Source: Branchiostoma floridae (taxonomy: Eukaryota > Chordata > Leptocardii > Amphioxiformes > Branchiostomatidae). Taken from it: a DNA stretch of 64,000 nt. Location of the stretch: positions 16,060,971 through 16,124,970 of the forward strand of contig NC_049991.1 of NCBI RefSeq assembly GCF_000003815.2, in the 5' to 3' direction. The notes beneath the pieces were generated by a model. It was given only the letters and a program-made list of their open reading frames with translations. It ran no database searches and was not told the origin of the DNA. Both the position numbers and the translations under genes were made by a program. Position 1 is the stretch's first letter, and every line of letters starts with the position of its first letter. Below are positions 1 to 64,000 of this stretch, piece after piece.

Positions 1-112
1 ATCGTCCATTGTTCCCTGTTACAGAGCAGTTAGTAATAATCCTTCCTATCAAACAAAAATGTCTCTTTTGATGCAAGATAGCTATCAGTACATCAAGAAA
101 TGGATGACTTAC

Positions 113-827
113 TGAGTCCTTCAAAGTTGCTCTCCTCCACTCCTGAGCCGTTGTCGACCACCTCCAGCAGTTCTGAGCCGTACTCCTTCAGACGGATGTC
201 TGTGGAAGGGAATAGCAGTCAACACTTGTGTGGAGTGATAGCATAAAACTGTTGTGTACACGTAGAACAGAGAGCTGGGGAGTGATGATCAGCAAGGTTA
301 TGGTCATTGTGTTTGCTAGTACAATCAAACTGCACAAGTTATTATCATTACTTGCATTAAAAATTGTTTCTCTCTGTTTGTCACAATCATTCTTAAATAA
401 ACACTAATTCACACACAGCTCAATATTTCAAAAGTGATTATGACACATTTTCCTGGTGTCAGTTCCTATGTTTGTAGCATATACTAGTATTCCCAGTGTA
501 TACTAAGGCCCCGTTCATGATGCAAAAAATGAAACGGTTCTGTCGGTTAGGCCTGGAAATCCGGCTTGCCTAACCGATAGAACCGTTTCATTTTTTGCAT
601 CATGAACGAGGCCTAAGTTTGTGGCCTATATTCGGGTGTCTCCTAGTCCTACCTAAGTTTGTAGCACACATTCCCAACGACCTGTCTCCTACCTATGTTT
701 GTTGCCCCTGCGTCCAGACTGTTCTCGACCAGCTCCTTCATGGCGGTGGCGAGGTTCAGCACCACCTGGCCGGAGCAGATCTGGTGCACCGAGCGCCGGT
801 CGATGGGCTGGATCGGGCCTGCCATGT
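113..827 (-). CDS. PMS2: PMS2 mismatch-repair endonuclease/ATPase, 5' part (two exons, truncated by window edge)
   Basis: PMS2 pairs with MLH1 to form MutL-alpha, which nicks the discordant strand in nuclear mismatch repair. Two exons are visible: 693-827 and 113-199. Spliced, they give 44 residues from an ATG at 823-825, then the stretch ending in NFEGL. The first exon holds [11 protein letters not shown] and the GHKL ATPase motif [10 protein letters not shown] (catalytic Glu and metal-binding Asn region). The second holds DNGSGV, the ATP-binding DxGxG motif. Splice sites are clean: acceptor cag at 828-830, donor gtagga after 693, acceptor cag before 199, donor gtaagt after 113, with phases that join. 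The 693-827 exon begins with AC before the ATG, so a further 5' exon (untranslated, or coding a few residues) must lie upstream; I could not place it. The remaining exons lie beyond the left edge. Family assignment is firm; the start codon is less so. Confidence 0.93.
507..613. mobile_element. Harbinger-like MITE, near-perfect hairpin, in PMS2 intron
   Basis: The two halves are inverted copies of about 46 bp with two or three mismatches, beginning GGCCCCGTTCATGATGC and ending in its complement, around a short unpaired centre. The trinucleotide TAA flanks both ends (504-506 and 614-616). TIRs starting GGCC and a 3-bp TWA target duplication are typical of PIF/Harbinger MITEs; superfamily is inferred from these features only. 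It has no coding capacity. Confidence 0.8.
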
Positions 828-1858
828 CTGGGCTAATATTCTCCTATATATCCTCTTCTTAATCAACAGAACCTGCTAGTTCAAGTAGTTGGCTGACGAT
901 GACATTAAATAAATTCCTGGATGGATGCTCGGTGATAATCATGAGGGGAGATATTCACAGCAAAACTCAGGTCAAACTCAAAGGTAAAAAAGTTATTGTA
1001 GTCAATCAAACTTGTTTCCATTTATGAATCTTTGTTGGTTGATTTAGAAAAAAAACAATGTGCAAAGTGATTTGTCTTTGCCTCAGGGGCCTTCACACAT
1101 TGCTGATATCCACGAACCTTCCTATTGTAAATGCTCTCTTACAAATTAAGCTCCAACACTACTAAAAGTAAACAACAAAGCGTCCAGAAATTAACAAGTG
1201 TGGCAAGACAGCATGCATGCATCTCCAAGCTTCAGAATGCATCTCCCAAATTTCGTATGTAATTTGCTGCGCAATTTTGAACTCCATCGAACCATCAAAG
1301 CTGTGTATCATCTAGTCAAAACTCATCTGATCATCAGATAGTTGAAGATGATCAAAATTTGATATGGATGAAGGGGAGGGGGGCATTCACCGTCATGAAT
1401 ACTGTACAGTATCTCGTCTATTGTTGTATACATTGGGTCTGAATCTAAATCTACACATTCATGTTTAGATGCTATTTCTTCTACCTGATCAAAATGTAAG
1501 AAAGGAGGTGATATCGTTCAGATAATCGACAAATCTCACCTTGTAGCAAATAAACAAATCAAACACCCGCCACTTTCTGGTCATCATGGGTAGGAATGTA
1601 CCACTGAGACAAGGGGGAGGCAATATTATCTTTAAGGGACGTGGGACGAATCTAAAACTCATTGGTTGTATTTATATATTTACAGTGAATGTTACTTAAT
1701 GATAAATGTTGATTTTTCTCAAAAGAGGGAGTGAGGATTGTTCAGTACGATGATATACAACAAGTACGGTACGTACACACTGTACAAGGACGCCACTAAT
1801 TTTAGCGGAATAGAATAGAACTGCAGTTTCATATGTTAAAACATTCTGGTGGATGCTG

Positions 1859-2112
1859 ATTGGTCAAACGAAAATACCGACCAATCAGGGCAAATTAAAA
1901 TTTGATGCACCGGAATACATAATATCTAGTATCCCGTACATTCTCCAAAAGCTAAATGGTGATTGGGTGTCATCGACCAATGGCAAAGTCCAAGGAAATC
2001 ATAATCTCCGCTATGATTGGTTAATTTGTCCCGAGCACTAGCCAACCAGCAGTCAGTTTACTACGTACAAATGTGGTTGTTCATTGGTCAATATTCTTTC
2101 TGATCAACCAAT
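1859..2112 (-). promoter_or_regulatory. CCAAT-box cluster, probable PMS2 promoter region
   Basis: Seven CCAAT/ATTGG pentamers fall within 254 bp: ATTGG at 1859, 1962, 2016 and 2083, and CCAAT at 1881, 1977 and 2108. CCAAT is the NF-Y core. The cluster lies about 1.0-1.3 kb upstream of the first PMS2 exon seen here, so it would suit the promoter of an upstream untranslated exon. No TATA box or start site can be assigned from sequence alone. The surrounding 828-1858 stretch shows no gene. Confidence 0.45.
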
Positions 2113-2679
2113 AAACATGTAGCTAACATGATGATGTAATGAGATTGCAGCATTTATTTTATTTGCCACTAGAGGGCGCTTTTAAATATCCAATGTAAAA
2201 TCCCATTGCCAAGTTTCTTGCGGTCTTGTACATGTTCATGTCGCTAAACGGCGTCCTTGTCACGCTGCAAAAAACAGGGTTGATGAATCTGGAATGGCGG
2301 CCATTGAGTTGCTCTCTGACTTGGACAAACAAATGTAATGAAGGTAATTTTGATGTTGTTAAGCCAATTTCCCTTTATTCTACCCAATGTCCAACGTGTT
2401 GCTGACAAATATCAAGCAAGTGCCAGAAGGAAGAATTATCTAAAAGGCTGGCGCATGGCGTGATGTTATGTCAATCCAAAACCTCAGGTCAATCGACGAA
2501 CTTCAAATGAACTTTCCAATCCTGAAGTTCACGACTGGAAAGAATCTTTTCATGGGAATATAAAGGAAAACATATTGGCAATTACCACCCATATTTCACA
2601 TATTCTGTGAGAGAGTCCAATGTTTAGGAACGTTCTGAACAAAACACAAGACTAGATCATCACCGTGTTGCAAGGGTTG

Positions 2680-3855
2680 TGTCCTCGGGGCCAGTGATAG
2701 CATCGCCCGTACGAAATCAAGTAACGCCACCCGGGAAGACTCCTTACAACAATTATCATCGAAACTTTTCGCCAACGGATTTCGCCAACCTCATCAATGA
2801 ATATACCCTAGTGCATGATGACTATGAACAAGTGCTCAACCAAGCTGTCTGCTCCAGATTTGTCCATATGCTCGCTGCCAGTGCAGTACTTCAGCTGGCG
2901 TGTCCTAACGTTACTGCCCACCCACGGTTTCACTACTCAAACGTCACTACCACTGTCTCCGATGCCACCACCGCTGTCGTCAATGCCACCACCACTTTCT
3001 GCAAGGTCACCACGGCGCTCTACAACATTGCCTTCGCTCTTTGCAATGCAATCACCGCGCTCTACAACAATACATGTAACGGAACACTCCATGTTGTCAG
3101 GTCCTCAGGCTGTATCACCATTACCTCTTCACTCACTGAAGAGAACACCACCTCGGTACAGTTCACTCTGTGTCAGTGCTTTTGGTGGCAAAGCTCTCCC
3201 AGGGCCAAAACATAATTTCTTTGACGTTGACAACTTGGTCCTGGCCTCAAGCACATGTCCCTCGTGGCGTTAAAGAGAACATCTAACGGTTACATGTACT
3301 TCCTAGAGTACAATTCCAACAATATGTAGCGTCGTCTGGCTGGGAAGCATTTTGAGTACTGGGATGACTGCGCTAACTGGAGCTCAAGGAATAGTGGTGT
3401 TGTAACACACTTTCTGTCTCGGCCAGGAGAAAAGCTGAAGAAGATTGTCCTCCATGACGGATAATTGTTCTGTCTAGGGAAACAGAAGAGTAAGCAATCA
3501 GTTTTCCTTCATCCGGAGCCCCAGCCAGACAGTTTTGTTGTGGACAGGTAATGTTACTACCTACGGCTGTTGCGGGAACCAATGTATGAGAAGAGGGTTT
3601 CATGGATTGAGAATTCCACTGTCGACTCTGGGCAGATAACCTGCATTGAGTACAAGGGACTTTACTCAGGAGATGCCCCCCATGCCAACAGCAAAAGAGG
3701 GCAACTTGCGTCAGCCTGTGACCCCGCGTGGCAGCCAAAGTGAAAGAATCCATCAGAACAAATACATGTATGCCCCAAAACCAAGGAAAGTACCAGGGAG
3801 AGTTCCAAAGGAACAGGGCTGCCCAACTTTATTCCCAACTGTAAGTGCTGTGTAG
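2680..3855 (+). pseudogene. Decayed coding-like sequence, possible transposon ORF relic
   Basis: The plus strand has coding-like but interrupted reading, including a low-complexity Pro/Ser/Thr segment (about 2815-3230) and, in shifting frames, stretches reading YWDDCANWSSRN (near 3360) and TCIEYKGLYSGDAPHANSKR (near 3640-3695). Stops and frameshifts separate them and no splice pattern rescues one frame. The last stretch recalls uncharacterised transposon-associated proteins of marine invertebrates, but I cannot name a family. It could also be a 3' UTR segment of XPO6. Low confidence. Confidence 0.25.
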
Positions 3856-4562
3856 TGTTACTTCCATGAGCAATGTAATTTTACCGTTTGGATTTCCTGA
3901 ACAGTTAAAAATCTAAGGTTATCAGACAAAAAGTACAGCAAAGGAATACAAACATACAGCTTTTTATCAGGTATGTGCATTGATGCCTGTTTATTGCTCT
4001 GCTCCATGTACAAACTACTTTGACACTTGACTTTACAAGAAATTATGATTCTTCTGCATCAGAGGTTCTATGTGGAATTCAAGGAAAAAAAGGCATCCTC
4101 TAAATTCTTCTTAAGTTAAGGTGACAAATACAATGCAATGTTCCAGCAAGTATAATGTATGGTCAGCATTTACAATACGTCTGTACAATTTAAGTCTTTT
4201 CACATTTCGGCATCAGAACACAATATCACAGTATTATATGTATGCTGGACAATTTTTTTTTTAACTCAATCATTGATTTAAAAAAAAGTTCACTTCTTCT
4301 GCAGTACACAATCTGGCCATGGTAAACAGTAGCTGCAAAAGAAGCTCTACTGTACAGTATTATACATATTCACAACGCCATCATATTGATGTACTCTTGA
4401 GAAATCAACTGCTTTCTAGCATACATTCAACAGAAAAATTCTCCCTGTACACTATGGTACAGTCTTGTCTAACCAAAAGCAAGGATAGTGGATTGTCAAG
4501 CTTGCATTAATGAAAGTTCCCTGCACATCCAAGTTGTTCATGACAGAGAGATGGATATACAC
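3856..4562. other. Region downstream of XPO6 with no recognised gene
   Basis: AT-rich sequence without convincing ORFs. An AATAAA hexamer on the minus strand (3990-3995) could serve as an XPO6 polyadenylation signal about 0.9 kb after the stop; several other positions would also be possible. Confidence 0.3.
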
Positions 4563-4786
4563 TAATCTCCAAATTAAACAGATGTTGCAGTGGCATAAGA
4601 CAGTATTGTAAGCCGGGGAAGGAGTTTAGCCGGCAGAGGAGTTTTGTTCCACTGTGAAGACGACAGAACGGACTGCTCAACGGACTGCTCAAAGCCATGT
4701 GGTGGAATGAAACTCCTCTGACGGCTAAACTCCTTCCCCAGCTTACGATACTATCTTATGCCACAGCAAGATCTGCTTGGAGATTA
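4563..4786. mobile_element. MITE with long terminal inverted repeats, 134 bp past the XPO6 stop
   Basis: The ends are inverted copies: TAATCTCCAA at the left and its complement TTGGAGATTA at the right. Pairing continues through the TGGCATAAGA and GGAAGGAGTTTAGCCG segments, with about 90 bp per arm. Flanks gatatacac and gatacacac suggest an imperfect target duplication. Related sequence occurs at 34403-34664 and 35114-35145. No transposase. Confidence 0.65.
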
Positions 4787-4860
4787 GATACACACAGTAC
4801 TGGACACTTTTTTCCTGTCATCTTGCATGACGACCTGTGCTTGTGTGAATGGTGGAATGG

Positions 4861-4916
4861 TAGAAGGGGGAGGGGGCGAGAAGGGGGAGGGGGGGCGAGA
4901 AGGGGGAGGGGGGCTG
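4861..4916. repeat. G-rich simple repeat next to the XPO6 stop codon
   Basis: Purine-rich direct repeats of GAAGGGGGAGGGGGCGA run to within a few bases of the XPO6 stop and would lie at the start of its 3' UTR as a C/T-rich tract. The G-runs on the plus strand could form a quadruplex in DNA; that is speculation. Confidence 0.6.
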
Positions 4917-4919
4917 GTG

Positions 4920-7900
4920 TCAGAACTTGATGGTTCCCTCTGGCAGACTGCTGTTGCACAGCCGGTAGTACCGCAGGTCGTTCACAAACCTGTGGATACT
5001 CTGGGTAAAGGACGGCAAGTCCTGCAGAAACACAACACAATGGGACAAGTCTGTTATTGATTGCAAGTGACAACATGGGCAAGTACAGGTCTATAAAGTG
5101 ACAGTTCAGGTCAAGTTGATTTTGCTAGCATTTAAATGTTGCTATACCCCTCATCTGCACAGTTTGTTTTTAAAAAAAAAGTACATGTACCTGGCTTTTA
5201 TTTCAACTTTATGAACTGGTGAGAATTTCAACTTCTGCTGAAAAAGTATTCCCTCAAGTATCATCCTACCTTCAAGGTTAATGTTTTTTTTAAATGCACG
5301 TTAGACATGTAGATGCTACAAATGACTTCTACCAACTTCCAAAAAATGTTAGAGGAACAGCCCTTGCAGTAAATTCACCTTTTCCATCTTAAAATTCTGA
5401 GCCAAGATGGTCTTCTGGGTTTGGTCGAGTCCCTCGCAGCCCCCTAAGAACTGCGGCAGGAAGGTTGTGAAGAAGACGTCAAAGTCCACAGACGCCATGT
5501 TGTACGCTGCAATGGCGATCTCCTCTCTCAGGAGGTCATGTGACCTGTGGACCAACACTTGGAGCAGAACGTTCAGGAACTGGAACAGCAGGCTGCTCTT
5601 GAAGATGGCCTGTCCAGGGTGGGGAGAAAAGCAAAGAAAACACACCAGGTCATTCAGGGGGATCAGAAGCGAACTTCACGTCCTCTTCTGGTCAGTATAC
5701 ATGTGTAGATATCATCCCAAAGTGCTGAGGACAGGGAGTATGTTGATGTTAGAAATATATACTCAGCACCAATGCCAGGGACTACCAGCTGTGTAATACC
5801 AACTACGTAAGGACAGAGACTGTGGTACTGTATATCCGGTACCTGGGATATAGAGACTGGGATACTGGTGGTATTGTATATTCAGAGACAGATATTATGG
5901 CACCAGCGATATGTATATTCAGCACTAGGGACAGAGATTGGGGGACTGGTAGTATTGTATATTCAGTAACAGTGACAGAGACTGGAATACTTGTAATATT
6001 GTATATTCAGAAATCATGGCACCAGCAATATAATATAATATTTTCAGTACCTGGGACAGAGATAGTGGTACAGGTGGTATTGTATGTTTAGTACCAAGGA
6101 CAGAGATTGTAGTAGTGTTGGTATTGTATATTCAGTACCAGGGACAGAGATAGGGGTATTGGCCAGAGGCAGAGGTAATGGTACTGGTGATATTACCTAT
6201 TCAGTACCAAGGACAGTGGCATTGTATATTCAGTACTGGGGACAGAAACTGTGGTACTGGTGGTATGGTACATGTACATTCGGCACCAGGGACAGGGATA
6301 GTGGTACTGGTGATATTAGATATTCAGTATCAAGGACAGTGATTGAAGGTGGCAATGTATGTTCAGTACCAAGGAAGAGATTGTATTTCTGTGGTATAGT
6401 GTATCTATGAAGAACCTCCCACCTTCTGGTACAGCTTGAGTTTGCTGTTGAGACTCTCCAGAGCCTCCAGGTTCTGCTTGAAGATGGTGATATCAGGCTG
6501 CATGAAGGACTGCCCAAATGCCTGAGGAGGGTGTAATACACTTTAGTTATTACATATTACATTAGTACTACATTTACAGAGAATCTCTTCACATGGAAAA
6601 GCCCCATAATTTTTTTAGTTGTTTCATCATTCCTTGATTTGACAGACTACAACAAAAACCAAGCCCTTGTTTAGTGGCTGTTCCAGAAAAAAGAATGGGT
6701 GTCAATTTGATACTTCAATTTGTGACCAGTATTGCTTTGTATAATCTTGTGTGAGAAGATAGAGAGAGCTAGAAGATACAGTCTAACTGACCAGTATGAT
6801 GGATGAGAACTGCTGCTGGTTCTGGGTTCAAATCCTTTCATGCTACCAAACTTGTGAAGGTACTTTATATGACTTTCCTTCAAAATAAAAATGGGTAATT
6901 GACTTCGATTGGGGAGGTAAAAGGCAGTGGAAGGAGAGGGAGAGGGCTGGGCTACACCTTCCAATACCATACCCCAGACACAGTGGATAACAACCCACTA
7001 TCCCCACTGCCTTGAAAAGGCTATGGGACTACCTTTTACATCATAGAGAAGATAAGGCCATACCAATTTAATTTGTTGGTTCTCGGATTTTTTCAGAAAA
7101 AAGTTGGAGCGACAGGGCGAAAAAAAAAAAAAAAAAAAAAAAACCTGCAACATGTCTGGATTCAGGTCCAGAGTTTCAGGTTGGTAATTCCAGACCTGAA
7201 ACCATGGTATATGTGTGGCAGAATACTTATCCAGTTACAATTACATGAAAAATTTGCATGTAAGCATACATTTCATATTTAATTTCAACAATACAAATGC
7301 AAAATAATGTGCAGTATTACAGAAGTACACACAGTAATAAAGCTTAACAGTTGTAATAAATCATCATAGTAAATCATTAACAACATTAAAAAACTTTTAA
7401 AAAGGTTGAAAAACTTTTTCAGCATAGTACAATGTCTAATGTATGTTAGCAACAACAACAAGAAAATGGCTTCATTTCACCCAAAAAAGAAGAGTGCCTG
7501 AAACATCTGATTCATTATTCTCTTTGTGAAAGCTGCAGTTTAAGCAAAAAACGCTAGAGGCGCGCTCATTTGCATGAAATTGCATCTCATTTACATACTT
7601 GTGACTGGCTACATGGCGGCCATTTTGGTTTGCCGAATCGTCATTTTTCAGCACAAATTTCACGATCTATTGGTGGTTTTCGATGATTTACAACACAAAG
7701 GAAAACATAAGCAGGTGATAGTTGTTTTTGCATGTCCAGTACTTGTTTCAGAAGTTTTGTTTAACTGAGCTGAAGTTTGTCGCAACTTGTGGGTAAGGGG
7801 CCATGTAACTCTCACGAACATGCAAATGAGTTCTCATGAACATGCAAATAACCTCATGGATTTTTTTTTTTTTTGAAATTGGGAAAAATAGAAGCGGCGA

Positions 7901-10900
7901 TTCCGAGAACCAACAAATTAAATTGGTATGGCCTAAAGTTCTTTTACATCTATCATAGAGAAGATAGAGAAATTTATTTTACAACTATCACAGAGAAGAC
8001 AGAGAAAGCGACACAGTCTAACTGACCAGCATGATGGAAGAGAACTGCTGCTGGTTCTCGACTGTCTCTGTACCAGACTGCATGCTGTCCTAACAACCCA
8101 CTGCCTTCATTGCCCTAAGACTACCTTTTACAACTATCACAGAGAGGACGGAGAAAGCTATACAGCCTAACTGACCAGCATGATGGAAGAGAACTGTTGC
8201 TGGTTCTCGACAGTCTCTGTACCAGACTGCATGCTGTCTAAAATAACAACCCACTGTCCTCATTGCCTAAGACTACCTTTTACAACTATCACAGAGAGGA
8301 CGGAGAAAGCTATACAGTCCCACTGACCAGCATGATGGAAGAGAACTGTTGCTGGTTCTCGACAGTCTCTGTACCAGACTGCATGCTGTCCAGCACGGAC
8401 GACCGGAAGAAGAACCTCCAGTTGTGGGCCAGCAGGTGGTGCAGCAGCTCAAACAGAACCGACTTGATGTCTGGGATCGTTCTCTGGAAATTACATAACA
8501 ACAAGGAATCTGTGAATAGGTTCATTACCTTGGTAGGTTATAATGCAACCTAAAAGAAGTTTACTAACTGTGAGTCCAGGTTTGCTAGCTTTGATTCTTT
8601 CCCAACATTTACAGAATGTGTGGTAGAAAACGTTGTGAGCAGACCAAAGCTGACAAGGCTAGACTCCAGGCTAACGTTTACGTCTCCAATCTTTTCAGCA
8701 AATCATCAAGTGCTTTCACTGGTAGTATGTACTTTTGTACTCATTGCTCTGATGACAAGTTGCTAGAAAGTTTTCTATGTAGAACTCTTTTAACTTATGT
8801 ATGAACCGTCCCTTATTTTTCAAGAAATGCCAAACATTTATGCGTTTTACATAACAAATCTTTCCATGCAGTGTCTGAGATTTTCTATACGCAAGAAAAG
8901 GATACACATACATCTAGCTCCTAGAAAACCATAACTTCTGCAGAATCTAACCACTAATCCTCACCTCAGCAATAATGGGGTAAACTTGGTCCATACAAAG
9001 GGATACAATACTGGGGATGAAAGTCTTAAAGGCTGATCCGGGCTCTTCTACAAGAAGTTGCAGAATCTTAAGAAATCTGTGGTGGCAAATAAGTTGTAGG
9101 TAAGCACCTTTGTTTCCATACAAAGGATTTTGTATTGATGCTAGAATAAAACTTCAGTAACACAAAGAAAGTGAAATAGAAGAAGTTGAACCTCACATAA
9201 ATTTACACAAGCAAATATCAATAATATTCAATGAAACTTTGGTTGATTCTATTTTAAGAAAGTTTACTTACTTTTCTATAACTCTGGACCCAGAACTGCT
9301 TTCATGAAGTATTGTTTCTGCTAATTGTTCCCTGTTGTGCATTGAAAGAAACACATTACAGACATGTACCATGTAATAACTACTTTGTAGGTTAAATGCT
9401 AGAATTTCTCCTTTACTTGTTGTAAAAAAATAAGCCGGGACATATGGAGGAAGTATCTTAGTGTGTGATGATGCAGCTCATCTTGAGCTATCAACCATAA
9501 TGTAACATTGTTACATAATAATGGTACACCTTGAAACTTAAAATCATGATACAAATTTCAAAGATTGCAAGCTTTACTTAACTTTCTTTGTTTCAAGCAG
9601 ATATTCACAAAATCTTTCTACCACCAGCAAATTCAGACAGTAACAAAATCACTAAAAATATCTGGAAAAAGCTATATTACAATGTTAACACAAGACTTAA
9701 TGTGTACCTTGTAAACATGTTCATAAAAGTTTGGATGATCCTCTCCGTTAGAGACACGCCCATCTGTACCCTCAGACTCTGGAACAGTGCTAGGAAGAAG
9801 CTCATCATGTCCTCCACCACATCTGAGAAAGGGACAAAGACTTGTTAAACTCTCTTGGATAAGGACTTATGACTGTAAGTTCACAGTATATTTGTCAAAT
9901 TCGGTATTGCTCCCCCTGAAATGGCACATCTGTGTCATATGAAGCATCATTCTCTTTCTATGGGAAATTTCTCTTTTATGTTGGCAATATGGTTAGCAGA
10001 ATACAAAATCATTTAACTTACTGACAATTCTTACTTTGATAGCCCGGGTACCATCCTCAGAAGTAACCGCTGTCTCAACCTTTTTGCTTTCTAACGACAG
10101 TTAAAAGACTGAGCCAGTGCTTACTCCGGAGGATGGCACCAGGTCTACTTCATTATCACAAGAAACAAACACACACTTGAAGCTCTGGTATTATCCATGT
10201 CAATAATCAAAGCTACACAATCATGTACTCTCTGCCTTGTTTATTACCTGGCTGGTGTATATAGAAAGGCAGTATTGTCAGCGTGGTGTGTACTGACTCC
10301 TGTAGAGACTGGTAACACATCTGTCCCAATAACCAAAGCTACACATGTATTCTCTGCCTTGTGCGTTACCTGGCTGGTGGATGTAGACAGGCAGTATTGC
10401 CAGGGTGGTGTGGACTGACTCCTGTAGAGACTGGTAACAGATCTGTCGAGTCTTCATCACTTCCCCGGCCACAGACTCCGCCAGGTCACACACAACCATC
10501 AGCGTTCTCCTGATCTCTGGTTTAGCTGGAGAAATTATGGATAAACAAGTCAACTTTTGAGGCATGTTGTCCATATACATGTATGATGTTAAATAGTCTT
10601 CAGTAGCTTTTGTCATAATAGGTGAGTGGAAGTCCTATATGTCAGATCATTGATGAAACACTGAAAACTGCATCACAGACTGCTATTTTCTCTAAGTCAG
10701 ACCAGCTTTATCATTCAGAACTAAATCTGTTCCTGTACCTGTACCAAGCTAAAGATTTAAAAGTTACTTATGATAGAACATGCTAATGGTTTAGATAAAG
10801 CAATTTCGATAAGGGCATACTGTAAACGTCAATTTTCCTCTTATTTTGTTATTCAGCCATTCATCCATGGCATTTCCAAGACTGCCAAGACAAGAGATCC

Positions 10901-13900
10901 AACTTGAGGACCTACCTCGTTCCTGCATGCTCTTGTCTTGAGACAGGCCAGGCATGTCCTTCATGCCCCTGTACTCCTTGGTGAGTTCCTTTAAGAAGTT
11001 GAGGTGGCTGGAGGACCTGGCCTCCCACTCCTGCTCATTGTCCCCCACTACAGGCCACGGCAGCACAAAGATGTGGGACAGGGCCCGGCACACCAACAGC
11101 TGGACCTGGGTGCACAAAGAAGGAAAATGATCTTGATCCAGTTTTAGCTCACTGAAGAGCTAGTCTTCCACTGGTTTTGACAGAGAAGGCAGATGCTATG
11201 TACAGTATCTTCAGTTTCATTGTACTGGGGAAATTCCCCTAGCCTTTTTCGACAAGCACAATGAACAGTGCACCACGGCTTAACGTCCCATCTTAAGGAC
11301 AGCAACCCTTTCATGTAGCGTGCATGTCTTGTGAGCGACACAGCCACAACTCACTGCCTCTAGCTCCAGAGGCAGGGTTGCTAACCATTGGCCTACGCAC
11401 GCTACCTTGCACAGGTGTGCAAGGTGAGATGTGACTAGTGGTAAATGGAAACTTGTAGACGCATTTATGTCATATTAGGCATTCACTGAGGCACGGCACG
11501 GGCCACGGCAGCACAAAGATGTGGGACAGGGCTCTACATACCAACAGTTGGACCTGGGTGCACAGGTGGGCAAGGTGAGATGTGACCATTTACAGATGAA
11601 AGGTTGTTATCAGATGTCACATTAAGGATTAGACAATCACTGAGCCATGCCCCTTAATTGCAATCAATCACAAGCATAAAATCATTCCTTTCTGAAAAAA
11701 AATTCCTGACTGCTGCTCTTATAACTTTGTACATTGAAACCTGAATGAAAGGTTACAAGTGATAACTTTTGGGGTACATATCATACTGCTGTAGCTTCAA
11801 CATCTTGAGATAGTACTTCAACATTAAATTCTCTCTACTATAAACAAACAAACAAACCAGCTAAATTAGATACCTCTGTTGGTAATGTTGTGATGGCTCC
11901 ATGGCTGACACTAGAGAACAGGGTCTGTACTGAGGGCAGGGCCATGAGGAAGGAGGGGCGCACCGTGGTCACCAGGGACAGGAACAGGTGTGCTGCTGTC
12001 AGGGTCACCTTCTCAGGTATCTGCCACAACAAAATCAGCACATCAGTGAAGAAAAGGAAAAAAAGAAGACAAAAATTTGAACTATTAGCCTCCAATAGCA
12101 TTTATACACCAGGTCACATATGTCCACTAGCTTGAAAAAATACATCCAAGACATTTCCAAAGCAATGTACTCCAGTATAATACATTCCTGCATATCTATA
12201 ATGTGCATACTGGGGTTGCCTCACTAGAGAACTCTCAAACGCACTGTTTTTCAAAGCGGCAGATATAGATAACCTGGCTGATGACTGATAATTGAGCTTA
12301 GGTACCATGAAACATTAAAAACATTTGTGAATACCTGATTCAACTTCAGGTAAATGATGTTCAGAGAAAAAAGTTGTAGGGTTTGGGGTATAGTTTTATG
12401 CCATACTAAATCTAGTTTCAAGCACATGTGCCTCCTTTTTGTGAATTTGTATTTCCTTCTCATTGTAATACAACTAAATTTTACCTGAGTCTTTAGCAGC
12501 GGTGTGCTGGCATCCACAATGGTAGAGACTATGGAAGCAAATTTGTCTTGCTGGTGATTGGTCTGTTTGGTCAGGTGATAGAACTGTGACAGCCAATGGG
12601 AGTAGGCATGGAGTGCTGCAAGGGACTGGGCATGTCTGCACAAGAAAATAGTCATCATCAGTATTGTAAAAATGGTATAAAGTTTTCTTTCACTAAGATC
12701 TTATAAACATAGACCTATGTATTGAAGATATAATGTCTCAATACGATTTGTATTAGTTTCAGTACTATAGCAAAATTGATGAGGCTTAATCAATGTTACA
12801 TCTTTTTGGACTGAGGGACATACATTCAAGAAAGCCAGCTAAATTTTGTCTGAGATATGATGTTTCAACTGTTTGAAATGATAGCATGGGATGTAGGCTG
12901 ACTGTAATTTTATGTTATCTATGTATGTCTTGTTTTATCTTTCTTAGAAGAGTAACAGTCACTAGCTAGACAGATGAAGAAGAGACAGAAACATTACTTA
13001 ACACTAATAGACAAAACATCAGCACAACTGCAAGTACTTACACTTCAATGAAGTCTGGACGTAGGACAGTTGGAATGGCAGTATGTACATCATATAGCTT
13101 TAACTTGGTGCTATACACAGCAGCTTGGCACAGTCTGGGGGGAAAATAAAAATTGAGACACCTCAAAATAGGATATTTCAAGACAATTCTATCCTGTATG
13201 TAAAAGTTTATTCATTTGGGATAGTGTTCTTGCCGCAAAAGCGCCACCTACATTGGCTACATATAGCAGCAAGAAGCAGAACTCCAATTAGAAGCTCTGA
13301 GGAAGATGTCTGACAGACATCGAAACGTCAGCAGGTGAGATAAACTGGTTGTGTAAAAGAAAACTCTTATGTCTTATGTTCTACCAACCTGATGTAATTA
13401 TTTTCGCGTTTATTCATTTCTATTTAAAACAAGTGAGTTTGTATCAAAGTCACCTAAAATTCATGAAAAGAGTGTTTCTTGGCATAACTGTCATAATTGG
13501 TAAACTGGCATTTCACACCAGCTTTGCACATGACGTGCAATTTCTATAAGACCAGACTAATAAGTTACCAAAGCACATCTCATTTTCATTTTATCATTAT
13601 TCTAAGAAAAAATATTGGCTACAGCTTCTATGTGTGTAATGGCAATAGAAGTTCAGAATTTTCATTCATTTATTTTTCAGTTGTGACGTAAGAGACACAT
13701 ACATTGTTGCTGCCACACTAGTCAGGGGATGGTAATAATATACAACATACAACTACAACGTAGAGACTTCCTTGCCTTTCCACCAGCGACAGTGCATCCT
13801 GTAGTCTCTGAGGGAACATCTCCCCGATGAAGTGTTCTGCCAGCCTGCCGATGGCCTGCAGCATGGAGCCCAGGTCCCGCAGGCTACAGTGGAGCCTTCT

Positions 13901-16900
13901 GCACTCATTCTCCGCTGTGATGTTCAGTCTTCTTCCTAACGTTCAACAAGAAATGATAGTCAAATTGTTACTTTAAGCATATACAGTACATGTACATGTA
14001 CTAGGGACCACGGCTGTAAAAGGACCAACTGGCCATTGAGGTAACTTTTTGGCGGTCTCTTAGATCATTTTCCCCGTTGCCCATAGCACCAAGAGTGTTG
14101 TCTACAGTGGCAACTTGTGTACTGTGACCATTTCTTCAGTGGTCACATTAGACAGGTTTGACAATAATTGTGCAATATAGACATTTTCCAAATTGAGGAA
14201 ATTTGAAAAATACTGACATAACATGTAACTAGTGGTGCGTACCTAAACTCATATTCAGGTTCAGGTCCAGATTCAAGTCCAGCAGTTCAGGTTCAGGTCC
14301 GGACTTATAAGTCCGGACCTGAACCCATCATTGCGTATTATGTGCGCTAGAAAGTTTTCTTTTTTTGAGGGGGAGGGGGGATGGTGCATATAAAATTGCA
14401 TGTTAGCATGAACTGAAATGCAATGTGAAAAATACATGCAAATTATATACAGCCAGTGTAAACACAAAATGTTTTTGGCTTTTTCAAGTGCAAATTTCAC
14501 TGTCTATGGAAGGTTTTAGATGGTTTAGAACAAGAAAAGGGAATATAAGTGACAGACAGCTTTCGCAAGTCTGGACTTGAGTCCCGACATTTAGGTTTTT
14601 TTTGGACTTGGACCTAAACATTTTTAGGTCCAATTCCAAGTCCGGGCTTTAGGTACGCACCACTACATGTAACTATCTTTTTCTCTGGCAAAACTTCTTT
14701 AAGACATTTCTTAATAGTTGAAACATGTCAGGTGTAGCCAGTTCTGAAAGAAGGCTATGGTAAAGTGAAAAAAAGTTGGCAGTTTGAGCTATACTTGTTA
14801 ACCATAGATTCTTACTTACCGTTTGCCTCACTCACTACATACTGATCCAACCCCAGGTAGATGTCCAGGTACTCTTGAAATGGTGGATACTGCAGGTAGG
14901 ATGAACATTAGGTTATACAAACATGAAATAAATAGTCTGTTTTATAATCATTTATGTACATGGTTGACGGCAACACTTGACATATGGCACTACATTCAGG
15001 ATTCAATAAGATGCTATAAAAAGTGTCTGTTAGAGCATGTATGCAAGATGCAGAAGATTTCGATTCAGACTTAACTTAACTGGCTTATTACAAGTACTAG
15101 TATGACGGATGTAACATTATGCCAAATGTCACAATAAGTCATTGTCATTACATTCTTACATTTAAAACATGTGATCTAAAACAATTAAACATTTTCTTTC
15201 CTTTAAAAGACAGCAAAATTTTATTGGAAACAACAGGACTATGAGAAGAATACAATCAGTCATGTAGCAACATTTCACAAATGTACAACAGATACATGTA
15301 CTATGAAAGTTTGATTTTTACATTGAAAAATAAAGTTTTTACATGGTAGTAGGTGAGAGTTATTAGTCTATCATCAGTCCTTACCAGTGTCCTGAAGGCC
15401 TCCTCTGGCAACAGTTCAGCTATCTTAGCCACAACCTCCAGACATTGTCTCAGGAAGTGTTGCCATTCTGTCTCCTCCTGAGAAGGGGTACACATGTTTT
15501 TATTTATTACTTAGAATATATTTATCATGCTCAGAATATTGTTATTGATTGCTATTCTGTCCATTTTTGTATTGCCATCATCTTTGTCAGCAGGGACAGC
15601 CTTTGCAAAGGATACAGGATAGTTTGATATCCCTGATATCCCTGCTTATGTGTTTTGAACAGCCAAACCAAAAAATAAATGGATTTATTACCACTATACA
15701 GGACTTGTGCTAAAGGTCTTTTTTAAGGCCGTATGGGCAGTGGGTTGTTATCCACTGTGTCTAGGGAACAGAAATGGACGGCTGAGCCCATAAAATTCAG
15801 GAAACTTTCTTAGACAGTTATATCATAATCTGAATCTTGCATTACAAATGTGAATGGAGGTGAGGAAGTAACAAAACTTCACTGAGCAGGTAGTCTACTT
15901 GTACATGTATGTAGTCTTCCATAGCAGTTTTAAGTTGAGCTAAAGTAAAAGCAAATGAACAAGAAGGGAGTACAGGAAAATGTTTCTATTTGTGTGTATC
16001 TATTGACAAATCATCTTGAAAAGCAAGTGACTCATCTTGAAAGTCTCAGAGAGCTATAAAAAATGCAGGAAGTGAAAACAACAAGAGGAAGTGAATGAAA
16101 CAAAAACAGGGCATGAGAGAAGAAGTGCAGACAGTACAGTGTGTTCTGTGGCAGGGCGGTGCTGGCTGGCGCAGTGTGGGAGGTACGGAGATCTTACATC
16201 ATCGTCGAGAACCTCGTCGTCCAGCTCCTCCAGCTGGGCCTGGTTGTACCTGAACTGCAGCTTCCGCACGATCTCACACATCAGGGTCACCAGGGCATCC
16301 TTGTACCTGAAACATCAGAACACACATCAGGGTCACCAGGGCATCCTTGTACCTGAAACATTTGTTGATGGTTAGACATCCAGGTGAGAAATTACATAAT
16401 GCAAAGTAAATGAAACAACTGAATGATTTCTCTAAAGTGTCAGATGTTTCAGATAGCATCCTCCATCTTTCATAAGAGACTGAGAATGTGTAAGCTGTAT
16501 ATTTGTGACATGTGAACTTAATCAGCTCATGTCATCGACTATCTAGGGCAAAGGAATGTGAAGAACTTTTATAACAATGGAATAGCTTACTTCTGAACTT
16601 GGCATATTGTTGTACATGGTGTAATTGGGAAGGTTTAAACTAAATACACTGTGCCAGCCATCACTAAATGGGACATCCTTTACAAGCTGCCCAATGTTCA
16701 AGGACTTGACAAATACAAGTCATTCCTAAACTTGCAGAATCCTACCAGCCCATGTTTCTCCCTTAAGGTTGACATTGACATGTGCGCATGTGATATAAAC
16801 AGATTAACAGTGAGAAGAATTGAACCCACTTGGCCACAGTGTTGTTCCCATCAGCATTCCTGCCCTTGGTGAGGTTGTGGAGGAAGTCCAGAAACACCAT

Positions 16901-19900
16901 CCACACGTCCAGACATGCGTAGTAACCCTCCTGCTGAGGCTGGGGGAATAACACATCTGCTTGTCATCTTGCAATATTTCTACTTCATTTAAGAATGTGA
17001 GTTATAAGTTGGTTCAATTAGTCGGTTTTAGGTTTAAGAAACATTTTTTGAGCTTCATCTGCAGTACACACACTCACAAACATACATATACAATATCCAT
17101 GCTGTGTATTGCATTAGAGCTATTCTTTAATAAGAATACCGTCAAGTTACTTGATGGTCAAAATTAAAGGAGGGTGAGTTAGTGCAGGAGCTATACAAAC
17201 CTCACTTGTGTCATACATCCCATATTTTGAAATTGATAATGACACTCCTTAACATTAATCAGCAAAATCTTATATTGGAAATAGAGGGAATTAGTGGCCA
17301 TTATTTTATAGAGTATTTCCCACAGAATTATCTGAAGGTTGTGGTTGGTGGAAAATTTGAGACGGCCTCACCTGCTTGAAAGTGTACTTGAACAGTAAGG
17401 CTAGAAAGTCCACCACTGGAAACTGGGAGTTGGACTCAAACCTTCTTAGATGGACGCTTACAAACAGCCTCAGGAATTCTGTGAACTTGTCTATGTACCT
17501 GCAGGAGAAAGAAACATCTTCGATTTAGTTGCTTAACAGACAATATATATGGCATGTGCATTTTAACCAAATTCTGCACTAACTAAAAAATGTAAGTATG
17601 CAAAGCTCTAACACATTTTATACGGCCATTTGTGTAACTAAATCAGGAGGTGATCCCTTCAACTAGCAAAAACTTGCTGCACATCTACATCTACTCTTGT
17701 GTGTCTTTGACTTTATTCGAATTGCAACAAGGTACAATACAAGCTGGACACCAGGCAGCTAACTGGCTGATATTGTGACCACATACATATAAAAATACTC
17801 TTGTGTGTCGCAAGAAAATACACTGTTACACCACTTCGTGGACCTTCTGTCAAGACGGTAAGCCTACTGCAATTTAGAACAGGAGACTTCCAAGCAAAAT
17901 ATTTGTACTAAGAGTACACAAATGACATGTAGCTTATGATACAGTCTTGTTGCTGAAACATAACCTGTGTGCTTTGACACAAACTTACATCTCGTCTAGC
18001 TCTGCTAACTTATTCCCATAAGCTCCTGATGGCGGCTCCTTCGTCAGCCTCTGTAGCAGCTGGAACGTCTGCTGGAACATCCGGTACAAATACTCCTCAA
18101 AATCCGCAGGCACGCAGCTCTTCGACATGACTTCATTTATACAACACATGGCCAGTATGCCGAGGTTCGTGGTCTTTCCCGCGCCGTTACGGCCTCCGCC
18201 AAAGTTCGACAAGCCGCTAGGGGAGCCCTGAGAGTTTGGGTCACAGCCGAAACTGGCAAACTTGAATATGGTGATGAGTAAGGATGGGGTGATGACTGAG
18301 GAGAGGGGGATCCAGCTGAAGAGGTGGTTGAGACACTGCAGGGCCTGTGCACTCATGTGCTCACTGTCGTGGTCCAGGGATGGCAGCGGTCGAATGTTCT
18401 CCTTGTCACTCACCTGGAACATTCCACTGATGATGCTACCTGAGGGGTCATAAAATAAACAAGATCTGTGTTATGGTGACGTGTTTGTTGAAACCATCCT
18501 TTAACAGCAACAAATCTTTCGACTTGAGAAATGGCATGGCAATGGAATACAATATGCATATCAAGGTTTTTAAACCTCTTTATCAAGTGCTGGTAGAGCA
18601 CAGTGAGCTTGAGATGCGATGTTAACTTAACACCATAAGCAATTTTCTGCAAGGGTAGTCAATTGTGTAACAATGTTGTCGTAACTTGTTGTATTTTTTT
18701 CCAACCACAAAGAGTATTCATAGTAAGCTACAGTATGCAAGTGTATCTCAAAACCCAAAGAAAGAATACTACTTTACCAGAATTCATAGGTGAAGAGTTC
18801 CAGGAGCTGTTACTGGAGTCGTCATGGTTGGGGGAGGGGGGCGGTGTTGCCGTGGTTACCATGTGGCTACTCTTCTCAAGAACCTGTTCCAACAAGCCTG
18901 AGGAAAATGATACCAACCAGGCATTAGCAAGGAGAAACCTCATGATCAGCATAGTCAAATAGTCACTCTCCAAAAGATTGGCTTATCAGTCCAGAATTGG
19001 CATTTCATGTGACTAAACTAACTATCCACCTAAAGTGGAGCACAGTGACCTATCAATTATGAGTCTAGAACACTAGAGTCAGGGTTGTTATGTGGCATTA
19101 ATGCTAGACCGTCTAGCATTAATGCCACATAACAACCCTGACATATTATTAACTTGGAATGCAGCCATAGCGGCAATACCTGTTCTGATTGCCTCCTTAT
19201 ATAAGTTATATTTCCTTGCTCCGGTCTAACTCCACTCTGACAGCAGACAGATGGGTTGGAGCAGGTATATATTTCACGGCTGGATTTCAGGCTGCCAACA
19301 CACTGTTAATCACAAAGAAGCAAATAACTCTTTTGAGACCCTCCTTACCTGATAGTAAACTGAGAACAGTTGGCACTTGTTCCAGCAGCAGTCTGTGGAG
19401 CTCCTGTTTCCTAGCAACACTCAGGTCCTCCCGTGGACATGCCATCTCTTCTGATGTGGTCTGGAGCATCATCAGGCCTAGGGAGGCCGTCTCTGGCTGC
19501 TGTATCATCTACACGGTAAACATGTAAAGTGTTAAAGGTATTCGTAATCATTTGACAGTGGAACTGGAACATGTGGATATCTGTGAATAGTCTCATCAGG
19601 TTGGTACGTCACTGAATAAAGAGACTCTTTTTACACAACACTTGCTTCATTACTTACAATGTTTCAGCGACTATCTGTCACCTTCCTCCGGGCAATTCTG
19701 ACTGGTTCACATTGTACTGCAGCTATAGGTGCTACCAATTAAAGAGTGTGGTCACAAACCTAAAGTGGATAGTTTGATACCAGTGGCAATGTCCATAAGA
19801 ATGATGGACATAGAGACAAATAATGACAAAAACAATGAACGACTTAATAAGCTAAAGAGAGCTTCCAAAAACCATTTATTAAGCGAGTTGAGAAACTAGA

Positions 19901-22900
19901 CGGAATAACCTAATTCTAAAACAATATCCTGCTATTTTGTGATCTTTTTCACAAAGGTCATTCTATCCTTATCATCCTACTATAGTCCCTACCTGTAATA
20001 TATTTGTGAAGAAGTCTGGATAGAAATGCGGCCAGTCGATGCGTCCAATGTCCACGATGACTTTACAGATCTTGTTGCGTACGTAAGGAGCCACGACCTT
20101 GTGTCTCTCCATGAGGAAGTTGATGAGCGATGTTCTAATCTCCATCTTGTCATGTCCCAGGATGCCCATCCACAGCTTGTTCACTATGTTCTGTAGAAGT
20201 AAGGAGCAATATTGTCAGATTATAGATGTGTGCATATTCAGGAAGAGGACAATGTTTTATGTAAGGTCAGGATTGAGTGCTTCTGTCAAGGGAAACTTGG
20301 AAGGCAGGTCATAGTCAAAAAGGCGTCAAAAGGATGACGGCAGAGACACAACGATTTACCAATTTCCACAGTCTTCACCGGAATGACGAGAGAGTGGTAC
20401 CTGACTTGCTTTTATAGCCTAAACTCTAGTTAGAGCAAGGTGCCCTTGGCAGGTAGGAAACAACAGAGGAGCTGCCAAGTACTTAACCAGACCAGAGCTT
20501 ATATGTAAGGCTGTTGCTCAAGCTCTTATACCGTGATGGCTTCTTCAGGAAATACCCAGGAAAACTAGTGGCATGTTCAGATCATGGTTGTCACCAAGAC
20601 TTATATACATGTACATGATACTGTTGTACCTAATTATACAGCACATGTACATGTAGTCTTTAGGACACCATGTGTACTGGGGTATTGGCTAGCACTATAT
20701 CTCACAAGAATCACTGCTCTGTCAGCTGTCTAGCCAGTTCAGAATCTAAACAAACTTCATGCCCATAGCCAGGATTTTGCCTGGGGGGGTTCGTTTTACT
20801 CTTTGGCGGACCAACGAGCGCCAAAGGCGCGAGGCCAGCGCCGAAGGCGCGAGTTTCCTAGGGGGGTCCGGGGGGAAAATTTTAAAAATTGAACTCTCTG
20901 AAATAGCATTTCCTGCGTTTTTGAGAGATTTTCACACAACTGCTTCAGACATTATTTTATTCGACGAAAACGAAAGATTGGGTACATCAGTTATGAAATG
21001 GCACGTCATCACTTTTCCGAACTTTTAACTGGCTCTGATACCCCATTCAATTTGTATACGACAACCGACACGTAACTTCGAAAACTGGATGCTTTACAAC
21101 GTTCTTGTACTTGAAATGTTTTTCCTCTTAGAAATGGGTGAAACTACATCCTGCCAATCAGCAGGCTCTATCACTGTGTATACCTTTGTTGCACAACAAT
21201 TGTACAAGATAAAAAGTATGTCATCTACATTTATTAACTACAGTTCTATAGATAATCTTAACTTATGTCAGCGCTGTCATCCACAGTCCGCCAAAGAAGA
21301 CTTCCGGGCGCCTTTTACCATAGCAACAGCCAGGCTTGACTTTTTTGACTGCGGTCAGCCACTTTCATTGCCACCCCCGTTAAACTCCAGCTCCGGCCCG
21401 CACGGTTCAACTCTTGCCAGCACGGTCCAGCTCCGGCCCGCTTTGATTCCAGCTCCGGCCCGCACGTTCCAGCTCCGAGCTGGAATCAGTGCGGGCCGGA
21501 GCTGGACCGTGCGGGCAAGAGCTGGACCGTGCGGGCAAGAGCTGGACCGTGCGGGCTGGAGCTGGAGTTCAACGAGGGTGATGGCGTGAAAGTTGTCTTT
21601 CTAACGCGTGCCGCGCCCCGCCTCGCACGGGCCGGGTCTTTTACAAAACAGTAGCACGCCCCGGACTCAGGAAGAACTAACTGTAAACCGCAGGGTTCAT
21701 CTTTACTCTATGGCAATGTCTCGGAGCAATTTTTCTAGGATTCTAGACCCGTTGGAAATACAAATTAGTCCGCCCTTTAAAATTATTGTGCATTGAAAAA
21801 ACGGACCTTCGAGAAAAAAGCGGACCTTCGAGCCCGCGTGGGGGGTGCGTCCGCACCCCCCCAAACCCCCCCTGGCTACGGGCATGAACTTTTGCCTGTC
21901 TCTAGCTACACGGCTCTACCATGGCTATTGTATGCTGTAAGAGTTACATATCTAGAGAGTCCAACATACCTCCAGCACAGTGAGACAGTACATCATGACG
22001 TACTCGTTCTGTGTCTGAGACATGAAGTAGAAGCAGTGCCGCCATGCTCCGGACTGCTGCATAAAGGCACCCAGCTGCTGCTCTGTAAGGGCAGAATTAG
22101 GAAAAAAACATTCAGCACATGGTAGAACTGCTATCCTGTACATGAAGGTTTAACGTTTAGGATTTCTGAAAGGTTTTCGGAAAACCCTGTCCAGTACTGA
22201 CAGCCGAAAGTCCTGTCCAGTCTGAAAAGAGAGTCTGCATGGGGGTATAAGTTGTAAGCTATAATTCTATATCACTTGCCTGGTTGGATATAACTTTACA
22301 TGGTGACACTGTAAAGTAGCAAGTTTTATCTAACACATCATGAAGACATATATGTGCCATATGCCATTAAGGAGTAACACACATGCAACTCTTTTCACAC
22401 CAGCACTTAGCTACAGCAAGAATTTTTTACCGGAAAATTATGAGGGCAAAACTGTTAAGACAGAGTACATTCTTATTCTGCTAGATGACTTCTGTTTCTT
22501 AAAAATGTATTTGTAACCTATTTTGATTGTCAATATTGCAGAGAGAAAGACATCATCTGATACTCACAGAAAGGTCTAAGAACTTACCAATTTCCCTTTT
22601 TCTTTCATTAGAGGTGCAACCATTGAAGAATTCATTCATTAAGGTCTCCAGGGCTCGAAGAGATGCTTCGTCTGATGCCTGTAAGATATCAGATACATAG
22701 ATTTTTCTTTAATAACTATTTCAATAAGGGGCTTTAGAAAACTCTACTATACTCTTGATATATTCAACTTCATCACGACACAAGTTACTGCTGCATATTC
22801 TTTGGGCAAATAAGAAGCTACGTTATCATCTGACTCTTAGAAATACATGTAAAACGCAATTTAAGACAATCATTCAGAAGTAGCTCTTGTCGTCTTTCAG

Positions 22901-23060
22901 TTCTTATCCACAAGTACAGAATATCGAATATATCGCTAACTTCGCTTTATGAGGAAAGATCTATTTGTTCAACGCCAAAACATGTGGAGTATCCTTCCAC
23001 GCCCTCCCCACTTGTATTTTCACCGTTCTAGCAGACACGCCGTTCTTGCAGACTCACCAT
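4920..23060 (-). CDS. XPO6: Exportin-6 (complete, 25 coding exons, 1,138 aa)
   Basis: Importin-beta family karyopherin that exports actin-profilin complexes from the nucleus with RanGTP. Exons in transcript order: 23058-23060, 22588-22678, 21970-22082, 19993-20190, 19349-19508, 18778-18897, 17989-18439, 17372-17498, 16830-16939, 16198-16306, 15385-15477, 14820-14889, 13776-13935, 13042-13134, 12485-12635, 11874-12020, 10916-11105, 10370-10525, 9708-9822, 9272-9331, 8965-9076, 8328-8483, 6423-6521, 5379-5609, 4920-5021. Lengths sum to 3,417 nt, an exact frame close to the human length (about 1,125 aa). Diagnostic stretches are SLRALETLMNEFF (N-terminus), YVMMYCLTVLE (importin-beta N-terminal fold), CKVIVDIGRIDWPHFY, CPREDLSVAR, QFRYNQAQLEELDDE, TRQICYQSLQESV, NMASVDFDVFF and DLRYYRLCN near the C-terminus. 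HEAT-type helices continue throughout; the Pro/Ser/Gly-rich insert around the 18.2-18.9-kb exons is probably a loop. The first coding exon ends at the ATG, and the 13776 donor is GC. Confidence 0.97.
5790..6410. repeat. Minisatellite in the XPO6 intron after exon 23
   Basis: About eleven degenerate copies of a 45-60-bp unit with the core TATTGTATATTCAGTACC followed by AGGGACAGAGAT and GTACTGGTG. The array fills most of the intron and starts a few bases 3' of the exon 23 donor (transcript sense). No coding function is apparent. Confidence 0.8.
6760..6830 (-). repeat. Diverged partial copy of XPO6 exon 22 3' end
   Basis: Contains the exon-22-like string ACTGACCAGTATGATGGATG and the following AGAACTGCTGCTGGTTCT, about 1.5 kb 3' of the real exon in transcript sense. 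It is the most diverged member of the exon-22 duplication series at 7960-8395, and is separated from the others by the element at 7055-7934. Confidence 0.6.
7055..7934. mobile_element. Non-autonomous TIR element (880 bp) in XPO6 intron
   Basis: The left end AGGCCATACCAATTTAATTT and following TGTTGGTTCTCGG (7055-7086) is exactly repeated in inverted orientation at 7903-7934. The interior has a poly-A run at 7121-7142, a pair of AGGTCCAG/GACCTGAAAC inverted motifs and no transposase ORF. It appears inserted in the exon-22 tandem array, because CATAGAGAAGATA occurs on both sides. A target duplication is not clear. The interior resembles that of the element at 14230-14665. Confidence 0.8.
7960..8395 (-). 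repeat. Three tandem ~150-bp copies of XPO6 exon 22 3' half plus donor
   Basis: The string CATGATGGAAGAGAACTG recurs at 8030, 8179 and 8331 (spacing 149 and 152 bp), each with the flanking CTGACCAG (donor in transcript sense) and GGTTCTCGACAGTCTCTGT. Only the copy at 8331 continues into the complete exon 8328-8483. The others are pseudo-exon 3' halves lying downstream in the intron, each with an intact donor and no acceptor. Confidence 0.85.
10198..10450 (-). repeat. ~125-bp tandem duplication of XPO6 exon 18 3' half plus donor
   Basis: The segment from about 10198 to 10324 repeats 10325-10450 with roughly 85-90% similarity; both contain TGACTCCTGTAGAGACTGGT and GGCAGTATTG. The right copy belongs to the real exon (10370-10525). 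The left copy lies downstream in the intron in transcript sense and keeps a gtaata donor but lacks the 5' half of the exon. Confidence 0.85.
11497..11575 (-). repeat. Partial duplicate of XPO6 exon 17 5' end plus acceptor
   Basis: GGCCACGGCAGCACAAAGAT and the adjoining TGTGGGACAGGGC at about 11501 repeat the exon 17 sequence at about 11053, 448 bp away. In transcript sense the copy lies upstream of the real exon, with an intact cag acceptor and about 16 in-frame codons (VQLLVCRALSHIFVLPW) before it diverges into non-exon sequence. Confidence 0.8.
13225..13400 (+). repeat. Dispersed repeat fragment (retroelement 3'-end type)
   Basis: Contains GAAGATGTCTGACAGACATC, GAAACGTCAGCAGGTGAGAT and TTGTGTAAAAGAAAACTC, followed by CTACCAACCTGATG. 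The same motifs recur near 19595-19640 and 63097-63195, so this is a multicopy family. The motif set is common at the 3' ends of lancelet retroelements in my experience, but the class is not provable here. Confidence 0.5.
14230..14665. mobile_element. hAT-type MITE (436 bp) with 8-bp target duplication in XPO6 intron
   Basis: Ends are TAGTGGTGCGTACCTAAA and its complement, flanked by the exact 8-bp direct repeat CATGTAAC (14222-14229 and 14666-14673). A TIR starting TAGTG and an 8-bp duplication fit the hAT superfamily. The interior carries repeated AGGTTCAGGTCC and its complement and no transposase. Confidence 0.88.
16275..16361 (-). repeat. 46-bp tandem duplication spanning an XPO6 3' splice site
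   Basis: 41 identical bases starting CACACATCAGGGTCACCAGG occur at 16275-16315 and again at 16321-16361 (period 46). Each copy contains the first bases of exon 10 and its acceptor (tttcag before GTACAAGG). Exon 10 starts at 16306 if the proximal site is used, matching the vertebrate protein without insertion; the distal site would start at 16352. Using the distal site adds 46 nt, shifts the frame and reaches a stop. Confidence 0.88.
19078..19142. repeat. Perfect 32-bp-arm palindrome (1-nt spacer)
   Basis: GTCAGGGTTGTTATGTGGCA and the rest of the arm (19078-19109) are repeated without mismatch in inverted orientation at 19111-19142. It lies in the XPO6 intron between exons 5 and 6. Either a minimal MITE or a recent inverted duplication; no clear target duplication. 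Confidence 0.85.
20758..21886. mobile_element. 1.13-kb non-autonomous TIR element with GC-rich palindromic core
   Basis: Ends CATGCCCATAGCCAGG and CCTGGCTACGGGCATG are imperfect inverted repeats; AACTT flanks both (20753-20757 and 21887-21891), a candidate 5-bp target duplication. Near the left end are GGGGGGTTCG and GCGCGAG repeats, and near the right end the inverse CGCACCCCCC. The core (about 21380-21565) holds inverted copies of CCAGCTCCGGCCCGCAC and three 20-bp direct repeats with GAGCTGGACCGTGCGGGCAA. No transposase. Confidence 0.75.
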
Positions 23061-23658
23061 GTTCTCGAGCAAAGCTTCGGCTTGAAAGTGATAAAACCGG
23101 TTGTATCTTCTTCAGATTACAAACACCCCTCCTTACAGACCCCCCAGATATTGAACTTCACGACGAAAACCCGCTTGATTCAACTTTCAATGGTCCTTCT
23201 GTCACTTCCTTGGGCATTTTTGATCCACCTTCATAGCATCAGAACGTAGCTACAGATTTTACTTGGTACATTTGTTGATAGATACTATCAAAATTGCACC
23301 TTTTATGGTACGAATTATTATTAGATATTTATTTGCAGTCCATATTATTACAAAACATGATCAAAATCATTACAGTTAAGCAAGTATGGTAATTTTCATG
23401 CTGTTGCCATCTTCAATTCTGAGCTTTGGGGTCAAAGGTTGATAATATAGGGGACAATACATTATTCTGTGACAACATGTTGTGATACAAGAAAGGTTTG
23501 CAGCTAGCTTCCACAACGAGAAAAGTATCTGTGTTGTTATATTCCCATAAAAAAACTTGCCCTTTGTCAATCTTTAGATATATTTTGAAGAATCCATCTT
23601 TAAGACAGCAGATCTAGAAAATATCATTATATGTATAATGTATCGTCCCTAATCCAAG
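23061..23658. promoter_or_regulatory. Divergent XPO6/NDUFA6 intergenic region
   Basis: Only about 600 bp separate the XPO6 start codon (minus) and the NDUFA6 start codon (plus), so both 5' UTRs and promoters must lie here. The sequence CCAAGATGGC (23654-23663) overlapping the NDUFA6 ATG matches the YY1 consensus, a feature seen in many nuclear genes for mitochondrial proteins. No TATA box stands out. Start sites cannot be placed. Confidence 0.6.
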
Positions 23659-26600
23659 ATGGCTTCCTCGGCTGGAGGGGCGGTCGTTGGAGTTGCGGCG
23701 AAACAAGTGAAGCCTGTGCTCTCACAGAGCCTACCAGAGGCCAGACGAAGAGTCAGAAACCTGTACAGAGCATGGTACAGAGAAATACCGCATGCGGGTA
23801 AGTGTGCTACTCTAGGAAAGTGGAAAAATACCTCCTTAACTTGTGCCGGTTTTGAGGTCATCTTCCACCCTTTCACCTTGAGTCAAGTATTAAAGGAGGC
23901 TATATCTGTATCTGTATCTGTATCTATATAGCCGGTATAACCGCCATTCGGCGTAACACACCAGCTTCGCAGGCACGCGGCGCGGCAGCAGCTGGTTATA
24001 TTACACTGAACGATCTGTCACACCTAACTTTTGCACATCTGTCTGCATAAACTCCTAGCTCCTTTATACGAGTTGCAACATTTCTGCAAAGACCAACAGC
24101 ACAGCCAGTTAGTCTCTACCAGACTCCGGATCGCTGGAAAAATCGTAGAAATGGAGCAAATCAGAGGAGTAAGCCGGCCAGAGGAATATAACCGGCCAGG
24201 GAACAGCACGCGATCGTCGGAGTCTGTGGAATCCCGGTGTCTTGTTTGATGTCCACTAATCGCTATCCAATAGGTGCGAAGTGGCTAAATAACCCTTTTA
24301 TTGCTTTCCTACTCGCCCGTGACGGTCCAAGCGGGGCGAGCCTGTCACATGTGACCTTCCTCTAAAATTAATACTCGGCAGTTTACAGGCTTAAATTAAA
24401 AAAAAAGACATGAATAGAAATAACAGACACGCCGGAGCGCGGTTCATGTTGTTCTGAATAATTAGTCAAAACTTTATTGACACGACGAGTACCGTACGCT
24501 TGATGGCCGCCGACTCTGGCCGGTCTGCGGCCAGCTAAAGGCCGAGGCTGCCAACACAACAACAACAGCCCACTCGATACTGCTGTCACGAAATGGAGAT
24601 CTAGAAAAACATGCGAGTGGCGAGCGACAAGAGAAAACATAGCGATAACCACCACAGCCTATGGTTCAGAAGTCAGGACCAAACTCGGCATTGAGGTTTA
24701 GCAGCGAAGAACTCTGGAGGACGTCAGCGAATCGGCCACGTGATCGATCAAGAAGGCGTCCCAGAAAGAAGTCACCCGCTTCGAAACGAAAGAGATCGCA
24801 AACTTCCCACACAAAAACATCGGCAGGCCCCAGAAACTTGGTGACCTCGATGCGGTGTTACCGGACTTTGTAAGAACCACACAGCGGCGCCATTTTCTTT
24901 GTTTTGTTTGTGCGCTCGGCTGGCGGGAGAAATCTGGCGGTTTGATTCCGAATTATTAATCATATATTTTTTTTACATAAGTAAAAAGCTCACTTACATA
25001 TTACACTTTGACGCTATGAATTAGAATAATTCTAGCTAGAAATTTGTAGGTTTAAAACGCATTAGTTGCTCTTTTTTTAAACAATTTGTGTGACCAAGGA
25101 GGTTAAAGAAAGCCTTGGTGTGACGCCATTTCTGCTGCTGTTGTCTGCACGCTAAGATGTCGCTGGCATTTTCTGGAGATTTATGTAACCTCTTAGCAAA
25201 ACGTGAATATCGTAAGCATTCTGTAAATTGTATGGAGAAACTTTGAAAGTGTAGTGTGAAATAGTATTGATAAATACAATTGTGTAAATACGCAGCGAAG
25301 TTCAGCTCGTAACGAATTTGTTTGCGTATGATACTAAGTAACACGCCATGCTTTCATACCCATGCTTTGATACCCTTGCGTTTGTAAAAAAATTACGACA
25401 AATTTTCCGTATAAATAAATGTTTATTTCTTGAAGAACGACACACTTTTTATTCCTGTGTGAATTACTAGTGTTATGTTTCGGTTACGAAATGGAGCATG
25501 ATTGTGAACGTACTAGTATAAACATGACTTGACACCAGTAAACAGTGCCGCATCAAGAGGGAGGGGGGTGGATTCGCGTAATCAAAAAGTAGCCACGATG
25601 AAAATTTAGTGGTCGTTAAAACCGCTAAATGTAAGTTATCGTTATAAAATCAAGGATTGGGAACAGTTTGACGTTTGTACCGAAAAAGGCTTATAGAAAT
25701 AGTCCTCGTTTGTCGGACGCTGAGAGACGCGCCCCACGGCGCGTTAATTGATTTATGGCTTAAATAATCTGAACTCCGAAGCTACTGTCTTTGTGCAGAA
25801 AATGAGCGGATTAGTTTTATGGCCTTTCATCAAACCGAAAGTCGACAGACTCCTGGGATCGCGTGCTGTTCCCTGGCCGGTTATATTCCTCTGGCCGGCT
25901 TACTCCTCTGATTTGCTCCATTTCTACGATTTTTCCAGCGATCCGGAGTCTGGTAGAGACTAACAGCCAGTCACCATCGTTCTTTGATTTGCCATGTTAC
26001 TAGTACTAAGGCGTAGGAAACTCATGTTGATATCCTTGCAAAAACATGTATGGTACACACTGGTGTAGCACTGGCAGTCTTACTAATGCTACTTTACTTT
26101 AGCAAGACATTTACATTTTGATGTTGTTTAACAACGTCCTCTACATGTACTGCAGTGACATATCGTATTTTCAATTGACTTCATCATTAGTATGCTTACA
26201 TGGAAACAATAATTGTATCCTGTATTTACACATTATTGGGGAAGTCTATCTTTTTTTTATACGGTTTCCGAGTTAGATATTCTTAAGCTCAAAAGTTAGT
26301 CATGCTGCTGATGAGTCATGCTGAAGATTTGGCCAAAAAGCTCGAGAGTTCTATTAGATACCTCATTCCATAGGACAACAGCCAGACCATATGTTTAATA
26401 ATGTTGGAACTGTTTATATAATTGTAATAATACATTCTGACAAATCTAACTGTTACATGCATTTTTCTTATTCTGCAGTCCATGCCTACCAGTTGGACAT
26501 CTCTGTAAAGGCAGGAAGGGAAAAAGTACGGGAGCTTTTCGTACAGAATGCCAGTGTCAAGGATCCCAGGGTCATTGACCTTCTGGTTGTAAAGGTATGC

Positions 26601-27103
26601 TAAAGACTTTAGTAAAACACAGTATTTCACATGGATTAGGATTTTACCATGGTTAATATTGACGGAAGGAGGCCATATACATATCATGGACCTCAAGTAT
26701 TAATAACTAACTTGGATGCATGAAGGTTTGATGTGAGATGCATAAGAAAAAGAAAAATGGATATGATCATAACAAACATAGTACAGGTATTTGAAAATGA
26801 AACCTTTGCCAGCTTGTTTGCTTTTGAGCTTTTTAATCGGCCTAAGTGGGAATCAAGTGGACTGATAAACCCATGGAAGGAAAAATCTTTACGATTACGA
26901 TTCTCCATGACTGGAGAAGAGCTCTTTAAGTTGTCTTTTCTTTTATTGATTTGTTGTTTTGTTTTTAACTCTAGGGTCGACAGGACCTAGAGGAGACCAT
27001 CCACATCTGGAAGCAGCGAACACACCTCATGCGCTACTTCCACGAGACAGAAAAGAAGCGCCCCTCAGATTTCTTATCACGCTTTTATGAAGGCCAAGAC
27101 TAG
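23659..27103 (+). CDS. NDUFA6: NADH dehydrogenase (ubiquinone) 1 alpha subcomplex subunit 6, complete (3 exons, 127 aa)
   Basis: LYR-motif accessory subunit of mitochondrial complex I (B14), which with the acyl carrier protein sits on the matrix arm. Exons: 23659-23797, 26479-26594, 26975-27103; total 384 nt including the stop TAG, matching the 128-aa human form. Residues 35-37 are the LYR motif in [16 protein letters not shown]. Exon 2 encodes [20 protein letters not shown] and VIDLLVVK. Exon 3 encodes the family signature [15 protein letters not shown] and ends [10 protein letters not shown]. Splice sites are canonical (gtaagt, gtatgc; ctgcag, ctctag). Intron 1 (2.7 kb) contains a TIR element at 24110-25963. 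The start is chosen because it aligns with the vertebrate protein and overlaps a YY1-like site. Confidence 0.97.
23897..23935 (+). repeat. TATCTG microsatellite in NDUFA6 intron 1
   Basis: Four to five tandem TATCTG/TATCTA hexamers, bounded by GGCTATA and TATAGCC. Such hexamers often form retroelement tails, but no element body was recognised upstream. Confidence 0.65.
24110..25963. mobile_element. hAT-like TIR element (1,854 bp) with 106-bp identical termini, in NDUFA6 intron 1
   Basis: The first 106 bp, beginning TAGTCTCTACCAGACTCCGG (24110-24215), are repeated in inverted orientation at 25858-25963 with no mismatch seen, and similarity continues imperfectly inward. The element is flanked by the exact 8-bp direct repeat CAGCCAGT (24102-24109, 25964-25971), as expected for hAT. 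No transposase domain was recognised. The interior instead holds a CpG-rich, promoter-like stretch with gene-like features (see the separate entry). A 160-bp derivative with the same ends lies at 33401-33560. Confidence 0.88.
24690..25215. promoter_or_regulatory. CpG-rich promoter-like segment inside the TIR element
   Basis: On the minus strand TTTCTCCCGCC (E2F-like, near 24922-24932) precedes an ATG at 24891-24893 in the YY1-like context AAAATGGCGCC, opening a short frame that reaches a gtaaca donor-like site. On the plus strand an ATG at about 25157 opens 18 codons ([18 protein letters not shown]) ending at a gtaagc donor-like site. This resembles a divergent promoter with two first exons. 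No downstream exon or homolog is recognised, so function is speculative. Confidence 0.3.
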
Positions 27104-29214
27104 CTTGTCAACAAAGATTCATGGACATCTCTAACAGTAGAAAATTTAACAACCAAATGTGTAATTTCCTGTGATAACAACCATACATGTTTCTGCTGGA
27201 CTGGATTTTCCTTTAACTTGTGGCTCTTTACAGTATGAGATGATCTTAAAACTGTCTTGCATACCCATATAAAAACATGTTTGTGTGTGCTGGTTGTTCA
27301 TATTCCACATGTATAACGTTGACCCATGATGTTATGTTTGGAGAGAGATAGATCATCAAAGATGAAAGTATTATAAAGTTTGAAACTGTGATCTTGTGAT
27401 GATTTTGCTGTCAGGAATACTTTTATTGGTAAGCAGTGATTTGGGTATTATTAGGCTATAGGCTATACCTGTACCTTTATTCTAGTGAACTGAGCTTTCT
27501 TTGCATTAATCTGACTTATTCAGTCTCCACACACATCATTGAAAGATTTAGTGGTTAACTCAGACATCAGACCAAAATTAACAATCGGCCTGAATCCCAG
27601 GTTTATAATTTTGGTGATATCCTTCATCTCTCCTAAAATATAAATAACATCTGTTTCCTGTTCAATTTTCTACAATGTCAATTTTATTTCACAAATTCTT
27701 TAGTCCTGCACCCTGTAGAAAACACTTTGATCCATTCAAAACACATGATGTCGTCATAAGATTTTTTTGTATCCCTGTTAAACATTACCATTTTTATTCC
27801 TGCACCCACCAAAAAACAACTGTTGAACAAAACAGTACATGTATCTGATGTACACATCCAAATCTGTGTAAAGATACCAAATTCATGGGACTTACCAATA
27901 AAATAATTGAGGAATCCATACATGTTCAACCAATGTTGTAGATCTCTAAATTCTAGATATCAAACCTTTCATCATATTACCTACAAACTTGTCAGCTTTC
28001 ATGCTGAAGTGGTGTACCTTTTGTACTCCCATATACATATACCATGTCAAGTATAGCAAATTCAGTAGCCTTCAATGTGAGGACTAACTGCATCTAACAT
28101 AGCTTTTCATATGATCAATTTTGTCATGTTAAATCCATGGTTTGTTTACATTGTCCACTGCATGAGTCAGCATGACCATAACCTTTATCCTTCAGGGACC
28201 GTGTACCTGCCACTTAAATCTCTGCATGACGTCAAACAATGCAGGAAACAAGTATTTTCCAAACCGAAAGACACGGGCTGTTTATGCTGTCACTAATCAT
28301 CCATGAACTTGTTTGCTACTAACTTGATACTTAAAGTACACTTGTACTTCCTACATTAAAGTTATACAACATGTTAAAAATTCTGTTTAAAAATACTCTG
28401 CCTAGAAACCAAATGTACGTTTGTAGTTCATTTGAAGTGGTACCAAGGTCTTTTATACACTTGATTTTGTTGTTTTCTTCATGTTAAATGGAATTTATGC
28501 AATCTAACATCAAAAGGTTTTTATATTTTTAGAGACACCACTTTATTAGTAATTTCTTATTCATATTGCATAGTATGATGCACTGTACATCTAAGAACAC
28601 TTCTGTCTTACAATATGCACAACCATTATAACAGTTCTACTTCTAGAGAGGTATGTTCCACTTATAACTGAAAGCAGCATAAGACTTCTTAGAAAATAGT
28701 ATTGCCACCAAACTGCACTAAATGTAAAAGCAGCTGCATTACAGCACAGATCAACACATGAAACTGTTGCTTGTACCAAGATAATGATATTCACGCCCAA
28801 CCCCCAATACATGTCAATGAATTTTCCAAAATTGTTTCCTACAAAACCAAAAAATACAGGGTTTTGGGGGGATTACTTTTAAGAACTGCTGTAGTATAAG
28901 ACTAAAGAGGAGCCTTGAAAAAAATAAAACCTCAGTAGTTTTGTAACATGTAACAATTACCATAGCAGGATTGGGAAAGTAGCATCAAAATGCTTCACCA
29001 CAAATCTTAAATGCATTTCCAGCAATTCAATCTCATACCACGTCAATGTGACTTGTTACAAACTGCTCTCTGAGTGGTGTTACGTACAGCAATTTCAGGG
29101 TACTTTTTCACAAATTACTTTCACTTTAATTTCAAATGAAGCATTCTGCCAACATCATTAGACAAAGCAATTTAAAGCCACAGGCTACTCGATCTGAAAT
29201 GGAGACACAAAGTT
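27104..29214. other. Convergent 3' region between NDUFA6 and CANT1, no gene seen
   Basis: AT-rich sequence in which every frame is closed. Possible polyadenylation hexamers are AATAAA at 27897-27902 (plus, for NDUFA6) and its complement at 28542-28547 (for CANT1). Both are distant from the stops, so assignments are weak. Confidence 0.4.
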
Positions 29215-32200
29215 TCAAATAAAGTCAACACCTTCATACTTAAAGTCCCCTTCTATTCTCTGATCTGTGAGGAGAAATTTCCCATCCAGCCTGAACACTG
29301 AGATGAAGGTTGCTATTGCACCCCTGTCCTCCTCTGTCTTCAGGGCAACCACAACTTGGTCCTGTGTTCCTGGAATGAATTTAAAGGAGGAGAATCCCCT
29401 GATGGGGTTCAGCTTCCCTATAGTTTGGACCCTGATGTCCTGAAAGTCTGCGCTACAGGAGATGATGAGGTTAGTGGCCCTGTGCTCGTCGTCAGCCTCG
29501 TTGTAGCTGAGCTGGCTGGCTCGGCGGGGGAGGAAGAACCAGCGCTGGTGGATGTCGCTCCACACTCCTGACTCATGGATCATGTATCCTGAACAGATCA
29601 CGGGAGCAAGAAGATTGGATTGAAGCATTTGTTACAAGAGCAAAAATATTCATTCACATTATTTTCTCAGTCTTATAACCTTGGTAAGGCTGCATATCTG
29701 AAATTACAAGGCTACAGTCTGAGGTCCAGATGTTTGTATCTTGTGTTCATTCCAAAACCCACAGCTTTGCAGACCAAAGTAGACACAACAGAAACAGGTC
29801 TGAATTTCAGGACAATGAAAACATCCTTAGTACTGCTAATTTTAGCATTCTACACAATTTGTTGCAATATATGATTCACATCTTCTCAAAAGTCTGCTAA
29901 GTTCCTTTTCGGACTTTCTCATGGGTAAGTACACAATATAATATTGTTCAGTCACAGAATCAGCAAAGGAAAACACATCATTTTGAAGGTTCACATGGAA
30001 AGGAATACAAACCTGGGTAGCTACACCCTGCAGCTTCTCTCATGGCGTTGTAGTTCTCCACCCAGTCATGGTGGGCAACATCTCCATGGAAACCTATGGT
30101 TTTCACCCACTGAGGATTTGTGTTCTGTACAACACCTGGAAAAAAATCACAATAAATAGGATTGTATTGCATCTACATGTAATAAGTGTCTGGATTTATC
30201 CATCTATCTTTTATGGAAGTTAAAGCTATATCAGTATGTTCAGGTAGCTTGACAGTTTTGTTCCTAGCCAGTCAGGACAGCCTGGCACCTACTAGTAGCC
30301 AGCCTAGTGGCTGGCCCTACAGCTGCCACCCAAGAGGGGGTCATTAACCCCAGCCAGAGATTGTGTAAACACAGGCTACCTGGCACCAGGCCTCGGATGG
30401 ATTTATGGTTTATATAATAGTTAGGGTACCCTTGTGGTTTGTGTTGCGTTTCTGGGCAGCCCTCCTGGAATCGACCTTGTGCCGAATCCTCCTTGTCCAC
30501 CTGTCCAGTTGCAAAATGGAATCTTTTATGGTTCCCACTATTGGAATGACTGAAATAGAGATACACTTACCTGTAGTAGTGGTCCACTCCTTTCCTAGCC
30601 CTCCCACATACATTGTATTATCCTTCACTGCAATCCACTCGCCTTTAAAACCTGAAGGAATACCGTGGTTCAAAAGTTAATGGCTTCGAGATTTGTAAGA
30701 AACTTTCTGTAAAAATCTCAACATGATCATGAGATTTCACACCAAGGGAAAGTGACAATATTATCAAGACCAGTGCAAGAAATGAAAAATTACTTTTGCC
30801 CCCCCAAAATGTTTCCTGTACCATATGTGAGTGTGTCTGTCTGCCTGTGGACAGCGTAACTTGAGAAGTTGAGGATATATCTTTATGATATTGGACATGT
30901 GGGAAGGTCTTGGAATAATGAACGTCAGGTGCAATAATATTACTGAGGAACTTGCTTTTTCAATATCTTGTGTTCAGGAGATGCTGCACATATGGTTGTG
31001 ATGTAAGTATTGTTTGATTCTTGTGGTTTATACATTATGAAATGAGCTACTTTGTGATGACTCACCCTTATTTGTGGACCGCCCATTCCCGTCCCCCAGG
31101 ATGACCCATGGCACAGCCACAGTCTTGTCACCCGTCTGTACTATCTCATAGACAACACCTGTCCTGTCGTCCACGCTGTACAGTCTCCCGTTAAACACAG
31201 TCAGTTCAGACAGCTCCATGGACCTCCCGCCCTGAGCAAGGCTTGAGGTCATCACAGTCGGCTTGGACTCATCCCAGATCACCTCCACGCGGTCTCCTTT
31301 GATGACGAGAACTCCCTTCTTGAAGAAACTCTTCCACGTCTTCTCGTCGTTCTTGGAGGCGTGGTCGAGATCGGTGATGAGAGCGATCCGGTAGTGAGTC
31401 CCCCTGTCGGAAAACCACGGCGCGGTCATGGGGTACGTGCTGTTGTAAGCCGTCTGCTGGCCGAAACGGTCCGCAGGATAGGTGGTAGTCTTGCAGCTGG
31501 GGTAGAACAGCATGATCAGGGCGACGAAGGCGACCACAGCAACGATGACTTTCATGCGGAATCGCAGGCGGATGCCGTTGGCCTCCACCGGCCTTATCGG
31601 AGATGTCACCGTCTTGATACTGATCATTTTGTCCTGTAAAAATAATGGAGGCAACATCTTCTTATACCTTGCAACATTTTCATCCCTGCTCCGTCACTAA
31701 AGTAAGAGTAACTGGGGCAGAATCGTCAGAAAACCACAAATGTCTTCGCGAAAAATTCTCCGCGACTGCTTGACGGCCATCTTTGATTGCGTGTCATGTC
31801 GAGGGGTCGTTGGGTTATACCAATATTTGTAGGGGTGGCACTGAAACAGGTGTGTGTCTGTTTTGAGGACAAAAGGGCACACTTCAAAGTTCAAACCCTG
31901 CCAAGTTCGTCAAAACAAGATGGTTAATGATTTTGATTCGACCAAAATTTTGCCTATTTGCCTTATAACGTTATATGTATTTACGCCTACAGAGTTGGTG
32001 ATAAATGCCAACCAATATGTTACTAGTATTATCAATGAACCATTCATTCCAAGAAAGACAAATAACGTTACACTATAAAATGCCTCGTCACCTTCCTTCA
32101 GTAACTCACTAGAACACACTGGCTGATTAAAACATATGCTAGGCCATACAATAGATTCAAACGAGAGGAAACATGTCCATTGTGTTTGGTAGTTGTCCCT

Positions 32201-32507
32201 CAAGCAGAAGCTTGCTGGGGTGCCACCTGGCAGCACTAACGTTACATAATAGTGATTACTAGTAGTACCTAGGAATATGAAAGCTACGCACCGGTATTGC
32301 ACGTGGTGGTTATGAAACGAAAGGTAAATATATAATAATAATATTCAGCCCTGTAGTCTTACATACCTCTTCCATTGTGGCGTTAGATGTCTGGAAACTA
32401 CCACTGGCTCGCTGGGTCGGCTTCTTCTCGGAGATTTCGCCATTAACTAGACTTTCGCCATTGGCTGTGGTGTCTTCTCTGGTGGAGTCGTCGGCCTGGT
32501 CCTTGCC
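29215..32507 (-). CDS. CANT1: Soluble calcium-activated nucleotidase 1 (apyrase), type II membrane form
   Basis: Ca2+-dependent nucleoside diphosphatase of the ER/Golgi, acting on UDP and GDP released during glycosylation. Exons in transcript order: 32367-32507, 31066-31633, 30571-30651, 30013-30135, 29215-29588 (stop TGA). From MEEDKMISIK the product is 384 aa (human 401). Residues about 31-47 ([17 protein letters not shown]) form the signal-anchor. Family motifs: [80 protein letters not shown] and YEGVDFI at the C-terminus. All splice sites are GT-AG and the phases join. The first exon is open for 47 codons with only one in-frame ATG, nine nucleotides before its donor. The start is either that ATG or one in an unseen upstream exon, which would add an acidic, Ser/Thr-rich cytosolic tail ([17 protein letters not shown]). 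Confidence 0.96.
31740..31800 (-). promoter_or_regulatory. YY1-like site, possible alternative CANT1 promoter
   Basis: CAAAGATGGCCG on the minus strand (about 31774-31785) matches YY1 and sits about 150 bp upstream of the main CANT1 exon, inside its first intron. An ATG within it opens a 29-codon upstream frame that stops before the exon. Suggestive only. Confidence 0.25.
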
Positions 32508-33400
32508 CTACAAAATCGTTACAGCTGTCACCCGGATGTGCGGTGCACAACATAAATAATATAGAATATTTCTATAACAAACCAAGTTAAGTGTTACATA
32601 CAGAAAGGGTGCACACAAGCTTGCATCCACTGGCTCGCGATGCGCAAAATAAGTTCTTATCTCTTTTAATTGTCTAATGAAAAGTGGAAAGGTTGGTTCT
32701 GGAAGATCCCATCACGAAACAGAAGGGGTGGCGGAGCAGGACGAAGGTCTATTTCTAACCTACTTGATTGTACTTAAATGATTTATCAGGTTGACATTGC
32801 CCTCTTCACGTTATAGGCACTGTGCTCCACGCTGTTACGAAAACAAATCTGCAAGTTTGTTATTGCTGACCTATTATTTCTAGCAACCGAAGCAAACCCA
32901 CATCAAATTTACTTTCTAATTGTGTTCAGTAAACATTTTTCAGTAAATAAGTGTTTTCTAGCCCCCTGCTGTAGTGCCTGTATAACTCTGTGGCAAAAAG
33001 GGCCATAGAACTAGAAACATAGGTAGACTATTGTATTATCCAAATGATTTTAGCTAACTTTTAACTTTTAAAAACGCCGTTTTTAACGGTTGTCTCGTTT
33101 CGCTCTAAATATGCCGTTGCAAATTACTAGCACGAAAGGTGAACGTTACACCATCCATACCTCCCGTACATAACGACGGTGTGCAGGGATCGTTGCTGGC
33201 CTGGCACGCTGAGGTACCGAGTTGGGCAGGTAAAAAAAAAATCAATTGACAGGTCACGGAGAAAAACGGATAAGGAAGCAATATGAAAATCTCAGCAGGG
33301 AAGTTGTCAATGGGACAACACGGCGAATAAAAAAATGTTTGATCATTCATTCTCTTTCCAACGGGAAGCCACTATTGTATGCGACGCTACCAGTTTTAGC
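32508..33400. other. Upstream flank of CANT1, no gene seen
   Basis: Probably contains the CANT1 promoter and 5' exon, but no convincing coding exon or core promoter motif could be placed. Confidence 0.3.
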
Positions 33401-33560
33401 TAGTCTCTACCAGACTCCGGATCGCTGGAAAAATCGTAGAAAAAACAGTACGCGATCTGCGTGCTGTTCCCTACCCAGCTATATTCCTCTGGCCGGCTTA
33501 CTCCTCTATTTGTTCCATTTCTACGATTTTTCCAGCGATCCGGAGTCTGGTAGAGACTAA
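33401..33560. mobile_element. 160-bp palindromic MITE, derivative of the 24.1-kb hAT-like element
   Basis: Starts TAGTCTCTACCAGACTCCGG and ends with the inverse, like 24110-25963, but only about 85 bp of each arm remain, giving a near-continuous hairpin. It is flanked by the exact 8-bp direct repeat GTTTTAGC (33393-33400, 33561-33568). It lies upstream of CANT1. Confidence 0.9.
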
Positions 33561-33568
33561 GTTTTAGC

Positions 33569-36028
33569 TACAGGGAATGCCATCAGTCAGTCTAATACAT
33601 TTATCTAGAAATCTATCGATGGTTCCTTCTGTAAAAATAATTGATTTCCGATGGAGCCCTTACAAAACTAGTCTTTAGTCAGTACAACAACATATGAAAT
33701 CCTTAATACATTTATTTACATTTATTCTGTCATACACACATGGTGTTGATCTTTGTCACTGCTGACTGTAGGGTCAAGAGTCGTCGACCGTTCGGTCATC
33801 GACCGGTCGGTCGGCCAGTCATCAGATCTAGACAACTTTTGAGACGGTGCGAGGCCAACTGGTTTGTCAGTCATACTAAAACCTCCTTTATGGTGATACA
33901 TACCAACACTTACATGGTACCTCCTCCTAGCTTGTGTCACTAGGCTCTCTTTGATGATATAGTTTACACTTAGATCATGAGCTGGCCATCCCACGACCAA
34001 CTTACATATGATTGAGGATACTTTAACATTGATGACTAATTGTTATGATAAGCTAGGCTAAGAAAATACCACCATATATATGGCAATGGCGTAAAATAGC
34101 AGTCAGTTAACCTTTGAATGATTTTACAAGTGAAATGTTTAGATATTTACATTGCTTCATTTGATCATAAGGGAATTTTGCTTTGATAATGGAAAGAGAC
34201 TAGCCATCCTTGATTCAGTAATTTCAGCATCACAACATGAAAACCGACTGACCTGCGTCGGGCTGAACACGTTTCGACGCATTCTGTACGTTGTCAGAAA
34301 TTACTGGTCACGATATACTAGTACTAGTAGTAGTAGTAGCTAGGATCGCCGCGTTTGTAGATATAACGGCATACCCTCAGTGAGTCCGAGGGCCCCTCTA
34401 AGTAATCTCCAAGCAGATCTTGCTGTGGCATATGAGTATCAAAAGCTCGCAGAGGAGTGAAGCCGGCTTAGGAGTATGTTTCGCTACCGGGGCTACATGG
34501 CAAATGGGCACCTCTTGGCTGACTACATTCCTTGGCCAGTTTAGTACTATCAAGGAGGTTATGTAACCTCCTATTAAGGAGGTTATATAACCTCCTTGGT
34601 TATATAACCTCCTTGGTACTATCTTATGCGCTCTTATGCCATCGTAGGATCTGCTTGGTGTTAAGGCTCATGGAGCTATAACGATGTAAATAGGGATGAA
34701 TAGGAGACTCTGATATTGAGAAAACTGACCTGGCGGTTCACTTTCCGACGCATTTCTCTCTCACTTGTCAGATAACGTTACAGTGTAGACCAAAGTATGC
34801 AGGAGTTCGTAGATATCACGATGTGCCCTAGAGCCGTGTGGGACTCTCCAATTCTCTGCCAACTCTGCTACAAAGATTGGACGGAAATAATTCTCACGAG
34901 GATTACCGCTAACTAGACCAGTCGAGCTTAAGTAATTCACCAGGCTGGTTCACTTCAAGACAACCTTTCTCTTCCAGTGATATTCTGAAATGACACCTGT
35001 TTCATAGATAGGGACTATGAATGTGTTCTATCATTGCAAACTTGTCATAGATGGCTCGATGGAACATGTTCAGTGGTCGAACGTAGAATTCCACTAATGC
35101 TCGGTCGTCGCCAAGGAGTAATCTCCAAGCAGATGCTAGGTCAGGCCGTACCTAACATCTTCTTGGAGGTTTGCTACAGAGCTGCTTCGAACGTGTGTGT
35201 ACATATTTCGTCTTGATTACCCAGCTACTACTGAAACACAATGTAGTACAAAGTATGCACCAAGATGACTGATCCTTGACCAGGCGTCCGTCCAAAATCT
35301 TTCAGATTATAACGTAACGTTACTGTATTACACAGTCTTGTTTGGAGGTATTATAGTTGCTCAAGCCTAGATATTAACACGAATCCCCAGTGTAGACCGG
35401 TCGACCCCGTTCACAGGGTCCGACTGTGTAATCCTGGTCCCGGTTGCTTGTTTAGTGTCCTGTCAAACCATGTGCTTCACTTTTACACAAAACTGTCACT
35501 GAAAGCTACCAAGTGCACACTATCATGGGGTGGATATGTAGAGAAGTAGATCCCGTAACAGGTTTGCCACAGGTGTACTACCTGTTCTCAATGATTCAGG
35601 GAGACATTCACACAGATTGTACACATGACATGCTGTTTGTTTTGTGCCAATCGCATGAGAATCGCATGACACCGGCCGACCGGCTGCACATTTTCTTGGT
35701 GACCACCTGTGGATTTTAACTTCTGTCGAGGCACTATATCGTCATGGAGATACCAGGCAATGTAAAACCCCACCAACCTGTGCCTGACTGGTCGGCCTCC
35801 GACGCATTTCTGCCTGTTCTTCAAGCATGGACTGCTTGTCAGTAATGAGTAACCCGCCCACTACCCACGTATGTATGGGTCAGTCCACAAAACAAACAGA
35901 GCTTCAATGACAGGTGACCCGAACAGTCACCTCGGTACGTATACTGGGAACGAGAACATTTATAATGGTTGTTAGGCAGTACGCGCAACAGGTTATCGCA
36001 AACTGGATGACTGTGCTGCTCGATTTTT
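33569..36028. other. Intergenic sequence, CANT1 to 36-kb array, no gene seen
   Basis: No exon-like frame was found. It contains a short CGACCGGTCGGTCGG-type inverted stretch (33783-33830), an ACTAGT/AGT microsatellite near 34317-34342, and two fragments of the 4.56-kb MITE family (34403-34664, 35114-35145). Confidence 0.4.
34403..34664. mobile_element. Second member of the TAATCTCCAAGCAGATC MITE family
   Basis: The left end TAATCTCCAAGCAGATCTTG and the right end, which reads CCAAGCAGATCCTACGATGG on the other strand, are imperfect inverted repeats that match the termini of the element at 4563-4786. The centre contains three AAGGAGGTTATATAACCTCC palindromic units (34550-34615) not present in the first copy. 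Confidence 0.6.
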
Positions 36029-36140
36029 ACCTCCATGAAATGTCATGGAGGTTATATTTACCTCCATGAAATGTCATGGAGGTTATATTTACCTCCATGA
36101 AATGTCATGGAGGTTATATTTACCTCCATGAAAAAATGGA
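36029..36140. repeat. 31-bp palindromic tandem repeat at the left edge of the 36-kb array
   Basis: ACCTCCATGAAATGTCATGG followed by AGGTTATATTT recurs with an exact 31-bp period at 36029, 36060, 36091 and 36122. Each unit contains the palindrome ACCTCCATGA...TCATGGAGGT. The right edge of the larger array (about 39567) ends with the same TTCATGGAGGT motif. Confidence 0.85.
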
Positions 36141-36160
36141 GGTATAGTTTTGAGTGTGTC

Positions 36161-36191
<31 letters not shown>

Positions 36192-39100
36192 TTGTGTGTG
36201 TGTCTGTGTGTCCGCATATTTGTGGTCATCATAACTTGAGAACCTCTTGATGGACTACGATGATATTTGGTATGTAGGTAGGGGTTGGGAAGACGAAGGT
36301 CAAGGTCAATTTTGGGCCCCCTGGTGTGTGGCCTTGGTACTGCAGCGCAACTTCCGGTTTTGCTATCTCGGTGTTCTGAACATGCTATGGTCAAGATTTT
36401 TAAGCATTAGATAGCTCTTGTGCTCAGGAAAAAATTACGTAAGTTAGGGCCCCCTAGCGTCTAGTTTGGGAATAGCAGGGGCATTTTTGTCAAAAACTTC
36501 TGACGAGGATAACTCAAGAAGGGAACAACGGATTTTCATCATTTTTGGTATGTAGGTACCTTAGACAATTTTGTACAAGATTAAATACTAATTATGCAAA
36601 ATAGGAGTACATTTGCATAATTAATGAGGATATTATATCATGGCAGTTTTTTCAATGTATCTCTTGTCCTGGATGTGATATGGTCTTGACATTTGGCTGG
36701 TAGATAGCTTGCAGTGTCATGACAAAGTGGGGCAGATTTTAGCCCCCTAACATTTAATTGCGGAACTGCAGGGGCGTTTTTGTCAAGACATTCTAAAGAG
36801 GATAACTGCAGAAAGGATTGATGGATTGGCATCATACTAGGCATGCGGGTACCTTAGGCAAATATGTTCATAATGATATACATTTTATGCAAATGAGGAC
36901 TTAATTTGCATGATTAATGAGGAAATTGTATAATTCCATTGTTTTCAATAACTGGACTTCAATAAATGTAACACATGCTAACTATGATAGGTGGAATATA
37001 AACAGATACCAAATATGGTAATGAGGAACTTATTTGCATAATTTATGTAAAAATTGCAAAAACGCTTTATGATTAATAATGGGAATTTTATAATGGTGAC
37101 ATGTGTACGTTAGTCAATGATGAACAATACCATGCATAAATTATGTTAATGTGCTAGTCAATTGCATGAAATTTACGAAAGCTCTAAATTTTCATGGAGG
37201 TATGAGGTCGCCGAACTCTAGTTTACCCTGCGTTTGTCTGTGTGTCTGTGTGTCTGTCTGTCTGTGTGTAAACAAAATAACTCATGAACGGTTGGGTGGA
37301 TTGTTTTCATACTTGGTGTGTTGGTAGTGTTTGATGAAAGCTGAAAATGATCAGATTTGGGCCCCCTAGCAGCTCCCCCTGGTACTGCAGCGCAACTTCC
37401 GGTTTTACTATCTCGATGTTCTGAACACGCTATGGTCATGATTTTTGAGTATTAGATAGCTCTTGGGCCCAGGAATAAATGACATAAGTTTGGGCCCCCT
37501 AGCGTCTAGTTTTGGGATAGCAGGGGCATTTTTGTCAAAAACTTCTGACGAGGATAACTCAAGAAGGGAACAACGGATTTTCATGATTTTTGGTATGTAG
37601 GTACCTTAGACAATGTTGTACAAGATAAGATACTAATTATGCAAAATAGGAGTACATTTGCATAATTAATGAGAATATTCTATCATAGCAGTTTTTTCAA
37701 TGTTTCTCTTGTACCGGACGTGATATGGTCGTGACATTTGGGTGGTAGATAGCTTTTAGCGTCATGACAAAGTGGGGCAAGTTTCAGTCCCCTAACGTTT
37801 AATTGTGGAACTGCAGGGGTGTTTTTGTCAAGACACTCCAAAGAGGATAACTGTAGAAAGGAACGACGGATTGCCTTCATTTTAGGTATGCAGGTAGCTT
37901 GGGCAAAGATGATCGTAATGATAATCATTTTATGCAAATGAGGACTCACTTTGCATAATTAATGAGGAAATTGTATAATTCCATTGTTTGCAATAACTGG
38001 ACTTTGATAAATGTTACACATGTTAATTATCATAGGTGGAATATAATCAGATACCAAATATGGTAATTAGGACCTTATTTGCATAATTTATGTCAAAATT
38101 GCAAAGCCGCTTTATGATTAATGATGGGAATTTTATAATTGTGACATGGGTACGTTAGTCAATGATGAACAACACCATGCATAACTTATGTTAATGTGTT
38201 AGTCAATTGCATGAAATTTACAAAAGCTCTAAATATTCATGGAGGTATGAGGTCGCCGAACTCTAGTTTACCCTGCGTTTGTCTGTCTGTGTGTCTGTCT
38301 GTGTGTAAACAAAATAACTCAAGAACGGCTGGGTGGATTGGTTTCATACTTGGTGTGTTGATAGGGTGTGATGAAAGCTGGAAATGATTAGATTTTGGGC
38401 CCCCTAGCGGTTCCCCTTGGTACTGCAGCGCAACTTCCGGTTTTGCTATCTTGGTGTTCTGAACATGCTATGGTCACGATTTTTGAGTATTAGATAGCTC
38501 TTGTGCTCAGGAAGAAATGACATAAGTTGTGGCCCCCTAGCGTCTAGTTTACCCTGCGTTTGTCTGTCTGTGTGTCTGTCTGTGTGTAAACAAGATAACT
38601 AAAGAACGGCTGGGTGAATTGGTTTCATACTTGGTGTGTTGGTAGGGTGTGATGAAAGCTGGAAATGATTAGATTTTGGGTCCCCTAGCGGCTCCCCTTG
38701 GTACTGCAGCGCAACTTCCGGTTTTGCTATCTCGGTGTTCTGAACATGCTATGGTCACGATTTTTGAGTACTAGGTAGCTCTTGTGCTCAGGAAGAAATG
38801 ACATAAGTTTGGGCCCCCTAGCGTCTGGTTTTGGGATAGCAGGGGCATTTTTGTCAAAAACTTCTGAAGAGGATAACTCAAGAAGGGAACAACGGGTTTT
38901 CATGATTTTTGGTATGTAGGTAGCTTAGACAATGTTGTACAAGATAAGATACTAATTATACAAATTAGGATTACATTTGCATAATCAATGAGAATATTCT
39001 ATTATAGTGTTTTTTTAATGTATCTCTTGTTCCAGACATGCCATGGTCTTGACATTTAGGTGGTATATAGCTTTTAGTGCCATGACAAATTGGGGCCACT

Positions 39101-39590
39101 TTCAGCCCTCTAACATTTAATTGTGGAACTGCAGGGGCGTTTTTGTCAAGACACTCCAAAGAGGATAACTGCAGAAAGGAACGACGGATTGCCTGCATGT
39201 TAGGCATGCAGGTAGCTTAGGCAAAGATTTTCATAATGATATGAATGTTATGCAAATGAGGACTTAATTTGCATAATTAATGAGGAAATTGTATAATTTC
39301 ATTGTTTTTAATAACTGGACTTTAATAAATGTATCACAAGTTAATTATGACAGGTGGAATGTAAGCAGATACCAAATGTTATGCAAATGAGGAACGTATT
39401 TGCATAATTGATGTAAAAATTGCAAAACCGCTTTATGATTAATAGTGGGAATTTTATCATTGTGACATGTGTACGTTATTCAATGATGAACAACACCATG
39501 CATAAATTATGTTAATGTATTAGTCAATTGTATGAAATTTACGAAAGCTCTAAATTTTCATGGAGGTATGAGGTCGCCGAACTCTAGTTT
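36141..39590. repeat. Tandem array of ~1.04-kb units (three long, one truncated)
   Basis: Copies run about 36145-37224 (diverged start), 37225-38269, 38270-38550 (281 bp only) and 38551-39590. Junctions follow CGCCGAACTCTAGTTT. Each unit starts with a TGTCTGTCTGTG tract, then GGTACTGCAGCGCAACTTCC, GGCCCCCTAGCGTC and two internal half-repeats, marked by TTTTTGTCAAAAACTTCTGA and TTTTTGTCAAGACACTC, each followed by GAGGATAACT and TTTGCATAATTAATGAG. No long ORF. Not assignable to a named family. Confidence 0.85.
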
Positions 39591-41226
39591 CATACTATAC
39601 CACCAAACGATTGGCAGATCAATAATGAATGGTGAAATAACCGCTTTACACTTTCATTAGGGTGTCTTGTACTGGCCACACGCATACACATGTACTTAAG
39701 ATTCGAGGGAAGCTAAGTGTCCTCCTCTACCTTAAGTCATGCGTTTTGAAACGCCGAACATGCTTAAAATAGTTTCCACGCAATATATGACCCCATTTAA
39801 GTGCATGGTCAATATCTATTGTCACACCATGGTCCAAAGTCCAGACAGAATGCCTTTCAGGTGAAGGTGAAGCTATATAGGTTCCTGTGTCACTGAAAAT
39901 ATTCTACCGCAGACTGAATTGTAACCGCAAAGCCAAGCGGTTTGATACAGAGTTAAAAGTGTAAAAAGCGCAAAATATCTTATGTGAAAAACAAGATATG
40001 GGAAAAATGCTTGCTGGTATAGCTATACGTACATTGTATTCAGCATTAATTCAGTTCGAATGCACCCACACTCAGTAAAGTTGAAACTCGTGGTCTCTTC
40101 TTTTTGTTGGCTGGTTGTACTTCTTTATATTATTTATTACTTGTGCATATGTTTCAATATCTATTGCGAAAACATTCATGATCAACACATCAAAAGACCA
40201 ATGGTTGACAGCACGCTCACGTTTACGTTTTAAGTTTTAAGTAAATAGATATCAATGTGTATATACCGGATTAAACCAGACGAATTAGCCAAAGTAAATC
40301 TAGAGCTATACGGCAATTGAGAACAAATATTTCAACCACAGCAAAGCCAAGCCGTTTTTCTATGGTTACAACTTGGTGACTGGACTAATCGCATTGTCTA
40401 CAGTAGACACACTGGATCCCCTACATTACAGACGGAGAACATGCACGGAGACGCTTGTACGTTGGTGTAATGTCGTTAGTATACGTTACTATGCCAACAA
40501 ATGTGTGGTTTAGACAAGGAACTCAGTAACTGTGGGATATAAAGGCATGAAGATTACTATACTTGGATAAGAAGAATAGTAGACTGGGAATGGATACTAT
40601 AATAGAACCAGCATGTTTGAACAGTGCCAGACCGTACCTTCTGTACAATAAAGCTGATGAGCTGATTTCTTACATACACAAATACCGACAGTCGTCTTCG
40701 TATACAAAGGGCCATTAAGACGTAAAGTTTATTGCACAATATTTTTCAGACTTATGACATTGTCTCTCCTATATGCATATACCCTCCTAGACGGTATAAG
40801 ATACTAGTATCACACAGTGATCAGCATTCTTATGCACATGTACAAGTTTATAACACAACAATTGTCACCGGAATAATGTAAGGCAAAATTGAGGCACAAG
40901 AAGAAGTGATGGGTGAAATGAGATGGGACTCTTTCTGTAACGTTATCATTGTAACATTAAAGCTTCCGTCACAATTAGGAAAAGGGCCCGCCGTATAGTT
41001 TACATGCTGCTTTTTTACATCCGGGCGTGACCCCTAGGGCCAGGCTCCATGATTTTTTTAAAAACTCGGATTTAAAATCAACCCGGAACCCGCCAACAAA
41101 CAGACGCCGTTACCTAATCGTGAAAATACCGAGAGGGAACTGTCGCAATTGTGATTATATTTTAAGATATTTATACCGTGAAGCACCATCACACTGTGCG
41201 ACTTATCCCTGGCCTTCCTGGCCCCT
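39591..41226. other. Downstream flank of the phosphoesterase gene, no gene seen
   Basis: Contains a possible loose inverted pair (GTAACC...AAGCCAAGCGG near 39926, inverse near 40345-40370). A minus-strand AATAAA hexamer at 40728-40733 is a plausible poly(A) signal about 0.5 kb after the phosphoesterase stop. No exon recognised. Confidence 0.35.
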
Positions 41227-43325
41227 TCAGACTGTTACGGCGACGACTTCAACCAGCCCGTCCTCCATGTTGGTTGGAGGGACGATTCGGACGTACGTGG
41301 GCTAGAAAATAAATCAGGCACAACAAGTCAACGCTCCGAGCTTCGTCTTGTCTAAGCTACCTACCTACCTACCTACCTACCTAGTTCCTTGTCTAAGCTA
41401 CTTGCTGTTATTAAAGTTCTGGTTAATGTTCGTGGCAGGCTCGGAGTTGTTCTTTTTATACAGATGGAAGAGTCCATTCCTTTCATGACGACACGAACAT
41501 AAGCTAGAGTGTGTTGCCATCACTTCTTATAAATGTTGCAATAAGAAAATATAACTTACATGTATAGTATTTGGTCATATTGCTCAAGTATACTGGTAAA
41601 GAAGGTCAAAGAAGACACTGTACCTCCTCCACACGAGTGCACCACGCACCAGTGTTGGCGTACAGGACCTCCCGGTCTCCCTTCCCTGCGAACCGTCCCG
41701 TTGTCCACTTGTGTGTGTGGCCGAGAACCACCACGTCTTCACCGCAGGTACGGAGGAAATCGGTGTAGTCGTGTAAAGCCGCCTTGTACATACTAAAGGC
41801 TCTTTCCAATCCGTGCTATGGAAAGATAAATTTGTAGTTCAAAGAAATAAGGCTTTGAAGACTTGCATAATGTAGGCCCCAAAGAGGAGGCAATCTGACT
41901 AAAGTGATGGAGCAGTTTGTACATCATATATTGTCATACAATTGGTTGGGCATAAAAAGACCAAAACCGTTCATGGTTGCCATACTCAGTATAAGAACGT
42001 AAAGAACACGTACACGCCATCGCATTTTTATGCTATCGACAGATGCCGTTGTCATCTACAAGTTTACACGGGTTTGCTTTCAATCTTTAGTGATGACCAC
42101 CCCAAGGGCATCTAAAGGACAGAAAATTGATTCTTACCCTGTCAATGACTCTCTTGGAGAGTTGAAATCGCGAGTATTTCCTTAGGTTGAGGTACTGGTT
42201 GTTTCGGCAGAAAACGACGTCGTCGTCGGTCATTTTTCTCCCGAGACTGTGCTCCAAGATAACCCGCATTGCCCTTTCACTTCTGCTCCTTGAAGACAGC
42301 AGATGGAGCGCCTGTGAACCGATAAGGGTATAGGTTGCTACTGTTGCAGCGGACTTCTTTTCCAAGATTGGCAACGGGTCTCCATCACGTTTGCTGCTTG
42401 TTCGAGAACTGATGTATCCAATCGGCTCGCCTCCTATCAGATCCTCTTCTGCCACGCCTCCGTAGGTGTTGAATATGTCTTCGTCGTGACCGTGCTCGAA
42501 TCGAACCCGGTATAGTTGGTCGTCCACTTTGACCTCCATGACAAGGACGCCCCTGACTAGATGAAACTTGTCTCCGCGGGTCACCAAACCGAGCTTGTCT
42601 GCCATCCAGGGCATGACGTTGTGGTCGTGGTTGCCCATGACATAGTAGACGTGAACGCCCTTGTTGATCAGAAGCAGAAGGCTTTGGATGAACTTCTGAC
42701 ACGGCTCATCCTTTTGCCAGGCCTCCACCAGGTCTTGGGCTGTCATGGCGTCTCCATCGTGCGGATGGCACCACATTTCAAGCATGTCGCCGAGAAGTAC
42801 AAGCGAGTGAAGGTTTCCATCTTTCGCAAAGCCCTCCATGGTTTTCAAAAGCCTGTCGAATGTCGCTTGCGAGAATTTTGCTCCGACAAGATGGCAGTCG
42901 CTCAAAGCTACAACCTGCCTCTTTGGGCTGTCATTGACATCCATGGGGACAACTACGACTTCTTCTTCTTTGTTCCCTACTGGACGGTCATAGTCGGAAT
43001 TCTGCGGATTCTCTCGGCTCCAGACGAGTTGTTTATCTGCTGGTTTCGGGGTGTAACTTTCTAGATACTGACGAATCTTATTCATGTACACCTTCGCCTT
43101 TAGTTTGTCCATTACTCCGGGAGAGTCAACGGAGGGTTCCGGATCGTAAGGTGCAAAATCAGGGTGGGTAATTTCGACAAGATCGGTAAGGTCCTTCTGC
43201 TCTATGTCGTCTAAAGACTCGACCTGTTCCTCTGGGCGCAGCTCGCTGTAGTCAAGTAACAGGTCCACCAGTGCCGCAGCTACTTTGGGATCGACCTGGT
43301 GGCTCGGAGAACCGGGCTCGACCAC
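41227..43325 (-). CDS. Calcineurin-like metallophosphoesterase, LpxH/UDP-diacylglucosamine hydrolase-like (N-terminus missing)
   Basis: Binuclear-metal phosphoesterase; substrate unknown. Exons in transcript order: 42138-43325, 41624-41815, 41227-41301 (stop TGA), giving 484 codons with matching phases and GT-AG sites. All metallophosphoesterase motifs are present in order: SDCHLVG (about 142-148), LLGDMLEMW (178-185), GNHDHN (231-236), EHGHDED (277-283) and VVLGHTHKW (about 426-433). GDMLEMW resembles the GDxFDxW block of bacterial LpxH. About 130 residues of acidic sequence precede the first motif. The long exon begins at an acceptor-like atag before GTG at 43325; no in-frame ATG precedes it, so at least one 5' exon is missing. 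No mammalian ortholog comes to mind. Introns argue against bacterial contamination; an old transfer remains possible. Confidence 0.86.
41366..41389. repeat. CTAC microsatellite
   Basis: Six tandem CTAC tetranucleotides, between the last exon and the penultimate exon of the phosphoesterase gene. Confidence 0.8.
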
Positions 43326-45392
43326 CTATCAGAATAGGGACGAAGGAACCAACATAGTCGCACAATACTTCATGATGTGATCTGGTCCATTTGTCAATTT
43401 GTTCATTAAGTATCACCATAGTAGCAGCACGTTTTAACGCTATCATTTTAACTTGAAGAATAGTGCGATATCATACAAGTGGAAATCAAACCATGCTTGA
43501 TTAAGGTGCCTATGCCAACAATGATAACATTCAATCATAACTATAGCTTCTCTGTTTTGTTTAACCATTGGCAATCTTTGTTTTTAGATAGTGTATAAAA
43601 AAAGGCAATACACTTGTTCCGTATGCTACAATTTACAGGTAACATCATACATCGACTTTGGATCCACCGCATCCCATGACGAATACCTCGACGTTTGTGC
43701 CGTTTGGTCTTCCACAACGGTCTATCGCACGACGATAACAAGACCAACTGTACACAGGAATTAGGTCGAACAAGCCTTTTATATGATGCTAAGTTTATCT
43801 CTGTCTCAGGTCCCCATTGAGATTTTGTCTCGGAAAAACGTAGTCATAGAGAAAAAATGACTTCTTTGTCCATCTCGAAGCTTTAATGAATAGTGGGATC
43901 AGAACCTATCCCTTACGGCTTGTAATGTTATAGAGATTAATTGTTTGCGACTTGATCTGTATATACATGTCACTAAGTTATAGATCTACCTGAATAATCC
44001 TTCAGGAAAACAAGACTAGTATTTTCTTCTGTCGTTAGCCAATACGGATACGTAGCTTCCTGACATTATCTGTGTACTTATCTTGCGTGCTGTTTTCAGT
44101 GTTATGAGAGACTTCTGCAAGGGAACCAACGCTGTTTCAGCTCTCATCTGATAAGGCCAAAATTGACGGTATGCATTACTACCGAATCTGATGCAAGAGT
44201 TCGAGAAGAAATTTGCGTGTTTTAATTTAGCTATATGGGACTGAGACTGACTGACTGAGACAAATATAACTGGTACCGTGAAAAAAGTGACATAGACACT
44301 TGATGATAAGTGGTTGCTCGAAGTGAGTGTAACATCCACGAACATGATCACGGGATTTTAAGTAAGTTGGGGTATACCCTGACAGCCCCAACGGATAAGA
44401 CGCTACACCATGCACTGCGTATCTATCATTATTTGTCTTTTAATATTTGATTTGAACACATATCGCCACAAGACACAAAATAACAACATCTACGACCATG
44501 CAGTACAAGTAGTCATTGATAGAGGTCGCGCTTTGCTGTGGTGGAAAGAAGTTGCGCGTGTCGTGAATAATTGTAGGAATCAACCACTGCTTTTTGACTG
44601 AACGTTTACCTTTGTGCATGTGCCTGTAACAGTTTGATAACATAAAGTCAGTCTGGGCATTTGTCTTGGACTTCGGTAAGCGGATGGTTTGTGATTTAGA
44701 TGCTCGTTTGATAGCCATGTGATCTGTTTGTAGAAAAAATGACTCTGTTTTGGTTTTTAACTTGATTTTACGAAAAGTCACCACCCTTTAACAGTAGATT
44801 ATTTGTGAAAAGTCCAAAGGGCAATACAATTTGTGTCAGAAATATTTCCAAAAATGTTGCAAAAGGAAGAGTAAACTGAGCGATTCTACCGAACCGATTC
44901 TCGTATCTGTTTGAAGAATAAGGATCAATGGGTTGTCCACTCCAGTCAGTTGTTTGTTGAAGTTCGCATTTACATTATTGTGATACATAAACGACCTTAC
45001 ACCAGCTCTGAGAGAGAAGATATATTTGAAGCAAATAGCATCCCTCCAAGTCATTTCGTGTCCCGTTCTTTTGGACAATGAAATGGAAACATATCCTCAA
45101 GCCCCATTGGACCAGGTCAGTTTTTCCACGTGGCAGGAACTTGATAATCCCATGAGGTATTCCGGAAACTTAGCATCCCGTAAAACTTCTGTTCGCTGTG
45201 TAGGTTAAGTACACTGAACGATCCAACAAACAAACCGTTTGAATGAAGTGTTTATGTCGTGTCCGACGGTACTCTTTATGATCTTTTCTGTCTCTTTGCG
45301 TGCGTCAAGTGGTGTTTTGTTTTCCACAGCGGACATGTACATAGGGATAAGCAAAAAGACGCAACGTTACATGTATATACTTCAAGCAGAGT
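43326..45392. other. Upstream flank of the phosphoesterase gene, no exon confirmed
   Basis: Should contain its missing first exon and promoter. An ATG ending at a gtgata donor-like site near 43412 is one candidate but is not supported by any homology. Otherwise no gene-like frame. Confidence 0.3.
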
Positions 45393-45493
45393 GTTACGGT
45401 CGGGACTAGGTTTCGTCTACCTTCCTGTACATGTTCCTAGAGGAAGGAACATGAAAAGAAACCGCGGCCACTATTTCAGCTCCCGACCGTAAC
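45393..45493. mobile_element. 101-bp MITE with 13-bp perfect TIRs
   Basis: GTTACGGTCGGGA at 45393-45405 and TCCCGACCGTAAC at 45481-45493 are perfect inverted repeats; GTTCCTAGAGGAAGGAAC forms an inner hairpin. No clear target duplication. Confidence 0.6.
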
Positions 45494-45832
45494 CTCTCAT
45501 TGGAGAATAAAGTATGTTACATGTGCAAAACAACAACCTGGGCCGCATGTACATGTATATTGGAATGACATTACATATCCTAATACCCATAATGATGACT
45601 CAATCATGAATCAGTCCATCTTATTTCATAGCATAGAACCAACTTCTTGCTTTGTAACCGGGTAGTACTCGTGGGCCCGTGTTATGACAAACTTCAAACG
45701 TGCGGTGTCAAGTTTCCCCATCGACGCATTCCCAACTGGGTCAGTCCCACCCACCTGAGCACCTGACCTCACCTGACGCACCGCCTTATAAGGCATTGTC
45801 CACAAAGGTCGCACACCGGAGAGGTCCCCTGT

Positions 45833-46243
45833 AAGGCTTAGGTCCCATTTCCTGAAACGGGGCCCGGTCGGGATGTTTGCGGAAACGAAAAATGAAACTG
45901 TTTACCAAGGAATATACAAAAATTATGCACCTTTTTTAAAGGTTCTGTGTGTTTTGTTGCCTTCCTCATCATATTTTTCGTTTCCGAAAGCTACCCGGTC
46001 GGGTCTTAGCCTGGCGGTACCATCAGGAAAGTAGTGCTCCGGCGTTCATTATATACTACATAGATCTATTATTCTATATGCAGTCGCTTCTAGCTCTGAC
46101 ATTCATTATACACTATACTGTATACACTGTCGCTTCTCTGCTGATCCAACAGATAGCAGAAGCGAACATTGGAGCGGACTACTGTGATGGTTCCCAGGGC
46201 CGAGGCTAGTCGGGTCCCGGGTTGGAAACTGGGACCTAGGCCT
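45833..46243. mobile_element. Possible 411-bp TIR element
   Basis: AGGCTTAGGTCCCATTTCC at the left is matched, with mismatches, by AGGCCTAGGTCCCAGTTTCC on the other strand at the right, and a GGTCGGG/CCCGAC pair follows inward. Inner segments CGTTTCC and GGAAACG also pair. No target duplication seen. Confidence 0.4.
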
Positions 46244-46899
46244 GAGTGTAAGCGCATACACTGCCCCACGGTGTAGACTTTACAGTGTTTGTTTGCAATG
46301 TACTTTATGTAGGGCTTCTCTGTGATCACCATTACCTAATCACCACCACACACAGTTATAATAATTACAAGTAGACCTAATTTCAGCAGATGTGAATTGT
46401 ACCGGGTTTACTGGCGGGCCGAGGGATCAGAGTAATGGCTTTACAAGCCCTGGTGGGAATTTCAATTATTGCAATTATTCGCTAGTTTCTGCTCTCCAAT
46501 CCCCTATGGACTTTTCTGGAAGTATATATTTCGGAACACGAGTTGGGGATGGGAGATCACCTGGCTGTCACTGCGTGAGCGGGTGTCTGGCTACAGTGCT
46601 GTTGAAAACATTTGAGTGGTTTCTTCTTTTAGCACCTTGTTTCAACGCTAGGTTTTTCTATGGATAAAGATTGGGTAGCGGAAATAGGCTGCCTGGTTCA
46701 ATAATTGAAAAGTGCGGGTCACTTTCTTTTGATCCACCTGTAACTTTGATCACCGGGTGCAGTGTTTTCAGAAATTTGCTGAATATTTCGAAAGAAAGCG
46801 GGCCAATTTCTTGAACTTCCTCTTCAAACTGTTTTCCCAAAAGAACATATCTTACTGGTGACGTTGAAAGTAGGTGTGTCGAGCATGGAGTTTCAAGAA

Positions 46900-47091
46900 A
46901 TTTCCTTGCGCTTTGGTCAAACCGCGAGAACTACTTTGGGGCATCCTCCTCCGCGCGGATGGATCTCCATGCGCCCACGGCGTCCTGAGTCACATCCGGG
47001 CACTGCGCCCATGACGTCAGGCTGCCAGATCCGCCATTGTGTCGGTGGTGGGTCCGAAGCTCGGAGAATGAACGGCGGTTCACATTTGGCC
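46900..47091 (+). promoter_or_regulatory. CpG-rich SMURF 5' region with CRE site
   Basis: GC-rich sequence directly upstream of the SMURF start contains the palindrome TGACGTCA (47012-47019, CREB/ATF), an ETS-like CATCCGGG (about 46992) and a YY1-like CCGCCATTG (about 47031). An open frame continues upstream from 46858, but homology to vertebrate SMURF begins only at 47092. Confidence 0.45.
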
Positions 47092-50000
47092 ATGTCTCGG
47101 CCAGGAGGACCGCGGAACGGGGCGATGAAAATACGTCTGACAGGTAGTGTGGTTTCTTTGCTACTAGTATACCGAAAATGGCGGTCGTACGCGGTGTTTC
47201 TGGCGAGATACGGACAGTTTTCTGTGGGTGGCCTCGTTGGAAATATAATATTGACTCGACCGCCGAGCAATCTGTTGTGCATATTTATGTGGTGTGTAGG
47301 CCAGGACTTGAGGGGCTAAGGATCCTGCATTTCTGTGGTCGTTTCGTCATGACTCCTCTCTGTGTTCTGAAGACGATAAAGGGAGTGTCCACCGTTGACT
47401 GTACCCTGTCTGCCTTCGACTGGAATGTGTTGGAAAAATGAAATTCCTCAGTTTTGGGGTCAAAGGTTTTCAGTATTTTAACCTGCAAACTAGAAAGGCC
47501 GACATTTGCTTGAGAGCAAATACAGCATATTTCAGCCATCATGCAACAATAGGCTATTTCAAAATCACCCATTTGAAAAATCACTTTTACTAATGACGGT
47601 TTAACCCAAAAATGAGTCTTACAAAATTCCCCCGTTCAAGAATGGACTCCAGTGCACCCTATGTGAATTTGCACAATAGACCAGTCCAGAAATACTCCCA
47701 CTGAAACCTTGGCCTTTTGAATAAGAAACCAAATCCAAAATTGAATTTAGCAAAAAAGGTCCCAGTGCATAAAAAGGTATGATAGACCAGTCTAAAAACA
47801 CTTCACTAAAATTGAATTTTGAATCATCACCCGTTCAAAACTGAATTTGAAAAAATCCCCCTTCCGTGTGCAAAAAATGGACTCTTCCATGTAAAGTAGA
47901 GCAGTCCAAAAATACATCCGCTAAAATAGGACTTTGACATAATCACTGAAGTCCAAAAAATGGATTTTAAAGAAAGCCCCCTCTATGCAAGAATGGACTC
48001 TTCCAGAACACCCATGTAAAATTGCAAATTAGACCAGTCCAAAAATAACCCTACTGAAAGACTTTGACAAACTAGAGGTCACCAAAGTCCAAAATATGAA
48101 TTTTGAAAAATCCCCCCTCCGTGCGAGAATAGACTCTTCCAGCACACATTCTGTAAAATTTCCAATTAGACCTGTCCAAAAATGCATCCACTGAAAGACT
48201 TCACCAGTCCAATGATGAATTTAAAAAAAAAAATTAACCCCTCAGTGTAAGAATGGACTCTTCCAGATAACACCGGGCTCGCTGATTGGCTGCCACCCCC
48301 CCCTCTTTAGGATATAGATTCAGGCTAAGTGATTGGTTACCTATCTAATTAGATTAAATAGACATATATGCCAGTAGGTGCAATCTGCAGCTGGGGGTCA
48401 ACGACCTTAAGGTCATTGACCCCTCTGGCTATTGGAAAATGACAAAAAAATCCCCAAATATATCATTTTGACGTAGTCTATGACAAAAATTATACATGTG
48501 TCATTTGAATAAATATCTAGTGCACCCTTTTACCAAAATTTAGGTCATTTGGTTTTAAAACCAGAGCACAAGAGCCAAAAGTGTAATTTTTGGTCATAAA
48601 ATGGCCAAATAATCGCAAAATTGAGCATTTTATTGTACCGTATGCCTCAAGTGTTATTGAATCCATGTGCGCATATATCTAGGGCACTCCTATACCAAAT
48701 TTCAGGTCATCCGGTTCTAAAACCAAGGTACATGAGCCAAAAGTGTCCTTTTTTGGTAAAAAAAATGACCAAAAAATCGCAAAAATAAGTATTTCGTTAT
48801 ACTGTACACCAAAACTGATATTGAATATATATGGGGGACTTATCAAGGCACATCTGTACCAAATTTCAGCTCATTCGGTTATAATACCAGGGTACAGGGG
48901 GCCCAAATATACAGTTTTGGTCTTAAGATGACCAAAAAACCTTAATAAAATCATTTAAGAGACAGATATCGAAAAAATGAAAAAAACGTCCGAGGGTATT
49001 GGCCCACTCTACCCTTGTGCCAAATTTCAAGTCATTCGGTTGAGGAACAAGGGAGATACCGTGTTCTGAAGATTTGACAGGAGAAAGAAAGAAAGAAAGA
49101 AAGAAAGAAACATTACGAATACAATATATTTCACCATACCTATGGTATGGCTGAAATATAATGAAAACAAAGCAGCTGTGGATTGGGGGGGGGGGGTATC
49201 TTGGAAGAAGCAGAATTATTATAGTGTTTCCATATTTTGCTGGTATCTTAGCATATTACATACTTTGATCCATATAATGACGTTACATTGTGGCATGATC
49301 AAAACTCAATTAGAAACTCGTTAACGTCGTAAATCTAAGTCGTCAGTGTTAGCCATCATGACACCCAGGTATGCAGGCCTGACATACCTGTAACCGAAAC
49401 AATACACAACCTGACCGTACATACATAGACTTGACTTTGATGCCAGAATGAAGATCTCTGACCCCGAACTTGACAGCAAGTCTAGATGATCGGAAGTGAG
49501 AGCGAACCATGTGTCAGATGTGTCTGTCATACCGACTCAACATCAGAATACAGGAGGCCCAACTTGGTAGCATAGTGAGAAGGCCTGGGTCAAGTGTGAC
49601 AGGGACAAATATACCTGTACTACTGTAGTCAAGTGCTCAGGAACAATTTTAATTCCATGATGACAGATCTGTAAGAAGGTCAACAACGTACATCAAAGTG
49701 AAGATATAATATATGTGAAGATTATGTGTATTATCTTTTTGATATACCAAATGAAATTGCTTATTACACTTCAAATAATCATAAAAGCTCAAGGAAAGTT
49801 TTTTTCCACCCTTCCAGGGTGGAATGAAAACAAACTGCTAATGCTGACTGGGACACGAGCCATGTTTACTGACAAGATTCCTTGCTCTTTTTACACGGAT
49901 GTTGCCAATAGGACCTTTGCAGGGGCCAATGTGTGTGTTGTTTCTTTTTCTTTGTTTTGTGTCTGCTGCGAGTACGGTCCCTCTCATCTTGTCTGGCCAT

Positions 50001-53000
50001 TTTTACTAGCCTCCACCAGGCCTTGCTACGGGGGTACAGGGGTCGTAGAATTTGGCAAGAAAGAACAACTTAGGTTAAAGCATGTGCGACTAGTCTATGG
50101 TAGCAAAACTCCACTGGCAAATTATTCTCACTATTTATATATATTTATTATAGCCAGTGTAGCCAGTCTGGTAGAGACTACCATTTTACAATCTCTCTTC
50201 AGACCAGCTTGACTCACCAGTCACCACATGTTTCATCCACAGATGTAATTACAACTAAAGCCACCCCTACTGGGTGATAAGAGGTAGGGGACCAACATAA
50301 TTGGTGTAATTGCGAGAAGGAGTAACTAGAAATTGTCCTGGCAAATGTAGGTTTCTAGTAGAAGTGTATTGACTGACTTCTAGTGGTTGGAAAGTGTATT
50401 CAAAAGCAATAGATTGTGATGGTGTTGACAAATGATGTCTCACTTCAAAAAAGGTGATATCTCAAAAGTTAAATCCAACAGCAAGGACACGCGTAGATAG
50501 TTTCGGCTGCTCATGCATAGGCTGAAAGAGTTGTGTATCCTGCCTTTTCAGTGTATAACATACGACCCATTTTCACTTGGTAATATCACAAATGTCTGGT
50601 AGTTGTAGTACCAGTCCACGTTTTGTGATGTAAGTGAAGTAATGGTGTCTGTTAAGACAGATGATCCCTGTAATCCATTCTAGGCCAGCCTGAGATTAGG
50701 GACAGTAAGTCAGCATGCTTAAACATAGTAGTTCAACAATGCGCATTGTACACACAGGTCATGAGGTTGGATCTGCGGTAAGTTTGAAGACATCTGAATC
50801 TGCGTGGCATTTAGGGTATGTACACGTATGATAAGGACTGCACTTGGGAAGTTGCTTTTGACTATGTTTCGTTTATACGTTCACAGTTGTCTTACATAAG
50901 ACGCATAAAGTCAGAGGACTTATACAACAGAAAATTATAACATCCTGTGAGTAGTTTTGATAGAATAATATTAGTGTAAAAAAACAAGTAAAGTTAGGTT
51001 AGGGAAATTATTGGCATTTCAGATTATTGAAAAAAGATGTTTTTACTTGTTCTATACATGTAAGGAGACCTTGGTCATTCATATTTTCTCCTCAGTCATT
51101 GTTCAGTGACATGAAATAATTGCTGTTTAAAAAGGTTGGGGTCATTAAGGTTAAACAATGTCATGAAAGATTGATGTCGGTGTGTGCATTGTTGATCAAA
51201 ACAATGATTAACTAACAATTATAAAGTACTGGTATAATGTATACCAGGATATTTTAACAGAAAAACAATTTGATATAAACTTTGTAAACCTCAATCATTG
51301 TGGTTTGGCAGTTTGAAAGGTGTCCCAAAACCACAGGAACTCGTGTATTTAGGGTTATATTATTTTTTTAAAATCACAATATCACTGTCAATGACACTGT
51401 GAAAGTTTATTAGGCCTGCTCCCCACACCTTTTTTGGTTTAGCCGTGAAACTACGTACAGAAATAATCTCTGATTGGTGACAACATCCGGTATGTGGGTG
51501 TCATAATGTTCTTGTACCATTTTCTCAGACAGGGAGAGGCCACCTCAAGTGGTCGTCAAACAGTTTAGCTACGGTATGGTCAAAACAAGTACTCTCAGTT
51601 TGTAGTAAACACTTAGCTGCTTCAAGTTCTTGTTGTATGAGTTGGACATATGGTGGTGGCTATGGTCAGTTTTGAAAGACTGCATAAAGCAAACAGGTGT
51701 GTGGAGAACATTAGCCTATGATTAGGCAAATTCAAACGGTGCGAATGATTTTCATGAGTTAGGGTGCCTGTGAAATTGGGGTTGCTCAGTTCAGCAATTT
51801 TGTGGTAAGTCGTCAGTGGTTACCTAGTTTTGAACCTGGATGCATTCCAGCATGACTGATCTTTGCCCTGCAGTGTCTGGCAGTTCTGTAACAATATGGC
51901 CATTATGCAGAAATGTTATCTTGTCTTTCCTTTCTTCTTATCAGTGTTTGCATCTTCTAGAATATCCTTTGATTTGGGTTCATTCCTGTGTGTAAACAAG
52001 GTATGTCTCATGGCAAGGAGGTTAGGGAATGTGGGTGCCTGCTAAGTAATGCCTTATGGAATGCCTGAGTAATTCATACAGCTCTAATAATATGAGTAAT
52101 ACTAATAGTGTTCTTCAAAGAAGGCATTTCTTCAATTTGTGATTCCCTGAAAATGTACAAGCAATAGGCCAGGCTTAAATTGTGCATGTCCAACCCTTTG
52201 GGTTGACCAATGATATCTAACCTCATGAACATTTACGATTTACACTCTCTTGGCATGAGATATTCTTCCAGAGCTGAAGCGCTAGTCCATCAGTGTCAGG
52301 CAGACTTCGGTGGTTTCGTTATCAGGTAATGGTACCCAGCAAGTCAAGTTCCCATTAGAAAGTGTGCTTAGACAGTTATCTTCCAGTGTTTGCTGGGCAT
52401 GAGCTGTGGTGTTGGGGCTCCGCAGCAAACAGGGATGCAGGGCTTGAAATTAATTTTGTGGATTAGGTGCACTGGTGCAACCAACTTTTTAAGTTGGGTG
52501 CGGCAAGAAATTTTGAGGTGCACCAGACAAGATAAAGCAGAATGTTAGAAAAACCTAATTTTGATGAACCCAAATTCCAAGTTCAAATCTTGAACAAGTA
52601 ATATGATAGACATTTTCTAACGCTGAAATGTCAAGAATATTGTGTATACTACTAGTATGCTTCGATATCTTTACATACGTAAACCTATGAAAGTATTTGT
52701 ATGCACCCACAGAAAAAATTCGGTGCACAGCTCCAATTTTGGATGCACCAAGGTGCACTGCCACATGCACCCAGTATTTGGAGCCCTGAGAGGGTTGACA
52801 GGACGACTGCTAATCTGAGAAGGAAGTTGGGCCTCTCCTGCTGGCTTGCACTGAAAGGATGAGATAGGCAGGGTATGGGAAATAGTCTGGACAAGTCTAC
52901 ATCATGATAGCTGCGGAGAAGAATTGTATGGTAGATGGTGATTGTTTCTTTGGAGCAAACCGGCCGCTAGATAAGAAAATAGTCTGGCTGTTGCCGCTTC

Positions 53001-56000
53001 CTGCTGTCGTTGATTTCAAGAGCCCTCCAAATTTTAAGATGTTGTTGTGATATAATACCAGAGGATTAACTGTTATGAGGTTAATTTATTAGCTGTCATA
53101 AGTGGTTATATGAATAGTTTTCGATAAGTTTTTCAATTTTGTTTATTACTATTCTTCACCTGTACGTTCATAAATATATAACCTTTAGAGCAAGTGACTG
53201 AGAGGTAACATGGCATGTGGAACTAACCACAGACATCTTTGCAATGCTTCCCCACTACCTGGAATTCTGTGCATGGGCGTGCAGTAGGGCCTGCAAGCCC
53301 AGATACTAGCCAGTACTAATACTAACCCAGAGCTAAGTGGGACACAGGGAGTGTAGAGAGAAAAGGTTGTATGACTGTGCAGTATGCAGAGTCATGGCAT
53401 GGGAGACTAAACCTGTGTGATGGAGAGCAGGATAAATACCTGACAGCTTCTGTATACAGTGGGGAGGAAGTCTGGGAAATCGGAGTCTGGTCATGTGCTC
53501 TTGTTAGTTTGGGTGTAGGGTGCCAAGGTTCCACTACAGAAGGGCTTTGGCAGGCCCTAACAGTTTGTACTTCTGACTTATGATTCAGTTTCTCTGAAAA
53601 AGAGAGGCAGAAGAAAGAAAGTTTTCACTGTTTATTTTCTAGTTTTTGATAAAGCTACCCGTCTGAAGGTGTTTTATAGCATACAGCACTTCTGTAATTT
53701 ACCTCTGCATGGGTTATGTCTAAAAATTATTGCACACTGTTGATTTTTATAGAAGTAGATGTAAAGTTACTGCATTCAGTTGTAGTTCAGTTGGGTTTTT
53801 ATGATGACATTTTTATATTGAAATATAAAGTGATTTTTTGTTGTATAGACCTAAAATAAGTATGTTCAGTGTCATTGTATGAATGATTTTGCGATAATTG
53901 ACTGTAAAATATGCATATGTAATATAGTGAAGAACGAGAAATGATCAGTGTGTCATTGATTAAATCTGACCTTCAATTTCCCTTTTTCTCAGTATGTAAT
54001 GTTCCTTGAAAAACTGGTTGGCAAAATGTGGTATTGGCTATCCCTTTTGGGTAGAGAAAGTATGCTAGCCTGAAGGGGGAAAGGAAAGAGAGCAGGATGC
54101 TCAGTGCTGAAGGTTTCTTCCAGAGTTGGACTGGGAAGGAAAGGCATCTGTGTGAAGTTTCCATGGAGGAAGCATTCTCCAGCCAAGTTTCTGTGAATCA
54201 CATATTTGCTGGTTACACCAACTTTGGCCATGTCTGAGACAGCTGTCTAGGCTAGGCTCAGACTGAGCAGAACTAGAGGAATGGAGAATTACTGTTTACA
54301 TCTACGGAATAAGACAGGACCTATTTCTTAGAACTGGTGCAAGGAACCAAATGTTATCCTTGGCTTAGTTATTCTTTGTTAGCTCTGCTATATTGAATTA
54401 TCAGACTACAAAAATAGCTCAATTTGATCTGTATCAATACATGAGAGACAGCAGACTTGTTTCTGGGGGATCCAATATTGCCTTGATTGATGCAGAAGGC
54501 ATTCCATGTGATTTTAGGTTTCTCTCAATTCTCTGCTTTGTATATCATAAGAAAATCAATGTAGTTTGTAGTTAAACACAGCCCTTCATTTGCGATGCAG
54601 GTGTTGTAAAAAATCTATTTCATGTTTTGTATGGGTAACTTTCAGATCTGCTTGTTCTGGCCACAGTACAGTTCTGTCTCCTTGGAACAGCTTGTCTTGT
54701 TCAAGTTTTATTTAGTTGGGTGTACTGTTTGTTGTTGCAGCTCAAAAGCAGAATGTAAAGCTGTATGTAGAGAGACAGTAAGACCGGATGAGATAGTCTA
54801 TTTATGATTATCTTGAAATTAATTGAAATTTAAAAAAATGGTTAGTGTAGCACTGTAGGTGACAAAATTATTGGACAATTGCATAATCTATTATGTTTTA
54901 CCTGAAATGTTACAACCTTTTGTCTACAAAAACTGTTCCAGTACCTTGAAGTGCATGCCAAGAATAGTGGGAGACTGTATCATTTCTCTATGGTTGTTCC
55001 AAGAATAATGTGGCACAAGTTAGTGGCACTTTGAAAATGGTGCGCCCATCCTATCGGAAGTTTTCTTTTCTAAGCATGGGTATTTGGATGGTGGAAATAC
55101 CTCAATCGAAGCCATTTATTTCTGAAAATAGTCCTTACTGTTGCTGGCTTACTCTTCATTTACATGGAGTAGCTCCCTGGCAGCATCTAGAAACAGGACT
55201 TGCCAGTAGTCTATATCAGTAGGAACATTATTTTCACAGCTTAAATGTAGCAAAATAGACCACCTAGCAATGTGTAGAGAAGCTTAGGTAATTCAAAAGG
55301 GGTAAAGTTTATTCCAGACTGTCGAATCCACTCTAGTTTGGGGCTATATGGACCTTCAAAGTTATCCCCCATGCAGACAGCGGCCCCAGTACTGGTGTGG
55401 TATACATGGGAACATTGCCAACATCCTGTCATGGTCACAGGACCAAGATCTTATCATCTTATAGATTTCCTTCTGTGCAAATTAAGCACTTTGAATTTCA
55501 AATCAGAGGTGAGCTACTGTGGTAAGGTTCGGGGCAAGTGTCATAGAAGTTCTAAACATAAATGCTTCTAGCATTCAGATAGGAAGAGATATTTTACATG
55601 ATAAGTACAGCCATTGCTCTAGTAGTTGAAAGATGAAATGTATATGTATGATGTGACTTGGCCTGGTTTGGTGTTTTGGTTGATGATGTGTGGTTCCAGG
55701 CTAAGCCTGATTGTGGTCTGTAGCAAGTGACCCGTGTCTGTGTTTTAACAGTTGGTGCCCTAAAACACATGTACATGTACATGTACAGCCTTTGTCAGCC
55801 AGGAGCCTGAACTTTCAGGGGTGTGTCTGTACCTGGATACAGCTGGGAGGGATAGGGAGTGTAACACTAACAATGTCCCATGGCTTATGGTAGAGTATAA
55901 AAGTGTCGTGAGGTGCATGTGTGCAGTACGTCGCTCGCCTGAGTGTGTGTCTTAGAGCAGACGTCAAGTGTGGCCTGGAATGTGGGAGTCAATAGGAATG

Positions 56001-59000
56001 TTTTCAGAGTGGTGCATGAATGGCAATGACTCCCACCTTCTGGAAGAAAAGGGTTGGGTTGATATTGGGACTGAAAATCCAATTCAGCATGCTCAAATTA
56101 GTTCTTTCTGGCTTTACCAATTCTAGGAAACATTTAGTCATGGGGCTAGCATGTGAGGGAGTCAAAGAGACAGAATGGTCCTTTGATTCTCTATTGTGAA
56201 GTGACTTTGACCTTAAACAAGTCTATCGTCGACTTTATACTTCTTTCTCACAGATACGTCAGGACCCTGAAGGATAGTTAGCATTGCAAAATGTATAAAC
56301 ATCCTTTTGATAGGAAATCTCCCGTTGTGGTTTTTTTATGTATACTAATCTTTTTGTAAGACCTTCTCAAGTTCTCATCTGTAAAGCCGTTACTTCTGTT
56401 TTTGATGGGAAGTCTGTCGGCTTGCTGCCGCCTTACCAAGAGTTAGATCACCATTTATGCAGCATGGCAGACAGGAAGAAACACATGGCGCACAGAAGCT
56501 GGGCAAAAATTATCCAGTAATGATCTGTTTTCTCTGTCCTCCCCCCTTCCTCTCCAAGTTCCTGCAGCCTATTGATCCAAGGTGTACCTTGACCCTGGGT
56601 TGACTTGTGTAGGCTGCAGGGTGGGGTCCTGGGAGACATGCTTGGCTGGTCCCTACATGGACATGTGAATGGTTCCTATCACAGCTGCCTATAATGCCTC
56701 ATTAGGACAAGCATCTGTGGTCTAGGAGACTGTCTCAAGGTCTCTGGTGTAGACCTTTCCCTTCTGAGGGTCACTGTGGAAGATTAAGTGTCCTATTTCT
56801 TTTGAAATTTCTTTCAGAGTTTCTTATTGAACAAAAAAAGCCTGAATTATTTTATGGACTTCATTTTACTTTTAGGAAACTTTCTAAATTGGGATTTCCC
56901 TGATAAAGCAAAAATACCAGATAAGACAATGCCCCAGGCAATAGACAGACAGGAAATGTCTACTTAGTTGAATAAAAGAAAATAACTCTTGGTCCTACAT
57001 ATTCAGGTCCTATGTCTGTTGACTATGAGATACCAAAAGGTATAATCTTAGACAGGTCCAGTAATATATGCTTAGAAATGTTTAAGTTAGTTTCAAAGCT
57101 TTTTGGTCACAACGTACATCATAAAAAAAGTGTACCTGCACAGGTGAGAGATGGGGATGTGTATTGGGAAATGCAGACTCGTCAAGTACTTCATTTGTTA
57201 TGGATATGAAAGGGCCGTCCTCTTGAAGTAGCCTGTCTGGAGTAGCCTGGATGGGTGACACTGTGTTTGTCTAGCCATTGTCTCACTTGAAAGTTCCATT
57301 ATCTCAAGCTGAGGACCTGTCTGGATTTCACCTTTATCTTGCTAATTTTCTACATGACCAGAGCAAGATGACAACACCTGTGTATACCATTGGTTTTCCT
57401 TCCACATTTTACACCTATGCATGTGCATTATTATACCAATGTGGAGGGCACAGAGAATCTATGTTTAAGTACACTGCCTTTGTCTAGTATGTTTAAGGAT
57501 GGAAAAGGTTTGGGATGTTGTTTGCTGTCGGATTTACCTGTCTGTCTGTGTGACTGCTGATCAAATTTGACGAAACAAAGGGGCTTTATCGTCTCCTCCC
57601 CCCCACCATCTACAGAGGTGTCATTCCACAATGCTTCTGGTTCTGTTTTATTTTAAATCATTGATAATCAAGCTTCTAGGATTAATGAATCTTAAGTATT
57701 TTGTGCTTGTGTCCTTTTAGCCATCAGGGACTTGAAACAGTACTACAGGCAACCAACACTTACTACAGCAGTGTGTATGTTGCTATAGAGTTGGCAGGTC
57801 TCTTGCAAACATTACAGTCACATGGTTGTCCCAAACTTGGAATTTCTAAAGAACTTGGTACAAGGCCAAAATCCATCTTCTGTCTTGACCTATTAAAGAG
57901 CCATGATGTTTTGACTTGTTACCTAACAGGAGATGTCTGTAAAAACTTGTCTCCAAAGTTAAAGATTCCATTTCCTAGCATTTCCCCTCGGACTAGACTT
58001 CTGGTCTGGCACAAGGACACATGACAAATGTGTCCTATTCTTCCCACTGGAGATAGCCCAGTGTGAGTGACTGTCTAGCTACCTGTGCTGAAACCTTTGT
58101 GCTTGCATTGTGCATTCCTGTAATGATCACTGTTTGCTAAATGTCTGACCATGATTGATGGAACATTAATTGAACGTCTCTGTCAGTGTGTCTCTCCTGT
58201 AATGTCAGCCCTCTGGAGACACACAAATCTAAACATTGAAAACATTGTGGTGGTCTCATTATTATCAAATGATACTGATAATGTTATATAACTGAACTTA
58301 TTTTTCTGTTCTCTTGCAGTGTTATGTGCCAGAAATGTGTCCAAAAAAGACTTCTTCAGTAAGTATGAACATTTGTTATATGTTCAATGCATCATCGATT
58401 TCATCTATGTGATCAAAAAGTCGTGAGGAGACAGTTGTCTGCCTGGCACAAAGCCTCTTCATTGCTCTATTACAATAACAAGTGAATAATAATGTAAAAC
58501 ATATTCTTTGCAGATTGAAAAGTGAGAGTAAAACAAACTTAACCTTACCTGTAGTCAGGAAGTACTATTATCACCTGGGCAGACAGCATTGGAAACTGTC
58601 TTCCAGGGAATGCTAGAATTTACTGTACATGTACAGTAGCAGAAAGTTGACAGTAACTCCACTGAAAAGAAGAACTATTGTGAGAAAAAAAGAAATCAAC
58701 ACTCATCATCAATGATTGATGGATCATGAGGTCACTTGTCAATAGACAAAACCTGCTGTTGTAGAGGGGTTGAATTACAGATTCAGAGAGATATTCCCAG
58801 GCATATTAAATAGCACATCTATTCTTTTCCATGCTGGGAATGTTCCGGTTATCACTTTTGAAGAGCTCTTCTTGAAATTGAATAAAAAAGTGAACAATCG
58901 CAGATTTTTGTTCTACAGGAAGATAGTGGTTGAATAGAAAAGGGGAAGAGTGAAACTGCACTGTCTTAATTTTTCAACCTTAACCCTACTTGTGTTTGTG

Positions 59001-62000
59001 CAGATGATAATATGAGTAGACATTGTAATCCACATGTAAAATCAGTGTAAGTCAGAAAAGCTCCTAGAGGCTGTGCTTTATTAGAATGGCCATACTCCTG
59101 ATCTCATTTACACAGAAACCAGCGTAACCAGCAGTAGTAAGCAGGCATTCTTCCATCTCTGGAGTAAAACCAGCCCTTCTACAAATTTAGGGCGTTCTAA
59201 TTATAGGATGGAAATCACTGCTCGAATCTAATAAAGATGAAGAGGGCTGATGACGAAAATGCTAAGGTTTTGCTTTTTGGTGACAGGTAGCTTTTTATGT
59301 CAAGGCAAAGTTTTTTTGAGTCCCCTAGATATAGCAGCTTTCATGTCCTTGTGATACATATTACACGTAAAGAGTTTTGCACTGAACGTCTTGTGTGTGT
59401 ATTGTTTCAGGATTACCAGACCCCTTTGCCAAGATAAGTGTGGATGGGTCGGGCCAGTGCCACTCCACAGACACATGTAAGAACACACTGGACCCCAAGT
59501 GGAATCAACACTACGACTTGTAAGTACTGCAAGTTAGTCTAAAATGTACCAACATTTGCACCATCTTTTGGTCATTGTTATTTCATGTCTTTGGAGGGAA
59601 TGTTTAATCTTTGGAGAAAGCCTCAGGTGTCAAACCCCTGCCTGCTTAAGAACCCAACACACTTCTGGTAAAGTAGGGGACCCCAGCCTTGGTGTCATCC
59701 TATTTAGTTTTCATTGGCTCTCGCTCTCTCTGCTATGCGGCAGTTGGTAAGTGGAGAGTATATTGGAAGTATAGGAGAGTATGTAAAACTAACAAGGATG
59801 GCACTTTGCTTGGTCAAATTCTTGAGGACATTACAGGCTCATGTTTTCTTCTACGTCACTCAAAACTTGTTGATATGGTTCATGAATATCACGATATATA
59901 TTAAGGTAAGCTAAAGGCTTTGATATAGGATAATATTGTGCTATCGTTTCCTGACTCTGGCTTCCAGTTGATTTGTTTCCCCACTTTTATCCTTACTTTC
60001 AATACTGTATGTTTCTCCTCAGGTTTATTGGCAAGAATGACTCCATCACCATCAGTATCTGGAACCATAAAAAGGTGCACAAGAAGCAGGGTGCTGGCTT
60101 CCTGGGGTGTGTCCGCATCATGGCTAACGCTATTGCTAGGTTAAAGGACACAGGGTGTAAGTACTGTTTTACCACTACACACAATCATATGGGCCAAAAA
60201 GCAGTTACTCAAGCAACTGGATATGATTTTGGAAACAGTCAGACGTTTCAAACAGCGATCCAGTGTCTTTCATCAGTGACACTGAAAGACACTGGATAGA
60301 TGTCTGAAATTTCTGACCGTTTCCAGAATCGTATCCAGTTGTTTGAGTAACTGCTTTTTGGCGAATCTCATTACCTGGATGTCTAACCTTCATCGACATA
60401 CAGAATCATATGCATGCATCCTTCTGGGTAGGGAAGGTTTTGAGGCTTGCTGAAAAGCAAATTACCTTCTTGGACGTGACTGGAAACATTTTTGAAAAGT
60501 CAATGGTAGAACACCTAATAGCAATTACTCAAGCAACTGGATATGATTTTGGAAACGGTCAGATGATTCAGGTAGAATCCAATACCCTTCGCCAGCGTAT
60601 CTAATTACCTGGATATCTAACCTTCATCGACATACAGTGGTAGAACAATTTTATTTCTAAAAGAATGCTTTTATGACAGTTTTGCAACTTGTCGTGATAG
60701 AATATGTCTGCTTATTTATTACCAAATATATTACCGCTGTAAATATTACCAAAATCTACATGAATCAACAGGTACACATATGGGAGATACTTTCAGCTAT
60801 AGACAGGAACATTATAAAGCATTGTGACCATCTGGAATGACAAGCCAGAATTCTGCTGTTACCCAGCTGTTGTGCCATCAGTGGGTGCCATTTTCAGTCT
60901 CACTAGTCAAGGTCAAACTATCCATTCCTATTGTTTATGTCAGTTGGAAACCCCAGAAAATCAATAAATGCAATGCTCAGGGACTCGGCTTAGTGTACAC
61001 TCGTAATAACAGCATGTTGAGCGTCCAATACATGTATTTGCACAGGAAGAAAGTCTGTGATGGTTTCAGTTGTCATGTGACAACAGGCCAGTGTTCCAGT
61101 TTAAATGTCCCGTGCTTAAATCACTTGAGAACTTGTCAGTTCTAAACAATGGAAGCCTTGATTGGTAGAGGATAACTTGCTGTGAGTGTGGGTGAAGAGA
61201 GGGAAGCTTTTGGCATGCTGTATCAGGTCATGGCTCTTTCTCTCACCAGTGACTTTGTCTTTGGCTGTATTTTTGGAAAGTTTACAGATAACATGATGCA
61301 AGCCTTTTCTAACCATAAATTGTTGGATGCTGTAATGAAAAATGATTTAAGGAAAGTATCCTATCTTAGAACTTTCTCTTTATAAAGTTTGTTCCAACAC
61401 AAGCACATAGATGTCCTTGGTCACATATACCACAGGGATAAAGATGCTAAAGGTGAAGGGATACATGGGTGGATCCCCAAAGTGAGTCTTACGATACAAC
61501 TTCCTAAGGGACAGAGGTGATTCCCAGTCTCCAGTTGGGGACTGCAGACTGGACAAATGAAATAATCCACACCCCGTGTCCCCAGTGGGGCACAATAATA
61601 AGTTGATAATATGATCAGAAATCATGACAGATGGTTACCAAGTGCTGATGTTGCCCCAGGCAGAATGGGTCTGTGGGAGCAGCCACCTGGTGTACAGTAA
61701 CATGAGAGTCCCAGGTTACAACTTCCCACATCCAGGTTATCAGCAATTAACTTAGAGGGCCTCAACATGCCGAATTATGGCATTCAGTCGGACTGAACTT
61801 ATCCTGAGTCTTTTCAATAACCATTCAAAAATTTACCCAAAAGCTGTTACTTAAGCAACTGGATATGATTTTGGAAATTGGCGTATCTTTTTACCTGGAT
61901 GTCTAACCTTTATTGGCATTCAAAAATTGTCACCAGTTTTGTTTTTGAATGTCAATTGTGATTTGGAAACTTTTCTAGACATAGATAAAACTTAAAAACT

Positions 62001-62927
62001 TGTACAGCTGTGATGTATAAAGTGTTAATTTCATGTACATCATGCAGTTTGAAGTTTGAATGGAGGAAAATATTCTAAATAAATGTTTCTTTTCCCACAG
62101 ATCAGAGACTAGACTTATGTAAAAAGAATCCTGACGACAACGACAATATCAGGGGCCAAGTAGTAGGTGAGTCAATTGCTACATAAGGCATACCTGAATA
62201 TACTGAAAAGATAGTGATGATATAGTAAAATCAATTGTATTTCTGGAAGTGGTTTTCAAGTGTATTGATAGAACTTATAGAAGTAAGTGATAATGTTTTG
62301 TCATAAAATTAACTTTCACATGTGGTATTAAATAATTTCTAGTATTATGTTGGGATCTACAAGAAGGTTTAATGATTGTTGTAATATTTTGATAGTTTGT
62401 TGTAATGTTATGATGTTGATAGTTTGTTTTGCACTTGTGTATTTACTAATACATTGGTGTTTGTCACATTTGTGCCTCCAGGAATGCTGAAACCACAGTC
62501 TTTGATTTACAGTGTGTATATATTTGTCCAAGTGCTAAGAGTAAGAGAGGATGTGTGCAAGTGCTACAGCACTTCTGTCCCTCTAAGTTTGAAGCCAATG
62601 TAGACCTACCTGTACCTGTACACAGTCAGGTGTGACGAGTTGTTGACCCTATGAAATGTGTTACCATCCACAGTGAGTATAATGGCCCGAGATGGTTCGG
62701 GGTTGGGGGACAGAAGTGCAGTAGTGGACCACACAGGGATGCTTTCCACTAGGTCGGTATTCAAAAGAGACAGTTAATTAAAACACATGCACAACTAGCG
62801 GTACTTTTTCCACTGCTCCAGTGAGTCTTATGTCGCGAGACAGAGGGATAGGGGATAGAAGTGCGGTTGTTGACCACAGAGGGATCCCAACTGCCGTGTG
62901 TTTAGATGCCAACGAGCTTCCAGAGGG
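47092..62927 (+). CDS. SMURF: SMURF-type HECT E3 ubiquitin ligase, C2-domain part (first six coding exons)
   Basis: Single homolog of vertebrate SMURF1/SMURF2, E3 ligases that ubiquitinate SMADs, RhoA and TGF-beta receptors. Exons: 47092-47143, 58320-58358, 59411-59519, 60023-60156, 62101-62166 and 62822-62927; GT-AG sites and phases all join. The product starts MSRPGGPRNGAMKIRLTV, aligning with the human start, and reads through the C2 domain: LCARNVSKKDFFRLPDPFAK, DGSGQCHSTDTCKNTLDPKW, NQHYDLFIGKNDS, NHKKVHKKQGAGFLGCVR, LKDTGYQRLDLCKKNP, RDRGIGDRSAVVDHRG. It ends LDANELPEG at a gtaagt donor, just before where SMURF2 has its first WW domain. The WW and HECT exons lie beyond the window. Intron 1 is 11.2 kb. 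A second version of the last exon lies at 62674-62752. Confidence 0.95.
47640..48270. repeat. Degenerate ~125-bp tandem array in SMURF intron 1
   Basis: The motif GAATGGACTCTTCCAG or a variant recurs at about 47640, 47873, 47992, 48127 and 48251, with TTAGACCAGTCCAAAAATAC and CACTGAAAGACTTTGAC between. Spacing of 119-135 bp (or twice that) suggests about six units. No ORF. Confidence 0.75.
48395..48424. repeat. 30-bp palindrome with AAGGTCA half-sites
   Basis: GGGTCAACGACCTTAAGGTC followed by ATTGACCCC is an imperfect palindrome. It contains AAGGTCA/TGACCTT-type nuclear-receptor half-sites; their use is not shown. It may be the left end of the repeat element that follows. Confidence 0.45.
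48530..49162. repeat. Four ~162-bp modules ending in a GAAA tract and hairpin
   Basis: ACCAAATTTCAGGTCATTCG or a variant recurs at about 48532, 48693, 48858 and 49020 (steps of 161, 165 and 162 bp). The last is followed by GAAAGAAAGAAAGAAA (49082-49110) and the palindrome ATATTTCACCATACC...GGTATGGCTGAAATAT (49127-49158). This architecture looks like a non-autonomous element with a defined 3' end. Confidence 0.7.
52438..52788. mobile_element. CAGGGCT-type MITE (351 bp) in SMURF intron 1
   Basis: Begins CAGGGCTTGAAATTAA and ends TTTGGAGCCCTG, an imperfect inverted pair; GGTGCACTGG and TGCACCAAGGTGCA motifs pair inward. CAGGG termini are typical of hAT MITEs, but an intact 8-bp target duplication is not visible, so it is probably old. 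Confidence 0.65.
60196..60359. repeat. Inverted-repeat element next to SMURF exon 4
   Basis: AAAAAGCAGTTACTCAAGCA to about 60242 is repeated in inverted orientation at 60313-60359. An inner pair CAGTGTCTTTC/GAAAGACACTG forms the loop. It starts 40 bp past the exon 4 donor. Partial copies lie at about 60520-60645 and 61846-61925, always followed by ACCTGGATGTCTAACCTT, so it is a multicopy family. Confidence 0.75.
62674..62752 (+). other. Alternative SMURF exon (tandem duplicate of the 62822 exon)
   Basis: Acceptor ccacag precedes 62674; in the required phase it reads VSIMARDGSGLGDRSAVVDH, then TGMLST, ending at a weaker gtcggt donor in the same phase as the 62822-62927 exon. The core GDRSAVVDH is identical in protein, but four of its codons (Gly-Asp to Val) differ only at synonymous sites. 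Only 69 nt separate the two exons. Joining both shifts the frame and reaches a stop within 13 codons, so use should be exclusive. Retaining the short intron gives a stop after eight more codons and a C2-only protein of about 170 aa. Could also be a decaying duplicate. Confidence 0.6.
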
Positions 62928-64000
62928 GTAAGTTGTGCTGTCGTGTGGTTGCACTCATATGAAGCTGTCCGAGATGAAAGTGTGCGGCATAAAACATCAC
63001 ATGTCTGAGCACTTCTGTTGCCAGTTGTGTCATCGGACACATTAGTACTGTGAGCTGTTGTGTTCTGTCCTATGTATATTTATCCCCGAAAATAATTTCA
63101 TCAGGTTGGTAGATCATAGGATATAGGAGTTTTCTTTTACACAACCTAAGCTAAGGTGAGATTAACTGGTAAAAGAAAACTCCTATATCCTATATATATT
63201 TATGTGTATATACATATATGTAACCCAATTGTCTTGAGATGAAATAAATAGATACGTAGATGAAATACATGGTTAAAAAGATCATTAAAATCTGGTACAT
63301 AATACTAAAAAGTTCTGAGTCTTATAATAATTACTAAGCACAGATTTCTATTGGTACACTTTCCCTCTGAAATTTTCTCTCTGGTACGGAACTCTCTCTA
63401 TAAAACAGCCTGTATTTGATTTTTCTGTAAAGATTTTGATGTTGGAATTTCTAAAAGACATTCTTCTGTGTATTTAAAGTCTTGCTCCACGACAACTAAG
63501 TTATTGGTCAACATAAAATCACAGCAGAGAAAGGAGAGTATATGTGCCAGACATGTATTGTTGTAATTATCAAAGAGACAGCTTTCACTGGTCTGGAGTG
63601 AATTGATTCCCCTGAGTCATTAGTCCTGTTACCAGATAAGATTGGGAAATTTGATATGGAGAAGTTGAATCAGAGACAAATTGGATTCTCTGGGGATGAT
63701 CATTTCCACTGTGTATACACGGTGATGTAATAATGGTTTGTAATGGGGCTAGAGGCAGTACGTTTAGCTATTAGACACCAGGAACATATGTACAGCATAT
63801 GTAGGTGATAAATGACAGATTTTGGCAGTCCCACCGTCACCATACATGTGATTTTCAATAAGAAGACTAGTTTAATCTCAAAATGTATGGAAATGTTTCA
63901 CATGTAAATCCAATCCTACTCCCCCAAAGTGAAACTCAGTGAAAGAGATTGGTCGTAAGTTAAATCTTTTTATTTGACCCTACAGCATAACCTAAGGTCC
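62928..64000 (+). other. SMURF intron after exon 6, no exon seen
   Basis: No WW-domain signature was recognised before the window edge. Contains an inverted-repeat copy at 63097-63195. Confidence 0.5.
63118..63191. repeat. Inverted pair of the GTAAAAGAAAACTC repeat family
   Basis: AGGATATAGGAGTTTTCTTT (63118) and its inverse at 63170-63191 are 22-bp perfect arms with a 30-bp loop. Flanking CATCAGGTTGGTAGATC and AGGTGAGATTAACTGG match the dispersed repeat at 13318-13395, so two opposite fragments of one family are fused here. Confidence 0.7.

Follow-up and report, generated by a model that had tools for sequence, protein, structure and literature searches.

The question raised by this locus is whether two similar, closely spaced exons of a lancelet gene are alternatives of which each transcript takes exactly one, and whether the upstream copy is used at all. 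The exons, here called A and B, lie close to the end of a stretch of 64,000 nt of Branchiostoma floridae DNA (the window), for which a preliminary description had proposed mutually exclusive splicing. Positions are those of the window, and the numbering is continued into the DNA downstream of it.

The Exon Pair Lies in a SMURF Gene

When joined, the exons gave matches to the C2 domain of SMURF2 (2jqz, E 2.2e-37), to that of SMURF1 (3pyc, E 3.8e-36) and to Pfam C2. SMURF is an E3 ligase of the C2-WW-HECT class, and in this gene the SMURF-type C2 domain is followed by WW domains, the first of which (WW1) is above the Pfam WW cut-off. The window itself holds no WW1 exon, which was located in DNA fetched downstream. 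The WW2 and WW3 exons were assigned by sequence motif, read by eye in the downstream DNA, and HECT-like candidate exons come from a reading of frames by eye in the same DNA; exon borders there were set by eye, guided by GT-AG, phase and an unbroken protein sequence (Table 1). From these matches we identify the gene that carries exons A and B as SMURF. A DNA search with 62600-63000 against the assembly (513,431,437 bases, 431 contigs), which scored the best candidates, gave one match, the pair's own locus.

Table 1. Exons of the SMURF gene and elements around the exon pair (a slash marks the exon border).
Feature	Position	Strand	Length	Borders and remarks
C2-domain exon	59411..59519	+		TTTCAG/G and CTT/GTAAGT; Pfam C2
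C2-domain exon	60023..60156	+		match to SMURF2 C2 2jqz
C2-domain exon immediately 5' of the pair	62101..62166	+		donor TAG/GTGAGT
Intron segment, predicted duplex across nearly all of exon A	62530..62616	+		core 62564-62581 with 62707-62724
Exon copy A	62674..62752	+	79 nt	CACAG/TGAGT ... ACTAG/GTCGGT; without ELPEG tail
Intron between A and B	62753..62821	+	69 nt	
Exon copy B	62822..62927	+	106 nt	TCCAG/TGAGT ... GAGGG/GTAAGT; strong sites; ends ELPEG
WW1 exon	65072-65155		84 nt	CCCCACAG/TTGGGAAG ... CAGAG/GTCAGG; beyond window
Linker exon L1	65579-65856			beyond window, 3' of WW1 exon
WW2 exon	66256-66340			beyond window, after L1
WW3 exon	68009-68167			beyond window, after WW2

The introns of the gene also contain a fold-back, transposon-like sequence and related fragments (60183-60372, 60514-60639 and 61836-61925), with fold-back arms of 90 nt that are 86% complementary. 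A short repeat with perfect inverted arms of 25 nt lies just 3' of exon B (63087-63193) and has relatives at 13333-13406 and 19586-19639.

Exons A and B Are Homologous Copies

The limits, phases and shared core of the two exons and the length of the intron between them had been given correctly to the base in the preliminary description. In each copy a single base of the preceding exon, which ends at 62166, enters the first codon and two bases are left over at the 3' end, so that entry and exit phases are equal. Exon A reads VSIMARDGSGLGDRSAVVDHTGMLST followed by AG and exon B reads VSLMSRDRGIGDRSAVVDHRGIPTAVCLDANELPE followed by GG. Their core, GDRSAVVDH, is identical and is encoded with four synonymous differences (GAC/GAT, GCA/GCG, GTA/GTT, GTG/GTT). 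When 62167-63600 was searched against the window, the two copies aligned over 70 nt of DNA, 62671-62740 against 62819-62885, with a match of 75.7% (E = 2.9e-7). The peptide matches between A and B had E values of 1.1e-6 and 1.8e-6, the next best match in the window 0.18. In the alignment A has one codon more than B, a change of length that is in frame. The homology detected by BLAST ends near 62740, and the last three codons of A and its donor therefore have no clear counterpart in B. A derivation of this 3' end from the 3' end of the WW1 exon was rejected, since an equally good alignment was obtained with random pieces in 78% of cases. Beyond the 18-nt stem described below, the window contains no third or antisense copy of the exon.

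Criteria for tandem-duplicated mutually exclusive exons include similar length, with a difference of up to 20 amino acids, the same splice-site type and the same frame (PMC3228551). Exons A and B comprise 26 and 35 whole codons, both are of the GT-AG type, they share the frame, and they are homologous at the DNA as well as the peptide level. Judged by these features, the pair is a genuine case of tandem exon duplication, well formed and of an already known kind.

Exactly One Copy Keeps the Reading Frame

We translated seven exon combinations. Those with one copy, B+WW1+L1, A+WW1+L1, A+L1 and B+L1, are open through the exons named, and stops are met in A+B+WW1, in WW1+L1 without A or B, and in L1 alone. 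Inclusion of both copies adds 12 residues after A before a premature stop, as had been expected. On translation, then, the frame is kept by exactly one copy and is shifted by none or two, and together with the equal phases this supports the logic of mutual exclusion that had been proposed. Such a frame rule is common: one survey, with 629 human clusters counted in a figure legend, reports it for 377 (60%) and found joining reads for no more than 83 of these 377 (PMC5740500).

We consider it just about probable that A and B are mutually exclusive alternative exons that encode the C-terminal end of C2 together with the linker before WW1, with B as the default and A as a regulated exon of low use. 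The main rival reading of A is that of a dying copy, a decaying duplicate which is rarely or never spliced and whose frame is open by chance and past constraint. We regard it as a distinct possibility, and the evidence from codons and splice sites bears on both.

Exon A Shows Signs of Past Coding Constraint

Over 21 aligned codons A and B differ at 15 bases, of which 4 fall on first, 2 on second and 9 on third codon positions. This corresponds to about 8.5 synonymous and 6.5 other changes (pS 0.56, pN 0.14), and the rate of difference at synonymous sites is four times that at the remaining sites. Selection on both copies had been read from the four synonymous sites of the core; divergence is indeed concentrated at synonymous sites, but the argument is weaker than claimed because constraint on B alone makes part of the pattern. 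A null model in which all changes are random (P 0.0024) was set aside as too generous. Since B's own constraint adds synonymous changes, we relied on simulations that imposed selection on B only and let A evolve neutrally, both mutating equally, in seven settings that included another gap placement and 24 codons. Amino-acid differences as few as those observed had a probability of 0.014-0.047 in these simulations, and 0.012-0.036 jointly with the lack of a stop; with both copies constrained the value was 0.76. In this test of 21-24 codons, the pattern gives modest support to the view that A was coding after the duplication, and its present use is a separate question. The open frame itself is compatible with decay, as a short frame often stays open (a fraction of 0.66-0.78 in the seven neutral-A simulations). 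Against decay stand the joint probability just given, amino-acid changes being too few for the synonymous divergence, and the in-frame change of one codon.

Splice Sites and Intron Geometry

Scored with primate frequencies, the acceptor of A (−0.89) and its donor (0.84) are the weakest of the nine placed exons, the next weakest values being 3.17 and 1.64; the sites of B score 6.03 and 5.70. The weakness that had been noted for the gtcggt donor was thus confirmed. Among all + strand AGs of the window 19.5% reach the score of A's acceptor, and among all + strand GTs 6.7% reach that of its donor. Both weak sites speak for decay, as do the tail and donor that lack a clear counterpart in B. On the other side, of 20000 random starts 7.4% led to an equally strong donor in the correct phase ahead of any stop in frame. 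The WW1 exon has a donor (GTCAGG, score 3.31) with C at +3 like the GTCGGT of A, the only two among the nine placed exons, and this WW1 donor is fixed by the protein sequence that flanks it, which also counts against simple decay of A.

The preliminary description had placed the intron between the copies near or below the length needed for normal spliceosome assembly, and at 69 nt it indeed appears too small for ordinary spacing of donor and branch point; the other introns in the placed part of the gene have at least 399 nt. The ten best-scoring branch-point candidates in it were listed with a yUnAy matrix. Nine of these predicted branch points are 11-42 nt from the donor of A, the top one being the A at 62777 (25 nt), and the tenth is at 60 nt but only 9 nt from the acceptor. 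The steric limit is reported to be about 50 nt in a study on OGDH (PMC7969005). The frame and the predicted distances below 50 nt would thus both act against inclusion of two copies, and the donor of A and the branch point of B's acceptor are predicted to be too close for normal joint use. In human clusters a predicted distance under 50 nt was reported for 57 (9%) (PMC5740500).

Exons 4a and 4b of OGDH offer the closest likeness in these respects: they are mutually exclusive through distant branch points, are duplicated, flank an intron of restricted size, have a combined length that is not a multiple of three, and have branch points near the upstream donor, in human 25-41 nt from that of exon 4a (PMC7969005). 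Branch points and isoforms were mapped experimentally there, whereas the branch points of lancelet SMURF are predicted, and unlike the OGDH pair the lancelet copy A is without the 3' tail of B.

The same geometry bears on a further reading, in which A would be a regulatory 'poison' exon whose inclusion together with B sends the message to decay and lowers the SMURF level, the peptide of A being unimportant. Although the stop 12 residues after A would suit such a role, the small size of the 69-nt intron and its predicted branch points close to the donor of A disfavour joining of A to B, and the peptide of A carries a purifying pattern, so that we regard this as quite unlikely.

A Predicted Hairpin Covers Exon A

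A segment of the upstream intron is predicted to pair with exon A (Table 1). In the 18-nt core stem 17 of 18 positions are Watson-Crick pairs, with one A-A mismatch. The duplex of 62530-62616 with exon A has −62.5 kcal/mol compared to a shuffle mean of −46.4, and none of 300 shuffles was as good. For the ungapped 18-mer match this holds for 0 of 1000 shuffles, or 41 of 1000 when G-U pairs are allowed. Synonymous recodings of A were as good in 8 of 2000 cases for the whole duplex and 7 of 2000 for the core, those of B in 574 of 2000 for 62530-62616 and 149 of 2000 for the core; as B recodings pair as well so often, the strong pairing belongs to A. The local fold of 62540-62752 has a z of −2.13 (5 of 200 shuffles as good), and the larger fold of 62540-63060 was no better than shuffles (z −0.41, 33 of 100 as good). 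As a further control we took 400 random places in the window and 30 kb downstream and dropped six that met missing bases. Among the other 394, pairing as good was found at 7 and a match of at least 17 of 18 at 3. Inverted-repeat pairs of the strength of the stem number 22 in the 64 kb, at about ten sites, and at least two of these (near 60192-60563 and 63115-63194) lie in sequence repeated elsewhere in the window. We treat the modelled hairpin as a lead, with a probability of about 0.01-0.02 by the fairest control for a structure that was found after the fact.

In the Dscam type of regulation one docking site is complementary to the selector of every alternative exon (PMC6071210). In lancelet SMURF strong pairing is with A only. 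Dscam-like docking for both copies was rejected, as the pairing of 62530-62616 with B is ordinary by the recodings above and that of the whole upstream intron with B was equalled by 23 of 300 shuffles. The upstream site does have short ungapped matches to B that are partly above shuffles (15-mer 6 of 1000, 18-mer 3 of 1000), as expected from the homology between the cores of B and A. The hairpin, if real, would bury exon A, and it is therefore more likely to act as a repressor than as a docking site in the Dscam sense. For Dscam exons 17.1/17.2, steric hindrance is combined with RNA structure (as cited in PMC7969005). The two kinds of element may likewise act together in lancelet SMURF, with the difference that the paired element here is the exon body itself and that B has no comparable pairing.

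Three + strand copies of the 11-mer AGCACTTCTGT are present in the window (53685, 62568 and 63008). Two of them flank the exon pair, one on each side, and ten bases of the 11-mer are complementary to the core of exon A. The downstream element at 63008 was rejected as a pairing partner, since the downstream intron had no ungapped match to either copy that exceeded shuffles; downstream duplex energies were equalled by 7 of 300 (A) and 14 of 300 (B) shuffles, with no single clear stem. For pairing of the 69-nt intron, 12 of 300 shuffles were as good with B and 229 of 300 with A.

That the duplex is mainly an ADAR RNA-editing substrate or the remnant of a small inverted duplication, and not a splicing switch, would fit an 18-nt stem with one A-A mismatch and the equally strong inverted repeats elsewhere in the 64 kb, but we think it very unlikely given that the pairing singles out A and is favoured by A's choice of synonymous codons, a feature that a recent inverted copy would give likewise.

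If A and B are mutually exclusive exons, the strong acceptor and donor of B would win by default, with A buried and weak. The hairpin and the weak sites would hold A off until some factor opens it. Once its sites are used, A would be joined to WW1 or beyond and B would be skipped, since the donor of A hardly pairs with the acceptor of B, whose predicted branch point is too near. Splicing of A to B would be blocked by steric exclusion, and leftover frame-shifted messages would presumably be removed by nonsense-mediated decay.

Consequences for WW1

The Leu-Pro at the start of a WW domain packs on the end of the domain. Exon B supplies the LPEG start of WW1, which is replaced in A, where the junction reads GMLSTS-WEERR. 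B+WW1 matches positions 1-31 of Pfam WW with 40.8 bits and A+WW1 positions 3-31 with 33.3 bits; both exceed the cut-off (26.9), so that WW1 is retained with A and loses its Leu-Pro start. The choice of B would thus give a WW1 starting with LPEG, and that of A a WW1 without the Leu-Pro clasp.

SMURF1 has the order C2-linker-WW2, without WW1. The tail assigned to B in the preliminary description (ANELPEG before WW1) was found as described, B ending in ELPEG and joining the WW1 exon in frame. A, which had been likened to SMURF1 for want of this tail, does not by itself fit that comparison: the WW1 exon lies downstream in frame with both copies. The further suggestion that one gene yields both linker types survives in part, as the WW1 exon starts and ends in the same phase and can be skipped, but a second event beyond the choice of A is needed. 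Skipping of the phase-neutral WW1 exon from A would give a C2-linker-WW2 layout like that of SMURF1. The joined A and linker read GMLST-RPAIEYTPSS and gave no Pfam match up to E 10, and from this order a SMURF1-like product is possible. The WW1 exon, phase-neutral and with C at +3 of its donor, may itself be alternatively spliced.

In vertebrate SMURF1 and SMURF2 the difference also concerns the stretch from C2 to WW2; there it is divided between two genes, whereas one gene copy was seen in the lancelet, and unlike SMURF1 the lancelet exon A alone keeps WW1. The two mammalian SMURFs contain 2-3 WW domains, and splice isoforms of SMURF1 exist (PMC6082930). That one unduplicated chordate SMURF gene makes a SMURF2-like form (B+WW1) and a SMURF1-like form (A, with WW1 disarmed or skipped), switched by a hairpin burying exon A and by steric exclusion, seems unlikely to us as a whole. 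If true, the vertebrate gene pair would have divided up an alternative that had already existed at the level of splicing.

If A is used, a ubiquitin ligase of the TGF-beta/BMP pathway would tune its first WW domain by exon choice, by splicing before gene duplication, in an animal that branches off before the vertebrate gene duplications. The layout of short intron, predicted branch points and frame rule would then add a non-vertebrate steric example. As a dying copy, A would be an exon fossil of the ordinary kind. Titles and abstract openings of the literature matches listed contained no report of the SMURF exon pair.

Further Genes in the Window

On the − strand, an apyrase-family gene, probably a calcium-activated nucleotidase, lies at 29215-31690 (two frames, Pfam Apyrase, E 2e-54 and 2e-29). 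Two frames at 17985-20214 (−) match Xpo1-type exportin with E values of 1.4e-5 and 4.3e-4; the second match does not reach the curated cut-off. At 42087-43325 (−), a frame of 412 codons contains a calcineurin-like phosphoesterase domain (Pfam, E 4e-8).
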